Assembly (NCBI GenBank): GCA_003167155.1
Contig: PMTY01000041.1
Span: forward strand, 1 to 36,278
Length of the DNA: 36,278 nt
Direction: 5' to 3'
DNA from: Candidatus Cybelea tumulisoli
Lineage (GTDB): Bacteria > Vulcanimicrobiota > Vulcanimicrobiia > Vulcanimicrobiales > Vulcanimicrobiaceae
A program made the position numbers and the translations under genes. Numbering within the stretch: position 1 is the first letter of the stretch; each line of letters begins with the position of its first letter. The notes beneath the pieces are model-generated. The model worked only from the letters and a program-made list of their open reading frames with translations, searched no databases and had not been told where the DNA came from. This document shows positions 1-36,278 of the stretch, one piece after another.

Positions 1-111
1 GGCGGGGGCGGCGGTGGCGGTGGTTCCTCGTACGTCGAGAAAAGCGCCACCCACGTCAGGAGCTCGCAAGGCGTGTCCTCGGGGAACGGGCTGATCGTCA
101 TCTCCTGGTAG
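1..111 (+). CDS. Gly-rich secreted protein, C-terminal fragment (5' end outside window)
   Basis: The frame is open from base 1 and ends at TAG 109-111. The visible 36 residues begin with a run of eight glycines, then SSYVEKSATHV, then a short tail ending GNGLIVISW. The same ending (SSYVEKSATHV ... GNGYVVISW) closes the Gly-rich lipoprotein encoded on the minus strand at 25213-26187, so the two are paralogues about 25 kb apart. By analogy the complete protein would be an exported or lipid-anchored Gly-rich surface protein; its biochemical role is unknown. The N-terminus, signal peptide and length cannot be judged from this window. It is followed 29 bp later by the DUF1326 gene, which has its own strong Shine-Dalgarno. 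Confidence 0.75.
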   Translation, partial: GGGGGGGGSSYVEKSATHVRSSQGVSSGNGLIVISW

Positions 112-140
112 CGACGCATAACATAAGGAGGAACAAAACT

Positions 141-746
141 GTGACCTACAGCTTAAAAGGCACGCTGCTCGAAGCGTGTTCGTGCCGGACGTTATGCCGC
201 TGCTGGATCGGTGAGGACCCAGACGGCGGTGCCTGCGATTCGTTCCTTGCCTACAACATCGAGAAGGGCGAGATCAACGGCGTCGACGTAACCGGACTGA
301 CCTACGTGGAAGTCGTCAAGATTCCCGGAAACGTTCTCACACCGCAGAGTTGGAAGCGCGTGAGTTACGTCGATGCGCGAGCAACCGACGAACAGCGGGG
401 CGCGATTCTCGACGCTTGGCACGGCCGCTTAGGCGGACCGTTAGCGGACCTCAACGCCTTGGTCGGGGAAGACGTCGCGGTTGAGACGCAGCCGATCGAA
501 CACGATCTCAAAGGCGGTGAAGGCACGCTTGTCGTCGGCGATAAGATTCGCGCGACCATGGCGCCCTATCGCAGCGCGTACGGAGCGGTCACGACGCTGC
601 GCGACACCATCTTTAGTACCATCCCCGGCGCACCCGCATATATTGCAAAGGCCTCCGAACACGTCGTCAACATTCCCGAACACGGAATGGTGTGGACCTT
701 TAAAGATCGCAATGCAATTCAGGGCGACTTTCTGCTAGAGGCGTAG
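141..746 (+). CDS. DUF1326 domain protein
   Basis: This is a 201-residue protein starting at GTG 141, chosen because AAGGAGG lies at 125-131. The N-terminus has a cysteine cluster EACSCRTLCRCW (Cys13, 15, 19, 21; another Cys at 32), the hallmark of DUF1326. The rest is a predicted mixed alpha/beta soluble domain without membrane segments. The function of DUF1326 is not established; the cysteine cluster suggests metal binding (inference). Four bases separate it from the DUF2182 membrane protein, a common genomic pairing for these two families, and the dehydrogenase at 1539 follows in the same direction. The three probably form one transcript. Confidence 0.85.
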   Translation: MTYSLKGTLLEACSCRTLCRCWIGEDPDGGACDSFLAYNIEKGEINGVDVTGLTYVEVVKIPGNVLTPQSWKRVSYVDARATDEQRGAILDAWHGRLGGPLADLNALVGEDVAVETQPIEHDLKGGEGTLVVGDKIRATMAPYRSAYGAVTTLRDTIFSTIPGAPAYIAKASEHVVNIPEHGMVWTFKDRNAIQGDFLLEA

Positions 747-750
747 TTTT

Positions 751-1527
751 ATGACCGCGAACGCCGCGTACCGGCACGTGCGCTTCAATGCTGTCGGCGT
801 TCTCGGTTGCGTGATTGCGGCCGCGTGGGCGGTCTGCGCGTGGGCGGAGGTCAGCGGCAACGCCGCGCAACTTCACCATCACGCGCTCTACGAAAGCGGG
901 CGGCCGTATTGGTTCGCGGCGCTCGTCGTGGTTGCCGCATGGCAGTTCATGACCGCTGCGATGATGCTGCCCTCTTCGCTCGGATTCATTCGGCTTTATG
1001 CGACGGCCGCCGCCCGCGCGCCGGACTTCCCGCTCGCGCTGATCTTGTTCTTGGGCGGTTACTTCGCAGTTTGGACGGGGTTTGCGCTGGCCGCATTTAC
1101 CGGTGATATGCAGCTCCATCGAGCCGTCGATGCGTGGCCCTGGCTGGCGGCGCACGCGGCGCTGATACCGGCGGCGACGCTCGGTCTCGCCGCCATCTAT
1201 CAGTTCACCCCGCTCAAAGATGCCTGCCTAAAAGCGTGCCGCCATCCAGGCATCTATCTCATGCGTCACTATCGGCGCGGCGCACTCAACGGGTTGCGAG
1301 TAGGCTTCGGTCACGCGCTTTACTGCGTTGGCTGCTGCTGGGCGCTGATGCTCGTGATGTTTGCGGCGGGAGTCGCGCATTTAGCGTGGATGGGCGTGCT
1401 CGCGGCGATTATGTTTGTCGAAAAGGCGACGCCGTTGGGAAACCGAATCGTGGCGCCGGTCGGCGTGGTCTTCGCTGCACTTGCCGTTATCGCACTCTTG
1501 GCACCCGGCGCCATCGGGGGCTTCTGA
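751..1527 (+). CDS. DUF2182 multi-pass membrane protein
   Basis: The protein has 258 residues with about six to seven hydrophobic helices. It shows the family landmarks of DUF2182 (predicted metal-binding integral membrane proteins): WQFMTAAMMLPS at about residues 64-75, YQFTPLKDACLKACRHP at 150-166 and a GLRVGFGHALYCVGCCWALM segment at 181-200 with paired cysteines. It starts four bases after the DUF1326 stop and is most likely co-translated with it. The family has no proven function; the cysteine and histidine content in the membrane segments fits metal handling, but that is inference. It ends at TGA 1525-1527, just before a GAGGAGG that serves the next gene. Confidence 0.85.
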   Translation: MTANAAYRHVRFNAVGVLGCVIAAAWAVCAWAEVSGNAAQLHHHALYESGRPYWFAALVVVAAWQFMTAAMMLPSSLGFIRLYATAAARAPDFPLALILFLGGYFAVWTGFALAAFTGDMQLHRAVDAWPWLAAHAALIPAATLGLAAIYQFTPLKDACLKACRHPGIYLMRHYRRGALNGLRVGFGHALYCVGCCWALMLVMFAAGVAHLAWMGVLAAIMFVEKATPLGNRIVAPVGVVFAALAVIALLAPGAIGGF

Positions 1528-1538
1528 GGAGGTTGGCG

Positions 1539-2396
1539 ATGCATGTTGGGGTTGCAGGCACGGGAAAAATGGGAAACGCAATGGCACGCAATCTTCTCGA
1601 TCGCGGCTATCGGATATCGGTTTGGAACATCGATCGCGCTATGATGGATCCGTTGGTCGCTGCGGGTGCGGCCCCGTTCGAGAACCTCGAAGAGCTCGTA
1701 GCGAGCGTCGATGCGACGATCGCGATGCTGTGGGACGATGAAGTCGCGCGAGAAATCTCGCTTGGCCGGATCATTCCCGCTGCGCGCGAAGGCGAGCTCG
1801 TTATCGAGTTGTCGACGCTTTCGCCACAGATGTATGAGGCGCTTGCAACCGCAGCGGCGCAGCGAGGTGTGGACTTTCTTGCGTGTCCGATTCTTGGCAG
1901 CGTCGACGGCGCGCGTGCCGGCACGCTGACGCTCTTACCGGGCGGCACCGGCGAGGCGTTCGACCGCGGCCGGGAGCTTTTGAGCGCGATGGGTTCGACG
2001 ATTAAATTTACCGGTTCGCCGGCGGCCAGCGGGCATCTCAAGCTCGCTTATAACTCGATGCTCTGCGTGAATGCCGATGCGATTGGCGAGTTGCTCGGGA
2101 TTATGGCGCGAGCCGGGGTCGATCGCACGCTTGCCATCGACACGCTCGTACTGGCGCTCGAGCGCGTCGCTACCAAGCGTCAGCAACTTATCGAGCGCGA
2201 CACGCTACCGCGCTTTTCGGCGAGCGCGCTTCTCAAAGATCTGCGCCTTGCGCGCGTAGCCCGGCAGAGTCTGGATGTGGATGCACCGCTGATGGAGTGT
2301 GCGCTCGCAGAGTTTGAAAGAACCGTCGAGACGGGCGTGGGCAACGAAGACTACATCGCCGTCGGCTTGGCCGTGGAGCGCGGGCTATTCGTCTAG
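1539..2396 (+). CDS. 3-hydroxyisobutyrate dehydrogenase-family NAD(P)-dependent oxidoreductase
   Basis: This 285-residue beta-hydroxyacid dehydrogenase starts at ATG 1539. A longer open frame exists upstream, but GAGGAGG at 1526-1532 and the family N-terminus support this start. The N-terminal Rossmann motif reads VGVAGTGKMGNAMARNLL (residues 3-20). The substrate loop ACPILGSVDGARAGTL (115-130) and the catalytic lysine segment GHLKLAYN (Lys168) are intact. The family oxidises 3-hydroxyacids, 6-phosphogluconate-like or tartronate-type substrates; the exact substrate cannot be read from the sequence. It sits 11 bp after the DUF2182 gene, so it is probably the third gene of that operon. It could also be an imine reductase-like member of the same superfamily. 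Confidence 0.88.
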   Translation: MHVGVAGTGKMGNAMARNLLDRGYRISVWNIDRAMMDPLVAAGAAPFENLEELVASVDATIAMLWDDEVAREISLGRIIPAAREGELVIELSTLSPQMYEALATAAAQRGVDFLACPILGSVDGARAGTLTLLPGGTGEAFDRGRELLSAMGSTIKFTGSPAASGHLKLAYNSMLCVNADAIGELLGIMARAGVDRTLAIDTLVLALERVATKRQQLIERDTLPRFSASALLKDLRLARVARQSLDVDAPLMECALAEFERTVETGVGNEDYIAVGLAVERGLFV

Positions 2397-2452
2397 GGTT
2401 CGTCATAGGCACGGCGGCCGGATGGTGCGTCGGTACGAGCGTAGGCTACGCT

Positions 2453-2713
2453 GTGCTGCTTATACTAGTGGCGTGGGGGCTGGCGACGCTGCATTGGCCC
2501 GGACCGGCGTGGCTGGGCCGCGCACTGCTTTATGCGATAGCGGTGATCTTCATCGTGCCCTCGCTCGCGATCGCACGCCGTTCTCACGGCTGGCTCCCCG
2601 GCGCCTGCCTCGGATTCGGCGCAGGCGTACTGTTCGACCAAATTCTCGTCTCCCTGGCGGTTGCGGTCTTTCATGCGACCCATCCGCACGCCGGCGGCTT
2701 TTTTGTAGACTAG
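2453..2713 (+). CDS. small hydrophobic membrane protein, unknown
   Basis: The 86-residue frame starts at GTG 2453 and encodes about two to three hydrophobic helices (LLILVAWGLATLHW, LLYAIAVIFIVPSLAIA, LVSLAVAVFHATH). No family was recognised. The same frame reads upstream as further hydrophobic sequence (GFVIGTAAGWCVGTSVGYAV) to about 2390 but offers no good ATG/GTG/TTG there, so the true start may be non-standard or the N-terminus may be lost. It overlaps by four bases, tail to tail, with the minus-strand PDZ/GAF gene. It may belong to the upstream operon (56 bp gap). Function unknown. Confidence 0.5.
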   Translation: MLLILVAWGLATLHWPGPAWLGRALLYAIAVIFIVPSLAIARRSHGWLPGACLGFGAGVLFDQILVSLAVAVFHATHPHAGGFFVD

Positions 2714-4422
2714 AGATTCGCGCCTAAATGGTGCTCTTGGAGAACCTTCGCAAGGAAGAGGATATGCAGCGCGCTGCCAACGTTATGGGCTAGATGCATG
2801 ATCGCATGCGACTCGTCGGGAGCGTACGATTCGCCCGATCGTTTGGGGCCGAGCACGAGCGCGCCGACTAACCGTCCGCGCGCGACCATCGGAAAGGCGA
2901 ACTCGCCCTGCAGTGCAGTCGAAAGCGTCTGCAGATCGAGCGCCTTATGCCGCTCATGCAGCGCAACGATTGCCGGATCGTTCTCGCTCACATCTCCGAA
3001 ATGGCCGGTGTGGTCTTTCATTGCGAGCGTTACGAACGACGCGCCGGCATGCATCTCGAGCGTTTCTTTCGTACGCCACAGCAACGTTGCATCGTCGGTA
3101 ACCTCGGCCGCCTCGTCGGCGAAGGCGCGAATCGCGGTTTCGTCCTCGTGGCGCTTGCGGAAGAAGACCCGATCGAGCGCGCCGTCAACGCGCGTGTGTA
3201 TCGCCCGCACCGAAAAGCCCAGGCCGATCGCCAGCGCCGCACTAACCTCCAGGTTCGTCATATGACTCGCTTTGCTGAACCACGTGCCGAGCACCCACTC
3301 CCCCAGCATGAAGATGCCGACGACGATGATGGAAACGCCCGAGAACACGGCCGCGCGATTGACCGCGAATCCGATGTCCAGCAAGCGGCGACTCAGCAGA
3401 GCGTACGTCAAACCAACGGGCGCGACGAATATGGCGATATTATTCACGATCAAAAATATGTACGGGTTAGCGCCGATATGGAATGTACCAATTACGCCTG
3501 TCGCGATATTCGCCAGATAAAGAAACCCAAGCGAGGTGCTTGCCCACGCCATTCGTGCGCGTTCCGCTCCGCTCGTCTGCGCAAGTGTGACAAGGGCGCA
3601 GAGTAGCGGGAAGAGCATAGGTAAGATGCTCGTTATGACTTGAGGAAGCACGCCGGAATACCAGGTTTGGATCGGATCCGCGAGCATGGTCCAAACGCCG
3701 ACGACGGCTAGCATCCCATAGAGCGCCGCAATGGCCGCACTTCCATACGAAAGCCAAGCGAGACCGCGGCGCAGAAGAGTCGACGGAGGAGCAAACAGCA
3801 TTGCGTAGGTCGCAAACAGCGCGGAGCCCAAATAAGTCAGAAGTGCTCCAAACACGCTCACGACGGCGTCCGGAGCGGACCATGGCGTCACCCAGTTATT
3901 GGGTTGAAAAGTTGTTGCTAGTACCCAGGCGACGAGCAGCACTCCGAGCACGCGGGCTTCGGTGCTCTCTGCCCGACGCCAAACAATCAAGGCCGCGAAT
4001 AGCAGCACCCAAACCCAGCCAATATACGCGAGCGCCGAGTCCCAGCGAACGGGAGCCTTCTCGGCGGTGACAGAGATTCGGTCGACGCCGTTGCGGCGCA
4101 CGACCGGCACCGATATGCGCTCGCCGGCCCAAAAGTGTTCGAAGATCCAACGGTACCGGTCCGCTGGCGAAAGCTGCCGAAGGTCGACGAGGTCGCCGGT
4201 CCGTAACCCGGCGCGAACGGCCGGGCCATACGGAAAAACCGTAACGCGATCGACGAAGGGTGGGCCACCCGGGGTGCCCGCGACGAAAGAGGGGCTTGTG
4301 GTAGACCGGACGATTCCGAGACTGCCTGACACCGCGAACGCGATCCAGACGGTGACTCCGGCCTGGATCAGCGAAAAGCCGCAAAGCCCCAGCAACAGTC
4401 GGCGCCAAGCCGAGGTGCTCAT
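2710..4422 (-). CDS. PDZ - multi-TM - GAF membrane protein (sensor-like, no output domain)
   Basis: The protein has 570 residues. An N-terminal TM helix (about 8-30) is followed by a PDZ-like domain (about 40-118; VFPYGPAVRAGLRTGDLVDL carries the typical GPAxxAGLxxGD pattern). Then come about eight hydrophobic helices (about 130-400) and a C-terminal cytoplasmic GAF-like domain (about 430-560; FPMVARGRLVGALVLGPKRSG is the typical GAF core). This arrangement is known from membrane sensor histidine kinases, but here the protein stops after the GAF domain: no kinase, GGDEF or helix-turn-helix follows. It may be a receptor that signals by protein contact. The start at 4422 fits the hydrophobic N-terminus. 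It is divergent from the rhodanese gene. Confidence 0.75.
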   Translation of the reverse strand: MSTSAWRRLLLGLCGFSLIQAGVTVWIAFAVSGSLGIVRSTTSPSFVAGTPGGPPFVDRVTVFPYGPAVRAGLRTGDLVDLRQLSPADRYRWIFEHFWAGERISVPVVRRNGVDRISVTAEKAPVRWDSALAYIGWVWVLLFAALIVWRRAESTEARVLGVLLVAWVLATTFQPNNWVTPWSAPDAVVSVFGALLTYLGSALFATYAMLFAPPSTLLRRGLAWLSYGSAAIAALYGMLAVVGVWTMLADPIQTWYSGVLPQVITSILPMLFPLLCALVTLAQTSGAERARMAWASTSLGFLYLANIATGVIGTFHIGANPYIFLIVNNIAIFVAPVGLTYALLSRRLLDIGFAVNRAAVFSGVSIIVVGIFMLGEWVLGTWFSKASHMTNLEVSAALAIGLGFSVRAIHTRVDGALDRVFFRKRHEDETAIRAFADEAAEVTDDATLLWRTKETLEMHAGASFVTLAMKDHTGHFGDVSENDPAIVALHERHKALDLQTLSTALQGEFAFPMVARGRLVGALVLGPKRSGESYAPDESHAIMHLAHNVGSALHILFLAKVLQEHHLGANL

Positions 4423-4500
4423 GGTGCTACGTTCACCGCTCCGCTTCTGCGCCCCCTAACCGCTAGCGCGCGACTGCCGGATCGGCTAGAGTTCTAAGGC

Positions 4501-4815
4501 ATGTTTTCTCGAGTGAAGTCGATGTCCGTGAGCGAGCTGCGGCGACGCCTCGACGACGATGGAGCGCCCTTCTTGTTGGACGTTCGCGAGCCGGAGGAGA
4601 TGGCCGACGGCGTCATCGCCGGTTCGCTGAACGTTCCCATGCGCGAACTGAAGCACCGGCTCGGCGAGTTGCCGACGGATCGCGACATCGTCGTGGTCTG
4701 CCATGTCGGCGCTCGCAGCGCTCACGTCACCAAGGAGCTCAATGCGCTCGGCTACGATCGCGCGGTAAACCTTGCCGGCGGAATGGACGCATGGCTTGGA
4801 GAGACGGGCCCCTAG
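4501..4815 (+). CDS. single-domain rhodanese (sulfurtransferase-like)
   Basis: This 104-residue protein covers one rhodanese domain. The active-site loop is CHVGARS with Cys67 as the persulfide-forming residue, preceded by the strand DIVVV; the N-terminal LLDVREPEEMADGVIAGSLNVP is the conserved CH2A-type region. Such proteins carry sulfane sulfur for sulfur transfer or cyanide/thiosulfate chemistry in the cytoplasm. An alternative start is ATG 4522 (residue 8). It converges with the PerR-like gene seven bases away, next to katG, which makes a redox-stress role plausible but unproven. Confidence 0.88.
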   Translation: MFSRVKSMSVSELRRRLDDDGAPFLLDVREPEEMADGVIAGSLNVPMRELKHRLGELPTDRDIVVVCHVGARSAHVTKELNALGYDRAVNLAGGMDAWLGETGP

Positions 4816-4822
4816 CGGTAGC

Positions 4823-5227
4823 TCACGACGCGGCGCAAGCGGCGCAGCGGCCTTCGAAGGTTACGCGTTCGCTTGCAATCTTGAAGCCGTGCTGCAGCGC
4901 GAGCGTTTTGAGCGTGCGTGGGGGGATCGCGTAGGCAACGTCTTCGATCTCGCCGCACGCACTGCAGCGGAAGTGCGCGTGCCGCGGTCCCGACGGCTCG
5001 TAGGTCGCCGCGTCGGCGCCCGGCACGTACAGCTCGGAGACGAGCCCGAGTTCGCGCAACCGCTCGAGACCGCGATAGACGGTCGAAAATCCGATACCCG
5101 GCCGCCGCTTGTGCGCTTTCGTGAAGATATCGGAGGGCGTTAGGTGGCGGCCGACCCCGCTTGCTTGCACGATGTCGTAAATGAGCTGGTAGTTCTTCGG
5201 TAACTTTGGCTTCACGGACGATGCCAT
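4823..5227 (-). CDS. perR: Fur-family, PerR-like peroxide-responsive repressor
   Basis: This is a 134-residue Fur-superfamily repressor when started at ATG 5227; a TTG at 5266 would add 13 residues. The winged-helix part contains GIGFSTVYRGLERLRELGLV (about 45-64). The metal region HAHFRCSACGEIEDV holds His83, His85, Cys88 and Cys91, and a second CxxC (Cys128, Cys131) completes a structural zinc site. The residue after the first CxxC pair is Asp (Asp97), as in PerR, rather than the Glu typical of Fur. It is transcribed away from katG with a 116-bp spacer carrying a dyad, the standard PerR-katG arrangement. PerR is known to sense H2O2 by Fe-dependent histidine oxidation; the assignment here is by motif and context. 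Confidence 0.82.
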   Translation of the reverse strand: MASSVKPKLPKNYQLIYDIVQASGVGRHLTPSDIFTKAHKRRPGIGFSTVYRGLERLRELGLVSELYVPGADAATYEPSGPRHAHFRCSACGEIEDVAYAIPPRTLKTLALQHGFKIASERVTFEGRCAACAAS

Positions 5228-5267
5228 ATTACTTGACGATGGCCGCGGGCAGCAGGATTCCGCCAAG

Positions 5268-5286
5268 TGTGAAAGTGAAAGTCACA
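5268..5286. promoter_or_regulatory. candidate operator dyad between perR-like gene and katG
   Basis: A perfect 5-bp inverted repeat, TGTGA-N9-TCACA, lies 57 bp upstream of the katG ATG and 40 bp upstream of the perR-like ATG. The interior is A/G rich (AAGTGAAAG). It does not match the Bacillus Per box or the E. coli Fur box closely, so the assignment to the neighbouring repressor rests on position and symmetry only. Confidence 0.4.
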
Positions 5287-5337
5287 TTCAGGCCTTCGCC
5301 GGCACCACCAACCTTCCCCCTGGAACGGAGAGACTAG

Positions 5338-8087
<2,750 letters not shown>

Positions 8088-8091
<4 letters not shown>

Positions 8092-9230
8092 TTTATAAAG
8101 GGGACGTTCTCCGGCGTTACGATCTTCGCAATGTCGCGAAATATGGCGTTTGCGACTCCGGGAAACGGTCTTTCCACCTGGCTGTTGACCAGGACGATGA
8201 TCGTCGCACCGGTAGCGGGCATATAGTACGCCCCGGTGTTATAGCCGGTGATGCCTCCGGTATACCCGTACCATCCGGCCGAGCAACCAATACCAAGACC
8301 GAACGAGAGGTTTCCCACCCCGGTCGACAGGCATGCGAGACGCGCACGCTGCGAGGCGGCGCTGTTCGTGCTTCCGGTTACGTAGGCTTTGACCCATTTC
8401 TTCATGTCGGCCATGTCGGAGATCATGGCACCGGCCGCCCAAGAGACCGATGGCGCGAGAGCTTCCGACTCGTCGATCCACTGCTTCTTTTCATTGAGAG
8501 AGTAACCGCGGGCGTAGGGCGCCGGCATGCCCCAGTTCGTTGTCGGAAACGACGTTTGATCTAAGGCCATCGGAGTGAGGATTCGATTCTGGATTTCGCT
8601 TTCGATCGTGTCGTGGGTTACCTTCTCAATGATGAGTCCGAGTAGGAACCAGTTGGTATTGCTGTAGTTATACTTCGCTCCCGGCGCGAACAACGGCGGC
8701 TTCTTTGCGGCAATTGCCACCCACTGCCTCGGCGTCTGGCGAGACCACCAAGCTTCGCTCTGCTTTTGGACCGCCGGGATGGAGTAGGCGTCGATGATTC
8801 CGCTGCGCATCTCGGCTAACTGGCGCAGCGTGATGCGCTTTTCGTTCGGGACGGCCAGCCCGAGGTCGAACTGGCTAATCGTGTCGTCGAGGCTCAACTT
8901 TTTCTCGTCAACGAGCTGAAGCAAGACCGTCGCGACAAAGGTCTTTGTATTGCTGCCGATGCGGAAATGATCGTCGAGCGCCATTGGGCGTCGCCCGGAA
9001 AGATTTCCATATCCAAAGCCCTGGGCGAACGCGACCTTCCCCGGTAACCATACGCCGATGACCGCGCCGGGCACGGGCTGCGGGCCGCCGTAAGCCGCGA
9101 GCTCCTTGTTCACGGCTGCGGCGATCGCATTTGCAGTGCCTGGATTAAGCTGCGCGGTCGCCGCGCTGCCGGCAACGGGCGCGGCTAACAAGAAGATCAG
9201 CGCGACAGTTGCTAGCCGAAAGTGTTTCAT
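8088..9230 (-). CDS. exported serine hydrolase, class C beta-lactamase/esterase fold (catalytic motifs intact)
   Basis: The protein has 380 residues, started at ATG 9230 because that gives a clean signal peptide (MKHFRLATVALIFLLAAPVAGSA). An open extension of 30 residues upstream lacks this character. The catalytic set is present: SNTK (Ser93, Lys96), YSN (Tyr189-Asn191) and a C-terminal GYTGGITGYN strand replacing the KTG box. It should act in the periplasm or outside the cell on a peptide, ester or amide; true beta-lactamase activity cannot be claimed. It is translationally coupled to the GNAT gene downstream and divergent from a non-catalytic homologue, with an 89-bp spacer. Confidence 0.88.
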
Positions 9231-9319
9231 AACGATAGGTCCTTCGACGGGAAGCGCACCATCCCCAGGAGCAGGGGGTGATGCGCGGCGTGCGAACGGC
9301 GTTGGCGGAGGAAACCGCA
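9231..9319. promoter_or_regulatory. shared divergent promoter region of the two serine-hydrolase homologues
   Basis: This 89-bp spacer separates the start codons of the two divergent homologues. It contains a hairpin-forming segment (CACC-AT-CCCC, loop AGGAGCA, GGGGGTG at 9257-9280) and, for the plus gene, GGAGG close to ATG 9320. No confident -10/-35 pair was found. Co-regulation of the pair is inferred from layout. Confidence 0.35.
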
Positions 9320-10531
9320 ATGCCGAACGTTTCGCGCAATCGTATTCGCGTCATCGCCGCGCTGGTCGTCCCTTTAGTCTGGTCGAGCTTCGTGGTCTCA
9401 CGCGCCGCGGATAGTTCATCGGGCCCCGTAATCCAAAACATCGTGCGTAGCTCGATGGCGGCAAACCACCTCAAAGCGGTCATCGTGCAGCTGCGCTCGA
9501 ATGGAACGAACGTTTATACCGGCGCTCTTGGGGACTCGATGACGGGCGTGCCGGCGACGCCGGAGATGCACTTTCGCAACGGAGCGCTGGCGTTCACCTA
9601 CATGGCGACGCTGCTGCTCGAGTTCGTCGATCAGAAGAAGGTGACGCTGGACACCAAGCTCTCCACCTACTTTCCCGCTTTTCCAAACGCCGGCCGCATC
9701 ACGTTGAGGAATCTGGCCCAAATGACCTCGGGCTACGCGGATTACGTGTATCAGCCCGAAACGATGCAAGGCGTCTATGACGATCCGTTCCGCCAATGGA
9801 GCCCCGAAGAGCTAACGCAAATCGGCATCACGAAACCCATGGAGTTCGAGCCCGGGACGAACTGGGGCTACTCGCACACGAACTACGTGATCCTTGGCCG
9901 GGTGCTCGAGCAGATCGCCGGCATGCCGCTCGCCGAGGCGATACGCACGTATGTCTTAGAGCCGATGGGCCTCAAGCAGACCGGCGCGTTGACGACGCCG
10001 GAGATTCCGCAGCCCGTCTTGCACGCGTTCAGCTCCGAACGGCGCGAGGCGTTGGGCATCAAACCCGGCGTGCCGTTCTATGAGGAGGCAACGTTTTGGA
10101 ATCCGTCGTGGACCACCGTTGAGGGCGCCGTCGAGACGACCGACATAGCGGACCTCAGCGCGTCGATCGAGGCGGTCGCATCGGGAAAGCTGTTATCGCC
10201 CGCATCGTCCACCGCGCAGATCGTGCCGAGCCTGATCGGATTCGGCCACACCCAATCGGGGTGTCCCTCGTGCCGGGAGAACACTGCGGCGTTCAACTAC
10301 GGCCTCGGCGTAATTATAGCCGGGCCGTGGATCTCTCAATCGTTGGGTTTCGCCGGTGCCTCGGGCGTCGTCGGCTACTTGCCCGCGCAGAAGCTCACGA
10401 TTGCCGTGGAAGCGACCAATGGCCCCGGTGCGTATGACGACAAAGGCAACGCAGGACTCGGCGCGGTCGCGGTGTTCCATGCGCTGGCCGATGCGCTCGC
10501 GCCGAATACGCTGCCCGAGCTATCTCACTGA
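9320..10531 (+). CDS. serine-hydrolase homologue with lost catalytic residues (pseudo-enzyme)
   Basis: The 403-residue protein starts at ATG 9320 after GCGGAGGAAA; it has an N-terminal hydrophobic export segment (IRVIAALVVPLVWSSFVV). It aligns along its length with the divergent serine hydrolase at 8088-9230. Where the active protein has FRIGSNTKTF, this one has FRNGALAFTY (residues 85-94): the nucleophile Ser is Ala89 and the general-base Lys is Phe92. Where the active one has YNYSNTN, this has WGYSHTN: Asn becomes His186. The C-terminal strand motif is also altered (GFAGASGVVGY). The fold framework (TLRNLAQMTSGYADYV, LEPMGLKQTGAL) is kept and the frame is intact. A binding, decoy or regulatory role is more likely than catalysis. 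Confidence 0.83.
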   Translation: MPNVSRNRIRVIAALVVPLVWSSFVVSRAADSSSGPVIQNIVRSSMAANHLKAVIVQLRSNGTNVYTGALGDSMTGVPATPEMHFRNGALAFTYMATLLLEFVDQKKVTLDTKLSTYFPAFPNAGRITLRNLAQMTSGYADYVYQPETMQGVYDDPFRQWSPEELTQIGITKPMEFEPGTNWGYSHTNYVILGRVLEQIAGMPLAEAIRTYVLEPMGLKQTGALTTPEIPQPVLHAFSSERREALGIKPGVPFYEEATFWNPSWTTVEGAVETTDIADLSASIEAVASGKLLSPASSTAQIVPSLIGFGHTQSGCPSCRENTAAFNYGLGVIIAGPWISQSLGFAGASGVVGYLPAQKLTIAVEATNGPGAYDDKGNAGLGAVAVFHALADALAPNTLPELSH

Positions 10532-10539
10532 CGCGCCCG

Positions 10540-10914
10540 TTACAGAGTTTGTTGGAATGCGCGCGAAATTTCGTGCGCGGTAAAGCCGCGGTGCCGTAGC
10601 CCCTCGACGAAGCCCGCGACCGCTTCGCGCAAGCCGCGCGCGCGTTCGCGGCCGGTTGCGAGCGGGGCGTTTTCGGCGACGCGCGTGCCACGGCGGCCGT
10701 CCCCGACCAGCCAGCCCTCGTTTTGCATCTCGGCGTACGCGCGCGCGACGGTGTTGGGGGCGATGCCCAGGTCGCCGGCCAGTTGCCGCACCGTCGGCAG
10801 CGTAACGTTGGGCATCAGGTCGCGGCGCTCGATTGCGGCGCGAATCTGTTCGGCGATTTGCCGGTACGGGGGCGTCTCCGACGACTCGTCGACAACGAGA
10901 TACGAAGCGCTCAC
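10540..10914 (-). CDS. GntR-family transcriptional regulator (YtrA-like, short)
   Basis: The 124-residue protein starts at GTG 10914, which overlaps the TGA of the upstream membrane gene (GTGA). The N-terminal winged helix-turn-helix is classical GntR: PPYRQIAEQIRAAIERRDL, LPTVRQLAGDLGIAPNTVAR and RAYAEMQNEGWLVGDGRRGT (about residues 15-78). Only about 45 residues follow, so there is no FadR/UTRA/aminotransferase effector domain; this matches the YtrA subfamily, known to control adjacent membrane-protein or ABC-transporter operons. The coupled membrane protein and the palindrome at 11745-11767 fit autoregulation of the two-gene operon. Confidence 0.88.
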   Translation of the reverse strand: MSASYLVVDESSETPPYRQIAEQIRAAIERRDLMPNVTLPTVRQLAGDLGIAPNTVARAYAEMQNEGWLVGDGRRGTRVAENAPLATGRERARGLREAVAGFVEGLRHRGFTAHEISRAFQQTL

Positions 10915-11714
10915 GCCAGCGCGATACCTTCGCGCAGCGGATTCAGGCTGACGACCCTGGTCGCGATGAAACCGGCGATCACAAGCAGCATCATAAGCCA
11001 GAGAAGGCCCGAGGGCGACGGCAGCTGCGCCCACGCGAGCAGTGCGAAGACCGTCGGCGGGGCGCACGCGAGCGCGACGAGGCCGGTCGCGCGGCAGAAG
11101 CGGACCCGTTTGTCGACCGCGTATTCGACTTGCGGATCGGCGCCGAAAAGCACGGCCGGCGCAACGGCGATGCGCCATGCGATCGCAACCAAGACGATCA
11201 TAGAAACGACGACCAACGCGGCAGCGATGCGAAACTGCGGAATGCTTGCAAATGCCGCGGTTCCGATTAGACAGAGCGCCGCGGAGACGATCGCCACCGG
11301 GGGAAGCGCCTCGAGCGGCGTGCGGCGCACGAGCGGCGCGAAACGCAACTCGGTCGCGCGGCGGAACTGGCGGTAGGCCATCCACGTCGCGTAGGCCATT
11401 CCCAAACAGCTCGCCGCGTACGGCATAACGTACGGGATCGCGGGCCACAATCCGAACAGACCCATCGCGATGGTGAACAGGCCGGCGGCGTAGCGAGCAC
11501 TTCCGCCGGCGGCCTCGGCACGAGTGCGCGCCTCGATCACCGACTTGAGCCGCTCGGATTGTTCGTTCGAAAGGCCCGCCCAGGCACCACGAAAATACAT
11601 CCGGATGCTCTCGAAACAGGACGGTGAGAGGAGTTGGAAGATTCCCAGCCCAGCCAGAGCGATTGCGGTCACATCGCGCGCAAACTGATCGTGAGTGATA
11701 TGTGCGAACGTCAT
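10911..11714 (-). CDS. multi-pass membrane protein coupled to GntR regulator, unknown family
   Basis: This is a 267-residue protein with about six hydrophobic helices in two clusters. It has a short soluble N-terminus (MTFAHITHDQFARDV) and a charged cytoplasmic stretch around residues 50-70 (SERLKSVIEARTRAEAAGG). No ABC or kinase motif is visible and no family was recognised. It is the first gene of a two-gene unit: its TGA is read through the GTG of the GntR gene. YtrA-type regulators commonly repress membrane-protein partners that respond to cell-wall stress; a similar job here is inference. The start ATG 11714 is 34 bp from a strong dyad operator. Confidence 0.8.
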   Translation of the reverse strand: MTFAHITHDQFARDVTAIALAGLGIFQLLSPSCFESIRMYFRGAWAGLSNEQSERLKSVIEARTRAEAAGGSARYAAGLFTIAMGLFGLWPAIPYVMPYAASCLGMAYATWMAYRQFRRATELRFAPLVRRTPLEALPPVAIVSAALCLIGTAAFASIPQFRIAAALVVVSMIVLVAIAWRIAVAPAVLFGADPQVEYAVDKRVRFCRATGLVALACAPPTVFALLAWAQLPSPSGLLWLMMLLVIAGFIATRVVSLNPLREGIALA

Positions 11715-11723
11715 TGTACCAAG

Positions 11724-11767
11724 ACTCTAATACAAACTCAGCGTTTGTGTCAAGGCCCTTGATACAA
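11724..11767 (-). promoter_or_regulatory. promoter and GntR-type operator palindrome for the membrane protein-GntR operon
   Basis: TTGTGTCAAG (11745-11754) and CTTGATACAA (11758-11767) form a 10-bp inverted repeat with one mismatch around a 3-bp centre. A second dyad, ACAAAC-N5-GTTTGT (11732-11748), overlaps it. On the minus strand the palindrome contains a consensus -35 TTGACA (11748-11753); a weak -10 (TAGAGT or TATTAG) lies 15-18 bp further. An operator over the -35 box fits repression by the coupled GntR protein. Confidence 0.6.
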
Positions 11768-11785
11768 AGAAACCGCCGCCGCCAG

Positions 11786-11806
11786 GCAGCCCCCGGTTAG
11801 GGCTGC
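11786..11806 (-). terminator. hairpin just after the phosphoesterase stop codon
   Basis: GCAGCCC (11786-11792) pairs perfectly with GGGCTGC (11800-11806) around a 7-base loop, starting two bases after the stop codon of the minus-strand phosphoesterase gene. There is no T tract on that strand, so it is a weak or protein-dependent terminator, or an mRNA 3'-end stabiliser. Confidence 0.45.
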
Positions 11807-11807
11807 T

Positions 11808-13160
11808 TTACTCGTAGTCCGGAGCGAAATAGTCGCTGTCGAACTTATGGTGTACGAAAAAATTGGCCTTGTGCGGCGCTTTGATCGCCACGAACGGACG
11901 CGGCGCCTGCGTAAAGTCGAAACAGTCGCCGGCAGGCGAGTTCGCGCGCGCGTCGGCTGGGGCTAGTTGCTTGAGGCCGTAGAGATCTTCGGCGAAGCGC
12001 AGGACGCTTGCCGTTTCGTAGTGCTTGTGCGAGACGAAATGCTTCTTGGCGTAGGGAGAGATCACCAAGAGCGGGACGCGAAAGCCGTTTCCGTCGTAAT
12101 CCTCGTACGGCGGTGGAACCGGATCGTAGAAGCCGCCCCAGTCGTCCCACTGGACGAAGATCGCCGTCGAATCCCAGAACTTGCTTTGCCCAACCGTGTT
12201 GACGATAGCGGAGACCCACGAGGGGCCGAAGCCGCCGCCGCATTGTTCGTGGTCGGACTCGGCGCATTCGGGCGTGATCCAGGTAAAGTTTGCCAGCTCG
12301 CCCTTGCGCACGTCGGTGATGAACGTCCAGTTCGGCGATTTAACGTCCTTCTTCCAATCGGGACCGTAGAAGATATGCTTGACCGCCTGATAGCCGGACC
12401 AGGTTCCGCCGTTGCCGCCCTGGTCGTTGCCGTAGCGCGCTGCGTAGAAGCGCCACGTCAGCTTCGCATTGTCGAGTTCGTCGCCGAGCGTGGTGTAGTC
12501 GAAACACGCCTGCTGGTAGCCGCCGTACAGATTGCGATCCTGAGAGATCGTACCGACCACGTCGCTCGAGCCTCCCGCACAGCCCCAGAGCAGCGAGTCG
12601 GGCAGATCGACGCTCGACTGCGCTTGCGCGGCGATTATGTATTGATGCGAAACAAAGCTTTCGTCGAGATGCGATTGGAACATATGGTCGGCGACGACCC
12701 ACTCACGCGCCATGTCGAAGTATGGTTTCGACTCGCTATGCGGTACGTAGACGTACTGCGGGTTGGTCGGTCCGCCGTACGCTTCTTCGTTGTTGAAGCC
12801 GTTCATCTGGCAATTGGTTCCGGGGAGCGTTCCGGTTCCATTGCAGGCGGCGAACATCGCCTGGGCCGAGTGATCGACCTCGAAGACCGTTTCCAGCGGC
12901 ACCGGTTGCAGCGTAATCGTCTGACCGTAGGAGTTCTTTCCCGTGGGAACCGTCTTTGCACCGGGGTAGCCCTGGAACAGGTTATTGAAGCTTCGGTTCT
13001 CCTGGACGATGTAAATGACGTGGGTAATCTTTCCCGATCCGGTGGCATTGATGGCTCGCAGCATCGCGCCATTTTGCATGTACGGCAGCGAGCGTTGCGC
13101 GCCCGACGCGCACCCGGTAAAGAGAAGAATCGAGAGAGCTGCGACGCAACGAACCATCAT
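11808..13160 (-). CDS. phosphoesterase-family lipoprotein (phospholipase C / acid phosphatase type)
   Basis: This 450-residue protein has a lipoprotein signal peptide (LSILLFTGCAS, lipid-anchored Cys17). The mature part starts with HVIYIVQENRSFNNLFQGYP (about 47-66), the family's metal-site entry motif (usually ENRSFD). Further conserved segments are DHMFQSHLDESFVSHQYI and IFVQWDDWGGFYDPVPPP, followed by RVPLLVISPYAKKHFVSH, as in bacterial phospholipase C / AcpA-type members of the alkaline phosphatase superfamily. It probably hydrolyses phosphate esters or phospholipids outside the cytoplasmic membrane. The Tat-exported hydrolase gene lies 49 bp upstream in the same direction, so they may be co-transcribed. 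Substrate specificity cannot be decided. Confidence 0.88.
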   Translation of the reverse strand: MMVRCVAALSILLFTGCASGAQRSLPYMQNGAMLRAINATGSGKITHVIYIVQENRSFNNLFQGYPGAKTVPTGKNSYGQTITLQPVPLETVFEVDHSAQAMFAACNGTGTLPGTNCQMNGFNNEEAYGGPTNPQYVYVPHSESKPYFDMAREWVVADHMFQSHLDESFVSHQYIIAAQAQSSVDLPDSLLWGCAGGSSDVVGTISQDRNLYGGYQQACFDYTTLGDELDNAKLTWRFYAARYGNDQGGNGGTWSGYQAVKHIFYGPDWKKDVKSPNWTFITDVRKGELANFTWITPECAESDHEQCGGGFGPSWVSAIVNTVGQSKFWDSTAIFVQWDDWGGFYDPVPPPYEDYDGNGFRVPLLVISPYAKKHFVSHKHYETASVLRFAEDLYGLKQLAPADARANSPAGDCFDFTQAPRPFVAIKAPHKANFFVHHKFDSDYFAPDYE

Positions 13161-13209
13161 GACGTTAATTTCCGCAGCGCCGCCGCGCCCGCCTGCGAGA
13201 CTTAGGAGC

Positions 13210-14271
13210 CTAGTGGGAGACCGCTACAACCGCCTCGGCAAAGGCTTGCGGGGCTTCCTGAGGCACGTTGTGACCGATGCCCTTAAATATTCGGTGCGAG
13301 TACTTGCCCGAGAACTTGTTTCGGTATGCGATTCCGCTCGCGCCGGCGCCGTCGAAGTCGCTGGCAATGGTGATCGTAGGCACGCCGATTAACGGACCTT
13401 GCTCGAGCCGTGCTTCCAAGTGGGCGTATTGCGGCTCGCTTTTGACAAGCTTTATCCGCCAGCGGTAATCGGAGATCACGATAGCGACGTGGTCCGGGTT
13501 GTTGAAGGCCGTTGCGGTTCGATCGAACGTCGCATCGCTGAAGTGCCAATTCGGGGAAACGATCGTCCAGATCAGCTTTGCAAAATCGTGCCGGTACTTC
13601 GTATAGCCGAGCACGCCGTTTTCAGTGGCGAAGTAATACTGGTACCACCATCCCAGCTCGGCCTTAGGGGGCAACGGCAATACCGTCAACTTACGATTGG
13701 TGATCAAATAGCCGCTCACGGCGACGAGGCCCTTGCAGCGTTCCGGCCAGAGCGCCGCAATGATGGCGACCGTTCGCGAACCCCAATCAAAACCGCCGAG
13801 AACTGCCTTCTCGATCTTCAGCGCATCCATCAGCGCGATGATATCCAGGGCAACCACCGCTTGTTCGCCGTTGCGCGCTGTCGAACTCGAAAGAAACGTC
13901 GTTGTGCCGTAGCCGCGCAGATATGGAACGATGACCCGATAGCCGGCCGATGCCAAGATCGGCGCGACGTCGACGTAACTGTGGATGTCGTAGGGCCAGC
14001 CGTGCAGCAGGATTACCGCTTGACCGTCGGCGGGGCCGGCCTCGGCGTATCCGACGTTCAGGAGGCCCGCCTTGACCTGCTTGAGTGAGCTGAAGGACGT
14101 GTGCGTTCCCGGTTGAGGCGTTAAAGTCGTCGTCGTGTCCGCCGAGTTCGCGTCGCCAGTTTGCGCATCCGCGGCGCCGAACATGCCGAGCTGGGCGCCG
14201 GCAAGGGCCATAGCCGCGGTGCCGAAGAAGCGGCGGCGGTCGAGATTGAACGGTTCGTTGATTTCAGCCAT
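13210..14271 (-). CDS. Tat-exported alpha/beta hydrolase, epoxide-hydrolase-like
   Basis: The 353-residue protein carries a twin-arginine signal (DRRRFFGTAAMALAGAQLG, residues 11-29). The hydrolase core has HGWP (90-93, the oxyanion HGxP motif), a nucleophile elbow GGFDWGS with Asp162 in place of serine, and a late catalytic His in GHNVPQEAP near the C-terminus. Asp followed by Trp-Gly is the pattern of epoxide hydrolases and haloalkane dehalogenases. It would act in the periplasm after folding with or without a cofactor; the substrate is unknown. It may form an operon with the phosphoesterase lipoprotein downstream and is divergent from the His-rich peptide gene. Confidence 0.87.
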   Translation of the reverse strand: MAEINEPFNLDRRRFFGTAAMALAGAQLGMFGAADAQTGDANSADTTTTLTPQPGTHTSFSSLKQVKAGLLNVGYAEAGPADGQAVILLHGWPYDIHSYVDVAPILASAGYRVIVPYLRGYGTTTFLSSSTARNGEQAVVALDIIALMDALKIEKAVLGGFDWGSRTVAIIAALWPERCKGLVAVSGYLITNRKLTVLPLPPKAELGWWYQYYFATENGVLGYTKYRHDFAKLIWTIVSPNWHFSDATFDRTATAFNNPDHVAIVISDYRWRIKLVKSEPQYAHLEARLEQGPLIGVPTITIASDFDGAGASGIAYRNKFSGKYSHRIFKGIGHNVPQEAPQAFAEAVVAVSH

Positions 14272-14327
14272 ATTTGCTCCTCAAATTGCGCCACGCGGGG
14301 AGGACGCGCCTGCAGGCGCGGGAGTGC

Positions 14328-14552
14328 ATGGCAGAGCTTGTGAATGTAAGCGCCATGCAGCCTTCAGAGCACACCCACCAACACACCCACGCCGACGGAA
14401 CCCAACACGCGCACCCGCACGGCCACCCCGACCCCGAGCACGATCACGCGCACGAACCTCACGAACACGAGCACGTGCATGCCGATGGGACGAAACACTC
14501 GCATTCGCACGGCCATCCGGGAAGCGAAGACGCGCACGACCATACGCACTGA
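14328..14552 (+). CDS. His-rich metal-binding-like small protein with internal duplication
   Basis: The protein has 74 residues from ATG 14328, preceded by GGAG; ATG 14355 is an alternative that would start right at the His-rich part. About 22 of the residues are histidine, arranged as HxH repeats with Asp, Glu, Gly and Pro. The sequence contains two similar blocks, HADGTQHAHPHGHP and HADGTKHSHSHGHP, followed by acidic His stretches, so it arose by internal duplication. Such peptides typically bind Ni, Zn, Co or Cu for storage or delivery; no signal peptide is visible, so it is probably cytoplasmic. It stands alone between the hydrolase and the HerA-like gene. The opposite strand has a long frame that is only its shadow. 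Confidence 0.7.
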   Translation: MAELVNVSAMQPSEHTHQHTHADGTQHAHPHGHPDPEHDHAHEPHEHEHVHADGTKHSHSHGHPGSEDAHDHTH

Positions 14553-14584
14553 CGGCCGGTAGCGCGCGGCTACGAGAAGATCGC

Positions 14585-16216
14585 TTAGTCGGTGCGGGTG
14601 CGCCAGCGCCGAATAGCTTCGTCGCGAAACTCGACGCCGGCGGAGTCGACTTGCCACGCCTCGGAGAAGCGCGCGCTTTGGCTGCGCGGCCGTTTCTCGG
14701 GAGGAAGGTTATCGAAACGGATGTGCATCGGTAACGAGACCGCTTCCCCAAAAACCACCGCCTGTTGAGCGGGCAGGCTCGACAACGCACCCATCATCAT
14801 CTGGCCCGTGTCCGGGAGCGCTCCCTCGACGAAACGCTGGTCGAGGTCGTTGCCCAAGCGCAATGCGAAAACCGTTCCGCACTGCGACAACGCCTGCGGT
14901 GAGAGTTCCGATGGGCGTTGCGAGATCAGCGCGAGGGATATGCCGTATTTGCGTCCCTCTCTTGCGATGCGGCTAATGGCGCGCGTGCAGGCTGCGAAGG
15001 CTTGGCCTCCGGCCGCAGGTAGATACCGATGCGCCTCTTCGCATGCCAGGAGTATCGGAGGCCGCCGGGCCGGATCGGACCACAACGTGAAGTCGAAGAG
15101 TACGCGGCTGGTAACCGAAACGACCACGTCGGCGATCTCCGAGGGGACGCCGGAGAGGTCCATGATCGTGATCGGCTTTCCATTGACTGGAATTCGCAGC
15201 AATCGGCCGACCAGTTCCGAAAGCGAATCCTCGGCGGCGAGTTCGTCGCCAAACATGAACGAGTAGCGCCGGTCTTCCGATAGAGAGGCCAACTGCGCTT
15301 CGAGGCGCCGATAGGGACCAGCGGTGTCGGTCTTATTGACCTGACCCATCATCTCTCGCAAGTTTCGACGGAGCTCGTGAATCGGGAACGGCACCGGCGT
15401 ATCGACGGTGATCCAAGAACCCGCTTCGCTCGAGGTTGCGTAGCGCTGGCGCGACTGCCGCAGTGCATCCTTGAGAATGATCTCTTGAACTTCTTGCTCT
15501 TGCTGCGTTCCGCCGCGCACCAATATTCTGACCGCTTCCTCGAGGTTGAGCAACCAGAACGGCAACCGGGCATTTTGCACGTTCAGAACCTCGGCTAGGT
15601 CGCCGAACGCCGTGGAATATTCGTTGTGAGGATCGAGCAGGACCACGTGGGCGTTGGGCTGATTGGCGAGAATTTCCGAGAGAATCAACGTGACCGCACA
15701 GGATTTTCCGCAGCCGGTCGAGCCGACGATGGCAAAGTGCTTTGCCAGCAGCTCGTCGACCATGACGAAGGCCGACTGCAGCTCGTTGTTACCGAGCGTG
15801 CCGACGCGAACGCTCGGCACCGAAGGCCGAGCGTACACCGTCAAAAGGTCCGTGCTCGTCACCGTCGTGACGGGGGCGCCCAGTGGCGGATACCGCGAGA
15901 CTCCTCGTTGGAACAGGGCACCGTGTTCGCCAGAGCCGGTGATCTCACCGACGAGACCGACCGAGATTACGCGCGTCCGGGTTGCGCCTTCGAGCTCGAT
16001 CGAGTTGGCAATCCCGATGACGTCTCGATAGCCGCAAATCTTGACCAAGGCCCCGGCGCCAACTGCGGCCTTGCTCGACTCATCGATTTGGCCGGTAACG
16101 ATGATCTGGGAGCCGGTGATCTTCGTGACTTGTCCCAGCGGTTGGCCGGTCTCGGCCTTGTGGGAACCGTTGAGCTGGGGGTCGCCGTTTACCTGAGGGT
16201 TTAGGGAGGAGAGCAT
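14585..16216 (-). CDS. HerA-like DNA-translocating ATPase (DUF87)
   Basis: This is a 543-residue protein when started at ATG 16216; a TTG at 16258 would add 14 residues. Residues about 25-130 form a beta-barrel of the HerA N-terminal (HAS barrel) type. The RecA-like FtsK/HerA ATPase core follows: Walker A GSTGCGKS (165-172), DPHNEYS, and Walker B LLACEEAHRYLP. A sensor/arginine region SQRPSELSPQALSQCGT precedes the C-terminal part. HerA forms hexameric rings that, with NurA nuclease, process DNA ends. No nurA-like gene lies next to it here, and the neighbours are metabolic, so the partner is unknown. Confidence 0.87.
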   Translation of the reverse strand: MLSSLNPQVNGDPQLNGSHKAETGQPLGQVTKITGSQIIVTGQIDESSKAAVGAGALVKICGYRDVIGIANSIELEGATRTRVISVGLVGEITGSGEHGALFQRGVSRYPPLGAPVTTVTSTDLLTVYARPSVPSVRVGTLGNNELQSAFVMVDELLAKHFAIVGSTGCGKSCAVTLILSEILANQPNAHVVLLDPHNEYSTAFGDLAEVLNVQNARLPFWLLNLEEAVRILVRGGTQQEQEVQEIILKDALRQSRQRYATSSEAGSWITVDTPVPFPIHELRRNLREMMGQVNKTDTAGPYRRLEAQLASLSEDRRYSFMFGDELAAEDSLSELVGRLLRIPVNGKPITIMDLSGVPSEIADVVVSVTSRVLFDFTLWSDPARRPPILLACEEAHRYLPAAGGQAFAACTRAISRIAREGRKYGISLALISQRPSELSPQALSQCGTVFALRLGNDLDQRFVEGALPDTGQMMMGALSSLPAQQAVVFGEAVSLPMHIRFDNLPPEKRPRSQSARFSEAWQVDSAGVEFRDEAIRRWRTRTD

Positions 16217-16382
16217 AGTAGAGAGAAGCTTTCTGCATGCTGAATGTGCCGGCCCCAATAAAAGGGCCAGGGTGGTGCTTTGGACGTTTCCAAACTATCC
16301 AAGGAAGCGCATCTACAATCCTTATCGGGCTGGGGGAGGGCCTTCTGAAGGCTTCGGCGCGCGAGCGACCGCAGAGGGCGCC

Positions 16383-17372
16383 GTGGACGATAGCGTAGCC
16401 GCCGTGCGGCCGATAACCATCGGCGAGATCGAAGCGGCTGGGGTCAGAATCGCCGGAACCATCCTGCGGACGCCGCTGGTCAAACTCCAATCCGGCGTGC
16501 CCGGGCCCGAGATCTACCTCAAACTTGAGAACCTCCAGCCGATCAACTCGTTCAAACTGCGCGGGGCCGCGAATGCGGTCGCCTGCCTCGAGGCCGCTCG
16601 ACGCTCGATCGGCGTTTGGACCATCAGCGCCGGCAACGCCGGCCAAGGCGTCGCCTACGCAGCCCGCCAAGCGGGCGTACCGTGTACGGTCGTGACGATT
16701 GAGACCGCGCCCGAAACCAAGGTCGAGCGAATGCGCGCGCTTGGCGCGCACCTAGTGCCGGCGTCGTTCGACGCATGTTGGGAAGCGATGGAGCGGCGCA
16801 CGTTCCCCGGCGTTCAAGGCACCTTCATTCATCCGTTTGACGACGACGATTTTATCGCCGGCAACGCAACGATGGGGCTCGAGATCGTTGAGGACCTTCC
16901 CGAGGTTCAGACGGTGATCGCCGCCATCGGCGGAGGCGGCCTGGTGACGGGTGTCGCCTTGGGCGTGCGAGCGCGCAAGCCTCGGGTCGCGGTCTTTGGT
17001 GCCGAGCCGGAGACTGCCGCGCCGGGGGCAGCATCCTTTGCCGCCGGCAGGGCGTCGCCGTTTCCGCAGTGGCAGGCGACGTTCGTCGATGGCGCAGGCG
17101 GAAAAAGCGTCTTCCCGCGGATGTGGGAGCGGATGCGACCGGTGGTCGACGGCTCGATCGTCGTTACGTTAGAGGAAACCAAACGCGCGATGCGACTGCT
17201 AGCCGAGAAGGCGCGCGTGATAGCCGAAGGTGCCGGAGCGCTCTCGGTTGCCGCCGCGCTCCGCTGTCAGGCAGACGCCGGCCCGATCGTCGCAGTAGTG
17301 TCGGGCGGCAATATCGAGCTTGCGACGTTTTGTGAGCTGATCGGCGCGTATAAGGAGCCTAAAGGCTCTTAG
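16383..17372 (+). CDS. PLP-dependent threonine/serine dehydratase
   Basis: This fold-type II PLP enzyme has 329 residues from GTG 16383; an open extension to 16272 does not resemble the family. The PLP lysine lies in INSFKLRGA (Lys58) and the phosphate-binding loop is AIGGGGLVTG. ISAGNAGQGVAYAARQAG is the conserved substrate-side SxGNxxQG-type loop. There is no C-terminal ACT domain, so it is of the short, catabolic-type length (TdcB-like) rather than the feedback-inhibited biosynthetic IlvA. It should deaminate threonine or serine to 2-oxobutyrate or pyruvate; a racemase or hydroxyaspartate dehydratase activity cannot be excluded. Its stop overlaps the small minus-strand CxxC gene by four bases. 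Confidence 0.88.
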   Translation: MDDSVAAVRPITIGEIEAAGVRIAGTILRTPLVKLQSGVPGPEIYLKLENLQPINSFKLRGAANAVACLEAARRSIGVWTISAGNAGQGVAYAARQAGVPCTVVTIETAPETKVERMRALGAHLVPASFDACWEAMERRTFPGVQGTFIHPFDDDDFIAGNATMGLEIVEDLPEVQTVIAAIGGGGLVTGVALGVRARKPRVAVFGAEPETAAPGAASFAAGRASPFPQWQATFVDGAGGKSVFPRMWERMRPVVDGSIVVTLEETKRAMRLLAEKARVIAEGAGALSVAAALRCQADAGPIVAVVSGGNIELATFCELIGAYKEPKGS

Positions 17373-17581
17373 CGCTTGTCCATGCTAAACGGGTCGGTCG
17401 ACTTCGCAACGTAGGTGTACTTCTCGCCGCAGATGCGGCATACGTTGAGCGGGCTTCCGAAATGTTCGTGCGGTGCGTAGACTTTTGGGGCGGCCTTGGC
17501 ACGCTTCTTGACAACGCGTACGGTAGTTTCGATGATGTCCTCATTCTCGCCCCCGAGGCTGGGCAAGCAAGTCGCTCCCAA
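17369..17581 (-). CDS. small CxxC protein, unknown
   Basis: The 70-residue frame starts at TTG 17581. The middle part is basic (VVKKRAKAAPKVYAPHEHFG) and the C-terminus contains LNVCRICGEKYTYVAKSTDP, one CxxC knuckle with nearby histidines, suggestive of a half zinc ribbon. No family was recognised and no Shine-Dalgarno is evident, so the start is uncertain. It overlaps the dehydratase stop by four bases, tail to tail. A competing open frame on the same strand (17359-17619) looks non-coding. Confidence 0.45.
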   Translation of the reverse strand: MGATCLPSLGGENEDIIETTVRVVKKRAKAAPKVYAPHEHFGSPLNVCRICGEKYTYVAKSTDPFSMDKR

Positions 17582-17629
17582 ATTCGAAAACGTGGACTAT
17601 CTCTTCGTGCCGGCGCCAAAAAAGACCCC

Positions 17630-19201
17630 TTATAACACGGTGTAGACGTCCGAGGCCATCTCGCCTAGCGTTTGACCGGCGTAGTGAGCGGCGTCTCGGT
17701 TGGAATCGGCGCTTCCTTTGCCCGCCATTCGGTTGATGTAGAACGCGAAGGCAATGCGGCGGCCATGGCTGGTCGTGACGTAGCCGGCGAGCCCTTTTGT
17801 GACGAGCTCGTCGTCGCCGAGCAGATTCGCCGAGCCCCAAGTGCCCGTCTTCGCGTGAACGTGACCTGCGGCCGCAACGCCGTTTTGAACGTTGAAGAGC
17901 GTGCCGTCCACGCCCATGACCGGCAAACCGCGCTCCAACGAGGAGAACCACGCTTGCTGCGAAGCCCACGCCAAGTAACTCACCATAAAGCGCGGTGTGA
18001 AGAAGGCGAAGGTACCTAGGCCGTCCTGTTGCGCCGCCCCTTTGAGATCGAGCCCCGCGGCCGAAAGAAGCGCGTATTCGCGGGCGAATGCGGCTTTTAG
18101 AAGATCTTTTTTTGCATGCGCGACGTAGATCGCCCACAAGTACGGCATCAACGCCGCATGCAAGTTATCACTGACTTTGAGCGTGACGTAGACGTCTTCG
18201 GAGAGCGGCGGCGATTGGTGACGGGCTACCAGATTCGCCGGAACGTAAAACGGCGCGGAGGCATCGTGGCTGAAGGTAGCTGCACTGGAAGGCATTTGCA
18301 CCGTCACGCCCGCGTCCCGCAGTGCAACGGTGAATGCCGCTTGCGCGAAGCGCTGGGGCTCGGGCACTCGGTACGCAAATAAGATCGGCCTGCCGGCAGG
18401 CATCTCACCAGTAATCGTCACAACGTGCGATCCGTCGGAGTTGGTTTTGTCGCCGGAGAGATCGATCGTGGGTTCGGATTTGGGCGCTCCGGTCGTCGCG
18501 CCGTTGACGAACCTAACGTAGGGCGTTTGCGGAGAGACGGCAATTGAAACGGGATCGCCGGCCTTCGACCCGGGCGTTACCATCACGTCGACAAGGTTGT
18601 CGTTCACGACGATCGGTGAAACGATCGCGCCCGTTCCGCCCTCGGGCCCTTGATCGGGAAAGATTGACGCGTCGACCGCAACCATACCGTCGATTTGCCT
18701 GATCCCGGCGCGCGCGACTTGCGTCGCGAGGTCGCGCAAAACCGCCAGCGGATCCCCCGGAACGGCCTTCGTGTCGTAGTTGCCGGCATAGGAATGATCT
18801 TCGTTTTCGAAGGCGAGCGTGCCGTCGGGGCGTATTCGCTGAGAAAGATTCGGGTCGCCGCCCGCGACCAGCACGAGGTCGCCGTGCAGCACGCCGCGCG
18901 AGTCGATCGGCCCGGTACGATAGACCGGCGTGGTCCAGCGAAAGTTCGGGCCGAGCAATGCCAGGCTCGTCCCAGTCGTCAGCAGCTTCGTAGTCGAGGC
19001 CGCCTCCATCAAAACGCCGGCATTTCGAGCGTAGAGCGGGCGCTTCGCGTCGAGATCGTAGACCTCGGCGGCCACGAGCGCGTGCGCGAATTGCGGCCGT
19101 GCGACGATACGATTGAGGGCAGCCGCGATCGACGAAGGATGCGCCGGCGCGGCCTGCGAGAGTAAGGCCGTCGCGAAGGTTAGGAGCAGCGTGAGATTCA
19201 T
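17630..19201 (-). CDS. dacB: D-alanyl-D-alanine carboxypeptidase/endopeptidase, PBP4 (DacB) family
   Basis: This 523-residue protein starts at ATG 19201 and has a signal peptide (MNLTLLLTFATALLSQAAPA). A long upstream open frame is antisense noise over the next gene. Penicillin-binding motifs are complete: STTK (Ser69, Lys72), SDN in KVSDNLHAAL, and KTG in HAKTGTWGSANLLG near the C-terminus. The long insertion between the first two motifs is typical of class C PBP4. It trims or cleaves peptidoglycan cross-links in the periplasm. Its ATG shares a base with the TAA of the upstream MCO-ZIP gene (TAATG), so expression of the two is coupled. Confidence 0.93.
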   Translation of the reverse strand: MNLTLLLTFATALLSQAAPAHPSSIAAALNRIVARPQFAHALVAAEVYDLDAKRPLYARNAGVLMEAASTTKLLTTGTSLALLGPNFRWTTPVYRTGPIDSRGVLHGDLVLVAGGDPNLSQRIRPDGTLAFENEDHSYAGNYDTKAVPGDPLAVLRDLATQVARAGIRQIDGMVAVDASIFPDQGPEGGTGAIVSPIVVNDNLVDVMVTPGSKAGDPVSIAVSPQTPYVRFVNGATTGAPKSEPTIDLSGDKTNSDGSHVVTITGEMPAGRPILFAYRVPEPQRFAQAAFTVALRDAGVTVQMPSSAATFSHDASAPFYVPANLVARHQSPPLSEDVYVTLKVSDNLHAALMPYLWAIYVAHAKKDLLKAAFAREYALLSAAGLDLKGAAQQDGLGTFAFFTPRFMVSYLAWASQQAWFSSLERGLPVMGVDGTLFNVQNGVAAAGHVHAKTGTWGSANLLGDDELVTKGLAGYVTTSHGRRIAFAFYINRMAGKGSADSNRDAAHYAGQTLGEMASDVYTVL

Positions 19202-21075
19202 TAGCCTCCGTTCATGTCGAGAAAGAGTTCGGTCGCAAGGGCGAGGATAAAGCCCGCGCACATCGTCGCCGTTACGGAGACGGTCAAACCGGTGCGGCGC
19301 AGCACGCTCCACAGCTCGCCGATGACGAAGACGAGCGCGCCGATCGCGATGGCTAGAAAGAGCACGGACAGCGTCGGCGAGTAGAAGCTGTAACCGATAA
19401 TGGTTCCGAGGAAGGTGGGCCCGCCCGCGATCAAGCCCGCTAAACCGATTTGCGCCCACGACGGAACGACTCGCCCGACCAGCGGTGCCGCGACTCCGAA
19501 GCCTTCCGTCGCGTTGTGCAGGCCGAAGCCGACGATTAGCGCCAACGCGACCGCCGTCGCTCCCGATGCCGCCGACGCGCCGATGGCCAAGCCTTCACCG
19601 AAGTTGTGAGCGCCGATTCCGATGGCGATGATCGCCGCGAGGACGATTGGATTCTCCGCATGCGCCGCGGCTTGTCGCGTGAAATGGGTAGCCGCGCTGC
19701 CCAAGCCGACCAAGCCAATCGCCAGGCCAACGACAAAGACCGCCATAAGGGCTGCGGGGAACGGCCCGGCGCCGGCGTGCCACGCGTTGAGGCCCGAAGA
19801 GATCGGCGCGATGGCGTTCTGCGCGATTTCGACGACGAGGTAGAGCAGAATCCCGATCGCGAGTGCGTTGAGGAGCGCGATGGTCTGCGCGGAAAGGCGT
19901 CGCGCGCGGGCGATCGGCAGCCCGAGGAAAATCGTGAATCCAGCGATGGCGCCGAGCAGCACGGTCCACCAAAAGCTCAGGGCATGGCCGGCGGCGCCGC
20001 CGACTGGTTTCATCGCGCGGTACATTGAGAGCAACGTGTTGGGCGTACCGGCATAATGAATCGCGGTGATCAGACCCGCGGGCATCCCGTTTGCGTCCTC
20101 GATATGATCCATGACGTGGCAATGAATGAGCCAGGTGCCTGGCCTCGCGTCGGCCCGAACGACGACGTCGACGCGTTGCCCCGGGGCCACCAGCACCGTA
20201 TCTTCGACGTCACGATAGTCGAGCGGCTCGGCGTCGCGCGCGATGATTTGCTGGTAATGCCCGTGCGTGTGCATGGTGTGGAACTCTTCGCCGGAGATAT
20301 TGATCCAGCGGATTCTAAAGCGCTCGCCGGCGCGAACCTCGAGTGCGCGCGTCGCTGGATACTCTTTACCGTTAAGCGTGAAGTGATTTTCGGCAGCGCT
20401 TTGAATTTGCCAGGACGAGATCACCTCGAGGAAATCGTGAGCCAAGCCGCGTTCGACCGGAAGCGGTTGCGACGGCTCGACGATAATCGCGCCGTACAAT
20501 CCGGAATCCAGCATCGCTTCGTCGTCGTGGCTGTGATAGATGAACGTGCCGGGTTGGTCGGCAACGAAGCGGTAGACAAAGTGACCCCCCTGCGGAACGA
20601 GCGGCTGCGAGATGCCGCCGACCCCGTCCATCGATACCGGAATGTCGTGCACTCCGTGCAGATGGATTGAGTCGGGCATCGCGCCGGCGTTCGTATAGTC
20701 GATAACCAGCGTGTCACCCTGATTTACGACGAGCGCCGGCCCGGGAACGACGCCGTTATAGGTGTTCGCCATAACGGTCAAGCCCGGCGCAAGGGTCCAC
20801 GGCGCGGAGCGCTCGACGATGTGAAAGAGCCTTGTGCGTCTCTGCTTTAGCGGGATGGCCTGATAGGCTCCATCCGATCGCCGGAACGTGGCCGACTCGC
20901 CCGGCGCCGGGGTCGCTTGCGGAATCGGCCCCGCGATCGGCTGCAAGCCCAGGGAGGTCGAGTTTGGCGAGACCGGTTCGTCGGCGTCGGCGAAAACCGC
21001 GACCGGCATCGCTACCGATATCAGCAGAAGGAATGCCGCGGCCCCCACGACCAGCCGAGTAAACACGATTTTCAT
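19201..21075 (-). CDS. multicopper oxidase fused to a ZIP-family metal permease
   Basis: One uninterrupted 624-residue frame. Residues 1-30 are a signal/anchor. Residues about 65-345 form a two-domain-sized multicopper oxidase with all four copper motifs: HLHG (138-141), HSH (181-183), HTHGH (269-273) and HCHVMDH followed by GM (318-324, 330-331), the last giving type 1 and trinuclear ligands. Residues about 365-624 are eight hydrophobic helices with the two ZIP transporter signatures HNFGEG (His490, Glu494) and HNATEG (His520, Glu524), the metal path of TM4 and TM5. The oxidase faces outside the membrane and could oxidise Fe(II), Mn(II) or Cu(I) beside the permease, as Fet3-Ftr1 does in yeast (analogy). 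Substrate unknown. It is coupled to dacB. Confidence 0.92.
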   Translation of the reverse strand: MKIVFTRLVVGAAAFLLLISVAMPVAVFADADEPVSPNSTSLGLQPIAGPIPQATPAPGESATFRRSDGAYQAIPLKQRRTRLFHIVERSAPWTLAPGLTVMANTYNGVVPGPALVVNQGDTLVIDYTNAGAMPDSIHLHGVHDIPVSMDGVGGISQPLVPQGGHFVYRFVADQPGTFIYHSHDDEAMLDSGLYGAIIVEPSQPLPVERGLAHDFLEVISSWQIQSAAENHFTLNGKEYPATRALEVRAGERFRIRWINISGEEFHTMHTHGHYQQIIARDAEPLDYRDVEDTVLVAPGQRVDVVVRADARPGTWLIHCHVMDHIEDANGMPAGLITAIHYAGTPNTLLSMYRAMKPVGGAAGHALSFWWTVLLGAIAGFTIFLGLPIARARRLSAQTIALLNALAIGILLYLVVEIAQNAIAPISSGLNAWHAGAGPFPAALMAVFVVGLAIGLVGLGSAATHFTRQAAAHAENPIVLAAIIAIGIGAHNFGEGLAIGASAASGATAVALALIVGFGLHNATEGFGVAAPLVGRVVPSWAQIGLAGLIAGGPTFLGTIIGYSFYSPTLSVLFLAIAIGALVFVIGELWSVLRRTGLTVSVTATMCAGFILALATELFLDMNGG

Positions 21076-21083
21076 TGTTAGGA

Positions 21084-21107
21084 GCGCCTAAGATTGCCGC
21101 TAGGCGC
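21084..21107 (-). promoter_or_regulatory. 7-bp inverted repeat in the leader of the MCO-ZIP gene
   Basis: GCGCCTA (21084-21090) and TAGGCGC (21101-21107) are perfect arms around a 10-base centre, only 8 bp upstream of the start codon of the MCO-ZIP gene. It can be an operator for a metal regulator or an mRNA hairpin that limits ribosome access; no clear Shine-Dalgarno is otherwise visible for this gene. Confidence 0.4.
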
Positions 21108-21120
21108 GCCTTTCTCCTAG

Positions 21121-21168
21121 CGAGCAGCGGGCTTTGCACAAGAACCCCCCGGCTGCACAAAAAGGTGG
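21121..21168 (+). repeat. repeat locus A: half palindrome at the left edge of the accessory block
   Basis: The first 17 bases (21121-21137, starting CGAGCAGCGGG) are identical to the centre and right arm of palindrome D (28723-28739), but the left arm is missing: the sequence upstream is the leader of the MCO-ZIP gene. A second unit, GGCTGCACAAAAAGG (21151-21165), is identical to the inverted copy in locus B (23959-23973). The locus therefore looks like a breakpoint in the palindrome centre. Confidence 0.7.
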
Positions 21169-21223
21169 ACCCTCGCTTGACTAGCTTGAGGGAGCCCGGG
21201 GCGGATTGGCGGATAGGGGCGCT

Positions 21224-21793
21224 ATGGAAGAACTACTACTCGCAGGCTTTGGGTTTGGCGGCGGCTTGATCATGGCAGCCGTACAGAAAAAATGGCCCGA
21301 GCGTTTCCCGAACTACTTTTTAGCAATCGGCATCGGTCTTTGCGTTGCAAGTCCCCTCGCGGCGGGAGTCTTCTGGGTTCTTCAGCGCCCCGAAGCCACC
21401 ACGGCGGTAGCGCCTCCGAGCGAAGCGCCCGTTCCGCCCACTAGCATTACATTCACGCAGGAGCCAGCACCACAACGCACTCCTGGCTATCCGTATGTTG
21501 TTAAGGTCGTTTTACAGACTGACCATAAGATCGACCCGTTCAATGTTTTCTTGGCGCTTACGCCCGGAGCGAAACCGGACAACAACGTGGCTGCGTTTTG
21601 GGGCGTTGCCAATGGAGCGACGGAGTCTCTGTATCCGAGATCATATCTCGCTTCAAATTCAAGCAAAACACAGTATGGGGTCCTATTGCGGTGCAACTGT
21701 ATTCCGGCCTTTGACCAGGAAACGCCCTATCAGGTTTTCTTGCAATCCAAGTCCCCGTTGACGGTACAGTCCGTCAGGGAAGGGCAGCCCTAA
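21224..21793 (+). CDS. membrane-anchored protein of unknown family (accessory)
   Basis: The 189-residue protein starts at ATG 21224. There are two N-terminal hydrophobic helices (ELLLAGFGFGGGLIMAAV and FLAIGIGLCVASPLAAGVFWVL), a Pro/Ala-rich linker (about 60-85), and a predicted beta-rich soluble C-terminal domain (YVVKVVLQTDHKIDPFNVFL, YGVLLRCNCIPAF). No family was recognised. Base composition is visibly less G+C rich than the core genes. Its last codon and TAA (21791-21793) are formed at the tip of the transposon copy that follows on the opposite strand, so the C-terminus may be truncated by that insertion. A comparable arrangement is seen at 24834. Confidence 0.6.
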   Translation: MEELLLAGFGFGGGLIMAAVQKKWPERFPNYFLAIGIGLCVASPLAAGVFWVLQRPEATTAVAPPSEAPVPPTSITFTQEPAPQRTPGYPYVVKVVLQTDHKIDPFNVFLALTPGAKPDNNVAAFWGVANGATESLYPRSYLASNSSKTQYGVLLRCNCIPAFDQETPYQVFLQSKSPLTVQSVREGQP

Positions 21794-23037
21794 GCCACCG
21801 ATTCGATGTTCCAAAACTTAGCGTCAATACCCAACTCGAAGAACGCGGAGACTAAGCAGCAGAGATTATGACAAAGAATTTTGGCAAGGACCTCGTTGAC
21901 CTGAGCGGTGTGCGTCTTAGCGCGAACGCGGGCTCCGAACTTGGCCTTGATCATGTGGAACGTCGTTTCAACGTTAGACCGCTGATGGTAGTGCGCGAGG
22001 AACTCCTCGCGATTGTGGACGAAAAACTCGTACATCTTACGCCACAACTCCCGACTCCCTTGGGAGACCCGGCTGTTGCTCCGCTTGCTCCAATACCCGC
22101 CGCCGGGGTTGTGGTGGCTCTTGAAGGGTATCAGCGGAAACGCGCCAGCGCAGGCGATGGCGTCGAGGTTGGAGTGGCTGATGTAGCCTTTGTCAGCGGC
22201 GACCGTCTTAACGTCGAACCGCTTGGTGGTCGTCTTGAGGAGCGCGGGTAGGTGCGGGCTATCGGCGGAACGCCAGCCCGTGACCTCGACGCCCGTCGCG
22301 ACGTTCGTCTTGGTTCCGATGAAGATATGCGCCTTGACCCATTGGGACTGCATCTTTTGTTTGCCGTACTTGTGGTCAAACCACCGTTCGTAAACGCAGG
22401 TCGAGAAGCCGGACGAATCGGCGGCAAAATCGGTTTCGACGGTACGGAGAGGGCGGGCGCTTTCCTCGATCAGCGCCTTGAGAATCGGCGTGACCTCTGG
22501 GTTTTCCAGCACGTTAAGGATGCTGTTAAAGTGCGGAGCCTTGTCGATATATCCGCCCTCGACGTACTGCTCCATATCGACCATCGAGCGGCGACCGCTG
22601 GCCCCGCCGTAAACCTTCATAACGGCGCAAAAGAGTTTGTCAGAGAGCGGAAGGCTCGGACGCCCGTTCTTGTGGACCGGGTTGTCGATAGCGGAGCAGA
22701 GAGCGTGGAGCAGGTTCGCGACCCGTTCCTTCTCGACGGTCTGCGCGGCGTTGTACGCGGCCCAATTCTGCCGGTACGTTACGCGCACCGTCTGCTCGAC
22801 CGTCGTCTCGCCGTTGGGCTTCACCGAATGGCGAACCGTGTATTCGATCGCGTAGAGATGCTTGCACTTGAGGCCGCGCTCCTCAAAGTCGGGACAAGTG
22901 CAGTTAGGCCGCTGCGTTCCCGGCTCGACCACATAGGTTCCGCTGCCGGATTGCGAAGGCACAATCCACAACGCACCCTTCTGCTTGATGCCTTTGGACT
23001 TGGCGAGAGCGATACCGCGCTGTTCCCTGGTTTCCAT
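21790..23037 (-). CDS. transposase, DDE type with N-terminal SWIM zinc finger
   Basis: The protein has 415 residues. The N-terminus holds a SWIM zinc finger, C46-x-C48-x9-C58-x-H60 (CTCPDFEERGLKCKH), preceded by a basic stretch. The catalytic part has Asp207 (TDFAADSSGF), Asp282 (VAADKGY) and Glu357 (HQRSNVETTFHMIKAKFG), the usual DDE spacing of DDE_Tnp_1-type enzymes. The frame is intact, so this copy may be active. A truncated near-identical C-terminus lies at 24832-25029 and a more diverged, frameshifted relative at 26275-27169. The start ATG 23037 is only six bases from a good -10 box, which implies a leaderless mRNA. Confidence 0.9.
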   Translation of the reverse strand: METREQRGIALAKSKGIKQKGALWIVPSQSGSGTYVVEPGTQRPNCTCPDFEERGLKCKHLYAIEYTVRHSVKPNGETTVEQTVRVTYRQNWAAYNAAQTVEKERVANLLHALCSAIDNPVHKNGRPSLPLSDKLFCAVMKVYGGASGRRSMVDMEQYVEGGYIDKAPHFNSILNVLENPEVTPILKALIEESARPLRTVETDFAADSSGFSTCVYERWFDHKYGKQKMQSQWVKAHIFIGTKTNVATGVEVTGWRSADSPHLPALLKTTTKRFDVKTVAADKGYISHSNLDAIACAGAFPLIPFKSHHNPGGGYWSKRSNSRVSQGSRELWRKMYEFFVHNREEFLAHYHQRSNVETTFHMIKAKFGARVRAKTHTAQVNEVLAKILCHNLCCLVSAFFELGIDAKFWNIESVA

Positions 23038-23043
23038 ACTAGT

Positions 23044-23072
23044 ATATTACTACAAGGTATAGAGCAAGTCAA
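23044..23072 (-). promoter_or_regulatory. sigma70-type promoter of the transposase gene (leaderless)
   Basis: On the minus strand TTGACT (-35, 23067-23072) and TAATAT (-10, 23044-23049) are separated by exactly 17 bases. Six bases follow before the ATG at 23037, so transcription should start at or next to the start codon. No Shine-Dalgarno is present. Confidence 0.7.
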
Positions 23073-23088
23073 CGCTTTAGGAGGTCCC

Positions 23089-23117
23089 TTGACGTATATT
23101 CTCAATGGGTATATGCT
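23089..23117 (+). promoter_or_regulatory. promoter of the zinc-ribbon gene (leaderless)
   Basis: TTGACG (-35, 23089-23094) and TATGCT (-10, 23112-23117) are 17 bases apart, and the ATG at 23124 comes six bases later. This mirrors the divergent transposase promoter and again predicts a transcript starting at the A of the ATG. Confidence 0.55.
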
Positions 23118-23123
23118 TCGCGT

Positions 23124-23258
23124 ATGCCAAAGGTTAGGATATGGGGCTACCGCTGCGAGCGGTGCAATCACGAATGGGTCCCGAGGGACAAAGATCAGGA
23201 GCCCCTGGTCTGTCCAAAGTGCAAAAGTCCCTATTGGAATACGCCTCGCAGGACGTAG
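23124..23258 (+). CDS. small zinc-ribbon protein (44 residues)
   Basis: A 44-residue protein with two CxxC knuckles: RCERCNHEWVPR (Cys11, Cys14) and LVCPKCKSPYWNTPRR (Cys30, Cys33). The CPKCKSPYWNxPR ending is a well-known small zinc-ribbon family widely found in bacteria and archaea, often beside mobile or toxin-antitoxin-type genes. Its function is unproven; single-ribbon proteins of this type may bind nucleic acid or another protein. It is divergent from the transposase, with its own 17-bp-spaced promoter and no Shine-Dalgarno. The frame after it (23277) could be a partner gene. Confidence 0.85.
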   Translation: MPKVRIWGYRCERCNHEWVPRDKDQEPLVCPKCKSPYWNTPRRT

Positions 23259-23276
23259 CCCTCTGGGGTACGCCGC

Positions 23277-23546
23277 ATGAGCGGGTTCAAGGACGCGGAG
23301 TTTAGTCTAGACGCGCTTCGCAGGGCCGAGTCGCATCCTGGATTGTCTACGGAATCCTTGGGCGACTTTCATCACGCTCTGCTTGTTGAAGGTTGTCGAG
23401 AGCGGCTTTCAGTTTGCGCTCGACTGATCGAGCAGAGGCTGGCAGAATTAGAAGCTGAGCCTCCACTATTACGCCAAGCGTCATCAGAATCAGACGATCA
23501 TTCGTTCGGCTCTGAGACTGGCCATCGAGAAGGCGATCATCCTTGA
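23277..23546 (+). CDS. hypothetical small protein, possibly frameshifted
   Basis: The 89-residue frame starts at ATG 23277, 18 bp after the zinc-ribbon stop. The first 60 residues look coding (DALRRAESHPGLSTESLGDF, RERLSVCARLIEQRLAELEAE, an amphipathic helix), while the last 25 are Ser/His/Asp rich and less convincing. In another plus frame the sequence continues as HQNQTIIRSALRLAIEKAII and on to about 23690, so a frameshift near 23460 is possible. A minus-strand frame (23347-23568) competes. No family recognised. It may be the second gene of the zinc-ribbon transcript. Confidence 0.35.
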   Translation: MSGFKDAEFSLDALRRAESHPGLSTESLGDFHHALLVEGCRERLSVCARLIEQRLAELEAEPPLLRQASSESDDHSFGSETGHREGDHP

Positions 23547-23754
23547 TCACGGGATCGGTAAAGCTCACGGTGGGTTACCCTTTCCTGGGGGTCAAAAAAA
23601 GTTGCGGGCTGGGCTACGGGGCCGCCGTGCGGCCCGTTGGAATCCGAAATTCGACGTTGGTCGTGCGAGGGCGTTTTCCTAGTAGAATAATACAAGAGAC
23701 CCAACCCCGGGAACTTGTGGGTCGCTTGTGCATAAGGAAAAACTTACGTGAGTT

Positions 23755-23994
23755 GTGCGCCATACCTCGTGGCACACAAGAGCGGAAAATAAGAGAGGAC
23801 CGGCTTTCACCGATCCCCCCGACTGCAATTATTGGTTTATTGAGACTTCAACTAGGGTCGAAAAGTATTGTGCTTATGAGGGCGACAAGGGCTGCGAGCG
23901 TCGCCTTCGCCAACTTGCGGCGCACGGTGCTCGTTTTCCACAAGACCGCCAGGAGCCCCCTTTTTGTGCAGCCCCCACCTGCCCAAAAACCCCG
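23755..23994 (+). pseudogene. Cys-rich coding remnant in the 23.55-24.04 kb gap
   Basis: The region between 23547 and 24040 has no convincing complete gene. One plus frame from GTG 23755 reads like a real protein piece: DPPDCNYWFIETSTRVEKYC, then DKGCERRLRQLAAHGARFPQ and PPFCAAPTCPK, with cysteines spaced like a zinc-binding module. It then runs into repeat locus B and continues open only as antisense-like noise over the next gene. It may be the 3'-truncated remnant of a gene cut by the repeat. No family recognised. Confidence 0.25.
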
Positions 23995-24009
23995 GTGACG
24001 ACGCCGGGG
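23956..24009. repeat. repeat locus B: short head-to-head pair plus GC hairpin
   Basis: CCTTTTTGTGCAGCC (23959-23973) is the exact reverse complement of the 15-base unit in locus A, so A and B are inverted around 2.8 kb. The following unit (CTGCCCAAAAACCCC) is in the opposite orientation and matches the CTTGCCCAAAAACCCC unit of locus C. Directly after it CCCCGG (23990-23995) and CCGGGG (24004-24009) form a GC hairpin with an 8-base loop. Confidence 0.6.
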
Positions 24010-24040
24010 AGCCTCCACGGGGTTGGCGCAAAGGACGGAC

Positions 24041-24834
24041 ATGGACAACAGGGGCATCGACACAGACCGCTCTTTACGGGGCTGGCTCTTGGCCTTATAC
24101 AACGACGTTCACAAGCAGTTGGTACGCGCCTTGACCGGCAGTACGGCGATCGCCCTCTTGTGGGTGGCGTCCACTATGGCTGGCAATGCATATCCGACGA
24201 TCACATCGGTCCTATCCAAGATTGCGATATCCTGGCTGCTCGTCGCGATTCCTGGAGTCACGCTACTCGCATATGCTGACCAACGACGCAAGCGGATTGA
24301 CATATTGACAAGAGGGAAGCCCGCATTTCGGATTAACGGACGCAGGGGCTTTGCCAGGAACGGGTCCTCAACGCATACGGACGTGGTTTTTTGGCTGGAA
24401 ATAACTAATGACGGGTCAGTCCCCGCGTCTGCGCGTAACTGGTCCGTCTGGTACGAACAAGACGGCTTGCGCCTCTACGGGGTAGATCGCTGGGCTCTTC
24501 TGGATTTGCTACGGTACGCGCCTGGGATGGTGGAACGCCCTGCGCCGTCATTGACGAAAAGCTATGCTTAACGAGGCTGGGTATGGAAACGCGATTAGTC
24601 CCCAGCGGTAAGTCCATTTCTGGTGCGCTGCAGTTTGTTCTTCCAGTCCCGTTGGACTCCATAATTCTCGACAAGGTTAAGGTGTCATGTGAAGCGTCAC
24701 ATGATGGTCCCTGCGGACTTGTTTTTACGGGCGGTTCATTCCATGGCGTTGATGATCGCGCTCACCCAGAGGGGCCGGAAATGATGGTTAATGACGTAAA
24801 TCGCGGCTTCTTCTTAAAGCATCCAAGTGGCTAG
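24041..24834 (+). pseudogene. two-TM plus beta-domain membrane protein, apparently frameshifted
   Basis: The first frame runs from ATG 24041 to TAA at 24571: two hydrophobic helices (LTGSTAIALLWVASTMAGN and ISWLLVAIPGVTLLAYA), then a soluble beta-rich part (DVVFWLEITNDGSVPASARN). A different frame (about 24583-24834) continues the same character: SISGALQFVLPVPLDSIILD, VKVSCEASHDGPCGLVF. Together they read as one protein of about 260 residues with a frameshift near 24550-24580; two separate genes are the alternative. The end at TAG 24832-24834 is formed at the tip of the transposon fragment, exactly as at 21793. No family was recognised; the layout resembles the 21224 protein although sequences do not clearly align. 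Confidence 0.5.
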
Positions 24835-25029
24835 GCAACTGATTCGATGTTCCAAAACTTAGCGTCGATACCCAACTCGAAGAAAGCAGAGACTAAACAG
24901 CAGAGATTATGACAGAGAACTTTGGCGAGAACCTCGTTGACCTGGGCCGTGTGCGTCTTAGCGCGGACGCGGGCTCCGAACTTGGCCTTAATCATGTGGA
25001 AGGTCGTCTCCACATTCGACCGCTGATGC
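24832..25029 (-). mobile_element. 3' fragment of the SWIM-DDE transposase element
   Basis: This stretch encodes the last 65 or so residues of the transposase (from HQRSNVETTF to IESVA) with only a few changes from the intact copy at 21790. It stops abruptly at about 25029, where repeat locus C begins. The catalytic Glu is inside the fragment but both Asp residues are gone, so it is dead. Confidence 0.85.
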
Positions 25030-25030
25030 G

Positions 25031-25172
25031 AGGGGGTTTTTGGGCAAGCTGGGGGTTTATGGGCAAAGCCCGAGCAGCGAGCAGCGAGCAGCGGAGCAGC
25101 GAGCAGCGGGGTTTGCCCTTTTAATCGCGCTTGCCCATAAAATCGGGCGTTTGCCTATAAAAGACGGCCCCG
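25031..25172. repeat. repeat locus C: long mosaic palindrome with five GAGCAGC heptamers
   Basis: The segment 25107-25163, reverse-complemented, matches 28668-28724 of locus D at 51 of 57 positions. The 19 bases from 25061 (GGGCAAAGCCCGAGCAGCG) also occur in D at 28713. The palindrome centre, a single GAGCAGC in A and D, is here expanded to five copies (25072, 25079, 25086, 25094, 25101). Flanking units TTTTTGGGCAAGC and TTTATGGGCAAAG are direct repeats of about 20-nt period on one side, with inverted ones on the other. Confidence 0.8.
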
Positions 25173-25212
25173 CTAATCGCGAAGCCGCCAAAAACGAGGA
25201 TCTGCGGAACCC

Positions 25213-26187
25213 TTATCCTCTTTTGCCATACCAGGAAATGACGACGTAACCGTTACCCGCGGGAGCGCCACCTTGCTGATCGGTGACGTGGGTCGCGCTC
25301 TTCTCGACGTAGGATGACCCCCCGCCGCCCCCGCCACCGTAGCCATCGAAGCCGGCCGCTCCACCACCGCCACCACCGTAGTAGCCACCGCCTCCACCGC
25401 CCCCACCCAGGATGTAGGGCTGCTCATTGCAGGAACTATTCCCACCTGTGCCGCCGACGCCGAGCACTCCAGAGGCACCGGTCGCCCCCGGGCCGCAACT
25501 GCCGGTACCCGCGGCACCGCCAAGCCCGCCGGCACCGCCAGCACTCTGCGAACCGCCGCTTCCTCCTCCGCCGCCTCCCTGTCCTGAGCCTGCCTGCCCA
25601 GCTGCACCAGTAGTACCGCCGCCAGCACCTCCAGACGCGCCGCCAGTCTGGCTCCAGTCTGATTCTCCGCCGCCGCCTCCAGCGACGAGGACGCGGTCGC
25701 TCAACGCAGCGCCTCGCTCGCGGACGTCTGAAGCCCCACCCCCGCCAGCGCCGAAGTTGTCGCACGAACTGCATCCGTAACTTCCATAACCTCCCGGGCC
25801 GCCGCCATTGAAGCCGCCTTTGTCGTTCTGGATGTTATAGAGCGTCGGGGTGCCCCCGACGTAGACTTCAAGCAACTCGCCAGGCTTGACGGGGATTGTC
25901 GCCTCCACGTAACTGCCTCTCCCGCCGATCCCCGGGGAGCCATATTGTTGCCAGTAGCCGCCTGTCGCCCCGTCTGCCTTGATCGTAATTGTCTTCTGGT
26001 CCCTAGGAACCTTAAAATACTCTACCTGCCCAGCGTAGGCGAAGATTCTCTGGCGCTCTTTTAGCTGCGGCGCGACGGTTGTTGCGCCGGGTGCACCGGT
26101 TGGTGGCTGCGATCCGCCGCATCCCGGCAGCATGGCGATCCCCGCGCAGAAACCTAAAGCGTGACGGCCCAAACGAAAATCAATCAT
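25213..26187 (-). CDS. Gly-rich lipoprotein
   Basis: This 324-residue protein starts at ATG 26187 after AGGAGCAGG. The lipoprotein signal is CAGIAMLPGCGGSQPPTGAP, with the lipid-bearing Cys in LPGC. After a linker the mature part begins FAYAGQVEYFKVPRDQKTIT and then follows the known bacterial Gly-rich protein pattern: GGFNGGGPGGYGSYG, GGGASDVRERGA, RVLVAGGGGGESDW, long GGAGG/GGGGG runs, and SSYVEKSATHV near the end. It is a surface or periplasmic structural or adhesive type protein; the function is not known. It is a paralogue of the protein ending at base 111. It lies between repeat locus C and a transposase relic, and shares a conserved upstream block with the lipoprotein at 28802. Confidence 0.88.
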   Translation of the reverse strand: MIDFRLGRHALGFCAGIAMLPGCGGSQPPTGAPGATTVAPQLKERQRIFAYAGQVEYFKVPRDQKTITIKADGATGGYWQQYGSPGIGGRGSYVEATIPVKPGELLEVYVGGTPTLYNIQNDKGGFNGGGPGGYGSYGCSSCDNFGAGGGGASDVRERGAALSDRVLVAGGGGGESDWSQTGGASGGAGGGTTGAAGQAGSGQGGGGGGSGGSQSAGGAGGLGGAAGTGSCGPGATGASGVLGVGGTGGNSSCNEQPYILGGGGGGGGYYGGGGGGAAGFDGYGGGGGGGSSYVEKSATHVTDQQGGAPAGNGYVVISWYGKRG

Positions 26188-26213
26188 CTGCCTGCTCCTA
26201 TCGGCCGCGCAAG

Positions 26214-26242
26214 GGTTCGACAGGGGCTAGGCGTTCCCCAGG
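26214..26242 (-). promoter_or_regulatory. conserved upstream block of the lipoprotein genes (copy 1)
   Basis: A 29-bp block 26 bp upstream of the Gly-rich lipoprotein start matches the block at 29283-29311 upstream of the other lipoprotein at 26 of 29 positions, in the same orientation and at a similar distance. It probably contains the promoter or a leader element inherited with this lipoprotein family. Confidence 0.5.
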
Positions 26243-26274
26243 CGACTAACTCGGAGCCCAGTGACGAAGCCGGG

Positions 26275-27169
26275 CTGGATCAACCGCTCGACCGGCTTTC
26301 AACGCCACCAAAGCAGCAGCGTGGCAGACCTAGAATCCCGCGAGGTGAAGCGATCTTCTCGGCCGTCCTGAAAGTCTATGGAACCGCTTCCGGCAGGCGC
26401 ACGGCGACCAACCTTCGAGAGCACGAGGCCAAAGGCTACCTTCGCCGAGCACCACACTACAACAGCATTTTTAAGACGCTGGAGGACCCGGCTTTAACGC
26501 CGATCCTGAAGCGTATGATTGAGGAGTCGGCTGCGCCGCTACGTGAGATTGAAACCGACTTTGCGGTTGATTCAACGGGTTTTTCAACCTCTACTTATGA
26601 GCGCTGGTTTAGCCATAAGTACGGACGCGAGGTGAAGTTTGCGCCATGGATCAAGGCCCACGTTAGGGTCGGCGTCAAGACAAACGTCGTCACGAGCATC
26701 GAGGTTACGACGATAAAAGGTGCAGATTGCCCGCAGCTCCCGCAACTGCTCGAAACGTCGCGAGAGCGATTTAATGTCAAGACGGTCGCCGCCGACAAGG
26801 CGTATATCAGCCACAAAAACCTCGACACTATCGACGCTGCTGGTGCGTTCCCGCTGATCCCGTTCAAAGAGCACCATAACCCAAAAGGCGCATGTTGGCG
26901 TGGTACGGGTGGCGGCAAAAATCCGAAGGCTAGCCGCGAATTATGGAAGCGAATGTACGACTACTACCATCAGAACAAGGAAGAGTTTTATAGCCACTAC
27001 CCTCAAGCGCTCGAACGTCGAAACGACGTTCTCGATGATCAAGGCGAAGTTCGGTAGCTACGTCCGCTCTCGGACGCTGACGGCTCAGATCAACGAGGTC
27101 CTGGCTAAGGTCCTCTGCCACAACCTGTGCTGCCTCGTTCAGGCGTCTTATGAGGGTCTAGCGGCGTAA
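26275..27169 (+). pseudogene. transposase relic, 5'-truncated and frameshifted
   Basis: It is related throughout to the intact transposase at 21790 but clearly diverged: RGRPRIPRGEAIFSAVLKVY, ETDFAVDSTGFSTSTYERWF (first Asp), VAADKAYISHKNLD (second Asp). The frame then breaks near 27003, within CTACCCTCAAG, where one extra base shifts it. The C-terminus continues in another frame with RSNVETTFSMIKAKFGSY and LAKVLCHNLCCLV, ending at TAA 27169. The first 120 or so residues, including the SWIM finger, are missing; similarity starts around 26275-26320. It is oriented opposite to the intact copy. Confidence 0.85.
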
Positions 27170-27242
27170 GGGCTTCGTCGCAGAGGGGTGGGGCCAGCCG
27201 ATGCGAAGCCCCACTTGTGCCGATTCTGGATCGCTCGGAACC

Positions 27243-27914
27243 ATGGTAGTTCCCGTACATTTACGGGCTACCCTAGGTTATCGATCCACGTCCACTCTCG
27301 CGGAGATTCAGCGTGAGGTCGAGGCATACGATTACAAACGGGCCTTCGACACAATCGCTATTCTGCCTAATGAGGTGGCGCTAGACAGCCCGACTGGCTC
27401 GCTCCGAATAAGCACCAAGTCGGCGTTTTTTTCTGCCGCTGGAGAATTTACGGACAGCCCGACTATCGCTGCGGCCTTCGATATTTTGGAGCGTGCGAAG
27501 GTAGGCCCGGTGGTTCACATCCGTCCCACCGTTTACTTCGCTGCTGAGGTGAAGGGCTGCGATCTTGCCGCGTTACTTCAGACCCACATCGAGATGCTTA
27601 GCTTCCCCGGCTTTGACATAGGGGCGCTCGGCCGGATCGCAGATACAGCCGTAGTCTTCAGTCTTGATGGTCCAGAAGAGATTGGCACTTTCAACGTGCA
27701 GTACGGACCGATGGGGCGTAACCAGTGGGGCGTGTTTGGGGGTCCAGAGGCGGAAGCTATCGAAGACTCGCTGCCCGCTGTCGCCTGGGGTGTAGGATTT
27801 TTCTACCCAGGGGCAAGCCCGCGTTTTCGGTTAACTATCACGGAGGCAAGGGAACGCCTACTTGGGATGGTGAACGATTGGCGCAACATGGCATCGAAGT
27901 TTATCGTACTTTAG
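27243..27914 (+). CDS. hypothetical soluble protein, accessory
   Basis: The protein has 223 residues from ATG 27243 (MVVPVHLRATLGY); an in-frame ATG at 27201 would add 14 residues and cannot be excluded. No signal peptide, membrane helix or known motif is visible. It looks like a mixed alpha/beta globular protein (FDTIAILPNEVAL, VVHIRPTVYFAAEV, TAVVFSLDGPEEIGTFNVQY, a C-terminal helix TEARERLLGMVNDWRNMA). It is 36 bp upstream of a small TM gene that overlaps a second one; the three lie in one direction between the transposase relic and repeat D and may act together. Function unknown. Confidence 0.65.
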   Translation: MVVPVHLRATLGYRSTSTLAEIQREVEAYDYKRAFDTIAILPNEVALDSPTGSLRISTKSAFFSAAGEFTDSPTIAAAFDILERAKVGPVVHIRPTVYFAAEVKGCDLAALLQTHIEMLSFPGFDIGALGRIADTAVVFSLDGPEEIGTFNVQYGPMGRNQWGVFGGPEAEAIEDSLPAVAWGVGFFYPGASPRFRLTITEARERLLGMVNDWRNMASKFIVL

Positions 27915-27950
27915 TTATAAGGATTACAAAAGGGAAATATAGAGGCAAGT

Positions 27951-28313
27951 ATGAGTAGTTCAGTCTGGACCGAGGGACTCGGTTCCTGGTGCCCTGAGCC
28001 AGAAAAGGAGCGCGTTATTGAGCGCCGCGAGCTTTTGCCGCGAGGCCGCACCTTGCCTATTCCCGTTGCTTACCAATTTGGGAGGCGTGCCGATGATGTA
28101 CTCAAGCTTCAGGTAGCCTCTGCGGGCTCACGGCTGGAAATCCTAGGGCTATGGCTGATGCAGTTGGCGGTGACGCTTGGATTTGTCGAAGCGCTTGTTC
28201 ATCGCCAGGTTGTTGCGCCTCGAATCCTCATCGGGCTCTTTATTGTTGGCGTTACATACTGGATCACGATTTTCGAAATGAGGCGCAAAGCCAGAGCTGA
28301 CCTTGGCATTTGA
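27951..28313 (+). CDS. small membrane protein, accessory trio, second gene
   Basis: This 120-residue protein starts at ATG 27951 after a GAGG at 27940-27943. The N-terminal half is charged and soluble (KERVIERRELLPRGRTLPIP); then follow two hydrophobic helices (LGLWLMQLAVTLGFVEALV and ILIGLFIVGVTYWITIF) and a basic C-terminus (EMRRKARADLGI). No family recognised. Its TGA overlaps a TTG that opens the next frame, suggesting coupled translation with the 28310 gene. Confidence 0.6.
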   Translation: MSSSVWTEGLGSWCPEPEKERVIERRELLPRGRTLPIPVAYQFGRRADDVLKLQVASAGSRLEILGLWLMQLAVTLGFVEALVHRQVVAPRILIGLFIVGVTYWITIFEMRRKARADLGI

Positions 28314-28612
28314 GCCAGTTTCGTGAGGTCTTTGAGGCAATCCGGACCGACCTCACGACAAGGTTCGGCGGGTTTAACCTCGTCGGAACCCTGGCGGGTC
28401 TGATATTTCTCTCGGGCGATACGATCTGGGACAGGGGTTACAATATCGTAGCGGGAGGCATGGACGGCTACTGGCACGACAAAATTCCCCTAGTGCCAAT
28501 CGCGCCACCGCCACCAAAGTGGGAAGACCTTTTAATCTTTCTAGCTATTTGGATTCCATGCGTTGCTATCAGCGCCCCTGAGTATCGCAGGGTAACCCGC
28601 CGTAAGCGCTAG
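28310..28612 (+). CDS. small membrane protein, accessory trio, third gene
   Basis: The 100-residue frame starts at TTG 28310, overlapping the previous stop (TTGA). It contains two hydrophobic segments (FNLVGTLAGLIFLSGDTIW and LLIFLAIWIPCVAISAP) separated by a Pro-rich loop (LVPIAPPPPKWED), and ends with a very basic tail (RRVTRRKR). The start codon is unusual and no Shine-Dalgarno is seen, so it depends on coupling to the upstream gene. No family recognised. Repeat locus D begins 55 bp after the stop. Confidence 0.55.
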   Translation: MSQFREVFEAIRTDLTTRFGGFNLVGTLAGLIFLSGDTIWDRGYNIVAGGMDGYWHDKIPLVPIAPPPPKWEDLLIFLAIWIPCVAISAPEYRRVTRRKR

Positions 28613-28667
28613 ACGACTTAGTAAATCTAGGAATTTACGGGCAGATTCTTGGGGAACTAACCAGCCG

Positions 28668-28791
28668 CTTTTATAGGCAAACGTCCGCCTTTATGGTCAA
28701 ACGCGATTAAAAGGGCAAAGCCCGAGCAGCGGGCTTTGCCTCAATAAGCGGGTTTGTCTCAAAAACCGGGCGGTTGCCTCATAAAGGCGTC
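28668..28791. repeat. repeat locus D: complete six-unit mosaic palindrome
   Basis: Three units of 20-nt period run rightward (CTTTTATAGGCAAACG at 28668, CTTTATGGTCAAACG at 28688, TTAAAAGGGCAAAGC at 28707). Three inverted ones mirror them (GGGCTTTGCCTCAATAAG at 28731, GGGTTTGTCTCAAAAACC at 28750, GGTTGCCTCATAAAGG at 28772). At the centre GGCAAAGCCCG (28714-28724) and CGGGCTTTGCC (28730-28740) are perfect 11-bp arms around AGCAG. It could extrude a cruciform of about 120 bp. It lies 10 bp after it from the stop of the lipoprotein gene on the minus strand and may also act as a terminator. Confidence 0.8.
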
Positions 28792-28801
28792 GAGGCGTTC
28801 C

Positions 28802-29254
28802 TCAGCTACAGGTTTTGTTTTGCTTGCCCGTCATGGTGAACGTCCCGCCGCCGGATATGTAGCCGTTCACACCGCTGACGATAAATGTGCCGGAGCCTTG
28901 CTTCGCGTTGACGGACCCTTGCAAGCTCATATAGACCGCCGGCGACGGGAGCCAAACCGCAGATGCGTATAACTCTTTTCCCGAGGTAAGGTACGTTCCG
29001 TTGAAGTTTTCACTTCCGCTGCTTGACCAACTTCCAGACGACTTAAACCGAATACAAAGAGAGGATCCGGGAAGACTATACCCGACGACGGTAGTGAATT
29101 TAGTCAGATAGTACCCGTTGAGCGATTGATGCTGAGAGCGCGTTGCGGGTTGAACCCCCGTACTCGGCGCACCCGTCATTGGCTGCGATCCGCCGCAAGC
29201 GGCAAGCATACCGATAGCCACGCAGGCTCCAAAAGCGCGACGGAAATCAAACAC
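28802..29254 (-). CDS. small lipoprotein, beta-rich, unknown
   Basis: The protein has 150 residues from GTG 29254, preceded by AAAGGAG; an upstream open extension lacks a signal. The signal peptide FGACVAIGMLAACGGSQPMTG ends in a lipobox (LAAC). The mature part is rich in Ser, Gly, Thr and Tyr with strand-like alternation (SLCIRFKSSGSWSSSGSENF, SGTFIVSGVNGYISGGGTFT) and ends NKTCS, with a possible disulphide between two cysteines. No family recognised. It shares its N-terminal style and a 29-bp upstream block with the Gly-rich lipoprotein at 25213, which suggests duplication of an export cassette. Confidence 0.75.
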   Translation of the reverse strand: MFDFRRAFGACVAIGMLAACGGSQPMTGAPSTGVQPATRSQHQSLNGYYLTKFTTVVGYSLPGSSLCIRFKSSGSWSSSGSENFNGTYLTSGKELYASAVWLPSPAVYMSLQGSVNAKQGSGTFIVSGVNGYISGGGTFTMTGKQNKTCS

Positions 29255-29282
29255 TTTACGATGCTCCTTTCGACCCAGTAAC

Positions 29283-29311
29283 GGTTCGACATGGGCTAGG
29301 CGTTCACCAGG
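29283..29311 (-). promoter_or_regulatory. conserved upstream block of the lipoprotein genes (copy 2)
   Basis: This block (read on the plus strand GGTTCGACATGGGCTAGGCG and on) is 26/29 identical to 26214-26242, at 28 bp from the start codon instead of 26. The region 29255-29487 holds nothing else recognised. Confidence 0.5.
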
Positions 29312-29487
29312 GCTGGGTCGTCCGCGAGTTTTTTGAAGCCTGCACGTTAGGCACAAAGATCGGGAGCAAACGTTCGTGGTCCCAAGGGGTAACGGGCTCG
29401 CGATCCGTTGGGCCCCGCCAAAGTAGCAGGGCAATGCGCTTGGCTAGCCAAATAAAGCCAGCCCTAAATTAAAAACTTGAGGCGGTT

Positions 29488-29673
29488 ATGTCCAGGATTG
29501 AAGCCTTCCACTCTCGCCGTGAAGCCCGTAAGTCGACCGATACGGGCGTGTTCCACAACAACAGCACTTGCCAATGTGGCCGCGACATCAAATTGAGCAG
29601 CGACGACCGGAACGGGACCGGCAACTATCGGCTCTGCCAGGATTGCGACGACAGAAACTCCCAAGGCAAGTAG
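29488..29673 (+). CDS. small Cys-containing protein, unknown
   Basis: The 61-residue protein starts at ATG 29488 after GAGGCGG. The N-terminal half is basic (SRIEAFHSRREARKS). The C-terminal half has STCQCGRDIKLSSDD and YRLCQDCDDRN, a CxC/CxxC arrangement that could bind one zinc ion. It is hydrophilic with no signal peptide. No family recognised. A hydrophobic frame on the opposite strand (29464-29676) has no ribosome site and is taken as its shadow. It is the last gene before the pilin locus. Confidence 0.55.
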   Translation: MSRIEAFHSRREARKSTDTGVFHNNSTCQCGRDIKLSSDDRNGTGNYRLCQDCDDRNSQGK

Positions 29674-29707
29674 CACTCAGACCGGCCAAGATAGTTGTCG
29701 CCGGCCA

Positions 29708-29865
29708 CTAATCTTTCGTTATAACGACTCCGCCGATGACCGGCCGGGATAGGCTGTCCTTTGGATCCTGGCTGTCGATCGTCACCCAAGTGAACGCCGT
29801 GAACTGATGATTCGATATTGATCTTCACTGTTTTGACGGTCGGCGGAGAGCCGCCCCAGGGCGCT
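29708..29865 (-). pseudogene. possible degraded coding segment
   Basis: On the minus strand one frame reads GGSPPTVKTVKINIESSVH and another, shifted, reads QFTAFTWVTIDSQDPKDSL followed by SRPVIGGVVITKD and a stop at 29708. Joined they look like one short protein with a frameshift. No start site or family is recognisable. The remainder of 29674-30059 holds only the hairpins listed separately. Confidence 0.2.
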
Positions 29866-30026
29866 TAAGCCTGGAAGCGCCAGCGCGTAGAGCGAACTAG
29901 TTGATTTTGTTGACGGGTTAACGCCAGTGTGTACGGTCTAAGGGATCAAGGGGTGGCCCGTCGGGTTATGGCCACCCCAAGGCGCTTTTAAGTTTGGAAC
30001 TGCTTGCCGGCCTTATCGGTAGGCCG
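29842..30026 (+). promoter_or_regulatory. structured upstream region of the pilin locus
   Basis: Several inverted repeats follow one another: GGCGG/CCGCC (29842-29855); two mutually exclusive pairings, CCAGG/CCTGG (29856-29874) and GGCGCTT/AAGCGCC (29860-29881); a perfect 9-bp stem GGGGTGGCC/GGCCACCCC (29950-29978); and CGGCCT/AGGCCG (30008-30026). A weak promoter, TTGACG (29910) and TACGGT (29932) with 16-bp spacing, would place the last two hairpins in the leader of the 28-residue peptide. No known riboswitch class was recognised. Confidence 0.4.
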
Positions 30027-30059
30027 TTCCTCTCTACGCTGCATCGGAGGGTGCCTTAG

Positions 30060-30146
30060 ATGATGAACTTGTTCGCTGTTCTCGGCGTGATAATGGTTCT
30101 CGCGCTAGTGCTGCTCAACGACTATCTCACCACGACGCCGCGATAA
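30060..30146 (+). CDS. 28-residue membrane mini-protein upstream of the pilin gene
   Basis: The frame starts at ATG 30060, 8 bp after GGAGGG (30046-30051), and ends at TAA 30146. The product (MMNLFAVLGVIMVLALVLLN, then DYLTTTPR) is one hydrophobic helix with a short polar tail. The strong ribosome site and the clean helix suggest a real gene rather than chance. It lies 136 bp upstream of the Flp pilin in the same direction. It might be a membrane chaperone or leader peptide for the pilin; no known family was recognised. Confidence 0.6.
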   Translation: MMNLFAVLGVIMVLALVLLNDYLTTTPR

Positions 30147-30189
30147 AATTCGGCTTTCTAAGAATTGATGCCTAAAGCCGAGAGCTGCG

Positions 30190-30240
30190 GGAGCCGATAG
30201 CAGTAGTGACGAGTAGCCGTTCAATTAGAAGGGCGGCTCC
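30190..30240 (+). promoter_or_regulatory. stem-loop in the pilin mRNA leader
   Basis: GGAGCCG (30190-30196) and CGGCTCC (30234-30240) are perfect 7-bp arms enclosing 37 bases, 42 bp before the pilin ATG. It may control or stabilise the abundant pilin message. Confidence 0.35.
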
Positions 30241-30282
30241 ATTTATCGCTGACCCTGCCGCCAATCATCTAAGGAGAAAGGA

Positions 30283-30456
30283 ATGCTCTCGACCGTCTGG
30301 ACTATGTTTCAAAACCTCCGCCGCGATGAAGACGGCGCGACCATGGTCGAATACGGCCTGCTCGTCGCCCTTATCGCAATGGTGGCCCTCGCCGGGATCT
30401 CGGTTCTCGGCATTAACCTGCAGACTCTCTACACGACCGTCGCCGGTTCGGTCTAA
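30283..30456 (+). CDS. flp: Flp/Fap-type (type IVb) pilin precursor
   Basis: This 57-residue protein starts at ATG 30283 after AAGGAG (30271-30276). The leader is short (MLSTVWTMFQNLRRDEDGA). The pilin core TMVEYGLLVALIAMVALAGI carries the type IVb hallmark Glu-Tyr five to six residues into the mature hydrophobic helix; prepilin peptidase (TadV/CpaA type) would cut after the Gly of EDGA. The C-terminus is short (TLYTTVAGSV). Such pilins are polymerised by the Tad secretion apparatus and mediate adhesion; no tad/cpa genes lie in this window, so the assembly genes must be elsewhere. A good terminator follows at 30622. Confidence 0.92.
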   Translation: MLSTVWTMFQNLRRDEDGATMVEYGLLVALIAMVALAGISVLGINLQTLYTTVAGSV

Positions 30457-30621
30457 GCCCTAGCGCGTAAACTCTAGCGTCCATCGCGCCGATACAGGTA
30501 GTAGCGGCAAGCAGCCTCGTTTAGCGCGGAGAATCTCTGCATCTCAACCCAGCACTTCGCCGTCTAGTCCGAATAGCGGTCAGCCAGGCTGAAGTTCGTC
30601 CCTTCTGCCCAACCCGCCGCG

Positions 30622-30651
30622 AAAAGGGCCGGTGTCAAGCCGGTCCTTTTT
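30622..30651 (+). terminator. rho-independent terminator after the pilin gene
   Basis: AAAAGGGCCGG (30622-30632) pairs with CCGGTCCTTTTT (30640-30651) with one G-U pair and a 7-base loop, ending in five Ts. It closes the pilin transcript 166 bp after the stop and insulates the next operon. The intervening 30457-30621 holds no gene that I can see. Confidence 0.8.
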
Positions 30652-30675
30652 GATTTCCTTGCGAAAGAGGACGGC

Positions 30676-31170
30676 GTGCCGGAAGTTCGACTCAAACGCA
30701 GTCTGCGGATTCCAGCCGACTTGGCCTCCCAGGCGCTCGGCGACCTGCTGCTGGCGATCGCAAAGCAGGAGGGGCCGTGGCGTGGTTTTGCGCTGCACGT
30801 GAGTTTTGGCAATTTGCATCTCCCCGATGTCGGTTACGTCGCGGTCCCGATCCACTTGACCGTCGAGAAGAACGCGAAGGAACCGCGCGCCTACGATATC
30901 GCGTTTACCGCCGCCAATCTTCCCGCCGCATTTCCCGGCTTTACCGGTACGATGAGGGTGCAGCCCGGCGAAATCGGGCAAAGCGAGCTTCACTTGTCGG
31001 GCGGCTACGAGCTGCCGCTGCAATTCTTCGGAAAGCTGCTCGACGGTGCGCTGATGCCCAACGTCGCGGCGCTCTCGCTCGAGAACTTCATCGACGAAAT
31101 CGCGGCAGCGTGCCAGGCGCGCGTCGACCAGCGCGAAGCCGACTTTGTCCGCTACCGTTTCTTACAGTAG
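30676..31170 (+). CDS. hypothetical protein, first gene of the FAD/cytochrome operon
   Basis: The protein has 164 residues from GTG 30676, with AAGAGGA seven bases upstream. It is soluble with alternating strand-like segments (FALHVSFGNLHLPDVGYVAV, RAYDIAFTAANLPAAFPGF, SELHLSGGYELPLQFFGKLL) and a C-terminal helix (LENFIDEIAAACQARVDQRE). The layout recalls a START/SRPBCC-type lipid- or ligand-binding fold, but no motif proves it. Nine bases separate it from the FAD enzyme gene, so the two are surely co-transcribed; a substrate-binding or carrier role is a guess. Confidence 0.75.
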   Translation: MPEVRLKRSLRIPADLASQALGDLLLAIAKQEGPWRGFALHVSFGNLHLPDVGYVAVPIHLTVEKNAKEPRAYDIAFTAANLPAAFPGFTGTMRVQPGEIGQSELHLSGGYELPLQFFGKLLDGALMPNVAALSLENFIDEIAAACQARVDQREADFVRYRFLQ

Positions 31171-31179
31171 GACGATGCG

Positions 31180-32397
31180 GTGAACGAGGCGCGGGTCGGC
31201 TGCTGCATCGTGGGTGGCGGTCCAGCCGGAATGATGGCCGGACTCCTTTTTGCGCGCGCGGGCGTCCGGACCGTTTTGCTCGAAAAGCACGCAGATTTTC
31301 TGCGCGACTTTCGCGGCGATACGATCCATCCGTCGACGCTCGACGTAATGGCGGAGCTGGGCATACTCGAAGCGTTCTTGAAACGCCCGCATCAAGAGGT
31401 CACCACTTTAGCGGGTAACCTCGGGGACCAGCTCGTTACCGTCGCGGATTTCACGCATCTTCCGACGCGCTGCAAGTTCGTCGCTTTTATGCCGCAATGG
31501 GACTTTCTCAACTTTCTTGCAGAAGAAGCCAAGCATTTCGGGACCTTCGATCTTCGAATGCGGGCAAACGCCAAGGAGTTGTTATGGGAAAACGGACGCG
31601 TGGCCGGCGTGCGTGCCCAGACTGCCAACGGCATGCTCGATATCCGCGCCGATCTCACGATTGGTGCCGATGGACGCGAATCGGTGGTGCGTAAGGAAGC
31701 CGACCTGGAGGTCGTCGAACTCGGTGCTCCGATGGACGTGCTGTGGCTGCGGCTGACCAAACGACCCGACGATCCGCATGAAACCTTCGGGTATATTCGC
31801 AACGGACGGATCATGGCGCTGATCGACCGCGCAGAGTATTGGCAGTGCGCGTACGTGATCCCGAAGGGAACCCTCGCGCAACTCCACGAGCGCGGATTGG
31901 GCGAGTTCCGCCGGCAGATCGGCGAGATCGTGCCGTTTCTGCACGATCGAGCGGACGAGTTGCAGACCTGGGACGACGTTAAGCTCTTGACGGTCCGCGT
32001 AAATCGCTTGCGGCGCTGGTACCGTCCCGGGCTGCTCTGCATCGGCGATGCCGCGCATGCCATGTCACCGATCGGCGGCGTCGGAATCAACCTCGCGATT
32101 CAAGATGCGGTTGCGGCATCGAACATGCTCGGCCCCAAGTTGCTCGATCAGACGCTTTCGATTCGCGATCTGCGCGCCGTTCAGCGCCGGCGTGAAATGG
32201 CGGCGAAGCTTACACAGGCGCTGCAGCTCTTCATTCAGAGCAAGGTCATCGGCAAGGTCCTTGCAAATGGGCGCGCGCCGCTGTTGCGCCGGTTGCCGGC
32301 CTTGCTCCGGTTGCTGCCGTTCCTGCCGCGTATCCCGGGGCATCTCGTGGGTTTGGGTTTCCGCCCCGAACACCTTAGCCGGAGCCGCTCTTCTTAA
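31180..32397 (+). CDS. FAD-dependent monooxygenase/oxidoreductase (PHBH/UbiH fold)
   Basis: The protein has 405 residues from GTG 31180. It shows the three signatures of group A flavoprotein hydroxylases: the dinucleotide motif IVGGGPAGMMAGLLFARAG (10-28), the DG motif IGADGRESVVR (161-171) and the GD motif LCIGDAAHAMSPIGGVGINL (286-305). It uses FAD, and probably NAD(P)H, to hydroxylate an aromatic or similar substrate in the cytoplasm. The substrate cannot be read. The C-terminal 60 residues are basic and hydrophobic (LLRRLPALLRLLPFLPRIPG), which suggests membrane association. It ends two bases before the cytochrome gene. Confidence 0.9.
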   Translation: MNEARVGCCIVGGGPAGMMAGLLFARAGVRTVLLEKHADFLRDFRGDTIHPSTLDVMAELGILEAFLKRPHQEVTTLAGNLGDQLVTVADFTHLPTRCKFVAFMPQWDFLNFLAEEAKHFGTFDLRMRANAKELLWENGRVAGVRAQTANGMLDIRADLTIGADGRESVVRKEADLEVVELGAPMDVLWLRLTKRPDDPHETFGYIRNGRIMALIDRAEYWQCAYVIPKGTLAQLHERGLGEFRRQIGEIVPFLHDRADELQTWDDVKLLTVRVNRLRRWYRPGLLCIGDAAHAMSPIGGVGINLAIQDAVAASNMLGPKLLDQTLSIRDLRAVQRRREMAAKLTQALQLFIQSKVIGKVLANGRAPLLRRLPALLRLLPFLPRIPGHLVGLGFRPEHLSRSRSS

Positions 32398-32399
32398 AG

Positions 32400-32933
32400 A
32401 TGGCACGTGCGGTCGTACTGGGAGTCGTCGCCACGCTCGTAGTCTTGGGGCTCGGCGCATATCTGGGAATCGAGGCGGGCTTGATGCCCGCCAATGCCGA
32501 CGGCAAGCCGTCGCGGCTGGAGCGCTGGGCGGCGCGAACGTCACTTCACGCGGCGCTGGCGCGCGAGGCGCCCAAGGCTCCTAACCCGCTGCCGCTCGAC
32601 GATGCCGGCTTGATCGCCGGAATCAAGTTGTACGTTACAAACTGCGCCGTCTGTCATGGCGCGTCGGACGGCCGGCCTTCCAACATCGCGCTAGGCCTCT
32701 ATCAAAAGCCCCCGCAACTGGCCAAAGACGGAGTCGAAGACGATCCCGACGGCGTGACCTATTGGAAGGTGGATCACGGCATCCGGTTGACGGGAATGCC
32801 GGGGTTCGGCAAGAGTCTCGACGACCGGATGCTGTGGCAACTGACGCTGTTCCTCAAACACATGAACGGCCTTCCGCCGGCGCCGCAGCGCGTTTGGAAA
32901 GCCGTCAAGAGCGAGGCGACAAGCGCGAGCTAG
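32400..32933 (+). CDS. membrane-anchored monohaem cytochrome c
   Basis: The 177-residue protein has an N-terminal membrane anchor (VVLGVVATLVVLGLGAYLGI) and one class I cytochrome c domain. CAVCH (Cys82, Cys85, His86) binds haem; TGMPGF supplies the axial Met133. The domain is exposed outside the cytoplasmic membrane and transfers electrons. The gene starts two bases after the FAD enzyme stop, so both are in one operon; because they sit on opposite sides of the membrane, direct electron exchange would need a quinone or membrane carrier. It converges with the secreted-protein gene at 32938. Confidence 0.92.
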   Translation: MARAVVLGVVATLVVLGLGAYLGIEAGLMPANADGKPSRLERWAARTSLHAALAREAPKAPNPLPLDDAGLIAGIKLYVTNCAVCHGASDGRPSNIALGLYQKPPQLAKDGVEDDPDGVTYWKVDHGIRLTGMPGFGKSLDDRMLWQLTLFLKHMNGLPPAPQRVWKAVKSEATSAS

Positions 32934-32937
32934 GGAA

Positions 32938-33450
32938 TCAGGGCGTCGGTTCTGGGGCCGTGGCCGGCGTCGCGTTGAAGATGTATTGATCGTCGGAGGT
33001 TGGCTGCGGATTCGGGAACTGAGTCTGCAGCGCCATGCCCGAGAGCACGGCGGCCGCCTCCGGATAGACCTGACCGCGGAACGAACCGTCGCTGTTCACG
33101 GTGCCGACGACGTGCAGCTTCCCTTCGGGACCGGCGTCCAGTCCGAGATCGATGCTGGAGGGACCGATGTCCAGCCACATGTAACTTCCGTCGCGGCCCC
33201 CCACGACCGGAATGTACAGCTTGTAAAAGGAAGTGTGATAATAGCCCCTGATGTTACCTGCGGGAAAGAGCTCGAGATCGAGCTTGCCCGAAATCGGGTA
33301 CTGCGACCCGTAGACCTGCGTGATGGCCGTTGTGTAATGGAGTTGCGTTGCCGAACCCGTTGCTTGAGCCGACGCCGCGTTCGGCGTCCCAAGCAAGGTC
33401 GCGCCTACAAGCGCCATGCAGCTCACCAGCCGTCCCAAAGACCGTACCAT
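32938..33450 (-). CDS. secreted protein of unknown function
   Basis: The 170-residue protein has a signal peptide (LVSCMALVGATLLGTPNAASA) and starts at ATG 33450 after GGGAGGAGT. The mature part is beta-rich with YPISGKLDLELFPAGNIRGY, GSYMWLDIGPSSIDLGLDAG and HVVGTVNSDGSFRGQVYPEA, and ends in a Pro/Thr-rich tail. The Gly-Asn-x-x-Gly-Tyr/Phe patterns suggest a small beta-barrel or calycin-like fold, but no family was recognised. It lies between the cytochrome gene (four bases, convergent) and the Crp-type regulator (57 bp, divergent). Confidence 0.75.
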   Translation of the reverse strand: MVRSLGRLVSCMALVGATLLGTPNAASAQATGSATQLHYTTAITQVYGSQYPISGKLDLELFPAGNIRGYYHTSFYKLYIPVVGGRDGSYMWLDIGPSSIDLGLDAGPEGKLHVVGTVNSDGSFRGQVYPEAAAVLSGMALQTQFPNPQPTSDDQYIFNATPATAPEPTP

Positions 33451-33506
33451 TCTTACTCCTCCCGGTTGATCGTCTCAGGGAGTAGAGCGCTTACCCCGGC
33501 GAGAAC

Positions 33507-34454
33507 GTGACGGGCGTGGCACAACCTGCGGAAATTGATCTGCGGACTTTCCCGGCGTGGGAACGCCCCGACCAGGTCCGCAAAGCTCTCGACCGTCTCC
33601 CGACGGGAAGCTCGCTGACCCTCATTACCGAGAACGAACCGCGAGCGTTGTCCTCGCGCATCAGTCAGGAGCGGCCGGATCGTTTTGTCATGGAAGCCCG
33701 CCGCATTGCCAGCCGGATGTGGCATCTGCGTCTCACCCCTCGCGCGGGGGAAGAGACCGATCGTAACTCGGCCGCCCATCATATCAGCCGATGTTCGGCG
33801 TTCGCCGGGCTGGACGCCGAGGTTCGACAAGAGCTCGTCGCGGCCGCCGTTTGGCAAACCGGACGTCGCGGACAGACGCTGGTTGCCGAGAACGCCGATT
33901 GGCCGTTCATGGGCATGGTGACCGAAGGTATCGTGGCGCGCGCCAACGGCGGCGGGCGCGAACGCGAGCGCATTCTGTATGAAATTTTCCCGTACGAGGT
34001 CTTTGGCGTCGCCGAGTATTTCGATCGCGGTCTGAAGATGGCGCGGATCTCGGTCTTCTCGAAGTCGGCGCACGTCCTCAAGTTGCCGTGGGAGGCCGTT
34101 TCACGCGTTGCGGCGCGCTATCCGGTCCTGACCAATGCGCTGGCCATCGTTTTGGCGCAGCGGGTTCGCCTGCTGGCCGATGCGCTCAGCGTACAAGGAT
34201 CGCTTCCGATTCTCGGCCGTATCGCGAAGGTGCTGCTTCCGTACGCGATGCACGAGCGCGGACTCGTGCCGGCCTCCGCGTCTTTGTCGACCATAACGCA
34301 ATCGCAGATCGCGGCGGCCGGCGGTACGGTGAAGGAAGTGGCAGCTCGCGCGATTGCGGAGCTGGAGTTTCGCAACGCGTTACGCCGCGAGCACGGACAT
34401 ATCCGATATCTCGATCGCGAAGTTCTTTTGGAACTGATCCGCGACGTCTCTTAA
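33507..34454 (+). CDS. DUF2249 - Crp/Fnr-type fusion regulator
   Basis: The protein has 315 residues from GTG 33507. Residues about 8-76 match DUF2249 (EIDLRTFPAWERPDQVRKAL, then SSLTLITENEPRALSSRIS and MWHLRLTPR). Residues about 88-205 are a cNMP-binding-type beta-barrel (CSAFAGLDAEVRQELVAAAV, GRRGQTLVAENADWPFMGMV), without cysteines suited to an Fe-S cluster. A C-terminal winged helix follows (STITQSQIAAAGGTVKEVAA, residues about 265-285, recognition helix). DUF2249 occurs in redox/nitric-oxide-related proteins, so the fusion may sense such a signal; the ligand is unknown. It converges with serS, overlapping by four bases. Confidence 0.85.
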   Translation: MTGVAQPAEIDLRTFPAWERPDQVRKALDRLPTGSSLTLITENEPRALSSRISQERPDRFVMEARRIASRMWHLRLTPRAGEETDRNSAAHHISRCSAFAGLDAEVRQELVAAAVWQTGRRGQTLVAENADWPFMGMVTEGIVARANGGGRERERILYEIFPYEVFGVAEYFDRGLKMARISVFSKSAHVLKLPWEAVSRVAARYPVLTNALAIVLAQRVRLLADALSVQGSLPILGRIAKVLLPYAMHERGLVPASASLSTITQSQIAAAGGTVKEVAARAIAELEFRNALRREHGHIRYLDREVLLELIRDVS

Positions 34455-35752
34455 GCCGGGATTCGGTCGAAACCGGCGTACGGCCGCAGCACCTCAGGCA
34501 CCGTAACCGTGCCGTCGCGCTCCTGATAGTTTTCTAGAATCGCGATGAGCGTTCGACCGATTGCCAGGGCCGAGCCGTTGAGCGTGTGGACGAACCCCGG
34601 TTTCGCACCGGGCTCGCGCCGAAAGCGTATCGCAGCGCGGCGCGCTTGGAAATCCGTGCAGTTGGAGCACGAGCTGATCTCACGATAGGCGTTATTGCTC
34701 GGAACCCAGACCTCGATATCGTACGTCTTGGCCGCGTTAAAACCGATATCGCCGGCGCAGAGCGCGACCACGCGGTGCGGCAGCTCGAGCTCCGCGAGCA
34801 GCGCTTCGGAATCGCGCGTTAGATTCTCGAGCGCTTCGAAGGAAGTTTCGGGCGCGGTCAACCAGACCAGCTCGACCTTTTCGAACTGATGCTGTCGCAT
34901 CAGGCCGCGGGTATCTTTACCCGCCGCGCCGGCCTCCTTGCGAAAGCACGGCGTGTGCGCGACGTACTTCTGCGGCAGCTCCGAGAACTCCAGAATCTCC
35001 CCGCCGCGCAGCGCCGTCAGTGGAACCTCCGCCGTCGGAATCATAAAAAGGCCGGCATCGCGATCCTCAAACATGGCGTCGGCGAACTTGCTCAACTGCC
35101 CGGTCGACCACATCGTTGCACGCGAGACGAGCAATGGCGGCGCGATCTCGAGATAGCCGCGTTCGCGCGCGCGATCGAGAAAGAACGCGGCGAGCGCCCG
35201 CGACAGGCGCGCGCCGGCGCCGGCCAGCACGGCAAACCGGCTGCCCGAGAGTTTTGCGGCTCGCGTGAAATCCAGAATGCCGAGCTGTTCGCCGATCTCC
35301 CAGTGTGGTTTCGCGGCGAAATCGAAATCGCGCGGCGTTCCCCAGCGTCGCAGCTCGAGGTTGGATGCCTCGTCGGAACCGTCGGGGACGGAATCGTCGA
35401 GAAGATTCGGAGTCTGTTCGAGCAGCGCTCGCAGCGGCGAGCGTTCGCCGGAAGCCGAGAGCGCGCGAGCTCGTTCTTCCATTGCAGCGATCTCTGTGGA
35501 GAGCGCATCGATCTTCGGCCGCACCTCGCGCGCCGCGGCGGCTTTGTCGTCTGCCTGCCCGATGGTCGCCGACAGGCGGTTCTTTTCTGCCTTCGCCTTT
35601 TCTGCTGCAGTCAGTGCCGAGCGGTACTCCTCGTCGCAGCGCAGAAACTCGTCGACGATCGACGGATCGGCCCCGCGGCGAGAGAGTGAGCGTCGCACGC
35701 GGTCGGGATCGCGTCGAACCAGAGCAATATCGAGCATGGAGAAGCGCGCCAT
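34451..35752 (-). CDS. serS: seryl-tRNA synthetase
   Basis: The protein has 433 residues, full length. The N-terminal arm is a long antiparallel coiled coil (about 30-105) that binds the tRNA long variable arm. The class II core follows: TAEVPLT (240-246), motif 2 PCFRKEAGAAGKDTRGLMRQ (268-287) with the serine-site neighbours HQFEKVEL, and motif 3 NGSALAIGRTLIAILENYQE near the C-terminus. It charges tRNA-Ser (and tRNA-Sec) with serine. ATG 35752 is used; ATG 35737 (MLDIALVRRDPDRV) is the commoner family start and may be the real one. No Shine-Dalgarno is seen at either. Confidence 0.97.
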   Translation of the reverse strand: MARFSMLDIALVRRDPDRVRRSLSRRGADPSIVDEFLRCDEEYRSALTAAEKAKAEKNRLSATIGQADDKAAAAREVRPKIDALSTEIAAMEERARALSASGERSPLRALLEQTPNLLDDSVPDGSDEASNLELRRWGTPRDFDFAAKPHWEIGEQLGILDFTRAAKLSGSRFAVLAGAGARLSRALAAFFLDRARERGYLEIAPPLLVSRATMWSTGQLSKFADAMFEDRDAGLFMIPTAEVPLTALRGGEILEFSELPQKYVAHTPCFRKEAGAAGKDTRGLMRQHQFEKVELVWLTAPETSFEALENLTRDSEALLAELELPHRVVALCAGDIGFNAAKTYDIEVWVPSNNAYREISSCSNCTDFQARRAAIRFRREPGAKPGFVHTLNGSALAIGRTLIAILENYQERDGTVTVPEVLRPYAGFDRIPA

Positions 35753-35792
35753 TAACCAGTCCGTAAATCCAGTCCTACCAACGGTTGGATTT

Positions 35793-36278
35793 GTGCCGGA
35801 GAGGCTGCTCGCGCCGCAACAGGCGATCGTGGCATTTTTCGCGCGCGCGCGGCTGCGGCCGCCGGAAACCGAGATGGTGACGCTCGACGATGCGTTTGGT
35901 CGCGTTCTCGCGCAAAGCGCGGTTGCCGGCGAAGATTATCCCAATGGCGCGCGTTCGCTGATGGACGGTTTTGCGGTGCAGTCGCAGTTCGTGCCGGGTG
36001 ATCTCGAGATCGTCGCCGGCGTGGTGATGGGCGCCGCGACGACGATCGCGCTGGCGCCGGCTATGGCGATGCCGATTCCCACGGGCGGCCTCCTTCCGCC
36101 GGGCGCCGATGCGGTGGTGCCGATCGAAGACGTGCGCGTCGACGGAAACCGGCTGCGCGTCGAAGCCCTAATCGAGCCTGGGTTAAATGTTGCGCAATGC
36201 GGTGCCGATATGCGTCGCGGCGAGACGATTGTGAAGCCTGGACGCCGCATCCGTGCGGGAGAGGCCGGCGTCCTTGCC
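35793..36278 (+). CDS. moeA: molybdopterin molybdenumtransferase MoeA, 5' part (runs off the window)
   Basis: The frame is open to the last base. GTG 35793 (VPERLLAPQQAIVAFF) is preferred; ATG 35736 would overlap serS by 17 bp. The visible 162 residues show MoeA features: LDDAFGRVLAQSAVAGEDYP, the substrate loop RSLMDGFAV, PIPTGGLLPPGADAVVPIED and GADMRRGETIVKPGRRIR. MoeA inserts molybdate into adenylylated molybdopterin in molybdenum cofactor synthesis. The N-terminal sequence of the gene shares its start region with the divergent serS. The catalytic C-terminal MoCF domain lies outside the window. Confidence 0.93.
   Translation, partial: MPERLLAPQQAIVAFFARARLRPPETEMVTLDDAFGRVLAQSAVAGEDYPNGARSLMDGFAVQSQFVPGDLEIVAGVVMGAATTIALAPAMAMPIPTGGLLPPGADAVVPIEDVRVDGNRLRVEALIEPGLNVAQCGADMRRGETIVKPGRRIRAGEAGVLA

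Follow-up and report, generated by a model that had tools for sequence, protein, structure and literature searches.

Yeast takes up metal with the help of an oxidase, using two proteins, the three-domain oxidase Fet3 and the permease FTR1. Permeases of the ZIP type are known for divalent ions, and we know of none that carries Fe(III); a dimer has been observed for one of them, BbZIP. Among multicopper oxidases (MCOs), those of the CopA/CueO type oxidise Cu(I), while two-domain laccases are trimers that build the trinuclear site between subunits, and many laccases are missing the axial methionine. In the archaeon Nitrososphaera viennensis, copper limitation moderately induces MCO1 and the zinc/iron permease gene next to it, and a Fet3-like scheme for copper was proposed for these linked genes (excerpt of PMC7785015).

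The window analysed here comprises positions 1 to 36,278 of contig PMTY01000041.1 of Candidatus Cybelea tumulisoli. The original prediction placed in it one unbroken frame at 19201-21075, joining an MCO to a ZIP permease. The frame was confirmed; it has 624 codons and runs from 21075 to 19201 on the minus strand, and the plus strand of the same interval is interrupted by stops. The accompanying statement that such an architecture lacks precedent stood in part. No published fused MCO-ZIP was found in a literature search, with most subscription journals and preprints outside its scope, but an adjacent MCO/ZIP pair was already known from N. viennensis (excerpt of PMC7785015). The pair of the ammonia-oxidising archaea, NVIE_000600/000590, resembles the fusion in its linked oxidase and permease and in the Fet3-like proposal, and differs in having separate genes and in copper being the metal proposed (excerpt of PMC7785015).

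Layout of the fused gene and its two halves

The features of the locus are as follows.

21100..21113, minus strand: second palindrome resembling an operator, weaker and 22 bp further upstream than the first
21078..21091, minus strand: predicted IdeR/DtxR-type operator TTAGGCGCTCCTAA, separated from the ATG by two bases, matching the published consensus
19201..21075, minus strand: MCO-ZIP fusion gene, 624 aa, ATG start (open reading frame call and Pfam)
20989..21075, minus strand: leader, approximately residues 1-29, with an N-terminal helix (2-22) in the structure model
20041..20850, minus strand: two-domain multicopper oxidase, approximately residues 76-345 (Pfam; best solved relative 2zwn)
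20653..20664, minus strand: HLHG with H138 and H140, domain 1, in 67/67 rows reaching the site
20527..20535, minus strand: HSH with H181 and H183, domain 1, in 67/67 rows reaching the site
20257..20280, minus strand: HTMHTHGH with H266 (type 1), H269 and H271, in 69/69 rows
20104..20124, minus strand: HCHVMDH with H318, C319, H320, D323 and H324, type 1 site of domain 2 (alignment of 69)
19975..20040, minus strand: linker, residues 346-367, with pLDDT below 50 at residues 359-363
19213..19974, minus strand: ZIP permease of eight helices, residues 368-621 (structure models, fold search)
19591..19608, minus strand: HNFGEG, metal path in helix 4, with H490, N491 and E494 in 69/69 rows
19501..19518, minus strand: HNATEG, metal path in helix 5, with H520, N521 and E524 in 68/68 rows reaching the site

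The order of the protein is thus a leader, which is probably a signal peptide, a two-domain MCO and an eight-helix ZIP permease. The positive-inside pattern would place the oxidase half on the outside of the membrane. The full-length model (pLDDT 85.8) contains the eight C-terminal helices at residues 368-621, and its pTM of 0.58 leaves the position of one half relative to the other uncertain. The Pfam search, the collection of homologues and the structure prediction suggested alongside the original prediction recovered both halves and a shared domain order; the full-length structure alignment took in 59 of the 69 fused homologues.

Pfam recognises Cu-oxidase_3 at residues 96-203 and Cu-oxidase_2 at residues 229-326, both far above the cut-off. 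As judged by Pfam, the alignment, the model and solved relatives, the oxidase half has two cupredoxin domains with a full set of trinuclear-site histidines. The copper motifs first reported (HLHG, HSH, HTHGH and HCHxxxH) are all there, and their ligand residues are almost invariant: C319, H320 and H324 are kept in all 69 fused homologues, H318 and D323 in 68, and the type 1 copper set H266, C319 and H324 is complete in every one. H138 and H140 of HLHG are presumably trinuclear-site histidines, with roles assigned by analogy, and D323 occupies what we take to be the position of an acidic residue in CueO. Domain 1 has no type 1 site, because no Cys lies between H181 and H183. The role of axial ligand first given to the GM pair was overstated, as M331 is present in just 46 of the 69 homologues and the alignment is loose there. 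The two-domain laccases 2zwn and 3g5w share 36 and 33% identity with the oxidase half (TM 0.79 and 0.78 by target length). Unlike the fusion protein, they have no permease, and the alignments put their HCH in domain 1, whereas in the fusion protein it belongs to domain 2.

The ZIP half is matched weakly by family profiles. The Pfam Zip profile (PF02535) matches residues 471-582 with 25.6 bits, under the cut-off of 35.1, and the NCBIfam ZupT profile scores the fusion protein at 36.9 bits, under the cut-off of 252. Since the Pfam Zip score was under the cut-off, a ZIP-only model was made from the last 262 residues (pLDDT 87.3, pTM 0.82) and submitted to a fold search. BbZIP entries made up all ten of the Foldseek hits at E<=0.001, with TM by query length of at most 0.66. 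The half shares with BbZIP/ZupT the eight-helix ZIP fold, HN..EG in helix 4 and the E of helix 5. The BbZIP residues that we take to be Q207, D208 and E240 align with H520, N521 and T554, and BbZIP/ZupT, unlike the fusion protein, are without an oxidase. The model, the fold search and the alignment of 69 bear out the eight-helix ZIP with HNFGEG (490) and HNATEG (520) as first described; a separate ZIP alignment took in 34 of the 69 fused homologues and two archaeal ZIPs. The C-terminal half is therefore taken as a divergent ZIP branch, by fold and motifs rather than by the Pfam score.

Distribution in the phylum and relatives elsewhere

A ZIP of the fusion type was found in 75 of the 149 genomes of the window's phylum. 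The MCO and the ZIP share one frame in 69 of these 75; the remaining ones comprise four incomplete frames crossing the MCO-ZIP junction and two fragments stopping short of it, and none of the 75 has the ZIP as a separate gene. An assembly artefact is ruled out by the recurrence of the same frame in 69 genomes. The fused frame is also found on contigs longer than 0.5 Mb (L010, L019, L024, L169, L173 and L180). A fusion made by assembly and a loss of copper ligands, the two weaknesses named at the outset, were looked for, and both are excluded by the 69 fused homologues. In the ZIP tree, which took in 37 of them, the fused ZIPs form one clade (100/96). To judge from the reading frames, a little-known group of soil bacteria makes an oxidase-permease as one protein.

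Within the window's order, the ZIP occurs in 61 of 103 genomes; among the 58 near-complete genomes, 37 have it and 21 are without the fusion protein. The cultivated V. alpinum has kept the oxidase as a solitary protein, apparently carried by one helix, and its genome gave no ZIP match and no operator box. No clear conserved neighbours of the fused gene emerged in families f1 and f2, where much of the output was the gene's own out-of-frame overlap.

The same pairing occurs in other phyla. A Deinococcus plasmid encodes a fusion of the reverse order, ZIP-MCO, apparently an independent event. As adjacent genes, MCO and ZIP were found in Acidobacteriota, Deinococcus, cyanobacteria, Rhodococcus, Rubrobacter and a haloarchaeon. 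In Acidobacteriota the MCO directly precedes the ZIP in 15/15 matches, 13 of which were taken with longer flanks. In Thermoplasmatota, a ZIP match was obtained in 26 of 292 genomes with an MCO directly before it in three, of which one is a partial piece and one has degraded copper motifs. Like the fusion, the two-gene modules have the MCO directly before the ZIP on one strand. They differ in carrying the type 1 HCH in domain 1 (21/21 loci) instead of domain 2, and their ZIP has an extra N-terminal region and falls in a clade separate from the fused ZIPs.

Operator box and regulators

The sequence TTAGGNNNNCCTAA is the 14-bp consensus of iron-dependent IdeR/DtxR repressors (excerpt of PMC8464063). 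It was searched for from -300 to +60 at 54 fused-gene loci, and also in 13 loci of sister family f3; L141 and L179, whose starts are missing, were left out. An exact copy lies upstream of the fused gene in 37 of the 54 loci, and a copy with at most one mismatch in 52; the box is absent in the other two (L035 and L057). Twenty dinucleotide shuffles of the upstream regions gave means of 0.05 exact copies and 0.35 with at most one mismatch, and a downstream control gave 0/50 and 1/50, respectively. In 47 of the 54 loci the box lies at most 39 bases from the start codon, distances being approximate because starts were set by rule (the first Met near the alignment start). The second palindrome of the window keeps GG...CCTA in 14 aligned loci of the same genus. 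In genes that are repressed, the box overlaps either the -10 region or the site where transcription begins (excerpt of PMC10317159). What is new here is the published iron-repressor box near the start codon of a fused oxidase-permease gene.

In f3, a box with at most one mismatch is located at the upstream end of a DtxR gene preceding the fusion gene (13/13). Among the fetched loci, a DtxR gene adjoins the fused gene only in f3 and at L177. Met10 and Cys102 are the iron-type metal ligands of DtxR-type regulators (excerpt of PMC10317159), and Met and Cys were found in all 14 regulators adjoining the fused gene, 13 in f3 and one beside L177. In contrast, the regulators adjoining the two-gene modules are of the Mn type where both positions are readable. 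The box is rare at two-gene loci, with one exact copy and two with at most one mismatch in 21, starts having been set roughly.

The window's own genome encodes an iron-type regulator, L207 (Met, Cys), and a Mn-type regulator next to an Nramp gene. The best 30 regulators of the L207 type all have Cys, with Met at the first position in 24 and Glu in six, and no box with fewer than two mismatches was found in their loci. The box occurs three times in this genome and a reversed control pattern twice; thus, it marks no large regulon there. One of the three copies is at the fusion gene, and the other two are 14-15 bp before possible starts of genes for exported-looking proteins with no family match beyond chance. 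One of these extra boxes may be of chance origin, because it overlaps a Shine-Dalgarno-like stretch. Taken at the level of sequence, the fusion gene looks like one under an iron switch.

Proposed function and alternative readings

On balance, we lean towards the fusion protein being an iron permease that is coupled to an oxidase within one chain and induced when iron is scarce. We infer iron as the metal, activity of the oxidase on iron, import by the ZIP and coupling of oxidation to transport. As cytoplasmic iron falls, an IdeR/DtxR-type repressor would leave the TTAGGNNNNCCTAA box and the fusion protein would be made. The leader would export the two-domain oxidase, and the ZIP would be inserted with both ends outside, so that the oxidase might sit at the permease's outer mouth. 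Fe(II) would give up electrons to the type 1 copper of domain 2, the trinuclear cluster would hand them on to O2, and iron would enter the ZIP at its outer face. Oxidation at the permease mouth could give affinity and selectivity, as in yeast Fet3/Ftr1. The weakest step is the chemistry, a divalent-ion ZIP beside an iron oxidase. Since ZIPs are known for divalent ions, either Fe(III) would be handed over directly, or oxidation would serve to select, protect or meter.

The comparison with Fet3/Ftr1 made in the original prediction is strengthened by the iron-type box, the f3 regulator and the lack of FeoB and FTR1 matches in the order; the permease is no FTR1. Both systems have an extracellular multicopper oxidase beside a permease and induction by iron starvation, the latter deduced here from the operator. 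They differ in that yeast uses two proteins with an FTR1 permease and a three-domain oxidase, whereas the fusion has a ZIP and a two-domain oxidase in one polypeptide. The fusion protein may be said to work like Fet3/Ftr1 and is not filed as a member, its permease half being unrelated.

Among the alternatives, an unlikely but serious one makes the oxidase a gatekeeper: in starved cells the ZIP would import Mn, Zn or Fe(II), and the oxidase would remove competing reduced metal at its mouth, chiefly Cu(I), and keep it from blocking or entering. Genes for ArsR, P-type ATPases and CDF cation transporters occur close to the Deinococcus reversed fusion and to the two-gene pairs in Chroococcidiopsis and Rhodococcus, and Mn-type regulators adjoin the Acidobacteriota pairs. 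The Cu(I)-oxidising CopA/CueO-type MCOs, and D323 at what we take to be the acidic position of CueO, point the same way. The iron-type operator at the fused gene, accompanied in f3 by an iron-type regulator, argues against it. The same box and regulators speak against copper acquisition, in which the oxidase would turn Cu(I) into Cu(II) for import by the ZIP; copper is set behind iron because of these results, and we consider this improbable even with the proposal and the copper-limitation response of the linked N. viennensis genes in its favour (excerpt of PMC7785015).

Efflux, in which the ZIP would run outward and the oxidase would trap Fe(II) as Fe(III) once it has been exported, on the model of ferroportin and hephaestin, seems very improbable. 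An outside oxidase would pull a passive carrier outward, and movement of iron from the cytosol has been described for an insect ZIP13 (excerpt of PMC5797780), but a repressor box at the gene start predicts silence at high iron and therefore the wrong time for efflux. That the halves act separately, the ZIP being a membrane anchor or a co-expressed neighbour, deserves hardly any credence: it agrees with the solitary V. alpinum oxidase, but not with fusion in two opposite orders, the adjacency of MCO and ZIP genes in several phyla and the conserved metal ligands of both halves.

Returning to the oxidase-coupled iron permease, other iron systems of the order are of importance. Neither FeoB (FeoB_C) nor FTR1 (PF03239) was matched in any of the 103 genomes of the order, while controls were detected for both; an Nramp gene is present in the window's genome. 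Tentatively, and with considerable doubt, the reading may be widened: many members of the order without recognisable FeoB or FTR1 might import iron chiefly by an IdeR-switched, single-chain ZIP ferroxidase-permease, a union made at least twice, in opposite orders, from an older, overlooked and widespread two-gene oxidase-ZIP system, a bacterial counterpart of Fet3/Ftr1. This is rated lower because the 21 near-complete genomes (of 58) without the fusion protein likewise have neither FeoB nor FTR1 matches and must therefore obtain iron by a different route.

These results suggest that many Eremiobacterota may get iron in this way where FeoB and FTR1 were not found. The fusion fixes oxidase and permease at 1:1, which makes coupling testable, and oxidation and transport can be told apart by single mutations (C319, H490). 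If true, the proposal bears on the metal selectivity of ZIPs and on the MCO-ZIP scheme put forward for archaea, and a ZIP in one-chain oxidase uptake would be a new way of tying redox chemistry to transport.

Architecture and distribution of the fused protein

21075 to 19201, minus strand: fused multicopper oxidase (MCO)–ZIP gene, a single open reading frame of 624 codons

The joining of an MCO to a ZIP permease in one frame, as put forward in the original prediction, turned out to be real and widespread. The ZIP half is present in 75 of the 149 genomes of the phylum, and in 69 of these 75 the oxidase and the ZIP share one frame, with loci paired to genomes via contig and coordinates. Incomplete frames span the junction in four more genomes (G030, G092, G095 and G099), and in G072 and G004 the ZIP is fragmentary (187 and 42 residues) and stops short of it; no standalone ZIP gene was found among the 75 genomes. 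At the order level, the ZIP occurs in 61 of 103 genomes, including 37 of the 58 near-complete ones (≥90% complete, ≤5% contaminated), and is missing from the other 21, so the fused protein is not universal in the order. The remaining 14 ZIP-bearing genomes belong to f3, a sister family of the same class. Most close relatives (23/25) are named Candidatus Eremiobacterota or Eremiobacteria, and NCBI assigns Vulcanimicrobium to the phylum Vulcanimicrobiota; the available part of one paper (PMC9758169) describes this genus as the first member in cultivation.

The predicted His and Cys motifs of the copper sites and the ZIP motifs are also in place. Over the 69 frames, histidines 138, 140, 181, 183, 266, 269, 271, 320 and 324 together with C319 are invariant where present, as are H490, N491, E494, H520, N521 and E524 of the ZIP, and H318 is kept in 68. 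The 37 fused rows of an 83-ZIP tree group as a single clade (100/96), and the 22 rows from loci with adjacent separate MCO and ZIP genes form another (100/99).

In the structure model, a leader helix is followed by two cupredoxin domains (Pfam Cu-oxidase_3 and Cu-oxidase_2), and a short linker joins these to eight helices. Both halves belong to known families: the two-domain laccases 2zwn and 3g5w are nearest to the oxidase half, and the structure search with the ZIP half (last 262 residues, modelled separately) returned BbZIP entries only at E ≤ 0.001. The conserved D150 and D323 occupy positions at which other MCOs have acidic residues aiding O2 reduction, so the oxidase half is probably active. 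The second metal site, D208 and E240 in BbZIP, is altered in the alignment to N521 and T554, and the metal selectivity of the fused ZIP may therefore differ from that of BbZIP. Mean Lys/Arg content is 2.8, 1.7, 1.0 and 2.0 in ZIP loops 1-2, 3-4, 5-6 and 7-8, and 0.4, 0.0, 0.1 and 0.1 in loops 2-3, 4-5, 6-7 and the tail. Under the positive-inside rule, this pattern predicts both ZIP termini, and hence the oxidase, to lie outside. Two-domain oxidases assemble as trimers and a dimer has been observed for BbZIP, which leaves a symmetry mismatch for the fused protein.

Other genes of the window include the following:

141-746, plus strand: DUF1326 gene
751-1527, plus strand: PpoB2 gene (Pfam 'copper chaperone'), beside the former
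14274-14552, plus strand: 92-aa frame, in which His makes up about a third of the final 61 residues (HTH, HAH and HSH repeats)
17630-19201, minus strand: S13 D-Ala-D-Ala carboxypeptidase gene, next to the fused gene
21790-23037, minus strand: DDE_Tnp_1 transposase gene with a SWIM finger, upstream of the fused gene
26161-27057, plus strand: DDE_Tnp_1 transposase gene, seemingly shortened, also upstream

The ATG of the S13 gene overlaps the stop of the fused gene by one base (TAATG), and so the two may be co-transcribed at this locus. The 92-aa frame has no Pfam match; its product, if there is one, resembles a His-rich protein that binds metal. The DUF1326/PpoB2 pair possibly handles copper.

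An operator-like box and its regulators

Upstream of the fused gene, 14 loci of the same genus share no more than a short segment running up to the start codon; it holds the palindrome TTAGGCnnnCCTAA and, 22 bp further upstream, a weaker copy. The looser form TTAGGNNNNCCTAA was found exactly in 37 of the 54 loci of families f1 and f2 and with at most one mismatch in 52 (−300 to +60). Twenty shuffles gave means of 0.05 exact matches and 0.35 at ≤1 mismatch, and 50 usable downstream regions taken as a control gave 0 and 1, respectively. The distance between the box and the set start codon is at most 39 bases in 47/54 loci (34 of these with an exact box); the position of the box just inside that codon in some loci suggests that the true start there is a later codon. 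In f3, a DtxR-family gene precedes the fused gene and carries the box at its upstream end in 13/13 loci, the fourteenth being cut off by a contig end; the one such gene scanned contains Pfam Fe_dep_repress, Fe_dep_repr_C and FeoA. TTAGGNNNNCCTAA is exactly the consensus proposed for iron-dependent IdeR/DtxR regulators in the available part of PMC8464063. Genome-wide enrichment of the box was not seen in the window's genome (3 sites versus 2 for a control pattern). The other two exact sites precede, by 14-15 bp, possible start codons of frames whose products look exported and belong to no known family; one product contains a CxxCH motif (L205 374-1486, minus strand; L206 1530-2198, plus strand).

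According to the accessible text of PMC10317159, Met10 and Cys102 mark iron sensors of the DtxR family, and Asp/Asn and Glu mark manganese sensors. All 14 regulators adjoining a fused gene have the iron-sensor residues; the top NCBIfam match of the scanned one is a MntR model, far under its cut-off. In the window's genome, L207, encoded away from the fused gene, is of the iron type, and a regulator adjoining an Nramp gene is of the manganese type. L207-like regulators occur in 93/103 order genomes (E ≤ 1e-20), a count that includes the manganese-type paralogue in part.

Two-gene modules and a reversed fusion

A related ZIP was found in 15 of 396 Acidobacteriota genomes, directly preceded by an MCO frame on the same strand in 15/15. 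Plasmid annotations show the same gene order in Deinococcus sp. QL22, Rubrobacter marinus, Chroococcidiopsis thermalis, Rhodococcus qingshengii and Halomontanus rarus; the MCO–ZIP pairing predates the fusion. A Rieske [2Fe-2S] gene, whose product might serve the oxidase as redox partner, follows the pair in Chroococcidiopsis (L184), Rhodococcus (L187) and Rubrobacter (L183, with a DoxX gene between), and in genome G724 (L203 3153-5257) two consecutive MCO-like frames, the second without most copper motifs, precede the ZIP.

The HCH motif is restricted to domain 1 in the 21 two-gene loci examined, whereas in the fused oxidases it is found in domain 2 and the domain 1 motif contains no Cys, which places the type 1 copper in opposite domains. 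A DtxR gene adjoins the pair in 7/13 refetched Acidobacteriota loci, on plasmids L182 and L183 and in L201, and every one of these regulators with both positions readable is of the manganese type. Of the 21 two-gene loci, L182 alone has the box exactly, and L188 has it with a single mismatch. Judged by these regulators and the rarity of the box, an iron reading should not be extended to two-gene modules.

L181 4944-6755, Deinococcus sp. KNUC1210 plasmid: single ZIP-first, MCO-second protein WP_239052023.1

This protein, with QCH in place of HCH and ArsR, CDF and P-type ATPase genes as neighbours, is apparently a separate fusion event; a long branch makes its tree position uncertain. With both ZIP ends outside, the oxidase would be outside in either domain order.

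Iron supply and the proposed function

Unchelated iron is usually imported by FeoB or FTR1. Neither FeoB (PF07664) nor FTR1 (PF03239) was found in any of the 103 order genomes, 58 of them near-complete (f3 is outside this count); among 14 well-known control genomes, FeoB was found in 7 and FTR1 in 4. The 21 near-complete genomes lacking the fusion, FeoB and FTR1 must have another iron route.

L158 2832-4052, genome identified by its length as Vulcanimicrobium alpinum WC8-2: oxidase with no ZIP attached and a seemingly single helix at its end

The V. alpinum oxidase gene is flanked by two long frames resembling each other. No match to the ZIP was found in this genome, a single contig of 3,508,363 bases that has exactly the WC8-2 chromosome length stated in PMC9758169, and the box is absent before the oxidase gene (best candidate, 4 mismatches). 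The joint absence of ZIP and box fits their membership in one function.

On sequence grounds, the fused protein is most likely an iron-starvation-induced permease carrying its own oxidase. A repressor at the start-site box would silence the gene under plentiful iron, which favours uptake; a detoxifier or exporter would need the opposite. ZIPs are known as permeases for divalent ions, and the role of an attached oxidase is therefore puzzling: the ZIP might receive Fe(III) directly from the oxidase, as Ftr1 does, or the oxidase might act as a guard at the permease mouth.

The idea of a two-gene MCO–ZIP system is already in print for archaea and copper, as the available part of PMC7785015 indicates, and a literature search, with most subscription journals outside its reach, did not find a fused MCO–ZIP protein described. 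Compared with Ftr1-type oxidase-assisted uptake, an iron-starvation permease of this kind would have the ZIP take the role of Ftr1 within one chain. What appears to be new is the ZIP as a counterpart of Ftr1, the one-chain form, the iron box and the occurrence of fusions in both domain orders.
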